From Chitinophagales bacterium (GTDB taxonomy: Bacteria; Bacteroidota; Bacteroidia; Chitinophagales; JADJOU01), in NCBI GenBank assembly GCA_030832185.1, contig JAURJQ010000007.1, positions 1 to 36,943 of the forward strand: 36,943 bases of DNA, in the 5' to 3' direction. The translations under genes and the position numbers were made by a program. A model generated the notes under the pieces. It was given only the letters and a program-made list of their open reading frames with translations. It did not search any database and was not told the DNA's origin. This document shows positions 1-36,943 of the stretch, in pieces; the first letter of the stretch is position 1, and each line of letters starts with the position of its first letter.

Positions 1-417
1 CCTAATGAAAGAATTCGCTTTATTTATTTTTTCGAATGAACTTAATCCTAATACCCTTGTAATCATGGTATCGTATTTCATCGTTATTTGAAAATTGTTA
101 TTATCGTTTCCTGGTACCTGATTAGTGGACACAAGAGAAGCAAGAACCGATGGTGTTGTTTGGTACCAGTTTCCTCTTAAATTATAACCTTGCAGGTCAG
201 CCCACACCATGTAATTAAATGCCATATTTAAGGTAGCAGTAGTACACGCCGTGTCTCCAGCTCTTGACCTGAGTTCGTTTTTAATAGGTATATATTTATA
301 CGAAGGGTCCACAATGGCTGTTCGAGCCCTTTTAATATTAAAAGTAGAAAAGCCGTCCGTTTGAGAAAAGCCATTTAAACTAATAAGGCAGATTGTTAAA
401 AGTAAAATTTTCTTCAT
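1..417 (-). CDS. Secreted protein of unknown function, cut by the window edge
   Basis: The minus strand reads open from an ATG at 417 to the window edge, giving 139 codons without a stop, so the C-terminus is missing. The N-terminus, MKKILLLTICLISLNGFSQ, is a typical Bacteroidota signal peptide with a basic start, a hydrophobic core and an FSQ cleavage region, so the product is probably exported. The mature part carries a GDTACTTATLNMAFNYMVWADL-like stretch (about residues 58-79) that I do not recognise. A TAnnTTTG box lies 29 nt upstream of the start. It lies 70 nt downstream of tdk on the same strand and probably has its own promoter. Function cannot be assigned. The rest of the gene, including any T9SS sorting domain, lies outside the window. 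Confidence 0.7.
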   Translation of the reverse strand, partial: MKKILLLTICLISLNGFSQTDGFSTFNIKRARTAIVDPSYKYIPIKNELRSRAGDTACTTATLNMAFNYMVWADLQGYNLRGNWYQTTPSVLASLVSTNQVPGNDNNNFQITMKYDTMITRVLGLSSFEKINKANSFIR

Positions 418-446
418 TTGTATATGATTTTATTAAATGTAAAACG

Positions 447-454
447 CAAATATA
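447..454 (-). promoter_or_regulatory. -7 promoter box for the truncated secreted-protein gene
   Basis: On the minus strand this reads TATATTTG, a perfect match to the Bacteroidota -7 consensus TAnnTTTG, 29 nt before the start codon at 417. No TTG is visible at the expected -33 spacing, so the call rests on the -7 box alone. Confidence 0.45.
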
Positions 455-487
455 TGGAAAAATGTATTAAAAAAAGAGAGATTTTAT

Positions 488-1039
488 TTAAATTTTGTTG
501 CAGTTTCTGCATCTAGGTTCGTATTCGTTCTTTTCGCCGAGTAAAATGGTGTTTTCATTATCTACTAACCTATGACTAAATAGAGCAGGTTCACCACAAC
601 GCATGCATACTGCGTGCACTTTCGCCACCTCATCCGCTATAGCCATAAGCGAAGGCATAACCCCAAATGGTCTACCAAGGTAGTCCATATCTAAACCAGC
701 TATTACAATTCGTATACCTTTGGCTGCCAATTTATTACATACTTCTGGAAGATTTTTATCGAAAAATTGAGCCTCATCTATTCCTATAACGTCTTTACCC
801 TCCCCCAATAATAAAATCGACTCCGAATTAGAAACCGCCAATGATGGTATTTTTTGATTGTTATGGGATACCACTTCGCTTTCACTATAACGGTTATCGA
901 ATATCGGCTTGAATATTTCTACTTGCTTTTTAGCTATGATGGCGCGATTCAATCTGCGAATTAGTTCTTCTGTTTTACCCGAAAACATAGAACCACAAAT
1001 TACTTCTATTCTTCCATGAAAATTTCCGTTTCTTTGCAC
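488..1039 (-). CDS. tdk: Thymidine kinase (type II, TK1-like)
   Basis: Phosphorylates thymidine to dTMP with ATP in the cytoplasmic pyrimidine salvage pathway. The 183-residue product has the family layout: P-loop GSMFSGKT at residues 16-23, the DEAQFF motif with the catalytic base Glu89, the lasso region near residues 115-130 ([11 protein letters not shown]), and a structural zinc site made of Cys145/Cys148 and Cys177/Cys180 at the very C-terminus. Length is normal for the family. The start is a GTG: an in-frame stop lies five codons upstream, and the next Met falls inside the P-loop. It is divergent from the hypothetical gene at 1083, with a 43-nt gap. The assignment is secure. Confidence 0.96.
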
Positions 1040-1082
1040 TAAAGGACTATTTTAGAGCAATATTACAATAAAATTATAAACT

Positions 1083-2006
1083 ATGGCCAATAATTCTGAA
1101 CTTTCTATAGATGATCTAATTAAACGAATTTACAAATCTTATATAGACATTAAGGTAGGTGAATTTAGAGAAATAGACAGAGATCTTCTATTAAGCGATA
1201 TTGGGCTCTTATACACCAGTATTAAGGATTTATATCCTTCAAATAACCTACCCTTAATAGAATTAGATTTAGCCGCAGCCTCTAAAAAAGAAGAAATTGA
1301 AAACATGGATGAAGATACTACTACAGAGAGTATTGATATTCAACTAGAACAGAACTCGGAGCTAGAAGGCTCAGAATTGGAAAACAAAATGGAAAAAACG
1401 AAGGAAGAGTGTATAGCAAAGCATAGTGCAGAGCAGAAAGTAGTTGAACTAGACATCTCTGTGTGTGAGGATAATAGAGATTTGGAAGAATATATACAGG
1501 AAAAACCCATGTCTCTTTTGGACAAGAAATCGAATAACACGTCAAGCAGTATTTTAAAAGAATATAAATTCCAAGCCCCTGACACTAATGTAGAAGTTGT
1601 CAAAATTGATGCTACTATTCCTTCCGTAAAAATAGCAGAGACGGATCCCCGAAGAGTTAACGCCTCTAATACTGAGAATACTATAATTCAGGAAGAAATA
1701 TTGGAACCAGAAAAGAAAAATGCCAATAACATTATAGATTTTCTTCACCATAATGAAAAAAAGGAAATAAAGGACATCTATAGCTTTCTTGACATTAATA
1801 CGCGAATAGGCTTGGTTGAACTTTTTTTCAAGAGTAACTCATTAGAACTAACTGAATGTCTTGTTAAGTTAAATAAGTTAACTGACCGAGAAGAGTGTAT
1901 TCAAGTTATTAATAAATTTGCAGCTATTTTTGGTGTAGAAGAAACTGAAGATATTTACAAACAGTTTGTAAACCTTATAGATCGTAAGCTACAATATAAC
2001 ACCTAG
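1083..2006 (+). CDS. Conserved-looking acidic hypothetical protein
   Basis: A 307-residue protein without signal peptide or membrane segment. Three zones can be seen. Residues 1-65 form a predicted helical head (LIKRIYKSYIDI... LLLSDIGLLYTSIKDLY). Residues 66-225 are rich in Glu, Asp, Lys and Asn and probably disordered. Residues 228-307 form a helical tail containing DINTRIGLVELFFKSN. That tail resembles the C-terminal segment of hypothetical proteins I recall from Bacteroidota (an IGINDR-like motif followed by helices), but this comparison is from memory. The two folded ends joined by an acidic linker suggest a scaffold or adaptor role, which is inference only. It converges on trxB with a 4-bp overlap of the stop codons, so both genes must end with little or no terminator between them. 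Confidence 0.75.
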   Translation: MANNSELSIDDLIKRIYKSYIDIKVGEFREIDRDLLLSDIGLLYTSIKDLYPSNNLPLIELDLAAASKKEEIENMDEDTTTESIDIQLEQNSELEGSELENKMEKTKEECIAKHSAEQKVVELDISVCEDNRDLEEYIQEKPMSLLDKKSNNTSSSILKEYKFQAPDTNVEVVKIDATIPSVKIAETDPRRVNASNTENTIIQEEILEPEKKNANNIIDFLHHNEKKEIKDIYSFLDINTRIGLVELFFKSNSLELTECLVKLNKLTDREECIQVINKFAAIFGVEETEDIYKQFVNLIDRKLQYNT

Positions 2007-2935
2007 TTCTTGTGGGATAGATATCTCTCTGCTTCTAAGGCAGCCATGCACCCAGTACCTGCTGCCGTAACAGCTTGTCTGTAGTTTCTATCCATGACAT
2101 CACCACATGCAAATACACCTTCCACATTGGTTTTTGTGGTTCCTGGAACTACCTTAACATAACCGTCTGCGTCCGTTTCTATATACTGTGAAAATATTTT
2201 AGACTGTGGCGTATGTCCAATGGCCACAAAAAATCCAGTTATAGGAATTTCTTGAGTGCTGCCATCTAGATTATTTTTAATTCTGACGGCTTCCACTACT
2301 TTTTCTCCCAGTATTTCATCTGTTTCCGTATTCCAATAAACTTTAATATTTGGGGTTCTTAATACTCTATCTTGCATAATTTTACTGGCACGCATCTCCC
2401 CTTTTCTTATAAACATATGGACTGTAGTGCACAGTTTAGATAAATATAGTGCCTCCTCGCAAGCACTATCTCCTGCTCCAACTATAGCCACTTCTTGACC
2501 CTTATAGAAAAAACCATCACATACCGCACAAGCCGATACACCACTGCCGTTCAATCTTTGCTCGGAAGGTATTCCCAACCATTTAGCGGTAGCACCTGTA
2601 GAAATAATGACTGTCTGTGCCGAAATAGATTCTCCCTTCTCGTTCTTACATATGTAAGGAGGCTTACCAGAAGAAAAATCAACTTCTATAATCAAACCTG
2701 GACGAATATCAGAATCAAATCGAGCAGCTTGGTCATAAAGTTCCTTCATCATCTCTGGGCCTTGAATACCATGTGGATAGCCTGGGAAATTCTCTACTTC
2801 ATTGGTTGTCATTAATTGACCACCAGGCTCCATTCCTTGATACATCATAGGTTTTAAATTCGCTCTAGAAGCATAAATAGCTGCGGTATATCCCGCAGGA
2901 CCCGATCCTATTATTAGACATTCTGTCTCTATCAT
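2003..2935 (-). CDS. trxB: Thioredoxin-disulfide reductase
   Basis: Flavoenzyme that transfers electrons from NADPH through FAD to thioredoxin. The 310-residue product has the FAD-binding GSGPAGYTAAIYASRA motif at residues 10-25, the redox-active CAVC pair (Cys136 and Cys139), the NADPH-binding GAGDSACEEA motif near residue 153, and the C-terminal FAD segment GVFACGDVMDRNYRQAVTAA. Length and order match bacterial low-molecular-weight TrxB. It starts at an ATG and overlaps the convergent hypothetical gene by 4 bp. It is divergent from the Smr-domain gene at 3036 across a 100-bp AT-rich gap. Confidence 0.97.
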   Translation of the reverse strand: MIETECLIIGSGPAGYTAAIYASRANLKPMMYQGMEPGGQLMTTNEVENFPGYPHGIQGPEMMKELYDQAARFDSDIRPGLIIEVDFSSGKPPYICKNEKGESISAQTVIISTGATAKWLGIPSEQRLNGSGVSACAVCDGFFYKGQEVAIVGAGDSACEEALYLSKLCTTVHMFIRKGEMRASKIMQDRVLRTPNIKVYWNTETDEILGEKVVEAVRIKNNLDGSTQEIPITGFFVAIGHTPQSKIFSQYIETDADGYVKVVPGTTKTNVEGVFACGDVMDRNYRQAVTAAGTGCMAALEAERYLSHKN

Positions 2936-2950
2936 ATTTTCTTAATTTAT

Positions 2951-2958
2951 TAAATTTG
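2951..2958 (+). promoter_or_regulatory. Candidate -7 box upstream of the Smr-domain gene
   Basis: TAAATTTG matches the TAnnTTTG consensus in the divergent gap between trxB and the Smr-domain gene. It lies 77 nt before that gene's ATG, longer than the 19-40 nt seen for most genes in the window, and no -33 TTG is visible. Confidence 0.3.
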
Positions 2959-3035
2959 TAAAATCTAAAATGTGAACAATCATTGCACGAAATTAGTTCT
3001 ATCTTAATTATTTTTACAATTAGTTTCAAACAAAC

Positions 3036-3551
3036 ATGTTGAAAAATTTTAAACCAGGTGATAAAGTCCGATGGGTAGATCAACCCTGGTCGGGTATTGT
3101 GCAAGAAATTAGTGGTGCCCGCGCCCATGTATTACTTAGTGATGGATTCACTGAGTGGGCTCCATTATGTCAATTAATACCTAAGAATGACTTGGATATA
3201 TCATTTGAAGAAGCCCCTAACCAAGAAAAAAACGAAACTAGGCATATAGAAGTTCGTCCAATTAGATCAGAGGAAATAGACTTACATATAGAAAATTTAT
3301 TCGTCCATTGGAAATCTATTCCTACACCCACTATTTTAGAAAGACAGATTCAAGCCTTCAATGAAGAATTTCAAGCCTGCCTTCGTAAAAAAATAGACGA
3401 ACTCATCGTAATACATGGCAAGGGCAGTGGTGTGCTGAAACGAAATATCCAAGAAATACTGAGTAGCCGATCCAATATCTCCATAGAAGAAATGAATCAT
3501 GGCAAATATAAACAAGCCGCTATCAAGATATTTTTTCACAGACATCTTTGA
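3036..3551 (+). CDS. Smr-domain protein
   Basis: A 171-residue protein. The N-terminal 45 residues (KVRWVDQPWSGIVQEISGARAHVLLSDGF) look like a small beta-barrel, similar to the region before the Smr domain in stand-alone MutS2-related proteins of Bacteroidota. The C-terminal half carries the two Smr signatures: IDLHIENL (residues about 82-89) and HGKGSGVLK (about 129-137). Smr domains bind or nick DNA or RNA; in MutS2 the domain is joined to an ATPase, which is missing here. The substrate of this short form is not known to me. The gene starts with ATG and is followed 61 nt later by the DUF4340 gene on the same strand. Confidence 0.85.
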   Translation: MLKNFKPGDKVRWVDQPWSGIVQEISGARAHVLLSDGFTEWAPLCQLIPKNDLDISFEEAPNQEKNETRHIEVRPIRSEEIDLHIENLFVHWKSIPTPTILERQIQAFNEEFQACLRKKIDELIVIHGKGSGVLKRNIQEILSSRSNISIEEMNHGKYKQAAIKIFFHRHL

Positions 3552-3612
3552 TTTCATCTACTTTTGGTTTTCGAATTTATTTATTTAATCTGACTCAAAG
3601 GCTAACCGTAAA

Positions 3613-4644
3613 ATGAAGAAAAACCTTCCACTGATTATCATTGTTCTTCTATTAGTTTCAATTTTAGTATTTTTAAAATACAGTAAGTCTAAATCAAATT
3701 TTGAAAACATAGAATTTCATATTCAAGATATTGACCAAATTGGCAGCATTACAATCTCAGATAAGCATGGAAACCAATCTATTCTTAGTAAAAAGGATAA
3801 AAAATGGGTAGTAAATGATAGCTTTTATGTCGAACACGAAAAAATGCTTATCCTTCTCAATACCATTAATAAATTACAAATAGAGATGCCTGTCGGAGAT
3901 TCAATGCGTAAAATGGCGATAGATGATCTTAGAAATCTGGCCAAAGAAGTAGTCATAAAAGACAAAAATGGAGACGAACTTAAAACCTATTTTATAGGAA
4001 GTAGCGTAGGAGCAGGCAATTTCATGATATTAAGTCAAGGTGGCAGTGTATCTTACAATCCATACATAGTTAAATTGCCAGGGATAAAAGAAATTGATTT
4101 AAAACATCGTTTTGCTGCTCAGCCCGAAGCATGGTATTCGACGGAGGTATTCTCTACCTCGATAGATCGCATTAAATCCATCGTCGTCAATTTTCATGAA
4201 AAACCTCATTTTTCATTTCGCCTTACCAAAGACGAGGATCTCATCAAAATAGACCCTTTTCTGGATTCTATTAAAATAGATAAACCACTCAATAAGGAAC
4301 ATGTCATTCAATTTCTTTTAGAATTTGAGACTAAAAACTTTGAAAGTCGCCTCAAAAATGACAGCGCTATTCAGTATATAAGAGCAAATAAACCAGTATT
4401 TACTATAGAGCTGGAAGATGTACTCAACGAAAAAAGATTTATTAAGCTCTATAAAATTCCGGGAGAATTCCAGGGACAAGATTTAACAAATGGCATCCTG
4501 GATGCTACTGGTAAAAAAATGCCATTTAATATAGAAAAGTACTGGGCTTACGCATCCTATACTAAAAACTATGCTATAGCACAGCACTATGTGTTTGGAC
4601 CAGTATTATTACCCTATAGCTACTTTTTTGAGAAAAAAGAATAG
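3613..4644 (+). CDS. DUF4340-family membrane-anchored protein
   Basis: A 343-residue protein with one N-terminal membrane segment (residues 5-22, LPLIIIVLLLVSILVFLKY) and a large soluble domain that should face the periplasm. The order of motifs, with an early ITISDKHGNQSILSKKDKKW strand pair and a later FYVE...INKLQ segment, fits the DUF4340 family; this is a judgement from pattern, not a search. DUF4340 proteins often sit beside ABC transporter subunits of the gliding-motility type, but no such gene is adjacent here. The stop codon is directly followed by the stop of the convergent mtaB, so there is no intergenic space. Function unknown. Confidence 0.7.
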   Translation: MKKNLPLIIIVLLLVSILVFLKYSKSKSNFENIEFHIQDIDQIGSITISDKHGNQSILSKKDKKWVVNDSFYVEHEKMLILLNTINKLQIEMPVGDSMRKMAIDDLRNLAKEVVIKDKNGDELKTYFIGSSVGAGNFMILSQGGSVSYNPYIVKLPGIKEIDLKHRFAAQPEAWYSTEVFSTSIDRIKSIVVNFHEKPHFSFRLTKDEDLIKIDPFLDSIKIDKPLNKEHVIQFLLEFETKNFESRLKNDSAIQYIRANKPVFTIELEDVLNEKRFIKLYKIPGEFQGQDLTNGILDATGKKMPFNIEKYWAYASYTKNYAIAQHYVFGPVLLPYSYFFEKKE

Positions 4645-5964
4645 TCAAATAATCTCACCTTCCATATACAATAAAGGACTCAACTTCATGAGTCTAACTT
4701 TTGCTATTTTTCCTACCATATAATCTTTGTAAGGGATTCTTACTCTTATGTAGTTTGAAGTATAGCCATTCATAAATCCATTGTCATTTTCATGTTCGAA
4801 GAGCACCTCGTGCGTTTCACCGATATGTGTTTGATAAAAAGCCCTCTTTAGTTTATCTGAAAGAATACGTAACTTTTTATTGCGTTCACGTCTTTTTTCT
4901 ATAGGTATACTATTCTCAAATTTGACGGCTCTAGTATTGGCTCTCTCAGAATATGTAAATACATGCAAGTACGATACTGGCAATTTATTTATAAAATTAA
5001 AACTCTCATAAAAATAGGCATCCGTTTCTTCGGGATATCCGACAATGACATCGACACCAATGCAAACTTGAGGAATTTTTTCTTTGATATAGTTAATCTT
5101 AGCTTGATAAAAATCGCTGTCATATTTGCGCTGCATGCTGGCTAGCATAGTATTGGAACCACTCTGCAGTGGTATATGAAAATGAGGCATAAATACATCA
5201 CTCTTCGCTACTAAGTCTATGATTTCCTTGGTGAGAAGATTGGGCTCTATAGAAGACACTCGAACACGAAGCCCAGTGTTTCTATATATGCTATCTATTT
5301 CATTCACCAGATCATAAAAGGATTCATCGCTGCGTTTCTTGCCATCACTCGTTTTTCCAAAATCTCCTGTATTGACACCAGTCAGAACAATTTCTCTAAC
5401 ACCTGTCTGCACTGCTTGTTGGAAAGTTTCCATGGTTTTCACTATCGACTGGCTGCGACTGCGGCCTCTGGCCAGAGGTATAGTACAAAAGGTGCAAAAA
5501 TAATCACAGCCATCCTGCACTTTTAGAAAGGTGCGCGTTCTATCACCGCTAGAGAAGGAAGGCACAAATTCATTAATTTCTTTTATATCATCTGCTTTGA
5601 CTATGGTAGAGCCAGTCTCTAATTGCTGAATATGGTCAAGAAGATTAAATTTTTCTGTAGCTCCTAACACCATATCAACCCCATCTATTTCAGCTATCTC
5701 TTTTGGTTTTAGCTGCGCATAGCATCCTATAATAATCACATTGGAGTCTGGCGCCGTACGTTTAATTTTACGGACAATGTATCGACATTCTTTATCTGCA
5801 TTTTCTGTGACCGAGCAGGTATTAATCACATAGACGTCTGCTTGCTCATCCATATCTACTCGCTGATAGCCTGCATCTATAGCCTGATTCGCCAGACTAG
5901 ACGTTTCAGAAAAATTAAGTTTACAACCTAGGGTATGAAAGGCAATTTTTTGTCGCGTACTCAT
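4645..5964 (-). CDS. mtaB: tRNA (N6-L-threonylcarbamoyladenosine(37)-C2)-methylthiotransferase
   Basis: Radical-SAM enzyme that converts t6A37 to ms2t6A37 in tRNAs reading ANN codons. The 439-residue protein shows the UPF0004 N-terminal domain with its cluster cysteines (Cys14 in HTLGCKLN, Cys50 in NTCSVT, Cys81 in GCYAQ). The radical-SAM CxxxCxxC follows at Cys153/157/160 (GCDYFCTFC). The C-terminal TRAM-like segment is at about residues 375-439. HTLGCKLNFSE and the QDGCDYFCTFCTIPLARGRSRS context favour MtaB over MiaB or RimO. Its ATG directly follows the stop of the upstream DUF389-like gene, so the two are probably co-transcribed. Confidence 0.93.
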   Translation of the reverse strand: MSTRQKIAFHTLGCKLNFSETSSLANQAIDAGYQRVDMDEQADVYVINTCSVTENADKECRYIVRKIKRTAPDSNVIIIGCYAQLKPKEIAEIDGVDMVLGATEKFNLLDHIQQLETGSTIVKADDIKEINEFVPSFSSGDRTRTFLKVQDGCDYFCTFCTIPLARGRSRSQSIVKTMETFQQAVQTGVREIVLTGVNTGDFGKTSDGKKRSDESFYDLVNEIDSIYRNTGLRVRVSSIEPNLLTKEIIDLVAKSDVFMPHFHIPLQSGSNTMLASMQRKYDSDFYQAKINYIKEKIPQVCIGVDVIVGYPEETDAYFYESFNFINKLPVSYLHVFTYSERANTRAVKFENSIPIEKRRERNKKLRILSDKLKRAFYQTHIGETHEVLFEHENDNGFMNGYTSNYIRVRIPYKDYMVGKIAKVRLMKLSPLLYMEGEII

Positions 5965-6906
5965 TTATCTAAATTCCCTATACTCTATATGATAACCCTC
6001 TAGATGATAGCTTGATTTTAACTGGACATCCTGCACCTTAGGCGACTTATTTCCTGAATAGTATATAATAATTTCCTTTGTCCATTTATCTACGACAAAA
6101 TTATGTACTGTAAATGACTGAGAAGTCAGCTCATTTTGAATATAATTTTCGAGATTATATCTAGTGGTGGCCCTAGTAAGCTCCGCAGAGCTATAATACA
6201 AACCAAATAAAAAGCATACTAAAGTTGTCACAAAATAAATCCACTTAAATCGATTGTTTTTAATACCAATCCTAGAAACTCTAGATAAATATAGAAGGGA
6301 AGATAATCCCATAAAAAGAAGTAAAAACAGAAGCTTATATCGAATTACTATATCAAAAATTGAATCGTAATCTTTTTTTAATAACATAACTGAAGAAACT
6401 ACTATTAGAACAGGCCACTTGACAAGAAATTTCAATATCCAAATAATCATAGATATACGGTGACTGTTAAATAGAAATATAGCAATCGTTATGATAAAAA
6501 CAGCAATATAAGTGGCTATATCTACCTCAGACCATGATAAAATTGCTTGGTTGCGAAATGAAAATGGCGTTATATAAAAGTAAAATATCCCTATGAAGAA
6601 GGTCACAACTCCTCCTATGAAAATCTTGACCAAGGCAGAAACCACCATGTCACTATTTCGCTTATAAACACCTATAGTGAACTGAAGAAAGGAAAAAATA
6701 AATGGACTAATCAATAATCCAGCGTATACAATAAGTGGTTTATCAAAGTTAAGACCCAGACATACCAGAATAGCACTGAGCACTACCATAAGCAGAATGA
6801 CAGATTTCTTCTCCTGAGATTCAGAATAGTAATTAATCAGATCATCTAGATTGGTCATGATAACTAGCTTGGTCTCATCTAAATAATTCTTTATAAAACT
6901 AGTCAT
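5965..6906 (-). CDS. DUF389-like multi-pass membrane protein
   Basis: A 313-residue protein with about seven hydrophobic segments (near residues 36-52, 57-77, 89-112, 129-147, 157-176, 189-207 and 222-240), followed by a soluble tail of about 70 residues. The stretch from VLSAILVCLGLNFD to AGLLISPFIFSFLQFTIGV, then a charged loop and SALVKIFIGGVVTFFIG, resembles the core of DUF389 proteins, where a GxMLISPLMGP motif is usual. Here the Pro-Leu-Met-Gly part has become PFIFSF, so the relation is an inference. DUF389 function is unsettled. The gene ends directly at the mtaB start, and a -7 box lies 19 nt before its ATG. Confidence 0.65.
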   Translation of the reverse strand: MTSFIKNYLDETKLVIMTNLDDLINYYSESQEKKSVILLMVVLSAILVCLGLNFDKPLIVYAGLLISPFIFSFLQFTIGVYKRNSDMVVSALVKIFIGGVVTFFIGIFYFYITPFSFRNQAILSWSEVDIATYIAVFIITIAIFLFNSHRISMIIWILKFLVKWPVLIVVSSVMLLKKDYDSIFDIVIRYKLLFLLLFMGLSSLLYLSRVSRIGIKNNRFKWIYFVTTLVCFLFGLYYSSAELTRATTRYNLENYIQNELTSQSFTVHNFVVDKWTKEIIIYYSGNKSPKVQDVQLKSSYHLEGYHIEYREFR

Positions 6907-6925
6907 ATATTGGAATTGATAAATG

Positions 6926-6933
6926 CAAAATTA
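6926..6933 (-). promoter_or_regulatory. -7 promoter box for the DUF389-like gene and mtaB
   Basis: Reads TAATTTTG on the minus strand, matching TAnnTTTG, 19 nt upstream of the ATG at 6906. This should drive the two-gene unit with mtaB. No clear -33 TTG was found. Confidence 0.4.
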
Positions 6934-6967
6934 AACGATATTAATTGAACATAAAGATTTACTGAAA

Positions 6968-7591
6968 TCATGGCTTTACGTAGGTAATGAATTTGGTTTC
7001 AAAAAACTCTTCTTTAAAATAGTCTGATAGTGGTTTAGTCTTTATTTTTCGCTTACACTCTTTGATCTCTTCGGTCAAATCTCCTCCTTTTAGGGCTATT
7101 AACCCATTGTCTAGATCATTAAATGATATAGGATGAATCTTGCCTCTCGACCATCTCAATAAATCTGCCATAGGCGCCACTGCTCTCGTAATAATAAAAT
7201 CGAACTGCAATGAAATAGCCTCTGCCCTACCCCAATGTGTTTTGACATTTTTCAAATCTAAAGCTTCTACAACACCGTCAATGACTTTCAATTTTTTCTG
7301 AATAGAATCAACTGCTAGAAATTTGGTTTCTGGAAATATAATGGCCAAGGGAATTGTAGGAAAGCCACCTCCAGTGCCGAGATCCATAATTAAGGTGCCT
7401 TTTTTAAACTGAACAAACTTAGCTATGGATAAAGAGTGCAAAACATGGTGTATGTAGAAATTGTCAAAATCTTTCCTTGAGACTACATTTATTTTATCAT
7501 TCCATTCTTTATAAATGTTATAAAGCTGTTGAAAAGCTAGTCTCTGCTGTGGATTCAACTGAGGAAAGTAAGTAAAGACAGTCTCAAGCAT
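6968..7591 (-). CDS. rsmG: 16S rRNA (guanine(527)-N7)-methyltransferase
   Basis: Methylates N7 of G527 in 16S rRNA with S-adenosylmethionine. The 207-residue protein has the RsmG head (NQ...YNIYKEWNDKINVVSRKD, with the characteristic WNxKINVVSRKD block). It then has HHVLHSLSI, the SAM-binding loop MDLGTGGGFPTIPLAIIFPE, the acidic AVDSIQKKLKVI strand, and the ITRAVAP motif. Length and motif order are normal. It starts at an ATG and is divergent from acpP, with overlapping promoters in the 82-bp gap. Confidence 0.95.
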   Translation of the reverse strand: MLETVFTYFPQLNPQQRLAFQQLYNIYKEWNDKINVVSRKDFDNFYIHHVLHSLSIAKFVQFKKGTLIMDLGTGGGFPTIPLAIIFPETKFLAVDSIQKKLKVIDGVVEALDLKNVKTHWGRAEAISLQFDFIITRAVAPMADLLRWSRGKIHPISFNDLDNGLIALKGGDLTEEIKECKRKIKTKPLSDYFKEEFFETKFITYVKP

Positions 7592-7619
7592 ATATTTTAA
7601 GCTATTTTTTAATTTTAGG

Positions 7620-7649
7620 TTTGAAGAACGACAAAAGTAGCTATCTTTG
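7620..7649 (+). promoter_or_regulatory. Promoter of acpP-fabF
   Basis: The -33 element TTTG at 7620-7623 and the -7 box TATCTTTG at 7642-7649 are separated by 18 nt, a good fit to the Bacteroidota primary-sigma promoter. The -7 box is 24 nt before the acpP ATG, so the untranslated leader should be short. It is the best-formed promoter in the window. Confidence 0.65.
7632..7639 (-). promoter_or_regulatory. -7 promoter box of rsmG, inside the acpP promoter
   Basis: Reads TACTTTTG on the minus strand, matching TAnnTTTG, 40 nt before the rsmG ATG. It lies within the spacer of the opposing acpP promoter, so the two promoters face each other and overlap. No -33 element was recognised on this strand. 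Confidence 0.4.
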
Positions 7650-7673
7650 CCGAAACTTTAAATAAAATAGAAA

Positions 7674-7919
7674 ATGTCAACAACAAACATTGCGGAAAAA
7701 GTAACCCAAATTATTGTAGATAAATTAGGCTGTGATGAGGCACAAGTAAAGCCAGAAGCTAGTTTTACCACTGACTTAGGTGCAGATAGTTTGGATATTG
7801 TAGAATTGGTTATGGAGTTTGAAAATCAGTTTGAAATGTCTATTCCAGATGATAAGGCTGAACAAATTCAGACTGTAGGCGATGCAATTAGCTTTATAGA
7901 ACAAGCTCATAAAGCTTAA
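7674..7919 (+). CDS. acpP: Acyl carrier protein
   Basis: Carries the growing acyl chain in type II fatty-acid synthesis on a 4'-phosphopantetheine arm. The 81-residue acidic protein contains the attachment motif [15 protein letters not shown] with Ser39 as the modified residue, and an [19 protein letters not shown] third helix, all canonical. It is the first gene of a two-gene unit with fabF (33-nt gap), preceded by a well-formed promoter. Confidence 0.97.
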
Positions 7920-7952
7920 TTAATAGCTAAATAAATTTAAAAACTGAAAAGT

Positions 7953-9197
7953 ATGCGAAGAGTTGTCATTACAGGCCTTGGAGCTGTGACACCTCTTGGT
8001 AATGATGTTGGCACCTTTTGGAATGCTTTATTGGCAGGCACTTCAGGTGCCAATTTAATTACCAAATTTGACACAACTTTATTTAAGACAAAGTTTGCCT
8101 GTGAGTTAAAGAATTTTGACCCACTTACTTATATTGAGAAGAAGGAAGTTTCTCGTTTAGATCCATCTGCTATTTATGCTATTGCTGCAGGAACTCAAGC
8201 AGTAGAGGATAGTGGTATTCTCTCCAGCTTTAATCCAGATAGAGTAGGTGTATTGTGGTCTTCTGGTATAGGAGGTATTTTAACTTTCCAACAAGAGATA
8301 ACTAATTTCGCTACGGGTAATGGTACGCCAAGATTCAATCCATTCTTTATTCCAAAGATGATACCTGATATTAGTGCAGGGCATATCTCCATGAAGTATG
8401 GTTTCAGGGGTCCAAACTTTGCTCCAGTTGCGGCTTGCGCATCTTCTACAATAGCTATAGCAGATGCATTTATGTATATTAAATATGGTCGAATAGATGC
8501 TTGTGTAGCAGGAGGTTCTGAAGCTGCCATAACAGAAGGAGGTATTGGTGGATTTAATGCCATGAAAGCTCTCAGTGAACGAAATGATGATTATTTGACC
8601 GCTTCTAGACCGTTTGATGCCACAAGAGATGGCTTCGTGATGGGAGAAGGAGGTTGCGGACTTATATTGGAAGAACTAGAGCATGCGCTTAAAAGAGGCG
8701 CTAAAATATACTGTGAAATTGTGGGTGCAGGTCTTACGGCAGATGCTCATCACTTGACAGCACCTCACCCTGAAGGATTAGGTGCATACAATGTAATGAA
8801 AAATGCAATAGAAGAAGCAGGACTAAGTGTCAATCAGATAGAGTATGTCAATGTGCATGGAACTTCTACGCCACTTGGAGATATAGCTGAATTGAAAGCA
8901 ATTAAACAACTATTCGGTGATGCTGCTTACAATTTGAATATTAGCTCGACGAAATCTCAAACAGGTCACTTGCTTGGTGCTGCAGGAGCTATTGAAGCTA
9001 TAGCATGTATTAAATCTGTTCAGGAGGATATCATACCACCTACGATTAATTTCACCACACCGGATGAAAATATAGATCAGAAACTGAATCTAACATTGAA
9101 TAAAGTAGAAAAGCGAATTGTTAATGCAGCATTAAGCAACACCTTCGGTTTCGGAGGTCACAATGCCTCTGCTGTATTTAAAAAATATACAGGTTAG
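7953..9197 (+). CDS. fabF: Beta-ketoacyl-[acyl-carrier-protein] synthase II
   Basis: Condenses malonyl-ACP with acyl-ACP to elongate fatty acids. The 414-residue product has the thiolase fold motifs with the full catalytic set: Cys162 (VAACASSTIA), His302 (VNVHGTSTPLGD), Lys334 and His339 (STKSQTGHLLGAAG), plus the C-terminal GFGGHNASAVF. The Cys-His-His arrangement identifies KAS I/II rather than KAS III, and linkage to acpP favours FabF. In many Bacteroidota rnc follows fabF; here a terminator and the convergent pyrG follow instead. Confidence 0.96.
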   Translation: MRRVVITGLGAVTPLGNDVGTFWNALLAGTSGANLITKFDTTLFKTKFACELKNFDPLTYIEKKEVSRLDPSAIYAIAAGTQAVEDSGILSSFNPDRVGVLWSSGIGGILTFQQEITNFATGNGTPRFNPFFIPKMIPDISAGHISMKYGFRGPNFAPVAACASSTIAIADAFMYIKYGRIDACVAGGSEAAITEGGIGGFNAMKALSERNDDYLTASRPFDATRDGFVMGEGGCGLILEELEHALKRGAKIYCEIVGAGLTADAHHLTAPHPEGLGAYNVMKNAIEEAGLSVNQIEYVNVHGTSTPLGDIAELKAIKQLFGDAAYNLNISSTKSQTGHLLGAAGAIEAIACIKSVQEDIIPPTINFTTPDENIDQKLNLTLNKVEKRIVNAALSNTFGFGGHNASAVFKKYTG

Positions 9198-9291
9198 AAC
9201 TATTTTACTAATCAGAAAGATGTTTTGACTAAATAAATCCTCCTTTAGGCCTTAATGGCAATACTGCCCACAAAATAAACAAACCTATTGT

Positions 9292-9317
9292 CCCGATCTG
9301 AAAAGGTCGGGTTTTTT
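9292..9317 (+). terminator. Rho-independent terminator after fabF
   Basis: A 7-bp stem, CCCGATC paired with GGTCGGG (one T-G wobble), with a 6-nt loop, is followed directly by six T residues on the plus strand. The T run overlaps the stop codon of the convergent pyrG. On the minus strand no U-run follows the stem, so it acts mainly on acpP-fabF. Confidence 0.8.
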
Positions 9318-10926
9318 ATTTATTTTTTCTCTCCAGCGCTGCTTCCACTAATCCTATAAATAATGGATGTGGATTTTCAGGCGTACTTTTGAGCTCAGGA
9401 TGATACTGTACCCCGATGAAGAAAGGATGATTCTCTAATTCCACGATTTCGACGAGTCCAGTATCCGGATTTTTACCGGAGCTCTTTAAACCGAATTGAT
9501 TAATAGTCTCTAAATAGTCATTATTAAACTCATATCTATGTCTATGACGTTCATGAATCGTATTGGTCTTATACAGTTTGTAGGCTAGGGATTTTTTATC
9601 TTTGATAGAACACTCATATGAACCCAAACGCATAGTTCCGCCCATGGATATTCTCGTCTTTTGAGACTCCATAATATCTATGACTGGATATTTCGTATTC
9701 TTATTTATTTCGATAGAGTGGGCATCTTTCATATTCAATACATTCCGCGCAAACTCGACCACGCACATTTGCATACCTAAGCAAATACCAAAAAACGGAA
9801 TATTATTCTCACGTACATAGCGGATAGTTTCTATTTTTCCTGTGATAGCCCGCTCTCCAAAACCTGGAGCAACTAATACACCGTGAAACTTCCCAAGAAT
9901 TTCTTTGACATTTTCTGCAGTTACTGATTTGGAGTGGATCGGTACTACATTAACCTTGGTAGATTTAGCTGCTCCAGCATGAATGAAAGATTCATAAATA
10001 CTTTTATATGCATCTTGTAGCTCAATATACTTGCCTACTAATGCTATATTGACTTCTTGTTTTGGGTGCTTTAACTTATCCAAAAACTTTTTCCATTTCT
10101 CGAGTTTCGGCTCTTTTTTGGATTTCATTTTTAGCTTTTTCAGTACTACTTTATCAATATTCTCTCGTTGAAGTTCTATAGGCACATCATAAATCGTTTC
10201 TTTATCTATCGCTTGTATCACGGCGGATTCTTCCACATTACAGAAAAGAGCCAATTTTTTTCTAATTTCTTTACTCAATTCATGTTCTGTACGACAAATC
10301 AATATATCTGGTTGAATACCTGATTCGAGCAGCATTTTAACTGAATGCTGTGTGGGCTTAGTCTTTAATTCTTTAGCAGCACTTAGATAGGGAATTAGTG
10401 TTAGATGACATACAATAGCATTCTCTTTACCCATTTCCCAGATAAACTGTCTTACAGCTTCGATATAGGGCAGTGATTCGATATCGCCGACCGTACCACC
10501 TAGTTCTGTCAAAATAAAATCTCTTTTTTTCTCTTTATTTGGAGCTGAGAATCTGCGCTTAATTTCATCCGTGATATGAGGAATGACTTGAACTGTCTTA
10601 CCAAGAAAATCTCCTTTGCGCTCTCTGTCTAGCACCGTCTGATACACTCGCCCTGTCGTTACATTATTGGCTTGGGAAGTAGGGGTATTGAGGAAACGCT
10701 CGTAGTGACCTAAATCTAAATCAGTTTCAGCTCCATCTTCGGTCACATAGCACTCTCCGTGTTCATATGGATTAAGTGTACCGGGGTCAATATTTAGATA
10801 GGGATCGAACTTTTGAATAGTCACTTCAAAACCATGCTCTTGAAGAATTTTAGCTAATGAGGCTGCAAAAATTCCTTTTCCCAACGAGGAGGTCACGCCT
10901 CCTGTGACGAATATATATTTGGTCAT
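9316..10926 (-). CDS. pyrG: CTP synthase
   Basis: Makes CTP from UTP, ATP and glutamine. The 536-residue product has both domains. The synthetase half has KYIFVTGGVTSSLGKG at residues 3-18, the DPYLNIDPGT and GECYVTEDGAETDLDLGHYERF motifs, and ELGGTVGDIES. The glutaminase half has the class I triad Cys382 (GICLGMQ), His509 and Glu511 (YHPEL). Length is that of the family. It begins at an ATG with a -7 box 32 nt upstream and converges on fabF; its stop codon lies in the T run of the fabF terminator. Confidence 0.98.
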   Translation of the reverse strand: MTKYIFVTGGVTSSLGKGIFAASLAKILQEHGFEVTIQKFDPYLNIDPGTLNPYEHGECYVTEDGAETDLDLGHYERFLNTPTSQANNVTTGRVYQTVLDRERKGDFLGKTVQVIPHITDEIKRRFSAPNKEKKRDFILTELGGTVGDIESLPYIEAVRQFIWEMGKENAIVCHLTLIPYLSAAKELKTKPTQHSVKMLLESGIQPDILICRTEHELSKEIRKKLALFCNVEESAVIQAIDKETIYDVPIELQRENIDKVVLKKLKMKSKKEPKLEKWKKFLDKLKHPKQEVNIALVGKYIELQDAYKSIYESFIHAGAAKSTKVNVVPIHSKSVTAENVKEILGKFHGVLVAPGFGERAITGKIETIRYVRENNIPFFGICLGMQMCVVEFARNVLNMKDAHSIEINKNTKYPVIDIMESQKTRISMGGTMRLGSYECSIKDKKSLAYKLYKTNTIHERHRHRYEFNNDYLETINQFGLKSSGKNPDTGLVEIVELENHPFFIGVQYHPELKSTPENPHPLFIGLVEAALERKNK

Positions 10927-10957
10927 TTCCGTATATGTGCTTAGTGAATACGGATGA

Positions 10958-10965
10958 CAAAACTA
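10958..10965 (-). promoter_or_regulatory. -7 promoter box of pyrG
   Basis: Reads TAGTTTTG on the minus strand, matching TAnnTTTG, 32 nt upstream of the pyrG ATG. No -33 TTG stands out. Confidence 0.4.
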
Positions 10966-11044
10966 GTTGAATTTTCTTAATTGGGTTTTATTTCATTCAT
11001 AGGACGATTCTATTTCAAAAAAACTAGAATTAAAATTTTTCATC

Positions 11045-11052
11045 TAAATTTG
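11045..11052 (+). promoter_or_regulatory. -7 promoter box for the lipoprotein gene at 11081
   Basis: TAAATTTG matches the TAnnTTTG consensus, 28 nt before the ATG. It probably also serves the ridA-like gene 18 nt downstream of the lipoprotein gene. Confidence 0.45.
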
Positions 11053-11080
11053 CCCTAAAGGCACATAAAAAAATAACAAC

Positions 11081-11557
11081 ATGAGTAAATTTCTCTCCTT
11101 TCTTGCATTATTTTTATTCGGTTTGATTTCTTGTAAAAAAGACGAACCGGCACCTGACCTAAGTTATCTTTGTAACAAAGGGGGGATTTGGCTAGTAGAC
11201 AAGAAGGATAGCTTCAATCCTCAAGAAAGCTTAGATACATTTCTTTTCAATCAGGGCGGAGGTTACCATCGCTTTGTATTCACCAATTCAGGTGTCAATA
11301 GATTGCAGGTAGATGTATTGACCAAGCCTGATTCTGGTAAGATTATGACTTACAAAAAACTATTTGTTCGAGAAATATCGGGTAGTTATATATCGGAAAG
11401 TTATGTATATAATAATGATAAGGACTCTATGCTCACCATTGAAAATAAAGGAGATCATTACCTAGTGAGCATAAAGCCGGTAAAAGCAAATATAGGCAGT
11501 AAGAAAACTATAGAGCTGCGCGCCTGCAATCTAAAGATGAATGATATAACACCATAA
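11081..11557 (+). CDS. Small lipoprotein of unknown function
   Basis: A 158-residue protein with a lipoprotein signal, MSKFLSFLALFLFGLISC, giving a lipidated Cys18 (lipobox LISC). The charged KKDEPAPD linker follows at once. The mature part looks like a small beta-rich domain (LDTFLFNQGGGYHRFVFTN, VREISGSYISESYVYNNDKDSML) and ends with LRACNLKM. I do not recognise the family. A -7 box precedes it, and the RidA-like gene starts 18 nt after it on the same strand, so the two may be co-transcribed. Confidence 0.75.
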   Translation: MSKFLSFLALFLFGLISCKKDEPAPDLSYLCNKGGIWLVDKKDSFNPQESLDTFLFNQGGGYHRFVFTNSGVNRLQVDVLTKPDSGKIMTYKKLFVREISGSYISESYVYNNDKDSMLTIENKGDHYLVSIKPVKANIGSKKTIELRACNLKMNDITP

Positions 11558-11575
11558 TTATTACTCAAGCTATAA

Positions 11576-12076
11576 ATGGCTGTTTCATTTAATATAAGAC
11601 CTAGTTATAAAATAGATATATGCATGCTAATCAGCATAATTAGTCTTCTAGCAATATACAATTTAGGTTGTCATCACAAAGAATCACAATTAAAAAACAT
11701 GAAAGAAATCATCAATACGAAAAATGCACCAGCAGCCATTGGACCATATAGTCAAGCAGTATGGGCAGGAGATTTATTATATACGAGCGGCCAAGTAGCG
11801 CTGATTCCAGAAACAGGAGAAATGGACAATCAAAGCCTTGAAACAGAAACCCACCGAGTGATGAAAAATTTAACAGCTTTATTAGCCGAAGCTGGTTTAG
11901 GATTCGAACATGTTATTAAGGTAAGTATATTCATTAAAGACATGAATGATTTTGCTAAAATCAATGAAATCTATGCATCTTATCTTCAAGAGCCATATCC
12001 AGCCAGAGAGACGGTAGAAGTCGCTCGCCTGCCAAAAGATGCCCGAATTGAAATAAGTGTAATAGCTAAAAGATAA
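11576..12076 (+). CDS. ridA: RidA-family protein with an N-terminal hydrophobic extension
   Basis: RidA enzymes hydrolyse reactive enamine/imine intermediates released by PLP enzymes. Residues 42-166 are a complete RidA domain: NAPAAIGPYSQAVWAGDLLYTSGQ, the FAKINEIYASYL helix, and the YPARETVEVARLPKDARIEI block with the conserved Arg. Before it lie about 41 extra residues, with a hydrophobic run at 17-31 ending in Gly-Cys32, which looks like a lipoprotein or export signal, although the residues before the Cys fit the lipobox poorly. Alternative starts are ATG at 11624 (Met17) and ATG at 11699 (Met42, giving a plain cytosolic RidA). The longest form is given because the reading frame is open and hydrophobic from the first Met. 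Confidence 0.85.
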   Translation: MAVSFNIRPSYKIDICMLISIISLLAIYNLGCHHKESQLKNMKEIINTKNAPAAIGPYSQAVWAGDLLYTSGQVALIPETGEMDNQSLETETHRVMKNLTALLAEAGLGFEHVIKVSIFIKDMNDFAKINEIYASYLQEPYPARETVEVARLPKDARIEISVIAKR

Positions 12077-12133
12077 TAATGCTATACCGTATTATTTTTA
12101 TACTTATTCGATGGTATGCCGAAAGTGAAGAGA

Positions 12134-12164
12134 TTCCTGAATTTCGCTTCGCTTTATCAGGGAA
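12134..12164. repeat. Imperfect inverted repeat upstream of holB
   Basis: TTCCTGA at 12134-12140 pairs with TCAGGGAA at 12157-12164 with one bulged base, around a loop containing a TTCGCTTCGC run. No T-run follows, so it is not a convincing terminator. It may be a degenerate palindromic repeat. The rest of the 12077-12225 gap shows no gene. Confidence 0.35.
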
Positions 12165-12225
12165 GACGTTTTCTCTGAAGTCATTTTTTTCTCTTTGATT
12201 CAACTTTCAACTTTTAACTAAATAA

Positions 12226-13377
12226 ATGTTCCAATTTAGTGACATCATAGGTCAAGAAGAGGTCAAGTCCTCTCTTATAATCCAAGCACATAGTGGCAAA
12301 CTGCACCATGCCCACCTTTTTCTAGGCAAAATGGGCTATGGCACGTTTCAACTAGCTATGGCTTTTGTGAAATACATCTACTGTAAAGATAAGCAAGTAG
12401 CCGATAGTTGCGACCAATGCGCTAATTGCATTAAAATAACGAAGATGGAACATATTGACATTCATTTCACCATTCCCAGTTTCAAAAAAGAAGCTCTCAG
12501 TAAAACGCTCATGCCAGAGTTTAGAAATCTGATCGAACAAACGGAAGCTAGATTTGATCTAAAAGATTGGCATGATTACAACAATGAAAAAAATGCTAAA
12601 ATAAGAAGTGCGGAATGCGATGTAATTCTTCATGACATGGGTCTTTCCTCCTATGAAAATGGTTATAAAACGCAAATCATATGGATGGCAGAAAGCCTAG
12701 AGAAAGAGTCGAATAAAATATTGAAAATATTAGAGGAGCCTAATCCGAAGACTCTTTTTGTCCTGATAGCAGAATCATCGGTTGACCTTCTGCCTACAAT
12801 TTTATCTAGATGCAATATACACAAGATTCTGCCTTTGAAATCCGACACGCTGAAGCACTATTTGGAGAAAGATAGTGAGGGGAAATCCCGAGAAATGCTC
12901 CTGCGTTCGGTTCACTTTTCAGAGGGCGATATATTGGAGGCTAAGCGTTATCTAGCAGATGAGGATAGCGAGTTTCCGCTTGAAGCTAATTTGTTAAATT
13001 TTCTTAGAGGCTTGATTAGCTTTCATGAGCGTAAATTTGACAATATCAATAAGGCTATTCTCCAGGCAGAGGCACTCGCTAGCCAATCGAGGCCAAATCA
13101 GAAGAAGTTTTTAGATTATTTTCAATACTTTTTGAGACAGCTGGTCTTGATAAAAATCACTCAGACATGTCAACTCAATGAGAACTTATTCAAAGCAGCT
13201 AACCATTTCGCTAACATACTAGATACAGACCAGATAGAGGTTTGGAGTCAGCTCGTGGATAAATACCACTATGCCATAGAAGGAAATGCAAATGTAAAAA
13301 TAAGTTTCGTATCTTTGGCCATTGAATCGGGAAAAATTCAAGATAGAGAAGAATTTGAAAAATTTATAAGTAGTTAA
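12226..13377 (+). CDS. holB: DNA polymerase III delta-prime-type clamp-loader subunit
   Basis: Clamp-loader AAA+ subunit that helps load the sliding clamp. The 383-residue protein opens with FSDIIGQEEVKSSL and HAHLFLGKMGYGTFQLA at about residues 29-44. In this segment the Walker A motif is degenerate, as in delta-prime subunits, which do not hydrolyse ATP. A zinc-type cysteine group follows (Cys62, Cys65, Cys68), and then LEEPNPKTLFVLIAESSVDLLPTILSRC, the typical SRC sensor region. It is followed 5 nt later by ricT, forming a compact unit with gldH. Confidence 0.88.
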   Translation: MFQFSDIIGQEEVKSSLIIQAHSGKLHHAHLFLGKMGYGTFQLAMAFVKYIYCKDKQVADSCDQCANCIKITKMEHIDIHFTIPSFKKEALSKTLMPEFRNLIEQTEARFDLKDWHDYNNEKNAKIRSAECDVILHDMGLSSYENGYKTQIIWMAESLEKESNKILKILEEPNPKTLFVLIAESSVDLLPTILSRCNIHKILPLKSDTLKHYLEKDSEGKSREMLLRSVHFSEGDILEAKRYLADEDSEFPLEANLLNFLRGLISFHERKFDNINKAILQAEALASQSRPNQKKFLDYFQYFLRQLVLIKITQTCQLNENLFKAANHFANILDTDQIEVWSQLVDKYHYAIEGNANVKISFVSLAIESGKIQDREEFEKFISS

Positions 13378-13382
13378 GATAT

Positions 13383-14645
13383 ATGGGATGTTCAAGTGGA
13401 GGCTGCAGTTCAGGAGGTTGTAGCACAGGAAGTTGCAATAAAAAAAATGTTTTTGATTGGTTTTCCAATATACAATATGCCTCTGGCATAGATGAGTATA
13501 ATGTCGTAGAGGTTTCCTTTAAAGGAGGATCTAGAAAGGATTATTATATCAATGATAGAAGAATAGACCTCGTCAAAGGAGACTATATATGCGTAGAAGG
13601 CAGTGGAGGCTATGATATAGGTCAGGTATCCTTGAAAGGAGAATTGGTCAAGCTGCAACTCAAAAAGAATAAAATAGATACGACAAAAGAACCTTTGCTC
13701 AAAATACTCCGAAAGGCTAATGAGAAAGAGCTGGCTACTATGGAAATTTTTCGTAATAAGGAAATGGAGGCTATGATAAAAGCTAGACTCATAGCTCGGC
13801 AGCTCAACCTTGAAATGAAAATAAGCGAAGTAGAATATCAAGCCGATGGAAAAAAAGCCATCTTCTACTTCATAGCCGATGAGCGCGTTGATTTTAGAGA
13901 ACTGATCAAACGCTATGTAAGTGAATATAAAATCAAGATAGAACTAAAGCATATAGGAGCTAGACAAGAAGCAGCTCGAATAGGTGGCATGGGCAGCTGT
14001 GGTCGAGAGTTATGCTGCAGTACTTGGCTCAATGAATTTCCGTCTGTAACTACGGGTGCTGCTCGATATCAAAACATCTCTATCAATATTGAAAAGCTTT
14101 CAGGTCAATGTGGAAGACTAAAATGTTGTCTAAACTACGAATTGGCTCAATATGTAGAAGCTACCAAAGAATTTCCGTCGAATATCCATGAAATTCAAAC
14201 AGAGGAAGGTGTGGCAGTCATTCGAAAAACAGAGATCCTGAAGAGACAGGTTATTTTTACCTATAAAAACGATCCTGCAAGCGACTATTACAAGCTTAGT
14301 CTGAATGATGTGAAACTAATAGTAGAGATGAATAAGAAGGGCGAAAAACCTCAGAGTTTATCTACGATGGCTATCAAAGAAAAAGAGGATGAAAAGGTGA
14401 AGAAAGATGAGGATTTAGTAGGACAAATCCAGCTAAAAACACTAGAAAAGAAGAAGCATAGTCAGCGAAAAAAGAATAATAACAATAATAATACAAATAC
14501 TAAAAGACCGATAGCTCAGAATAACCGAGAGCAAAATCCTCAGACGCCCCCAACTGCTCCGCATAATACAGGTCATCCGCAGCAACCAAACCAGCCTAAA
14601 CCAAAAAAGAAAAAACCATTCAGAAAACCCCCACCAAAACCCTAA
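13383..14645 (+). CDS. ricT: RicT/PSP1-family protein with Cys-rich head and basic low-complexity tail
   Basis: RicT (YaaT, PSP1 family) proteins act with RicA and RicF on RNA maturation in Bacillus; the role in Bacteroidota is less clear. The 420-residue protein starts with MGCSSGGCSSGGCSTGSC, which gives four cysteines in GC..GGC spacing. The PSP1 core follows, with GMGSCGRELCCSTWLNEFP at about residues 200-218 and SGQCGRLKCCLNYEL at about 240-254; both are signature Cys motifs of the family. The final 75 residues are Lys-, Asn-, Gln- and Pro-rich and end in PKKKKPFRKPPPKP, so they are probably disordered. It sits 5 nt after holB and 3 nt before gldH. Family assignment is secure, but the partner genes are not in this window. 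Confidence 0.88.
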   Translation: MGCSSGGCSSGGCSTGSCNKKNVFDWFSNIQYASGIDEYNVVEVSFKGGSRKDYYINDRRIDLVKGDYICVEGSGGYDIGQVSLKGELVKLQLKKNKIDTTKEPLLKILRKANEKELATMEIFRNKEMEAMIKARLIARQLNLEMKISEVEYQADGKKAIFYFIADERVDFRELIKRYVSEYKIKIELKHIGARQEAARIGGMGSCGRELCCSTWLNEFPSVTTGAARYQNISINIEKLSGQCGRLKCCLNYELAQYVEATKEFPSNIHEIQTEEGVAVIRKTEILKRQVIFTYKNDPASDYYKLSLNDVKLIVEMNKKGEKPQSLSTMAIKEKEDEKVKKDEDLVGQIQLKTLEKKKHSQRKKNNNNNNTNTKRPIAQNNREQNPQTPPTAPHNTGHPQQPNQPKPKKKKPFRKPPPKP

Positions 14646-14648
14646 TTA

Positions 14649-15137
14649 GTGATTCGCTTATCTTTCTTATTAATAATGGTTTCATTATGTTCAGCTTGTC
14701 AAACGGATGTGGTATATGAAAAGTCAATCCCAGTAAGTGCTTATGGCTGGAAAATGGCAGATACTCTAAAGTATAATATAGAAATAGAAGACTCTACTCA
14801 GCGCTATGATCTCTCGCTTTCGGTCAGACACAGAGATATCTACGACTATACGAATCTATATGTAAAAGTGATCACACAACTGCCGAATGGCGAAATTAAA
14901 TCTGAGGTAGTATCTCTACCCCTCTGCGATGAAGGTGGTAAATGGCTCGGAAAATGTGCTGGAGATATTTGTTTTTCAAGAATCCTCCTTATGAAAAGAA
15001 CCTATTTCCCTATTAAGGGCACCTATAATTTCTCTGTCATTCATGAAATGAGACAAGAAAAGTTGAAAAACTTATTAGATTTAGGATTCCGTATAGAAAA
15101 ATCAGCTAAAATAGTTTATTCAGATGAAGAAGAATAG
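14649..15137 (+). CDS. gldH: GldH-family gliding-motility lipoprotein
   Basis: GldH is an outer-membrane lipoprotein needed for gliding in Flavobacterium johnsoniae; its mechanism is not settled. The 162-residue product has a lipoprotein signal ending SLCSAC with Cys17. The mature part has the GldH pattern: VYEKSIPVSAYGWKMADTLKYNIEIEDSTQRYDL, a DYTNLYVKVI strand, LCDEGGKWLGKCAGDICFSR, and the closing YNFSVIHEMRQEKLKNLLDLGFRIEK segment. The start is GTG; the next in-frame ATG would truncate the signal peptide. It follows ricT by 3 nt, and its last 14 bases overlap the next lipoprotein gene. Confidence 0.82.
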   Translation: MIRLSFLLIMVSLCSACQTDVVYEKSIPVSAYGWKMADTLKYNIEIEDSTQRYDLSLSVRHRDIYDYTNLYVKVITQLPNGEIKSEVVSLPLCDEGGKWLGKCAGDICFSRILLMKRTYFPIKGTYNFSVIHEMRQEKLKNLLDLGFRIEKSAKIVYSDEEE

Positions 15138-15618
15138 TCTCTTTGTAATTTCCGCACTATCTGTTCTATGTCTTGCCTCTTGTCAGGATTATTCTCAGCC
15201 GATTCGCATAGACAACAAGAATTTCGAAGTCACCTTACCAGGGTTTGTAAAAGAAGAAGACCTGGCCGAGGATGCTGTGTTAGAATATGCTAATAGATTT
15301 AGAAATTTCTATATTGTCGTGTTTCAACTAAAAGATTCTAGTACTAAAGATAGTCTATGGATGAAGGCCACGCAGCGCATTACTAAAACACTGATAGAGC
15401 ATAAAATAGATACCATACACCGAGGATCTGACCAGATTATTACGACTATCAAAGGTAAATTTAAAGATGAAAAAGAACCTATCTTTTATACTCAGAAGCT
15501 AATCTATCGGCAGGGAAACAGGCTTCTGATAACGGTATGGACCCGTGGTCAGGAGAGATATAAAAAATATGAAACAGAGATAGAAAGTATCATAAGTTCA
15601 TTTAAACCAAAGTTGTGA
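15124..15618 (+). CDS. Lipoprotein of unknown function in the gldH unit
   Basis: A 164-residue protein with lipoprotein signal MKKNSLFVISALSVLCLASC (Cys20, lipobox LASC). The mature domain (FEVTLPGFVKEEDLAEDAVLEYANRFRNFYIVVFQLKD...IISSFKPKL) alternates strands and a closing helix in the style of small PsbP/LpqN-like periplasmic domains, which is a loose impression only. The gene overlaps the end of gldH by 14 nt, and its own stop overlaps the start of the sigma-factor gene by 4 nt, so translation of the three genes is probably coupled. Confidence 0.72.
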   Translation: MKKNSLFVISALSVLCLASCQDYSQPIRIDNKNFEVTLPGFVKEEDLAEDAVLEYANRFRNFYIVVFQLKDSSTKDSLWMKATQRITKTLIEHKIDTIHRGSDQIITTIKGKFKDEKEPIFYTQKLIYRQGNRLLITVWTRGQERYKKYETEIESIISSFKPKL

Positions 15619-16172
15619 AACTAGAGGATGATAAGATAGTCATCATGTGCAAAGACCCTGGTCAGATGGAGCTGGGCATTCGTCATCTCATAGTGCAGTA
15701 TAAGGAAAAACTCTACTGGCAGATAAAGCGAATAGTAGAGCACCATGATGATGCCGAAGAGGTCCTGCAAAATGTCTGGATAAAAATATGGCAAAACATA
15801 GGTGGTTTCAAAGGTGAAAGTGCCTTATCTACTTGGATATACAGAATTACATATAACGAGTCTATCTCCTATATCCAAGGTAGGAAAAAACAAAAGCTAG
15901 CGGACTGGGAGACCTCAGAGCCCACAGTTGAATCTCAGTCTGAGGATAAAATGTTCTCTCATGAGCTTTATGACAAAGAAGAGGTTTTGAAAAAAATAGA
16001 ACTAGCTGTAGAAAAACTACCACATAAGCAGAAGTTGATTTTTCATTACCGCTATAACGAGGAATTGCCTTATAATCAGATAGCTGAAATTACTGGTACT
16101 TCGGAAGGCGCATTGAAAGCATCTTTTCACCATGCTGTCAAAAAAATAGAAGAATTTATTAAAAAGAATTAA
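15615..16172 (+). CDS. ECF-type RNA polymerase sigma factor
   Basis: A 185-residue sigma-70 family protein with region 2 (YKEKLYWQIKRIVEHHDDAEEVLQNVWIKIWQNI) followed by FKGESALSTWIYRITYNE. Region 4 is a helix-turn-helix at residues about 131-180 (LPHKQKLIFHYRYNEELPYNQIAEITGTSEGALKASFHHAVKKI). It binds core polymerase and directs it to its own promoter set. The start is GTG at 15615; an ATG at 15645 is possible. It overlaps the preceding lipoprotein gene and is followed 79 nt later by an anti-sigma-like membrane protein, so it is likely controlled by that partner. Confidence 0.9.
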   Translation: MKLEDDKIVIMCKDPGQMELGIRHLIVQYKEKLYWQIKRIVEHHDDAEEVLQNVWIKIWQNIGGFKGESALSTWIYRITYNESISYIQGRKKQKLADWETSEPTVESQSEDKMFSHELYDKEEVLKKIELAVEKLPHKQKLIFHYRYNEELPYNQIAEITGTSEGALKASFHHAVKKIEEFIKKN

Positions 16173-16251
16173 ACTAGAGCGATAGAATTTCATCTAAAGA
16201 ATATACGTGAAATTTAACAGTAAAAATAAATAAGTAAGAATTTATAAAGAG

Positions 16252-16701
16252 ATGAACGAGGAATTAAAGAGAGAGTTACAACAATTACTACCTCCATTGG
16301 CGGAGTTGGATAAGCATTTTTTTGCTCAAAGCAAGGATGTGCCAGAAAATTTTTTCAGAGGAATGGAAGATAAGTTTATCGCCCAGATACGAGAAAAATC
16401 AACACCTAGAGAAGCACAACAATTTTCAATTTTTAGCGGTAAAAAATTCTCCTATTCTTTAGCAGCGGTTTCTGCCTTTGCTATTCTAGGACTGGGCATA
16501 TTCACCATAGTGCGGTCAGAAGATGGAAGCCAACTAAGTCAAAACGAGGTTAAATCCTTTCTAGAAGAAGATGGAGACTTTTTAGCAGTAGATAATACCG
16601 CATTTATAAATCCAAGTCCTGAACTAGAAAAAATCAGCGACGAAGAAATTAAAAATTATTTGTGTGAGGTAGAGGGTATGGATTGTACCCAAGTCAACTA
16701 A
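16252..16701 (+). CDS. Anti-sigma-like single-pass membrane protein
   Basis: A 149-residue protein whose N-terminal 65 residues are predicted cytoplasmic (LPPLAELDKHFFAQSKDVPENFFRGMEDKFIAQI). A membrane segment follows at residues 67-87 (FSYSLAAVSAFAILGLGIFTIV), and then an acidic outer tail ending ISDEEIKNYLCEVEGMDCTQ. The VPENFF...KF.AQI motif matches the cytoplasmic domain often seen downstream of ECF sigma genes in Bacteroidota, and its place directly after the sigma gene supports an anti-sigma role. That role is inferred from position and topology. Confidence 0.72.
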   Translation: MNEELKRELQQLLPPLAELDKHFFAQSKDVPENFFRGMEDKFIAQIREKSTPREAQQFSIFSGKKFSYSLAAVSAFAILGLGIFTIVRSEDGSQLSQNEVKSFLEEDGDFLAVDNTAFINPSPELEKISDEEIKNYLCEVEGMDCTQVN

Positions 16702-16758
16702 GAAATGCACTATTTTTATAAATTAAAAACTATTTTTGAACAAACAAATTGTATTAAC

Positions 16759-17139
16759 ATGAACAAATTAATTCTTATACTAAGTTTAATATTTTGTGGA
16801 ATCAACATACACGCTCAGGATGACAATAAAATAGCAGGAATACGAAAGGAATATCTCACGAAAGAGCTGGCTCTTACTCCCACGGAGTCAGATGCCTTTT
16901 TCCCAGTCTATAATGAATATATTCAGAAAAAAAGAGAAACAAGAAGATCCCTGCGCTCTGAAAAAACGAGTTCAGACAACTCCGTAAATAAAATAATCGA
17001 TTTAGAACAAAACCTGGTAGACCTTCAGCGTGAATATCTAGAGAAATTTAGAAAGATACTTCCTGAGAAAAAAATTGTTCAACTTCTAGAAGCTGAAAAG
17101 AAATTTAAGACCATGATGATCCAGCGACTGAAAGACTAA
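16759..17139 (+). CDS. Small secreted helical protein linked to the sigma/anti-sigma pair
   Basis: Starting at ATG 16759, this reads 126 residues with the signal MNKLILILSLIFCGINIHAQ. The earlier in-frame ATG at 16705 would put 18 extra residues before the signal, so the later start is chosen. The mature part is all-helical and highly charged (YLTKELALTPTESDAFFPVYNEYIQKKRETRR... LQREYLEKFRKILPEKKIVQLLEAEKKFK), similar in style to Spy/CpxP-like periplasmic proteins. In Bacteroidota such proteins often follow ECF sigma and anti-sigma genes and are annotated as sensors. The stop overlaps the convergent metallophosphoesterase gene by 4 bp. Confidence 0.7.
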   Translation: MNKLILILSLIFCGINIHAQDDNKIAGIRKEYLTKELALTPTESDAFFPVYNEYIQKKRETRRSLRSEKTSSDNSVNKIIDLEQNLVDLQREYLEKFRKILPEKKIVQLLEAEKKFKTMMIQRLKD

Positions 17140-18374
17140 GCGCGAGTCAATGTCAATATAGCTATTTCTGGTCGTATTCCCACCCTACCCGGATAACCTA
17201 TAAATCCAAATCCACGATTGACATACAAATGTTGGTCAGACTCTGTGTAGAGACCCGCCCACTGCTTGTAAAACCACTGCACAGGCGAAAATCTAAACCA
17301 TTTATTCTCTACCCCGAATTGCATACCATGCGTGTGCCCGCTGAGCGTGAGTTGCACATCGGGTGTCAGTTCTCGCACCTCGGCATCCCAGTGACTAGGA
17401 TCGTGAGAGAGTAAAATTTTGATAGGTATATTTTCTATACCACGGTAGGCCTTTTTCAGGTCTCCCTGTCTGGTAAAATGCATTTTCGCTCCCCAATTTT
17501 CTACCCCTATAAGAGCCAATTTTTCATCCCCAATCTCTATCACTCGATGTTCATTACAGAGAATATCCCAGTTCGTATCTCTGTGATATTTCTTTATCAT
17601 AGAGAAATTTTCTTCCTTATCTTGAGGACTTGGCCACTGAATATAATCGCCATAGTCATGATTTCCTAAAATAGAAAATTGCCCGTATTTGGCCTTTATA
17701 TGCTTAAATACGTCTAAAAATGGAGTGAATTCAGATGCTTTGTTATTGACCAAATCTCCCGTAAAGACGAAGATGTCAGGGTTGATTGCATTGACTTTCT
17801 CTACGGCTAATTTAAGTGGCTCTAGATCCGAGAAACTCCCTGCATGAATATCCGATAATTGCACTATTTTAAGACCTTCTAAGGCCACAGGAAGATTCTT
17901 GATAGGAATATCCACTCGCCAAAACTGATAATCATGAGCTGTTTTCACCATTCCATTGATAAAAGCCAAAAAAGGGAGTCCAGCTAGTCCTAGGAATATA
18001 GAATCTAAAAACTGCCTTCTACTAGTGTAAAGTTCATTCGTTGGTTTGATAAGATAATTATAAATGACACTGATGAGTCTAGATATGTCCTCTAAAAAAA
18101 GAAATAAAACTAGAAAAAGTTTAGAGACAAAAATACCCATAAAAGCACCCGTCATAAATCGAGTGACTGAAGTACTATTTTCTCTGAAATTAAAAATGAT
18201 GGCTAGTATGAAATAAATAAGCACAAAAGCAGTAAAACTCCAGTATAAAACAAAGGCTACGTTCCTAGCTTTGATATTAGAGTTTTGAAACGCCGACCGC
18301 ACTGCAGTGAAACCGTAGTAGTCCATTGCAAGAGTTAATGCTAATATTATCCAAGGAATTAAACTTCTAGTCAT
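17136..18374 (-). CDS. Membrane-anchored metallophosphoesterase
   Basis: A 412-residue protein with hydrophobic segments near residues 7-20, 38-62, 73-95 and 122-142, then a calcineurin-like phosphoesterase domain. The metal-binding motifs are SDIHAG (about 174-179), GDLVNN, GNHDYGDY, SHDPSHW and SGHTHGMQFG, all in the expected order. A TSRRQFL stretch at about residues 117-123 precedes one hydrophobic segment. The layout matches YaeI/YkuE-type enzymes, some of which act on lipid or cell-wall phosphoesters, but the substrate cannot be read from sequence. It is divergent from the M1 aminopeptidase gene with a 27-nt gap. Confidence 0.85.
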   Translation of the reverse strand: MTRSLIPWIILALTLAMDYYGFTAVRSAFQNSNIKARNVAFVLYWSFTAFVLIYFILAIIFNFRENSTSVTRFMTGAFMGIFVSKLFLVLFLFLEDISRLISVIYNYLIKPTNELYTSRRQFLDSIFLGLAGLPFLAFINGMVKTAHDYQFWRVDIPIKNLPVALEGLKIVQLSDIHAGSFSDLEPLKLAVEKVNAINPDIFVFTGDLVNNKASEFTPFLDVFKHIKAKYGQFSILGNHDYGDYIQWPSPQDKEENFSMIKKYHRDTNWDILCNEHRVIEIGDEKLALIGVENWGAKMHFTRQGDLKKAYRGIENIPIKILLSHDPSHWDAEVRELTPDVQLTLSGHTHGMQFGVENKWFRFSPVQWFYKQWAGLYTESDQHLYVNRGFGFIGYPGRVGIRPEIAILTLTRA

Positions 18375-18382
18375 TAAATTTG
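18375..18382 (+). promoter_or_regulatory. -7 promoter box of the M1 aminopeptidase gene
   Basis: TAAATTTG matches TAnnTTTG, 19 nt before the ATG at 18402 and abutting the start codon of the divergent metallophosphoesterase gene. No -33 TTG is visible. Confidence 0.4.
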
Positions 18383-18401
18383 TATATCTTAAAAATTAAT
18401 T

Positions 18402-20066
18402 ATGTTAAAACTCACTACGAGAACACGCATCTATATTCTTTGGTTTCAAATTTTACCATTATTAGCATTCAGCCAATTGATGAAGGAGAAATCTAGTTAT
18501 ACTAGATATGATAGTCTATTAGGCACTATTAGTCCTATGCGAGCCTATGATGTGACTCATTATAAACTCAATCTCGAAATAGATTTAGATAAAAAGAAAA
18601 TACAAGGTGCATCCCATATGGAGTTTATCAGTCTAGATAAAATGGATAGCCTTCAGCTAGACCTTTTCGAAAATTATCAAATTCAGGAATTAACTATCAA
18701 CGGCATAAAATGCAAATATAAACGTGATAAAAACCATATATTCATAGCTACAAAAGGGGTCATAACTGGGAGTAAGGACTATATTCTCAAAGTAAAATAC
18801 CAAGGGACGCCTCCAGAAGCTAAAAAGGCACCATGGGACGGAGGATTTGTATGGAAAAAAGATAGCCTGAATAGACACTGGGTAGGTGTAGCCTGCGAAG
18901 GACTAGGAGCTTCTAGCTGGTGGCCATGTAAGGATCACTGGTCTGACGAACCAGATAGAGGGGTCGAAGTCAATCTAATAGTACCCGATCCGTATAAAGC
19001 AATATCTAATGGTCGTTTAATATCACAACAAAAACTAGCTAATGGCAAATCGGAATGGCGCTGGAAGGTAACTCACCCAATCAATCTTTACAATGTGACA
19101 CTCAATATAGCCCATTACAAAAGTATTAATCAATCCTATACATCTAAAGTCAATGGAAACAGCCTCAATATGGCTTTCTGGGTGCTGGATTACAATCTAG
19201 AAAAAGCCAAAAAACATTTCCAGCAAGTAGGCCCAATGATGGATTGCTATGAGAATAAACTAGGGCTCTATCCATTCTATGAAGATGGCTATCAGCTCGT
19301 AGAGACCCCCTACCTAGGTATGGAGCACCAAAGCTGTGTAGCCTATGGAAATAAATATTTCGGTGGCTACCTAGGCGATAAAAATTATACAGGAGGTCAT
19401 GATTTTGATTATATCATCATACACGAAACAGGGCATGAATGGTTTGGAAATAATATCACAGCAGAGGATAATGCTGATATGTGGATACACGAAGGCTTGA
19501 CTACCTATGCCGAGAGTATATATGCTGAGTGCATCTATGGGGCTGGAGCTGGAGATGCCTATATCAATAAAATGAAGCGAAGGGTAAGAAATAAAAAACC
19601 AATACAGGGAGACTATGGTGTAGCCAAAGAAGGTGACGGAGATATGTATGCTAAAGGAGCTCTATTTTTTCATACACTGCGCTACCAGATCAATAATGAA
19701 AAATTGTGGAATTTTATTTTAAAAGATATAGGAAAGACTTTCGGCAAGCGCACCACAAATTATGATGAAATTCTTCAATATTTCAATAAGACCACTCAAA
19801 GAAGGTTTGATGCACTTTTCAGCGCCTATATTCAGTATGCCGAACTTCCTAAAATCAGTAAAAATGAGACTGAAGAAAACGGCATCAAAACCATTAAACT
19901 TACATTAGATCACTCTCAGACAGACCTTAGTTTACGCATATTTTATACTGTAGACGGAAAAGAAACCATGTTACAACTGGAAAATACCAAGCCACTAATC
20001 TTAAAAATGCCGGCTAATGCAAAATTTGAACTCAATGAGAATAAAGGTTATTTTGAAGTGAAGTAA
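18402..20066 (+). CDS. M1-family metallo-aminopeptidase
   Basis: A zinc aminopeptidase of 554 residues with a signal peptide (cleavage likely near LLAFSQ, residues 20-25), so probably periplasmic or secreted. The catalytic signature is HETGHEWFGNN at residues 341-351 with the third zinc ligand Glu364 in WIHEGLTTYAE. The exopeptidase motif, usually GxMEN, is here GMEHQ at 306-310. A Tyr/Gly-rich segment near residues 409-425 (AKGALFFHTLRYQI) is also family-typical. It is shorter than E. coli PepN (about 870 residues), lacking the long C-terminal helical domain, as in many Bacteroidota M1 peptidases. No T9SS sorting domain is evident at the end. Confidence 0.92.
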   Translation: MLKLTTRTRIYILWFQILPLLAFSQLMKEKSSYTRYDSLLGTISPMRAYDVTHYKLNLEIDLDKKKIQGASHMEFISLDKMDSLQLDLFENYQIQELTINGIKCKYKRDKNHIFIATKGVITGSKDYILKVKYQGTPPEAKKAPWDGGFVWKKDSLNRHWVGVACEGLGASSWWPCKDHWSDEPDRGVEVNLIVPDPYKAISNGRLISQQKLANGKSEWRWKVTHPINLYNVTLNIAHYKSINQSYTSKVNGNSLNMAFWVLDYNLEKAKKHFQQVGPMMDCYENKLGLYPFYEDGYQLVETPYLGMEHQSCVAYGNKYFGGYLGDKNYTGGHDFDYIIIHETGHEWFGNNITAEDNADMWIHEGLTTYAESIYAECIYGAGAGDAYINKMKRRVRNKKPIQGDYGVAKEGDGDMYAKGALFFHTLRYQINNEKLWNFILKDIGKTFGKRTTNYDEILQYFNKTTQRRFDALFSAYIQYAELPKISKNETEENGIKTIKLTLDHSQTDLSLRIFYTVDGKETMLQLENTKPLILKMPANAKFELNENKGYFEVK

Positions 20067-20149
20067 ATTTAATATAAATACTTGTAAATCTTCATGATAC
20101 ATACCCTGGCTCTAAACCCAAAATCAGCATTAAAAACACTGATTCGTAT

Positions 20150-20165
20150 TCCCGCACGTGCGGGA
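20150..20165. repeat. 16-bp perfect palindrome in the gap before accD
   Basis: The palindrome TCCCGCACGTGCGGGA lies in the 249-bp gap between the aminopeptidase gene and accD. No U-run follows it, so it is not a terminator. Its TCCCG...CGGGA ends are shared with the palindrome at 33692-33711, which suggests a family of short palindromic repeats. The rest of the gap (20067-20315) shows no convincing gene. Confidence 0.6.
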
Positions 20166-20288
20166 TTGTATTTCAATCTTTTAGAAATATTGAAACAAAA
20201 TCTATCACGGGGTTAAACCCACTTAACGCCTCAGTCTTCTCCGTCGTCAAAGCCTAATGCGTAATGTGGGATAAATAAATTTTTTGAT

Positions 20289-20296
20289 TAACTTTG
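20289..20296 (+). promoter_or_regulatory. -7 promoter box of accD
   Basis: TAACTTTG matches the TAnnTTTG consensus, 19 nt before the accD ATG, giving a very short leader. The -33 position has no clear TTG. Confidence 0.5.
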
Positions 20297-20315
20297 CAGT
20301 CCAAAAACGTGTGAT

Positions 20316-21197
20316 ATGGAATTTGAACTTCAAGAAGGCAGTGGTAAAGCCAAGTGGTGGCAACGTCTGAAAAAAAATATTAATACCGAAACGACTGAAA
20401 AACTAGAAACACCTGATGGTGTGTGGTATAGCTGTAAAAAGTGTAGATCCACCATTGCGTTTAAAGAATATGAGCAGAACTTTTGGTGCTGCACCAAGTG
20501 TGGAGCTACGGGAAGAATAGGTTCAGAGAGCTATTTCGCCATTTTATTTGACAATAATGAAGTGGAGGTACTATTTGAAAATATTGTGGCTTCTGATAAA
20601 TTAGAATTTGTAGATGAAAAACCCTATCCCGATAGAATACGTTCTGCCAATAAGTCGACAGGACTAACCGAAGCGATTCGAGTAGGTAAAGGGCAGATCG
20701 GTGGCATAAGTACGGTCATAGCGTGTATGGACTTCGCCTATATTGGTGGCTCTATGGGCTCTGTAGTCGGTGAGCGAATAGCTAGGGGGATAGACAAGGC
20801 CATAGAAACGCAATCCGCATTTATTATCATCTCTAAATCTGGTGGTGCCCGTATGATGGAGAGTGCGTTCTCGCTCATGCAGATGGCGAAAACATCTGCC
20901 AAGCTGACCCAATTAGCTGCTGCTAAGCTACCCTATATTTCATTTATGACAGATCCTACCACCGGTGGTGTATCTGCTAGCTATGCTATGCTAGGCGATA
21001 TCAATATCTCCGAACCTGGGGCATTGATAGGTTTTGCTGGACCTAGAGTAGTCAAGGAGACCATCAAAAAAGAACTTCCAAAAGGCTTTCAGATGTCTGA
21101 GTCTTTGCTTGAAAATGGATTTCTAGATTTTATTGTAGAGCGCAAAGATCTCAAGGAGCGCATAGCGCAATCGTTGAAATTTTTCATGCATAAATAA
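20316..21197 (+). CDS. accD: Acetyl-CoA carboxylase carboxyltransferase subunit beta
   Basis: Together with AccA it moves the carboxyl group from biotin to acetyl-CoA, making malonyl-CoA. The 293-residue product has the zinc ribbon of bacterial AccD (Cys40, Cys43, Cys59 and Cys62, spaced CxxC-15-CxxC). The crotonase-like carboxyltransferase core follows, with GGSMGSVVGERIARGID, ISKSGGARMMES and MTDPTTGGVSASYAMLGDI. The partner accA is about 5 kb away on the other strand. A thioredoxin-like gene follows 8 nt later. Confidence 0.97.
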   Translation: MEFELQEGSGKAKWWQRLKKNINTETTEKLETPDGVWYSCKKCRSTIAFKEYEQNFWCCTKCGATGRIGSESYFAILFDNNEVEVLFENIVASDKLEFVDEKPYPDRIRSANKSTGLTEAIRVGKGQIGGISTVIACMDFAYIGGSMGSVVGERIARGIDKAIETQSAFIIISKSGGARMMESAFSLMQMAKTSAKLTQLAAAKLPYISFMTDPTTGGVSASYAMLGDINISEPGALIGFAGPRVVKETIKKELPKGFQMSESLLENGFLDFIVERKDLKERIAQSLKFFMHK

Positions 21198-21205
21198 ATA
21201 TCATT

Positions 21206-21673
21206 TTGAAAAAATTTATCTTCCTGCTAGCCCTTCTCCTTGGTTTGGGTTACATAGGTTATTATTTTTACTATATCCCCTATTTTGATAATAATCAAAT
21301 GGGAATAAGCAATGCCGAAGGACAACGAATTAAGTTTCCGAAAGATCGACCTTACATTCTGTGCTATATCCAAACCTGGTGCAAGGACTGTATCTCAGAG
21401 ACGCCCTGCCTTATGGACTTTAGTCAGAAAAATAATATTCCTATCTACTTTGTGACCGATGAAGATACGATACTAATGAAAAAATATAGAGCTAGATTCC
21501 CTTATGAATTGCCGATTTATTATACCCAAACTAGATTGAAGGAAAAAGGAATTCTGCTCTTCCCTACTGCATTTTTTTATGGTGAGGGGAATAAACTGCT
21601 TTATCATAAAATGGAACGGATAGACAGTGTAGAATTGAGTCATTATTTAGAGAAATTAAATGCAAATAACTAA
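21206..21673 (+). CDS. Thioredoxin-like membrane-anchored protein
   Basis: A 155-residue protein with an N-terminal hydrophobic segment (residues 4-25, FIFLLALLLGLGYIGYYFYYI) and a thioredoxin-fold domain with a redox CKDC motif (QTWCKDCISETPC, about residues 57-69). The conserved cis-Pro region is LLFPTAFFY. It is probably tethered to the membrane and active in the periplasm; substrates are unknown. The start is TTG at 21206, the only start in frame that keeps the membrane anchor. It follows accD by 8 nt and overlaps rlmN by 14 nt, so the three genes form a unit. Confidence 0.8.
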   Translation: MKKFIFLLALLLGLGYIGYYFYYIPYFDNNQMGISNAEGQRIKFPKDRPYILCYIQTWCKDCISETPCLMDFSQKNNIPIYFVTDEDTILMKKYRARFPYELPIYYTQTRLKEKGILLFPTAFFYGEGNKLLYHKMERIDSVELSHYLEKLNANN

Positions 21674-22721
21674 GAAAAATCTACGACTACTGGATAAGGA
21701 AGAGCTAACCAAGGAAATGGAAGCGCTCGGCGAGAAGAAGTTTCGCACTTCTCAGTTATTTCAGTGGCTATGGAAATACCGCACCTTGGATTTTTCTGAA
21801 ATGAAAAACATCCCTAAGCCTTTGCAATCTAAGCTCCATGAATTATACGACCTACCAGAGACGGCCGTGAGTATATTTCAGCAGAGTCAAGATGGCACTA
21901 TAAAGGTAGGATTTGAAACCTATGATAAGGAAACAATCGAAGGGGTTATTATCCCATCCGAAGATAGAATTACGGCTTGTATCTCTTCACAGGTAGGTTG
22001 CAGTTTGAGTTGTTCTTTCTGCGCCACCGGTTTTCTTCCTCGCAAGCGCAATTTATTTGCATTTGAAATCTATGATCAAGTCTATCTGCTCAACGAACTC
22101 GCTCTAAAGCATTATGAAAAACCATTGACCAATATAGTCTATATGGGTATGGGCGAACCTCTTCTCAACTATGACGAGGTAGTCAAAAGCCTCCACCGCC
22201 TCCATAGTGAGGACGAAGGACTGGGCATAGGAGCCAAACGCATTACGGTATCGACATCGGGGATAGTTAGAAATATCAAAAAACTAGCAGATGAAGGCTT
22301 GAAAATCAATCTAGCCCTATCACTCCACGCAGCTACCAATGAGAAGCGAACTGCCGTCATGGATATCAATAAAAGTAATCCGCTAGAAGAACTGATGGCT
22401 ATTCTCGCCTACTTCTATGAAAAAACGCATAATAAAATCACCTATGAATACATCCTACTCAATCAATTTAATGATAATGCAGAGGATGCTATAGATTTAG
22501 CTAAACTCTGTCAGGATTTCCCGGTCTATGTCAATCTCATAGAATATAATCCCGTAGATGGCACGCCTTATTCCAAATCGAAAAAAGAGCGCAGAGATAC
22601 CTTCCTGCAAACCCTCCGTGACAAAGGAGTTTCATCTAAGGTCAGAAAAAGTCGTGGGAAAGACATTGATGCCGCATGCGGTCAGTTGGCAAATAAGATT
22701 GTGAAATTGCAGCTAGATTAG
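21660..22721 (+). CDS. rlmN: 23S rRNA (A2503)-C2 and tRNA (A37)-C2 methyltransferase
   Basis: Radical-SAM enzyme that methylates C2 of A2503 in 23S rRNA and A37 in tRNA. The 353-residue product has the CxxxCxxC cluster motif at Cys114/118/121 (GCSLSCSFCATGF), the GMGEPLLNYDEV SAM-binding motif and the C-terminal catalytic Cys340 in DIDAACGQL. Motif order and length match RlmN. The ORF overlaps the thioredoxin-like gene by 14 nt and ends 4 nt from the convergent Fur-family gene. Confidence 0.96.
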   Translation: MQITKKNLRLLDKEELTKEMEALGEKKFRTSQLFQWLWKYRTLDFSEMKNIPKPLQSKLHELYDLPETAVSIFQQSQDGTIKVGFETYDKETIEGVIIPSEDRITACISSQVGCSLSCSFCATGFLPRKRNLFAFEIYDQVYLLNELALKHYEKPLTNIVYMGMGEPLLNYDEVVKSLHRLHSEDEGLGIGAKRITVSTSGIVRNIKKLADEGLKINLALSLHAATNEKRTAVMDINKSNPLEELMAILAYFYEKTHNKITYEYILLNQFNDNAEDAIDLAKLCQDFPVYVNLIEYNPVDGTPYSKSKKERRDTFLQTLRDKGVSSKVRKSRGKDIDAACGQLANKIVKLQLD

Positions 22722-22725
22722 ATAG

Positions 22726-23196
22726 TTACAACTTCCCTTTACATTTCTTGTCCTTACAATAACCATACAAATATAGTTGGTGAGAATTGATTTCTACTTT
22801 CAAAACTTCTTCTAGTGATTTCTTGATTTGATACAATCGTGGGTCACAAAATTCGATAATTTTCTTACACTCTTGGCAGATAAAATGGTCATGCTGCTTG
22901 AAACCATAAGCTTTCTCATAAATAGATGTATTATTATTGAGGTAGTGCTTCGTTATAATACCGCATTCTAAAAACAATTCCAGTGAATTGTAGACGGTAG
23001 CTTTGCTTATATTAAATCTTTCCTTGTCTACAGTAAGAAATAAATCATCTGCTCCGAAATGGTCATTGCGCTGATAAATCAGCTTCAAAAGATAATTGCG
23101 CTCTGGAGTACGACGAAGCTTTTTCAGTATGATATAGTCTTCTAGTATTTTAGAAGCTTTATCGAATAATTCTAGAATATTCTTACTCGAAGACAC
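22726..23196 (-). CDS. Fur-family transcriptional regulator
   Basis: A 156-residue metal-dependent repressor. The N-terminal winged helix has RRTPERNYLLKLIYQRNDHFGADDLF and ISKATVYNSLELFLECGII, with the recognition helix near residues 64-76. The metal-binding C-terminal domain has HDHFICQEC (Cys107/Cys110) and the second zinc pair YCKDKKC (Cys147/Cys152). The pattern fits Fur/PerR-type regulators; which metal or signal it senses cannot be told. The start is GTG at 23196, and its gene begins directly after the stop of the upstream T9SS cargo gene. Confidence 0.93.
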   Translation of the reverse strand: MSSSKNILELFDKASKILEDYIILKKLRRTPERNYLLKLIYQRNDHFGADDLFLTVDKERFNISKATVYNSLELFLECGIITKHYLNNNTSIYEKAYGFKQHDHFICQECKKIIEFCDPRLYQIKKSLEEVLKVEINSHQLYLYGYCKDKKCKGKL

Positions 23197-24321
23197 TTAT
23201 TGTATGAAGATTTTTTTTGTAGAAATTTTACCACCAGCATTGAGGTGAGCGATCACTATACCAGAAACTTTATCTAAGACGAGACTATAGTCTGAAGTAG
23301 TTAATTTCTTTTCAGTTATTTTTTTACCATCTAGAGAATATATGCTAAGTATTGGACTAGTTTGCATAGGTATATTTCTTACTTCTATCCTATTTTGAAT
23401 CTGGACTATATCTAGATCATCTATTTTATTCGCTTGAATTTGATTGACTATGACTCCATTCTTAGTTCTATAACGATAATTAATTCCTTGATATTTGGTG
23501 CCAGTAGTGTCTACTGTAGCCGTGAGAATCTCTTGTCTAAAGCTAGGAGAATAAAATGAGTGAGTAGTTAAGTTTAAATCTAAATCATCTATCGGCAAGA
23601 GGCCTCCTATAAATGGAGTTACATCACTTCCATTAGCCGGAAAACCTAGCAGTCTGCCATAGAGTAGAATTTTATAATCTATCGTAATTTTTCGAATCAC
23701 TCTGATTACATCTATGTTATTATCAATAGGGGTTTTTATTTTCCCGGTGCCATCTGCTTTCATATTTAAAGAAAATGCAATACTTACAACAAAAGAATCT
23801 GCTCTGGAATTAGGCACCGTAGCAGAAATCAAAGAATCAATATTGAAACCCTGAAAAAATTCTTTTGGTATAGTGATATTAATAGCATCCGTCGTCGTAA
23901 TATTCGTGGTATTAGTCAATGGTAGACTGAGATATTTCATAGTACCCTTGAGGCCTCCCACACCAGGTATAGGAAGCTGAGATTGAAGCTGAGATAGGGA
24001 TATTAAAAATAAGTCATTCCCATTTTTATTAAAATATACAGTAGCATTGTCATTGTCATCTTCTATCAGCTTTAAGTTAGAATTAGGGTATTCAACTATT
24101 TTATCGTTAGCTATATAGCGAAATGTGGTCGTATCATTCTGCCTTAGCTCTGAAAAATCATACAGTCCGCTTAGTGGAGATTTTATCGGATAAGTCTGCG
24201 TATCTACTCCATAGGTAAACACGTCACCTAAAGTGGGCATATGTGTAGTGGGTATTGTAACTTGACCCAACGCAGTAAATCCTATAAATAGAAAAAGAAA
24301 AATGTAACCTAATTTATTCAT
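23197..24321 (-). CDS. T9SS-exported protein with C-terminal sorting domain
   Basis: Reading from the ATG at 24321 gives 374 residues with the signal peptide MNKLGYIFLFLFIGFTALGQ. The frame is open for 16 more codons upstream, but those lie at or before the likely transcription start and would spoil the signal, so the later start is used. The C-terminal 55 residues (LSIYSLDGKKITEKKLTTSDYSLVLDKVSG... STKKIFIQ) fit a type A T9SS sorting domain. The middle is a beta-rich region (SLPLTNTTNITTTDAINITIPKEFF) that I do not recognise. It ends directly at the Fur-family gene start. Export through the gliding-linked secretion system is inferred from the sorting domain. Confidence 0.8.
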   Translation of the reverse strand: MNKLGYIFLFLFIGFTALGQVTIPTTHMPTLGDVFTYGVDTQTYPIKSPLSGLYDFSELRQNDTTTFRYIANDKIVEYPNSNLKLIEDDNDNATVYFNKNGNDLFLISLSQLQSQLPIPGVGGLKGTMKYLSLPLTNTTNITTTDAINITIPKEFFQGFNIDSLISATVPNSRADSFVVSIAFSLNMKADGTGKIKTPIDNNIDVIRVIRKITIDYKILLYGRLLGFPANGSDVTPFIGGLLPIDDLDLNLTTHSFYSPSFRQEILTATVDTTGTKYQGINYRYRTKNGVIVNQIQANKIDDLDIVQIQNRIEVRNIPMQTSPILSIYSLDGKKITEKKLTTSDYSLVLDKVSGIVIAHLNAGGKISTKKIFIQ

Positions 24322-24342
24322 AATACAAATGGTGTTCATATA

Positions 24343-24350
24343 CAAATATA
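24343..24350 (-). promoter_or_regulatory. -7 promoter box of the T9SS cargo gene
   Basis: Reads TATATTTG on the minus strand, 21 nt upstream of the chosen ATG. A TTG on the minus strand at 24367-24369 lies 16 nt further up, slightly closer than usual for the -33 element. Confidence 0.5.
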
Positions 24351-24414
24351 CAAACAATTGGAGAACCAAAGATTGAAATTAATCAGGATTTTAGCGAACT
24401 AAAACTCCAGATGA

Positions 24415-25293
24415 CTATATTTGAATTAACTGCTTTTTGATTTTTTCACGGAGGGCATCCGAGGCATTAACCAGAGGCAATCTTACAGCATCTGTGGTGA
24501 TATTTTGAAGGCCTAAAGCAGATTTAATACCTACAGGGTTGCCTTCTTCAAATATAGATTCTATAATATCTGCTAGTCTAAATTGAATAGCTGTCGCTTC
24601 TTCAAACTCGCCATTAAGACCATGTTGAATCATGGTAGAGAACTCTTTTGGCAATAAATTAGCAATGACCGAAATACAGCCATCCATTCCGAAAGAAAGT
24701 TGCGGAACCACTAGATTATCATCCCCACTTAAAACTATAAAGTCCTTTGGCTTATTTTTCACCAATTTCATGCATTGGTCAATATTTCCGCTAGCCTCTT
24801 TGATAGCCACTATCTTATCTACTTCTCTAGCAAGTTTTAAGCTAGTGTCAGCTAAAATATTAGAAGCAGTTCTTCCTGGTACATTGTACAAAATTATAGG
24901 TAATGGAGAAGCCTTGGCTATGGTCTTATAGTGCTGATAAATACCTTCTTGGCTTGGTTTATTGTAATATGGGCTTGCACTCAGAATAAAGCTATAGCCT
25001 GTTAGATCTGCTTCGTTAATTTCGTCCACTACTTGAAGTGTATTATTACCGCCGAATCCAGCGATCAAATTCACTTTTCCATCAGCTTCTGCAGCGACAA
25101 ATCTTAATATTTCTGCTTTTTCTTCCTTGGTTAATGTAGGTGTCTCGCCTGTAGTACCTAAAACTATAAGTGAATTTACGCCCCCTTTAATACAGTGAGC
25201 TACTAGTTTTTTCAATGCTGGATAGTCTATATCGTTCTTCTTATCAAATGGCGTAACTAATGCTACACCTGTTCCTCTCAATTGACTACTCAT
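24415..25293 (-). CDS. dapA: 4-hydroxy-tetrahydrodipicolinate synthase
   Basis: Condenses pyruvate with aspartate semialdehyde in the lysine/diaminopimelate pathway. The 292-residue TIM barrel carries the GTTGETPTL phosphate-type motif at residues 46-54, the catalytic Tyr136 and Arg141 (LYNVPGRT), and the Schiff-base Lys165 (VAIKEASGN). The order and spacing match DapA. It forms an operon-like cluster with the DUF6913 gene and accA on the minus strand; its ATG overlaps the stop of the DUF6913 gene by 1 nt. Confidence 0.96.
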   Translation of the reverse strand: MSSQLRGTGVALVTPFDKKNDIDYPALKKLVAHCIKGGVNSLIVLGTTGETPTLTKEEKAEILRFVAAEADGKVNLIAGFGGNNTLQVVDEINEADLTGYSFILSASPYYNKPSQEGIYQHYKTIAKASPLPIILYNVPGRTASNILADTSLKLAREVDKIVAIKEASGNIDQCMKLVKNKPKDFIVLSGDDNLVVPQLSFGMDGCISVIANLLPKEFSTMIQHGLNGEFEEATAIQFRLADIIESIFEEGNPVGIKSALGLQNITTDAVRLPLVNASDALREKIKKQLIQI

Positions 25294-25814
25294 TATGTTT
25301 TAATTTCTGTTATAAAATTCATTAATTTATTCACTATATCCTTTCCACTAAGATTACTATCAGAACCCAATATGATATCGAATAGAGCAGGATTTTGTTT
25401 ATAATTTATTCCTAGTCTCAATTTTGATTTCGAGTGGGCAAATATAACGTTTAGTGGAGAGTTTAAACCATTAAAAAAACCCAAAACTAAATCAAAATCC
25501 ATGACTGTAAAGTCAAAGAGCTGCTGCTTAGTAGGATAGCCATACCAGTTTAAGTCTTTTCTAGAGAATAAAAAGGGTTCGTATTTTTTTTCATCCGAAT
25601 TAATAAAAGCGAATACAGAAATATTCTTTCCTTCATTTTTCAATTTAATCTCAAGATCTCTCATCTCTGCAATCATTAAGAAATCTGTAGCATCATAGAC
25701 CAATCCAATGTTCTTTACCTCGGAAAATTCTTGCAATAACAAATTCTTTCGACCATGATCGATTTCCCTATTCAAACGCTTAAAAAAGAAGTAGTCTTTT
25801 ATTTCTTGAATCAT
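25293..25814 (-). CDS. DUF6913-like conserved protein between accA and dapA
   Basis: A 173-residue cytosolic protein without a signal or membrane segment. It reads as an alpha/beta domain (NIGLVYDATDFLMIAEMRDLEIKLKNEGKNISVFAFINSDEK... FDLVLGFFNGLNSPLNVIFAHSKSKLRLGINY). The order of elements and its position next to dapA match the family I know as DUF6913 in Bacteroidota; this identification is from memory. Its stop overlaps the dapA start by 1 nt and it starts 11 nt after accA, so it is co-transcribed with both. Function is unknown. Confidence 0.72.
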   Translation of the reverse strand: MIQEIKDYFFFKRLNREIDHGRKNLLLQEFSEVKNIGLVYDATDFLMIAEMRDLEIKLKNEGKNISVFAFINSDEKKYEPFLFSRKDLNWYGYPTKQQLFDFTVMDFDLVLGFFNGLNSPLNVIFAHSKSKLRLGINYKQNPALFDIILGSDSNLSGKDIVNKLMNFITEIKT

Positions 25815-25825
25815 CTAGCTAGCCA

Positions 25826-26806
25826 TTATCCTACCTCTATAGCGCTGCTCATAGCACTATATTTTTCTATTCTGGCAGTGACTCTATCTTCAGGTTTCAT
25901 TTTGCATAATACCGCTAGATTTTCTATGATATGTGTCTTAAGATGGAGAGCCATCTCTTCTGGCTGATAATGAGCGCCCCCAGCTGGCTCCGCTAGTATA
26001 CCATCTATAAGTTTATTTCTTAGGTTATCGTCCGGAGTCAATTTCAAAGCTTCTGCAGCTCTTTCTTTATGCTCCCAACTTCTCCATAAGATACTAGAAC
26101 AAGACTCAGGGGATATCACCGTAAACCATGTGTTTTCCAACATAAAAACCTTATCGCCCACTCCTATTCCTAAGGCTCCGCCTGAAGCCCCTTCGCCTAT
26201 GATGTAACATAGGATAGGTACCTGAAGTTTTGCCATTTCAAATAGATTTCTAGCGATGGCTTCTGCCTGTCCTCTATCCTCAGCTTCTATACCCGGGAAA
26301 GCTCCCGGAGTATCAATCAAGGTGACTACAGGAATATTAAATTTTTCTGCCATTTTCATAGCACGAAGTGCCTTTCGATAGCCTTCTGGGTATGGCATTC
26401 CGAAATTTCGATATTGCCTCATTTTAGTATTAGCTCCTTTTTGATGGCCGATAAGCATAACCGATTGTCCATTGATTTGCGCCATTTTACATACAATAGC
26501 TTTATCATCCTTTACATTTCTATCTCCATGTATTTCTATACTAAAATCTGAAATATGATCCATGTAGAACAAAGCATAAGGACGATTAGGATGACGAGAT
26601 AACTGTACTTTCTGCCAAGTACTTAGACCTTGAGTTACTCTTAGTTTTTCAGCTTCTAAATTACCTTTGAGTAGCTGAATCTTATCTGTGAGATCTATAT
26701 TCGATTTCTTCTCCATTGCCAACATCTCATCTATCTGATTCTGAATAAGCTCTATAGGAGCCTCAAAATCTAGATACTGAATCGGGGAACTTTCATTACT
26801 AATCAT
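25826..26806 (-). CDS. accA: Acetyl-CoA carboxylase carboxyltransferase subunit alpha
   Basis: Partner of AccD in malonyl-CoA synthesis. The 326-residue protein shows the AccA pattern: helical N-terminal segment (LDFEAPIELIQNQIDEM), RHPNRPYALFYMDHISDFSIEIHGDRN, GHQKGANTKMRQYRNFGMPYPEGYRKALR, the TLIDTPGAFPGIEAEDRGQAEAIA active-site loop and GEGASGGALGIGVGD. The 239-bp upstream gap (26807-27045) holds the promoter and no evident gene. It heads the accA-DUF6913-dapA cluster. Confidence 0.97.
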   Translation of the reverse strand: MISNESSPIQYLDFEAPIELIQNQIDEMLAMEKKSNIDLTDKIQLLKGNLEAEKLRVTQGLSTWQKVQLSRHPNRPYALFYMDHISDFSIEIHGDRNVKDDKAIVCKMAQINGQSVMLIGHQKGANTKMRQYRNFGMPYPEGYRKALRAMKMAEKFNIPVVTLIDTPGAFPGIEAEDRGQAEAIARNLFEMAKLQVPILCYIIGEGASGGALGIGVGDKVFMLENTWFTVISPESCSSILWRSWEHKERAAEALKLTPDDNLRNKLIDGILAEPAGGAHYQPEEMALHLKTHIIENLAVLCKMKPEDRVTARIEKYSAMSSAIEVG

Positions 26807-26829
26807 AATTCTTAATAATTAAATATTGG

Positions 26830-26837
26830 CAAATATA
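26830..26837 (-). promoter_or_regulatory. -7 promoter box of accA
   Basis: Reads TATATTTG on the minus strand, 23 nt upstream of the accA ATG. No -33 TTG is evident. It should drive accA, the DUF6913 gene and dapA. Confidence 0.5.
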
Positions 26838-27045
26838 AGCGAGATTTTTAATACGTGGTAGTTGAATGAATAAGCAAATGAAAATCAATTTATTATAGCG
26901 ATAAATAAACAAACTAAGTATATTTGGAATAATAGTTTTAAACTATGTAATCTAGTACATTTTAATTCAATTTAAACAAAAAAACAGAATATTTAGGACT
27001 ATTTATACTAGTAGATTAGAAAAATAGACATTTTATTAAATTATC

Positions 27046-28002
27046 CTAAGCTTTCAGCTTTCTCAATGCTTCATTAAACTTAGGCATTACCTCAAATGCA
27101 TCTCCTACAATTCCATAATCCGCAGCCTTAAAAAATGGCGCTTCGGGGTCGGTATTGATGACTACAATAGTTTTAGAACTTGACACTCCCGCTAAATGCT
27201 GAATGGCTCCAGAGATTCCAACAGCTATATATAAATTAGGTGAAATAGCCAATCCTGTCTGACCCACATGCTCATGGTGAGGGCGCCAGTGCACATCTGC
27301 TACAGCGCGGCTGCATGCAGTAGCGGCCCCTAGTATCTTGGCACATTCTTCTATCATACCCCAGTTTTCAGGTCCTTTTAAACCTCTACCAGCCGATACT
27401 ACAAGGTCTGCTTCACTCAGTGGTATATCTCCAGAGACGAGTTCGCTTTTGATATACTTAGTAGAAAAATCTGCAGCTGATACTGAGGTTGCAGCTGCGA
27501 CAACTTCACAACTCGTCGGATTCTTTTCAGCAGGAATAGAGTTCGAAGCTAGTGACACTATTTTTACATCAGTATGTATTTGATAATTGGCTACTGCCTT
27601 ACCTGAAAATACATTCTTACTTATGACAAAGCCATTCGAGGTATTGGCGAGTGCATTCGCGCCATTAACTAGACCAGCATTCAGTCTCACTGACAGTCTA
27701 GGTGCTAGTGCTTTTCCATTCTGATTAAATGGGAGAACAAGAATTTGACCTCCATTCGCATTGAATATTTCGGCAACAGCTTTCGCAAAAGCCTTACTAT
27801 CAAAATGACTGAATATAGCATCGCTGACCTGAAATAATTTGTTAATTCCATATTCACCTACTACATTGCTATCACAAGGAGTCAAACAAATAGCAGCCAC
27901 AGAGCTACTCATTTTATCTGCTAATTTTTTACCATAAGTCAAAACCTCAAAAGAAGATTTTTTCAATTGACCATTTACTGCTTCTATATATACTATTACC
28001 AT
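27046..28002 (-). CDS. etfA: Electron transfer flavoprotein subunit alpha
   Basis: FAD-carrying subunit of the ETF heterodimer that takes electrons from acyl-CoA dehydrogenases. The 318-residue product ends with the FAD-binding region VSAGRGLKGPENWGMIEECAKILGAA... VGQTGLAISPNLYIAVGISGAIQHLAGVSSSKTIVVINTDPEAPFF, which is canonical. A TTG two codons upstream also opens the frame, but the ATG at 28002 is the better start. It follows etfB by 52 nt on the minus strand; together they form the etfBA pair. Confidence 0.94.
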   Translation of the reverse strand: MVIVYIEAVNGQLKKSSFEVLTYGKKLADKMSSSVAAICLTPCDSNVVGEYGINKLFQVSDAIFSHFDSKAFAKAVAEIFNANGGQILVLPFNQNGKALAPRLSVRLNAGLVNGANALANTSNGFVISKNVFSGKAVANYQIHTDVKIVSLASNSIPAEKNPTSCEVVAAATSVSAADFSTKYIKSELVSGDIPLSEADLVVSAGRGLKGPENWGMIEECAKILGAATACSRAVADVHWRPHHEHVGQTGLAISPNLYIAVGISGAIQHLAGVSSSKTIVVINTDPEAPFFKAADYGIVGDAFEVMPKFNEALRKLKA

Positions 28003-28054
28003 ATCCAATTTTTATTTTTTATCTAAAATCTAATTTCTAATATCTAACTTCTAC

Positions 28055-28801
28055 CTAAATTACCTTGGCTTCTTCGTTCAGAGCTTTTACCAAAGCTTCT
28101 ACTTCATCTATAGAAAATAATTTAACAGCTGATTTAGACTTAGGTTCATCAAATTTTACAATAGTCACCAAAGGATCACCGCCTACAGCAGCTATTTTTG
28201 CTAAAGGCTTTGTTTTTGCCATCATGATTCCTTTCATATTTGGAAGACGCTGCTCTGCCATACCTTTCTGAGCCGATAGTACAAATGGTGTAGAAACCTC
28301 CATCACTTCTTCTCCACCTTCTACTTCGCGGTTGAGTGTGGCTACATTACCATTCATATCCCACTTAGATACCTGCGATACAAAAGCACAATCCATAAAC
28401 TCTGCTATCATACCACCTACTGAAAAGCTATTGTAATCAATTGTTTCTTTTCCAGTTACCACCACATCATAGTTATTTGTTCTAGCATAATTAGCTATTT
28501 CCTTCGCTACATAAAATGGCTCTAAATCATCTGCAGATTCAATCAATACCGCATCATCTGCGCCAATAGCTAAAGCTTTTCTCAAATACTGATCATTATC
28601 ACCTGCACCTACATTGATGACTGTCACTTTTCCTGCACCTGCTGCTTCTTTCAATTCTATTGCTCTGACCAATGCATACCATTCATCTGTAGGGTTGAGA
28701 ATATAAGTAACACCGTCGCTAGCGAACTTGGTATTATTATCTTTAAAAGCAATCTTAGCCGTAGTATCTGGCACCTTGCTTACGCAAACTAAAATGTTCA
28801 T
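28055..28801 (-). CDS. etfB: Electron transfer flavoprotein subunit beta
   Basis: Partner of EtfA; binds AMP and helps hold FAD. The 248-residue product starts MNILVCVSKVPDTTAKIAF and has LNPTDEWYALVRAIELKEAAGAGKVTVINVGAGD, the nucleotide-domain pattern of EtfB, followed by VTGKETIDYNSFSVGGMIAEFM and the recognition loop VEGGEEVMEVSTPFVLSAQKGMAEQRLPNMKGIM. It is the first gene of the etfBA pair and starts with ATG. No promoter was recognised in the 81-bp gap upstream. Confidence 0.94.
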   Translation of the reverse strand: MNILVCVSKVPDTTAKIAFKDNNTKFASDGVTYILNPTDEWYALVRAIELKEAAGAGKVTVINVGAGDNDQYLRKALAIGADDAVLIESADDLEPFYVAKEIANYARTNNYDVVVTGKETIDYNSFSVGGMIAEFMDCAFVSQVSKWDMNGNVATLNREVEGGEEVMEVSTPFVLSAQKGMAEQRLPNMKGIMMAKTKPLAKIAAVGGDPLVTIVKFDEPKSKSAVKLFSIDEVEALVKALNEEAKVI

Positions 28802-28882
28802 ATAATTGATTTATTTTTTTTAAGTTGTTTCTTTGTTGGAATATCTCTACTATTAAAATCAAGAATTCAAAATTTTCAATTC

Positions 28883-29593
28883 TTAACCCATATTATGGTA
28901 TACAGCTTGCACATCTTCATCTTCTTCCAATCGCTCTATGAGCTTCTCTACTTCCGCTACTTGTTCTGGAGTTAAATCATCTTTTGTATTCATAGGAACT
29001 CTCTCCTTTTCAGCTGATAGAATAGCTATGCCCATGCTGTCCAAAGCCTGTTGCATTTTACCGAAATCTGTAAACGCCACTTGAATAAATGATTCTCCTT
29101 CTTCTGTGCCAATTTCTTCTAGTCCAAAGTCGATTAGCTCTAATTCCAGATCTTCTAGATTTTTCCCAGCTATATCTATGGTGAAAAAAGCTTTATGGTC
29201 GAATAGAAACTCTACTGAACCTGAGTTACCAAGCGCTCCTCCGCATTTATTGAAATGAGAACGCACATTAGCCACCGTTCGATTCGTATTATCTGTAGCC
29301 GTTTCTACCAGAAAAGCTACTCCATGAGGACCGAATCCTTCATAAAGCACCTCTGCAAAATCCTTTTCATCCTTTCCTAGGGCTTTTTTAATAGCACGCT
29401 CTACGTTCTCTTTAGGCATATTGGCCGCCTTTCCATTCTGAATCGCTATACGCAGTCTAGTATTGGTGTCGGGATCAGGACCACCGCTTTTCACAGCCAT
29501 GACTATTTCCTTTCCTATCCGTGTAAACGTTACAGCCATTTTGCTCCATCGAGCCATTTTGGCTGCTTTTCGGTATTCAAACGCGCGTCCCAT
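28883..29593 (-). CDS. YebC/PmpR-family protein
   Basis: A 236-residue protein of the YebC family (TACO1 superfamily), known as DNA-binding regulators in some bacteria and linked to relief of ribosome stalling in others. The N-terminus MGRAFEYRKAAKMARWSKMAVTFTRIGKEI and the motifs GGPDPDTNTRLRIAIQNGKAANMPKENVERAIKKA, YEGFGPHGVAFLVETATDNTNRTVANVRSHFNKCGG and GSVEFLFD are diagnostic. Length is typical. It lies upstream of etfBA on the same strand with an 81-nt gap and has its own -7 box. Confidence 0.94.
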   Translation of the reverse strand: MGRAFEYRKAAKMARWSKMAVTFTRIGKEIVMAVKSGGPDPDTNTRLRIAIQNGKAANMPKENVERAIKKALGKDEKDFAEVLYEGFGPHGVAFLVETATDNTNRTVANVRSHFNKCGGALGNSGSVEFLFDHKAFFTIDIAGKNLEDLELELIDFGLEEIGTEEGESFIQVAFTDFGKMQQALDSMGIAILSAEKERVPMNTKDDLTPEQVAEVEKLIERLEEDEDVQAVYHNMG

Positions 29594-29651
29594 CTCGTTC
29601 TTTCTTTTATTTTTATTTTATACTCCTCCCTAACCTTATTTTCAATGAGGG

Positions 29652-29659
29652 CAAATTTA
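29652..29659 (-). promoter_or_regulatory. -7 promoter box of the yebC-family gene
   Basis: Reads TAAATTTG on the minus strand, 58 nt upstream of the ATG at 29593. No -33 TTG is visible. Confidence 0.4.
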
Positions 29660-29748
29660 CAGGAAAATTTTTATTCCTAAATGGAATTAGTTTAAGGATT
29701 CTAAAAAAATAAAAACAGAGAAAGATGAATCCAAGTTCTTTATAATAC

Positions 29749-30471
29749 TTATCTTTTCCAGTCAATGACTCTTCGAACTATAGTGTATCCATTTTCAGGA
29801 TTATTCCAGCTATTCAGTACATTTTGTTTTTCTAATTTATGATACTCCGCATAGATCAAACCTATCCGCGGGGCATAGGTCTCAAAAAAATGAGTTTTTT
29901 CGATGGCATTCGTATCCAGATACTGTAAAACCGTGATAGTGGAATCAAAACGAATGGATAAAATTGTTTTAGACTGGAAAAGGTCAATATATCTATAATC
30001 CCAATCAGCATATAGTTTTGTAATAGAAGTATCTATAAACTTGTTCCCTTTCCATGATACTGCGGGATTGATAGGTGAATACAGCTTGATGAATCTTAAA
30101 TTACTTTCGTTTTGAGTAATAAAATTTGCATGTGGCTGAATAGACTTATTCTTTTGAAAAACCCAAGGATCTGAAAGTGACTTTCTGCTAAAAACCTTGA
30201 CCTTGTATTGAACCGGTGTATCAAATCCGATGATGGTATCTTCGATGAGTTCTCGAATAAATCCAGTAGTTTCTGTGACTATTGGCTGGGGATCTAAGCC
30301 GCTCTTAACGTAACTCGTAGAGTCAACACGATAATCTATCCAGTATCCAATATTAATTGGGTAGTAGCTATCATAACTATTTACTTCTTCTAAAGTGAAC
30401 TTGTCTAGAACTTTCTCACAAGACGATAGTGTAATAACTAATATAAAACTAAAAATTCTAGCCTGCTTCAT
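29749..30471 (-). CDS. Lipoprotein of unknown function
   Basis: A 240-residue protein with lipoprotein signal MKQARIFSFILVITLSSC (Cys18, lipobox LSSC). The mature part starts EKVLDKFTLEEVNSYDSYYPINIGYWIDYRVDSTSY and continues as alternating polar strands (FIRELIEDTIIGFDTPVQYKVKVFSR). I recall similar short lipoproteins, beginning with a YYP(L)xxGxWxxYxVDS motif, as widespread in Bacteroidota, but no function is known to me. It is preceded 19 nt upstream by the tiny lipoprotein gene at 30491-30610, with which it may be co-transcribed. Confidence 0.78.
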   Translation of the reverse strand: MKQARIFSFILVITLSSCEKVLDKFTLEEVNSYDSYYPINIGYWIDYRVDSTSYVKSGLDPQPIVTETTGFIRELIEDTIIGFDTPVQYKVKVFSRKSLSDPWVFQKNKSIQPHANFITQNESNLRFIKLYSPINPAVSWKGNKFIDTSITKLYADWDYRYIDLFQSKTILSIRFDSTITVLQYLDTNAIEKTHFFETYAPRIGLIYAEYHKLEKQNVLNSWNNPENGYTIVRRVIDWKR

Positions 30472-30490
30472 GGTCTGCTAGAGAGCAAGA

Positions 30491-30610
30491 TTAAGCTTGC
30501 TGGGACGAAGTATTTTCCTCTGCCTGAGAGTAGGCAGGACAGGTTTTGCTTCTACATGCAGAAGCAGTTAATAAAACTACGATAGCGGATAAAAACAATA
30601 CCTTTTTCAT
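30491..30610 (-). CDS. 39-residue small lipoprotein
   Basis: A short ORF from ATG 30610 to TAA 30491. It encodes a signal-like N-terminus (MKKVLFLSAIVVLLTASAC) with a candidate lipidated Cys19, then a short mature part, RSKTCPAYSQ, followed by an acidic, Ser/Gln-rich end. The -3 position of the lipobox is Ala rather than Leu, so the signal is somewhat atypical. The CPAY motif near the N-terminus of a very short mature lipoprotein recurs in Bacteroidota in my memory. It lies 19 nt upstream of the larger lipoprotein gene. The CCTGCC...GGCAGG-like partial palindrome in this region falls inside the coding sequence. Confidence 0.7.
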   Translation of the reverse strand: MKKVLFLSAIVVLLTASACRSKTCPAYSQAEENTSSQQA

Positions 30611-31024
30611 TCTATTCTGTTTATAAATACAAATAAGTAACCAGAAGAATTGCTTCCAGCTAAATAAAAAACGAAAATAGGGTATTTTTAGTATATTCGA
30701 ACAATTAAAATATCCACAACGACATTTTATAACGTACTTTATGCATATTTTTGGCGTCTAAGTTGATTTTTAAAGGAGTTCTGACTAATTTTTTTAATCA
30801 CATAGGACACAATAGAAAATCGAAGATTTTTTCTATGTATTCTAAAAACCCATACCTCTTATCAAATATGAAATATATTATAGTTGGTAACCTTCTATTT
30901 ATCTTAACTTCAAATTGAATGAAGTATTTTTGGCTTGTATCAAATGTATTGTTATCCTCTTCAATATATTCAATAATAGAAAACTATGTGTACTATGTGT
31001 TTTATTTTTCAATATAGAATAAGT

Positions 31025-31042
31025 TGTAAAACAAGTTTTACA
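31025..31042. promoter_or_regulatory. Operator-like palindrome upstream of radA
   Basis: TGTAAAAC and GTTTTACA form perfect 8-bp arms around AA. The right arm ends 21 nt before the radA -7 box, so it covers the position where the -33 element would sit. This is the layout of a repressor site, but no regulator can be named. Confidence 0.4.
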
Positions 31043-31063
31043 CATAGAATACAACATAGACCT

Positions 31064-31071
31064 TACTTTTG
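31064..31071 (+). promoter_or_regulatory. -7 promoter box of radA
   Basis: TACTTTTG matches TAnnTTTG, 34 nt before the TTG start of radA. No TTG is present at -33; the 18-bp palindrome occupies that position. Confidence 0.45.
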
Positions 31072-31105
31072 TTAATTAATATCATACAATAAATAATCAT
31101 AGAAA

Positions 31106-32470
31106 TTGGCAAAAATTAAAAAAGCATTTTTCTGCACCAATTGTGGAAATGAATCGACAAAATGGATAGGTCGCTGCCCTGGCTGCAATGAATGGAACAC
31201 CTATGTAGAAGAGATCATATCGAAGGAAAACTCCAATCCCAATCAATCTACTTTCAAAGATTTCTCGGTTAAAACCAAACCCGTCAAACTCACAGAAGTC
31301 AAGCAAAATGATATCTCGCGATTCTACTCCGATGACCCCGAATTCAATCGAGTATTGGGTGGAGGCATTGTCCCGGGCTCCATTGTTCTCATAGGCGGAG
31401 AACCTGGCATAGGGAAATCTACCTTGCTTTTACAAATCGCGCTCTCGCTCAATGATCTCAAAATCTTATATGTATCGGGAGAAGAGAGCGTAGAACAAAT
31501 CAAAATGCGAGCCGATAGAATTAATGTAAAGAACGATAGTCTCTATTTGTATTCCGAAACCTGCACACAGACGATATTTGAGCAAGTCAAAGCCATAGAA
31601 CCCAATCTCATAATCATAGACTCCGTGCAGACAGTTTATTCGCAGCATATACTATCCGCATCGGGCAGTATATCGCAGGTGCGAGAATGCGCGGGCGAGT
31701 TCCAACGACTAGCTAAGGAAACCAATATTCCTGTCATCCTCATAGGTCATATCAATAAAGAAGGGGAAATAGCCGGCCCTAAACTATTAGAGCATATCGT
31801 GGACACGGTACTACAATTTGAAGGGGATAGAAATTATACGCATCGACTGCTACGAACGATTAAAAATAGATTTGGGTCTGCACTAGAGCTAGGAGTCTAT
31901 GAAATGAAATCGCATGGACTGCAGCCCGTCATAAATCCTTCCGATATTCTACTAGGCAATAGAGATGAAGCTCTCAGCGGAGTAGCCATTGCTTCCACTA
32001 TGGAGGGTATGCGTCCGCTCATGATAGAAGTACAGGCACTAGTAGCGAATGCTGTCTATGGCAATCCGCAGCGGAGCTCGATAGGCTTCGATACCCGAAG
32101 GCTCAATATGCTCCTAGCTATTTTAGAGAAGCGAGGTGGATTTCAACTCTCCAATAAAGATGTATTTCTCAACCTTGCTGGTGGTATCAAAGTCAGCGAT
32201 CCAGCGCTAGATTTAGCCGTGCTAGCTGCGATTATTTCATCGTACAAGGACGAAGAAATCTCTAACAATACCGCCTTCTGCGCCGAGGTAGGCCTCAGTG
32301 GAGAAATAAGAGCAGTCTCCCGCATAGAGCAGCGCATAGCCGAAGCTGAAAAACTGGGATTTGATAAAATATTCATCTCCCGATATAATGCGAAACTGCC
32401 AAAAGATAAATTCTCTATTAAAATAGTGGAGGTAGGAAAAATAAGTGAAATATATGTGGGGTTGTTTTAA
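31106..32470 (+). CDS. radA: DNA repair protein RadA
   Basis: RecA-like helicase that extends recombination intermediates. The 454-residue product has the N-terminal zinc finger (Cys10, Cys13, Cys24 and Cys27 in FFCTNCG...GRCPGCNEW), Walker A GEPGIGKS at residues 98-105, the RadA-specific KNRFG motif (TIKNRFGSALELGVYEM), and a Lon-like C-terminal domain (GGIKVSDPALDLAVLAAIISS). The start is TTG at 31106: the preceding in-frame codon region has a TAG, and MAKIKKAFFCTNCG is the normal family N-terminus. Translated length is typical. Confidence 0.96.
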   Translation: MAKIKKAFFCTNCGNESTKWIGRCPGCNEWNTYVEEIISKENSNPNQSTFKDFSVKTKPVKLTEVKQNDISRFYSDDPEFNRVLGGGIVPGSIVLIGGEPGIGKSTLLLQIALSLNDLKILYVSGEESVEQIKMRADRINVKNDSLYLYSETCTQTIFEQVKAIEPNLIIIDSVQTVYSQHILSASGSISQVRECAGEFQRLAKETNIPVILIGHINKEGEIAGPKLLEHIVDTVLQFEGDRNYTHRLLRTIKNRFGSALELGVYEMKSHGLQPVINPSDILLGNRDEALSGVAIASTMEGMRPLMIEVQALVANAVYGNPQRSSIGFDTRRLNMLLAILEKRGGFQLSNKDVFLNLAGGIKVSDPALDLAVLAAIISSYKDEEISNNTAFCAEVGLSGEIRAVSRIEQRIAEAEKLGFDKIFISRYNAKLPKDKFSIKIVEVGKISEIYVGLF

Positions 32471-32999
32471 TTGATTCCCTATAGTCCAATCCTGCATACA
32501 CTTTTATATCCTTTAGTATACGTTTTTAATTATTTTAACTATTATTAACGGTGGGGGCAAATTTAAACTATATTTGTGATAGAAAATTACAGCGGGGTTA
32601 AAAGATAAATTTTCTAAAAAAATACAAGACATATACTCTATTAAAACCAAAATGACAAGCTATTTAATCTCTTTAATCAATTTCTATCTAGTTCTATTTA
32701 AGGATTTGAGAGCATATAGCATCATCAAGCCACTAAACATAAATAAAATAACCATAGGTAAGCCTCGCTCGGGAAAAGTGGACTTATCCTATGGCTCTTC
32801 ACACATTATACAGATGCCTATAAGGTATCCCACAGGCTTTGTGTAATGAATTATGGTGGCGAAACTAGATAAAATTTCGGTAATCAGTCTTAAATTGTTT
32901 AAATTTACGCTGGGTTTTATCTAAGTGACCACCCACCAGTATTGAAGTTGCCTCAAAGAATTATTAAACCAATTTTTACTTCAATCTAAATTTTTTAAA
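32471..32999. other. Intergenic region between radA and the small secreted protein
   Basis: About 529 bp with no gene I can support. A 64-codon ORF at 32652-32846 opens with ATG after a TATATTTG box (32569-32576). Its sequence (MTSYLISLINFYLVLF...) shows no recognisable motif, and its 3' part overlaps the inverted repeat at 32752-32794, so it may be chance. The region also has the decamer CGGGGTTAAA (32593-32602), shared with 20208-20217. Confidence 0.5.
32752..32794. repeat. Imperfect inverted repeat with 11-12 bp arms
   Basis: CCATAGGTAAG at 32752-32762 pairs with CTTATCCTATGG at 32783-32794 with a single bulged base, across a 20-nt loop. No U-run follows. It could be an RNA hairpin or a remnant of a mobile element. 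Confidence 0.45.
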
Positions 33000-33389
33000 A
33001 TGAAAAAATTATTATTATTTATATCTTTATTTATCTTTGGGAACACGATAGGTCAGACCCTAACTGTTATTAACAATACGTCTAATACTATTGCTTTTGA
33101 TTTTTGGGCAATGGATAATGCTACCTGTATAGCTTCAGCTACACAGAGTGTATTTCCGAGCCTTGGTCCATTATCCACAGCAGGACCTTATACCTTGCCA
33201 ACTGGAGATACTGAATGGGTTTCAGCCAAAGGAACATCTGGAGGAGTATCGCACACTGTCCTAGTAACTGCATTGTCGAGTTGTATGCCTAATCCTAATT
33301 TATCCGCTGCTTGCGGATTCCCTTCTGCTTGCACAGTTACGTGGACTGAAGATCCTATAACACGAGATGTAATTGTAGAATTTTTCTAA
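33000..33389 (+). CDS. Small secreted protein of unknown function
   Basis: A 129-residue protein with signal peptide MKKLLLFISLFIFGNTIGQ. The mature part opens LTVINNTSNTIAFDFWAMDNATC and is rich in Ser, Thr, Gly and Pro, with five cysteines that could pair (CIA, CMPN, CGF, CTV). The pattern suggests a small beta-sandwich, but no family is recognised. It starts 32 nt before the large surface-protein gene on the same strand, so a shared transcript is possible. Confidence 0.68.
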   Translation: MKKLLLFISLFIFGNTIGQTLTVINNTSNTIAFDFWAMDNATCIASATQSVFPSLGPLSTAGPYTLPTGDTEWVSAKGTSGGVSHTVLVTALSSCMPNPNLSAACGFPSACTVTWTEDPITRDVIVEFF

Positions 33390-33420
33390 ATTATATTTTT
33401 ATGCTAATGTCTTCTTTAAA

Positions 33421-36400
33421 ATGAACCACTATACTGTATTTATATTCTTTTTACTATATGCTAGTAGTCTATTTAGCAGGAATATTTTAAATACAAGTTT
33501 ATCGAACAGTAGTGTTCTATTTGAAGAAAACTGTGGGCAAATCAAATACCCTGACGATATGCCGGCTACTGAAGTCAAATATGTTTTCAAACAAGGAAAT
33601 CTCAAGATTTTCTTATTAAAGACTGGACTGGCTTATCAATTAGAAAAATACGAACAAGATACAAATCAACTAAACTTACTTCCCGAAATCCATCCCGATA
33701 GCTATCGGGATTCGGGAAGTTTTTCTACCTACCGCATAGATATGGAGCTAGTCGGTGCCAATCCCCATGCAGAAATCATAGCCGAAGGCAAAAGCCAAGA
33801 CTATACCAACTATTATCAACCTGACTTAATACAAACACATTCCTACCAAAAAATAATCTATAAAAACATCTACCCTGGTATCGACTGGGTTATCTACCTA
33901 GCCAAAGATATAGAAACGGAAGAACCCACAAACGACAATTCAACATTAAAAATTAATCATTCAAAATTATTCAAATACGACTTCATCGTCCACCCCGGCG
34001 CTGATCCTGCTCTAATCAAACTCAAATACAAAAACGCTGAACAAATCTACCTAGACCATTTTGGCAACCTTATTCTTCGAAACCGATTAGGAGATATAAG
34101 AGAAAATGCACCCGAAGTATTTCAAAATCAAAAGAAACTAACCGCCAACTATCTGCTCAGAGACAGTATAGTCAGCTTTCAGATAAAAAACTATAATAAA
34201 GCAGAAAACCTCATCATAGACCCAAAGCTCGAATGGAGTACCTATTATGGTGGTTCAGGAATAGAAAACGCCTATGGGACTCTGATAGATAGCAATGGCG
34301 ATTCATATCTATACGGCTCTACGACATCATCTACAGGTATAGCCTATAATGGATTTCAAAACAACTATAATTTTAATTTGACAATAAACAAATTTAATGG
34401 ATTACTTGTCAAATTTAATTCTCAAGGAAATCGCATCTGGGCTACCTACTATGGAACTGGGTTATATTTTGATTGTGCGACTATCGATTTTAATCAAAAT
34501 TTAATTTTATGCGGTGAAACTTGGATTAACAATCCTTCCATTGCCTTTAATGGCCATCAAAGTGCGCATGCTGGTCAGATCGATGGTTTTATCGTAAAAT
34601 TTGACTCCAGCGGCAGTCGTTTATGGGCGACCTATTATGGTGGATCTGGAGATGAAAATATATCAGATATACAAGTCGATAGCGGAAATGCTATTATTTT
34701 CTGCGGTAGCACCAATAGCAATCATAATATAGCTATTAATGGATATAGAGATAGTTTTTATACTAAAACTAATGCATCAGGACCAATTATACATAATACC
34801 TTTTTAGTTAAGCTCAATTCTTCAGGAGTGAGACAATGGGGCACATATTATGGGCTTGGATATGGTGGAGCCAATATTATAGTAGACTCCAATGATCAGA
34901 TATATTTAAATAATTTAATAAACCCTGTAGATACATCCTATTTATTCACTTCAAACTATTCGATAAATACTCCAGGTCCATTTTTAATGTATCTAGCTAA
35001 ATTTCGTTCGAATGGCACTAGAGTTTTTGGTAAATCCATCGGGCAAAATTTTGCATTTAACGGTGGAGCGTTTAAATTTCATAAAAACGATAGTTCATTA
35101 TATCTAATTTCAGCTTATAATGGTGTTTCAAACCTTCAACCAATCTTGTCCACTGGGTTCAAAATGACTGTATCAGCAGATGATTTGATTATAATAAAAA
35201 TGGATAAGTATGGAAATACAAGATGGGAGAGCTATTGTGGGGGAAATTTTAATGATAGGGATCCAACTATGGCCTTTGATAAACGGAATAATATCTATAT
35301 AGGAGGCACGACCACCTCTACCGCGGGTATTTATCATAAGGGGCTAGATAGCACTCTGTCGGGGTCTAATGATCTATTTGTAACAAAAGTATCACATTTA
35401 GGGACCGTCATTTGGTCTAGTTATTTTGGAGGTAATACATTTGAAGAACATCCTGATTTACAGATAGATAAAATGAATAACTTATATATATCAGGCTATA
35501 CCGGATCAAACTCTGGCATTAGCTACCTAGGTCATCAAAATAATCACAATGGGGGAAATTTTGACGCTTTCCTTATGAAAATTTCTTGTAATCGATATGA
35601 TACTATCCGAGACACCATCTGCCGTGGGGATACGCTGCTTTATAGATCTAAAAAATACTCCCAAGCAGGCTTCTACACTGATTCTTTACTCACCTGGGAC
35701 ATTTGCGACAGTTTGATTACCCTCCACCTCACCGTGCTCAGAAAAGATACGACCTATCTCTACGATACTATCTGTTCAGGTACTAGCTATGTCTGGAATG
35801 GAGTGAATAGAACCACTAGTGGAGTCTACCGAGATACACTTGTAAATAATGTAGGATGTGATAGTTTTTTGATTCTGAATCTTCTCGTAAAGCGAACGGA
35901 CTCGGTGCAGGTCTATGATACGCTATGCAATAATGTGCCTAAGACCTTCAATGGTCAAAACCTCACGATGGCAGGGGTTTATCGAGATACGTTTATGAAT
36001 GCAGTGGGCTGCGATAGTCATATTTTCTATCATTTTATCCCTAAGCCTATTTATGAAACACCTCTCAGCAGAGCTATCTGTGCGAATGATAGCAGTCTTT
36101 TTGGTGGCAAGTATAGAAAGTTAGCAGGTGTTTACTTTGATACCTTAAAAACAATACGAAACTGTGATAGTGCGCTGAAACTAACGCTGACCATAAACCC
36201 ACTCGACACGAATAGACAGACACAGGCTATCTGTAGAGGGAAGTCTTATAATTTCTACAGTCAAGTTTTGACGAGCCAAGGGACTTATAGCCACAAATTC
36301 ACGAATAGAAATGGTTGTGATAGCACCATTTTATTGACCTTGTCTGTTATCGATAGTTCGACCTATAGCTTTAATAGAATGCTGTGCAGTGGTCAGTCTT

Positions 36401-36943
36401 TTCCGTTTAATAATCAAAACCTAACTCAAGCAGGCGTGTATCGAGATACGTTTATCAATCACATAGGTTGTGATAGTTTTGTGACTTTAAATCTCAGTTT
36501 CGGTCTGGTGCTTTATGATACACTTCGTCAGACAGTCTGCGTTGGACAATCTTTTAGAGGCTATTCCAGCCCTGGCACTTATTATGAAACCTATAAATCG
36601 AACCAAGGTTGCGATAGTATTTTGACTATATATCTCAAACATTTACCTGCTACGCAATATAAAACCATTTCACACAACAAATGCGGAGCTTTCCGCTACG
36701 GCAGCAGCACCTATACCCAGAGTGATAGCTTTACGGAAACGATTAAAAACTCTCTTAACTGCGATAGTATTGTGACGAAGCACCTAGTCACTATCACTAA
36801 GCCTAATCCAATGGTCTTAGAGCCTAAGTCTATTCCATTCTGCGAAGAAATTCTGCATAGAAACCAAGCCAAGACACAGAGCTTCTTTACTCAAGATACG
36901 GTAAAAAGTGCAGAGTTTCCCTACTGTGATAGTCTCTATCAGC
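33421..36943 (+). CDS. Large surface protein with DUF7948-like domain, SBBP-type repeats and CDS-motif repeats (3' end missing)
   Basis: The frame stays open from ATG 33421 to the window end (1174 codons, no stop). Four zones are visible. Residues 1-20 are a signal peptide. Residues about 30-265 start with the FEENCGQIKYP motif and contain IIYKNIYPGIDWVIYLAKD, matching the DUF7948 N-terminal domain. Residues about 270-720 are propeller-type repeats with recurring LWATYYGGSGDEN and GFIVKFDSSGSRLW motifs (SBBP-like). Residues about 727-1174 are about nine units of roughly 50 residues, each with a C.G.S, an A/S-GxYxDT and a GCDS motif. Such proteins in Bacteroidota usually end in a gliding-motility-associated or T9SS sorting domain, which would lie outside the window. 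Cell-surface or adhesion function is inferred. A palindromic element lies within residues 86-100. Confidence 0.88.
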   Translation, partial: MNHYTVFIFFLLYASSLFSRNILNTSLSNSSVLFEENCGQIKYPDDMPATEVKYVFKQGNLKIFLLKTGLAYQLEKYEQDTNQLNLLPEIHPDSYRDSGSFSTYRIDMELVGANPHAEIIAEGKSQDYTNYYQPDLIQTHSYQKIIYKNIYPGIDWVIYLAKDIETEEPTNDNSTLKINHSKLFKYDFIVHPGADPALIKLKYKNAEQIYLDHFGNLILRNRLGDIRENAPEVFQNQKKLTANYLLRDSIVSFQIKNYNKAENLIIDPKLEWSTYYGGSGIENAYGTLIDSNGDSYLYGSTTSSTGIAYNGFQNNYNFNLTINKFNGLLVKFNSQGNRIWATYYGTGLYFDCATIDFNQNLILCGETWINNPSIAFNGHQSAHAGQIDGFIVKFDSSGSRLWATYYGGSGDENISDIQVDSGNAIIFCGSTNSNHNIAINGYRDSFYTKTNASGPIIHNTFLVKLNSSGVRQWGTYYGLGYGGANIIVDSNDQIYLNNLINPVDTSYLFTSNYSINTPGPFLMYLAKFRSNGTRVFGKSIGQNFAFNGGAFKFHKNDSSLYLISAYNGVSNLQPILSTGFKMTVSADDLIIIKMDKYGNTRWESYCGGNFNDRDPTMAFDKRNNIYIGGTTTSTAGIYHKGLDSTLSGSNDLFVTKVSHLGTVIWSSYFGGNTFEEHPDLQIDKMNNLYISGYTGSNSGISYLGHQNNHNGGNFDAFLMKISCNRYDTIRDTICRGDTLLYRSKKYSQAGFYTDSLLTWDICDSLITLHLTVLRKDTTYLYDTICSGTSYVWNGVNRTTSGVYRDTLVNNVGCDSFLILNLLVKRTDSVQVYDTLCNNVPKTFNGQNLTMAGVYRDTFMNAVGCDSHIFYHFIPKPIYETPLSRAICANDSSLFGGKYRKLAGVYFDTLKTIRNCDSALKLTLTINPLDTNRQTQAICRGKSYNFYSQVLTSQGTYSHKFTNRNGCDSTILLTLSVIDSSTYSFNRMLCSGQSFPFNNQNLTQAGVYRDTFINHIGCDSFVTLNLSFGLVLYDTLRQTVCVGQSFRGYSSPGTYYETYKSNQGCDSILTIYLKHLPATQYKTISHNKCGAFRYGSSTYTQSDSFTETIKNSLNCDSIVTKHLVTITKPNPMVLEPKSIPFCEEILHRNQAKTQSFFTQDTVKSAEFPYCDSLYQ
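33678..33720. repeat. 43-bp two-tier palindrome inside the surface-protein gene
   Basis: Outer arms ACTTCCCGA (33678-33686) and TCGGGAAGT (33712-33720) pair perfectly. The inner 20-bp perfect palindrome is built from ATCCCGATA, GC and TATCGGGAT (33692-33711). A 5-nt bulge (33687-33691) separates the arms on the left side only. It is read in frame as about residues 86-100 of the surface protein. Confidence 0.75.
35980..36455 (+). repeat. Duplicated DNA within the CDS-motif repeats
   Basis: The 17-mer TATCGAGATACGTTTAT occurs at 35980-35996 and again at 36439-36455. It lies in matching places of two repeat units, and the flanking bases are also alike (a TCAAAACCT stretch, then GCAGG.GT.TA). 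The two units are more alike than their neighbours, suggesting copying between non-adjacent units. Confidence 0.55.

Follow-up and report, generated by a model that had tools for sequence, protein, structure and literature searches.

Palindromic repeats inside and outside genes

REPs are short hairpins that lie mostly between genes and are sometimes found in open reading frames (ORFs) or within larger palindromes. A GTAG or CGTC tetranucleotide marks one of their ends, and the GTAG repeats often lie near genes for REP-associated Y1 transposases (RAYTs) (PMC3733652). MITEs measure 70–300 bp and have terminal inverted repeats (PMC3733652). RPEs are palindromic inserts of about 100–150 bp that are read in frame within ORFs, and different RPE families can occupy one site (PMC3767692, PMC10969869); RPE-4 and RPE-6 end in CGTC (PMC3733652). 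A 2024 review considered repeat-driven protein change, as with the RPEs of Rickettsia, to be conceivable in other prokaryotes (PMC10969869).

The locus described here lies in a 36,943-nucleotide stretch of DNA (the window), where a 43-bp palindromic element is read in frame inside a surface-protein gene. Its inner part is a copy of a dispersed 18-bp repeat, named F1. The F1 family is new and untagged; it belongs to the known REP/RPE-like kind of short palindromic repeat that occasionally ends up within proteins.

Like REPs and BIMEs, F1 is a dispersed short stem-loop that is mostly intergenic, sometimes in ORFs and sometimes nested, but its flank preference is two-sided and it replaces 2–6 nt; neither a GTAG/CGTC tag nor a neighbouring RAYT was found. 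It shares with MITEs a small, non-autonomous and dispersed nature, but it is 18 bp long; on balance a few bases are lost at its sites, and no clear target-site duplication is seen. The likeness to RPEs is that F1 copies in ORFs are read through in frame, with no stop, and that one site can hold different fillings, as in the palindromes of the DUF7948 loop described below and in the LuxE-family loop of genome G001. In contrast to RPEs, F1 is untagged, mostly intergenic and found in Bacteroidota and in viral contigs, and it is set apart by the described RPE length. The initial annotation had likened the element to REPs and to the Rickettsia elements; the in-frame reading and the mostly intergenic distribution bear this out, but the lack of a tag and of a neighbouring RAYT leaves membership in either class unsupported.

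A two-tier hairpin in a DUF7948 gene

The element has the composition ACTTCCCGA-AATCC-ATCCCGATAGCTATCGGGAT-TCGGGAAGT, read from the bases. The coordinates, the 9-bp arms, the one-sided 5-nt bulge and the 20-bp inner palindrome that had been annotated initially match the bases exactly. The features are as follows.

about 33421–36942/36943, plus strand: large surface-protein ORF, 1174 amino acids seen, open at the window end (ORF call)
33520–34224, plus strand: DUF7948 domain (PF25778), residues 34–268, E = 4.1e-47; contains the element
33678–33686, plus strand: left outer arm ACTTCCCGA, part of an older hairpin common to five homologous genes
33687–33691, plus strand: one-sided 5-nt bulge AATCC
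33692–33711, no strand assigned: inner perfect palindrome of 20 bp, ATCCCGATAGCTATCGGGAT
33693–33710, no strand assigned: F1 dispersed repeat unit of 18 bp, TCCCGATAGCTATCGGGA, with a 7-bp stem and a 4-nt centre
33712–33720, plus strand: right outer arm TCGGGAAGT; a TTTTT run starts at 33720
33679–33720, plus strand: codons 87–100 (LPEIHPDSYRDSGS), encoded by the element, with HPDSYRD from the F1 core

The ORF, called like all genes here by its length only, is uninterrupted across the element, in agreement with the claim that the element is in frame, and LPEIHPDSYRDSGS forms residues 87–100 of the protein. The element had been placed between two DUF7948-like halves; it lies instead within a single DUF7948 domain. 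The placement of the loop is based on alignment, as the AlphaFold model was built from a two-sequence alignment and has a mean pLDDT of 31, and no solved relative of the domain was found.

The RNA of the element folds as a two-tier hairpin at −24.7 kcal/mol, compared with a shuffle mean of −10.4 (z = −5.3), and none of 200 shuffles matched this energy. Loop-free palindromes with arms of at least 10 occur just twice in 820 kb of the own genome, in the window and at contig 7:28101, and both are ATCCCGATAGCTATCGGGAT.

The inner palindrome is a dispersed repeat

The 43 bp had been taken as one repeat, but recurrence in the genome is limited to the inner 18–20 bp, and the outer arms are a feature of the gene family. 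For the inner part, the expected further copies are present: three exact and four near ones in this genome and hundreds elsewhere, against 0–1 for the reversed control. In the own genome (2.2 Mb in 31 contigs, 98.95% complete), CCCGATAGCTATCGGG is found three times exactly and seven times at two mismatches or fewer, with a control count of 0. The same string is exact in 14 of 60 relatives, again with a control of 0. Across a phylum sample of 395 genomes, the 18-mer TCCCGATAGCTATCGGGA has 186 exact copies in 28 genomes (1–34 per genome), all of which belong to the window's own class, and the reversed string, a perfect palindrome of identical composition, does not occur at all. When the 4-nt centre was left free, 399 copies were counted in 44 chosen genomes versus 1 for the reversed control, so that the unit is best written as TCCCGAT-N4-ATCGGGA. 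The centre is mostly AGCT, but it varies freely.

The exact 18-mer is also present in 37 viral stretches in IMG/VR. The number of copies per genome is at most 45 in the sample. Because complete single-contig genomes carry F1 (for example G368 and G157), its movement and the enzyme are open to experimental search. None of the open-access papers searched contains the core string. One near-copy, C19, with two mismatches and in the other frame, is probably due to chance.

A shared neighbour gene was considered as the mobiliser of F1, and only homologous phage or viral contigs share neighbours. Alternatively, F1 could be a strict REP, mobilised by a RAYT that is now gone from the own genome. RAYT-type Y1 genes are indeed common (41/60 and 35/46 genomes), published REPs are also known within palindromes and genes (PMC3733652), and in the wider class sample F1-positive genomes carry somewhat more Y1 genes (Mann-Whitney p 0.002), with genome size as a confounder. 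However, no Y1 transposase is found in the own genome at its 98.95% completeness, nor in the F1-bearing genomes G002, G032 and G034, and the order sample shows no association (10 of 14 genomes with F1 versus 31 of 46 without). No Y1 gene was found near any F1 copy, and the Y1 genes examined have no F1-like sequence in the surrounding 1.5 kb or so; several of them have other palindromes such as CCCGTGGTTTCAACCACGGG. F1 also lacks a GTAG or CGTC end, each being found directly at F1 just once in 238 ends, and its flank preference is two-sided. We therefore consider a strict REP origin unlikely.

The Y1 genes in L334, L337, L113, L126 and L125 are flanked by perfect or near-perfect palindromes of their own (CCCGTGGTTTCAACCACGGG, CCCACGGTTAAAACCGTGGG, CCCAGGGTTTAAACCCTGGG), and they likely represent a Bacteroidota RAYT-REP set distinct from F1. 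Elsewhere in the window, an intergenic 16-bp perfect palindrome, TCCCGCACGTGCGGGA, at 20150–20165 has the same TCCCG..CGGGA ends as F1.

The outer hairpin belongs to the gene family

In the aligned DUF7948 homologues, one loop carries the arms ACTTTCCGAA..TTCGGAAAGT or variants of them in five genes: the window gene, L049 and L050 from G002, L051, which is a paralogue on contig 10 of the own genome, and L066 from G003. The inner palindromes on this stem are F1 in the window (ATCCCGATAGCTATCGGGAT), a decayed F1 in L049 (ATTCCGATAACTATCGGGAT), ATCCGCCGAGGCGGAT in L050, CTAGCCTCGGCAGCCTCGGCTGG in L051 and GGTCTAGGACC in L066. The amino acids of the loop vary freely among the five, and the palindrome persists. 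As the arms are common to these genes and the inner palindromes differ, the outer hairpin predates the split of the five genes, and exchange or insertion of the inner palindromes came afterwards. The proposal that a palindromic repeat had entered the gene is thus upheld, with the amendment that the two tiers have separate histories.

The encoded residues had been suspected to be an insertion. They form a length-variable loop, which holds a palindrome in four more homologues and is shorter or different in the distant sister clade L052–L057, without a comparable long palindrome. The same residues were not found apart from a palindrome: L049, with the similar residues LPEVNSDNYRDSGSF, has a slightly decayed one. 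There is no filled and empty orthologue pair for the window's insertion; the nearest homologue is also filled, and the nearest empty one is the sister clade. A search for the locus among relatives returned a single relative, a Saprospirales MAG, which matches the G002 homologue. The arms ACTTTCCGAA..TTCGGAAAGT were also considered as a dispersed family, and the one match in 20 genomes is itself in a DUF7948 gene.

Selection for the hairpin as an RNA or DNA structure (an attenuator, an mRNA stabiliser or a translation pause), with mobility as an incidental feature, would account for part of these observations. The outer stem is retained although the encoded amino acids vary, with both partners changed in three of its ten pairs across four distinct sequences; the RNA fold is strong, five T follow the stem, and the sole truncated gene copy, L066, has one broken and one wobble pair. 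The paired-change signal is modest: it comes from few sequences, the score is reached by 17 of 500 shuffled sets, and arm-templated mutation would also yield double changes. Moreover, the sister clade does without the hairpin, and the same core is found in unrelated places. The GC-rich hairpin followed by a T run is reminiscent of an intrinsic terminator, and some F1 copies do lie in terminator-like hairpin loops (L262, L294), but this hairpin is inside an ORF, and a consensus terminator scan did not call it at 33678–33720 despite the T run. Maintenance by structural selection is rather improbable.

A second DUF7948 loop, before KYDFIVHP, contains other in-frame palindromic repeats in some homologues: CCCTCTCCAAAGGAGAGGG in L056, a related LSKGEG type in L053 and L055, and CHSELDSES..KKMLKQVQH in L049. 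A DUF7948 gene of G003 (L066:440-500) is truncated at the palindrome of the first loop and continues into unrelated sequence, in the manner of a breakpoint.

F1 replaces a few bases and in some contexts sits at hairpin tips

The surroundings of F1 were compared in 118–119 non-redundant contexts, with at most a handful of copies read per genome; these contexts share ancestry to some degree and are not phylogenetically independent. For 18 of 119 contexts the sequences analysed include the same flanks without F1, mostly in other copies of a repeat; when the flanks were re-paired, this was so for 1 and 3 contexts. All but one of the 18 empty sites have 2–6 nt where F1 stands (17 sites), as in CTCACCCC[TAACCC]CTCTCC, GGCGGCTAC[TTACT]CTCCCACC and GGAGAG[GGGCT]GGGGG, and target duplication was not seen. 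Direct repeats of at least 2 at the junctions occur in 14 contexts versus about 9 expected, which gives no clear target-site duplication.

Outer stems of at least 8 bp surround F1 in 9 of 119 contexts, where 0.4 are expected and 300 re-pairings never gave more than 3. Stems of at least 10 bp occur in six (0.2 expected, maximum 2), and the copy in the window is among the six. Most of these outer stems bear no relation to one another, and some are the terminator-like ones mentioned above. A stem of at least 6 bp is missing in 103 of the 119, so that hairpin tips are a preference at most. The flank preference is two-sided and follows YNV|F1|BNR, with T at −1 in 15 and A at −3 in 14 of 238 ends (p about 1e-23).

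Such symmetric flanks, together with the perfect symmetry of the unit, its exact conservation across families and its mostly intergenic position, would also be expected of a conserved binding site for a two-fold symmetric DNA-binding protein. Against this, the centre varies freely, copies are found in pseudo-tRNAs, other repeats and protein loops, no neighbouring genes are common to the F1 copies outside homologous viral contigs, and F1 replaces pre-existing bases as a block, which makes a binding site very unlikely. A chance palindrome or an in-place quasi-palindrome (template-switch) mutation is hardly credible for the inner core, since the same 18-mer is found hundreds of times and its composition-matched control not at all, even though palindromes with arms of at least 8 are not rare overall (33 versus 23 in a Markov control) and template switching could keep the outer arms matched.

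F1 copies read in frame

Only 10 of 118 contexts lie in ORFs of at least 100 amino acids, compared with surroundings that are 75% coding; F1 thus avoids genes and is mostly intergenic. Within ORFs it is read as PDSYR in nine of the ten cases and as PIAIG in one, and the third frame, which has TAG, is not used.

The own genome contains a second, independent in-frame insertion at contig 16:46643, where the variant TCCCGATATCTATCGGGA is read as TPDIYRD in a LuxE-family gene (PF04443) that is present in 58 of 60 relatives. The extra residues are absent from 17 of 19 aligned homologues, and at the same point G001 has six different residues, LLVQTR, and G004 a short insert. A further F1 copy, in G002, occupies one loop of a type 9 secretion tail domain (L087, PF18962).

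Proposed origin of the element

We put a probability of about 75% on the reading that an F1 copy makes up the inner 18 bp and is set on the tip of an older hairpin in a permissive DUF7948 loop, and infer that the copying took place in trans. F1, as a dispersed non-autonomous hairpin repeat, would have entered the DUF7948 gene before the species split from its relative G002 and landed at the tip of the hairpin that was already there. It would have survived because PDSYR(D/E) is an open reading of hydrophilic character and changes in length are tolerated by the loop; most likely, the insert in the protein is neutral loop filler. Read most economically, the process is symmetric and acts in trans: it would replace a few bases, with assistance from DNA in a single-stranded or cruciform state. 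Such a process may open a short stretch of DNA, favour hairpin tips (as a cruciform or as lagging-strand single-stranded DNA), remove a few bases and leave a fixed hairpin in their place.

A broader reading, which we regard as tentative and somewhat doubtful, is that F1 represents a distinct mobile class: an 18-nt symmetric hairpin with no coding capacity, tag or recognisable transposase, which a symmetric activity swaps for 2–6 nt, preferring the hairpin tips of repeats, terminators and tRNA-gene loops. If so, the in-frame matches in proteins would be side-products, and F1 would drive loop growth across a bacterial class.

F1 provides a Bacteroidota case and extends to another phylum what is best known from Rickettsia: its repeat unit is defined, a genome can hold up to dozens of copies, and there are both in-frame examples and empty sites. 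Two features, the replacement of 2–6 nt and the location inside hairpins, offer specific hints at the mechanism.

F1 in tRNA remnants, longer repeats and viral contigs

Hairpins of the F1 family were observed in copies of tRNA genes at L074:1920-2130, L079:1990-2130, L083:1985-2070 and L006:380-470, the last being a similar tRNA remnant in the own genome (contig 27:446). These copies are treated as degenerate because ARAGORN does not call them. Those in L074 (G003) and L079 (G001) adjoin intact tRNA-Met and tRNA-Ala genes, respectively. In both, CTCAG of the D-arm is swapped for an F1-family hairpin, and in L074 this also applies to ATAAT of the anticodon loop. A segment on the T-arm side is replaced in the same way in one degenerate copy.

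Longer repeats can also hold F1. An imperfect inverted repeat of about 100 bp, TTAACCGCAAAGAGCGCAAAG..CTTTGCGCTCTTTGCGGTTAA, is common in genus g58 and is found in L276 and its relatives L299 and L301. In G368 the inside of this repeat has been rearranged and F1 stands between the end sequences, and in this orthologous case at L276 the outer stem seemingly derives from the rearranged repeat end and not from an intact older hairpin. In G042 (L089–L101), 12 of 13 F1 copies form the central part of a longer dispersed repeat, which is conserved and has imperfect inverted arms.

A reverse-transcriptase gene follows F1 at a distance of 28 bp in three viral contigs (L246:7749-8516, L259:9861-10866 and L260:2578-3571); the gene matches PF00078 in the two that were scanned, and repeated variable-protein-like genes lie upstream. 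This arrangement resembles a diversity-generating retroelement that has a two-tier hairpin.
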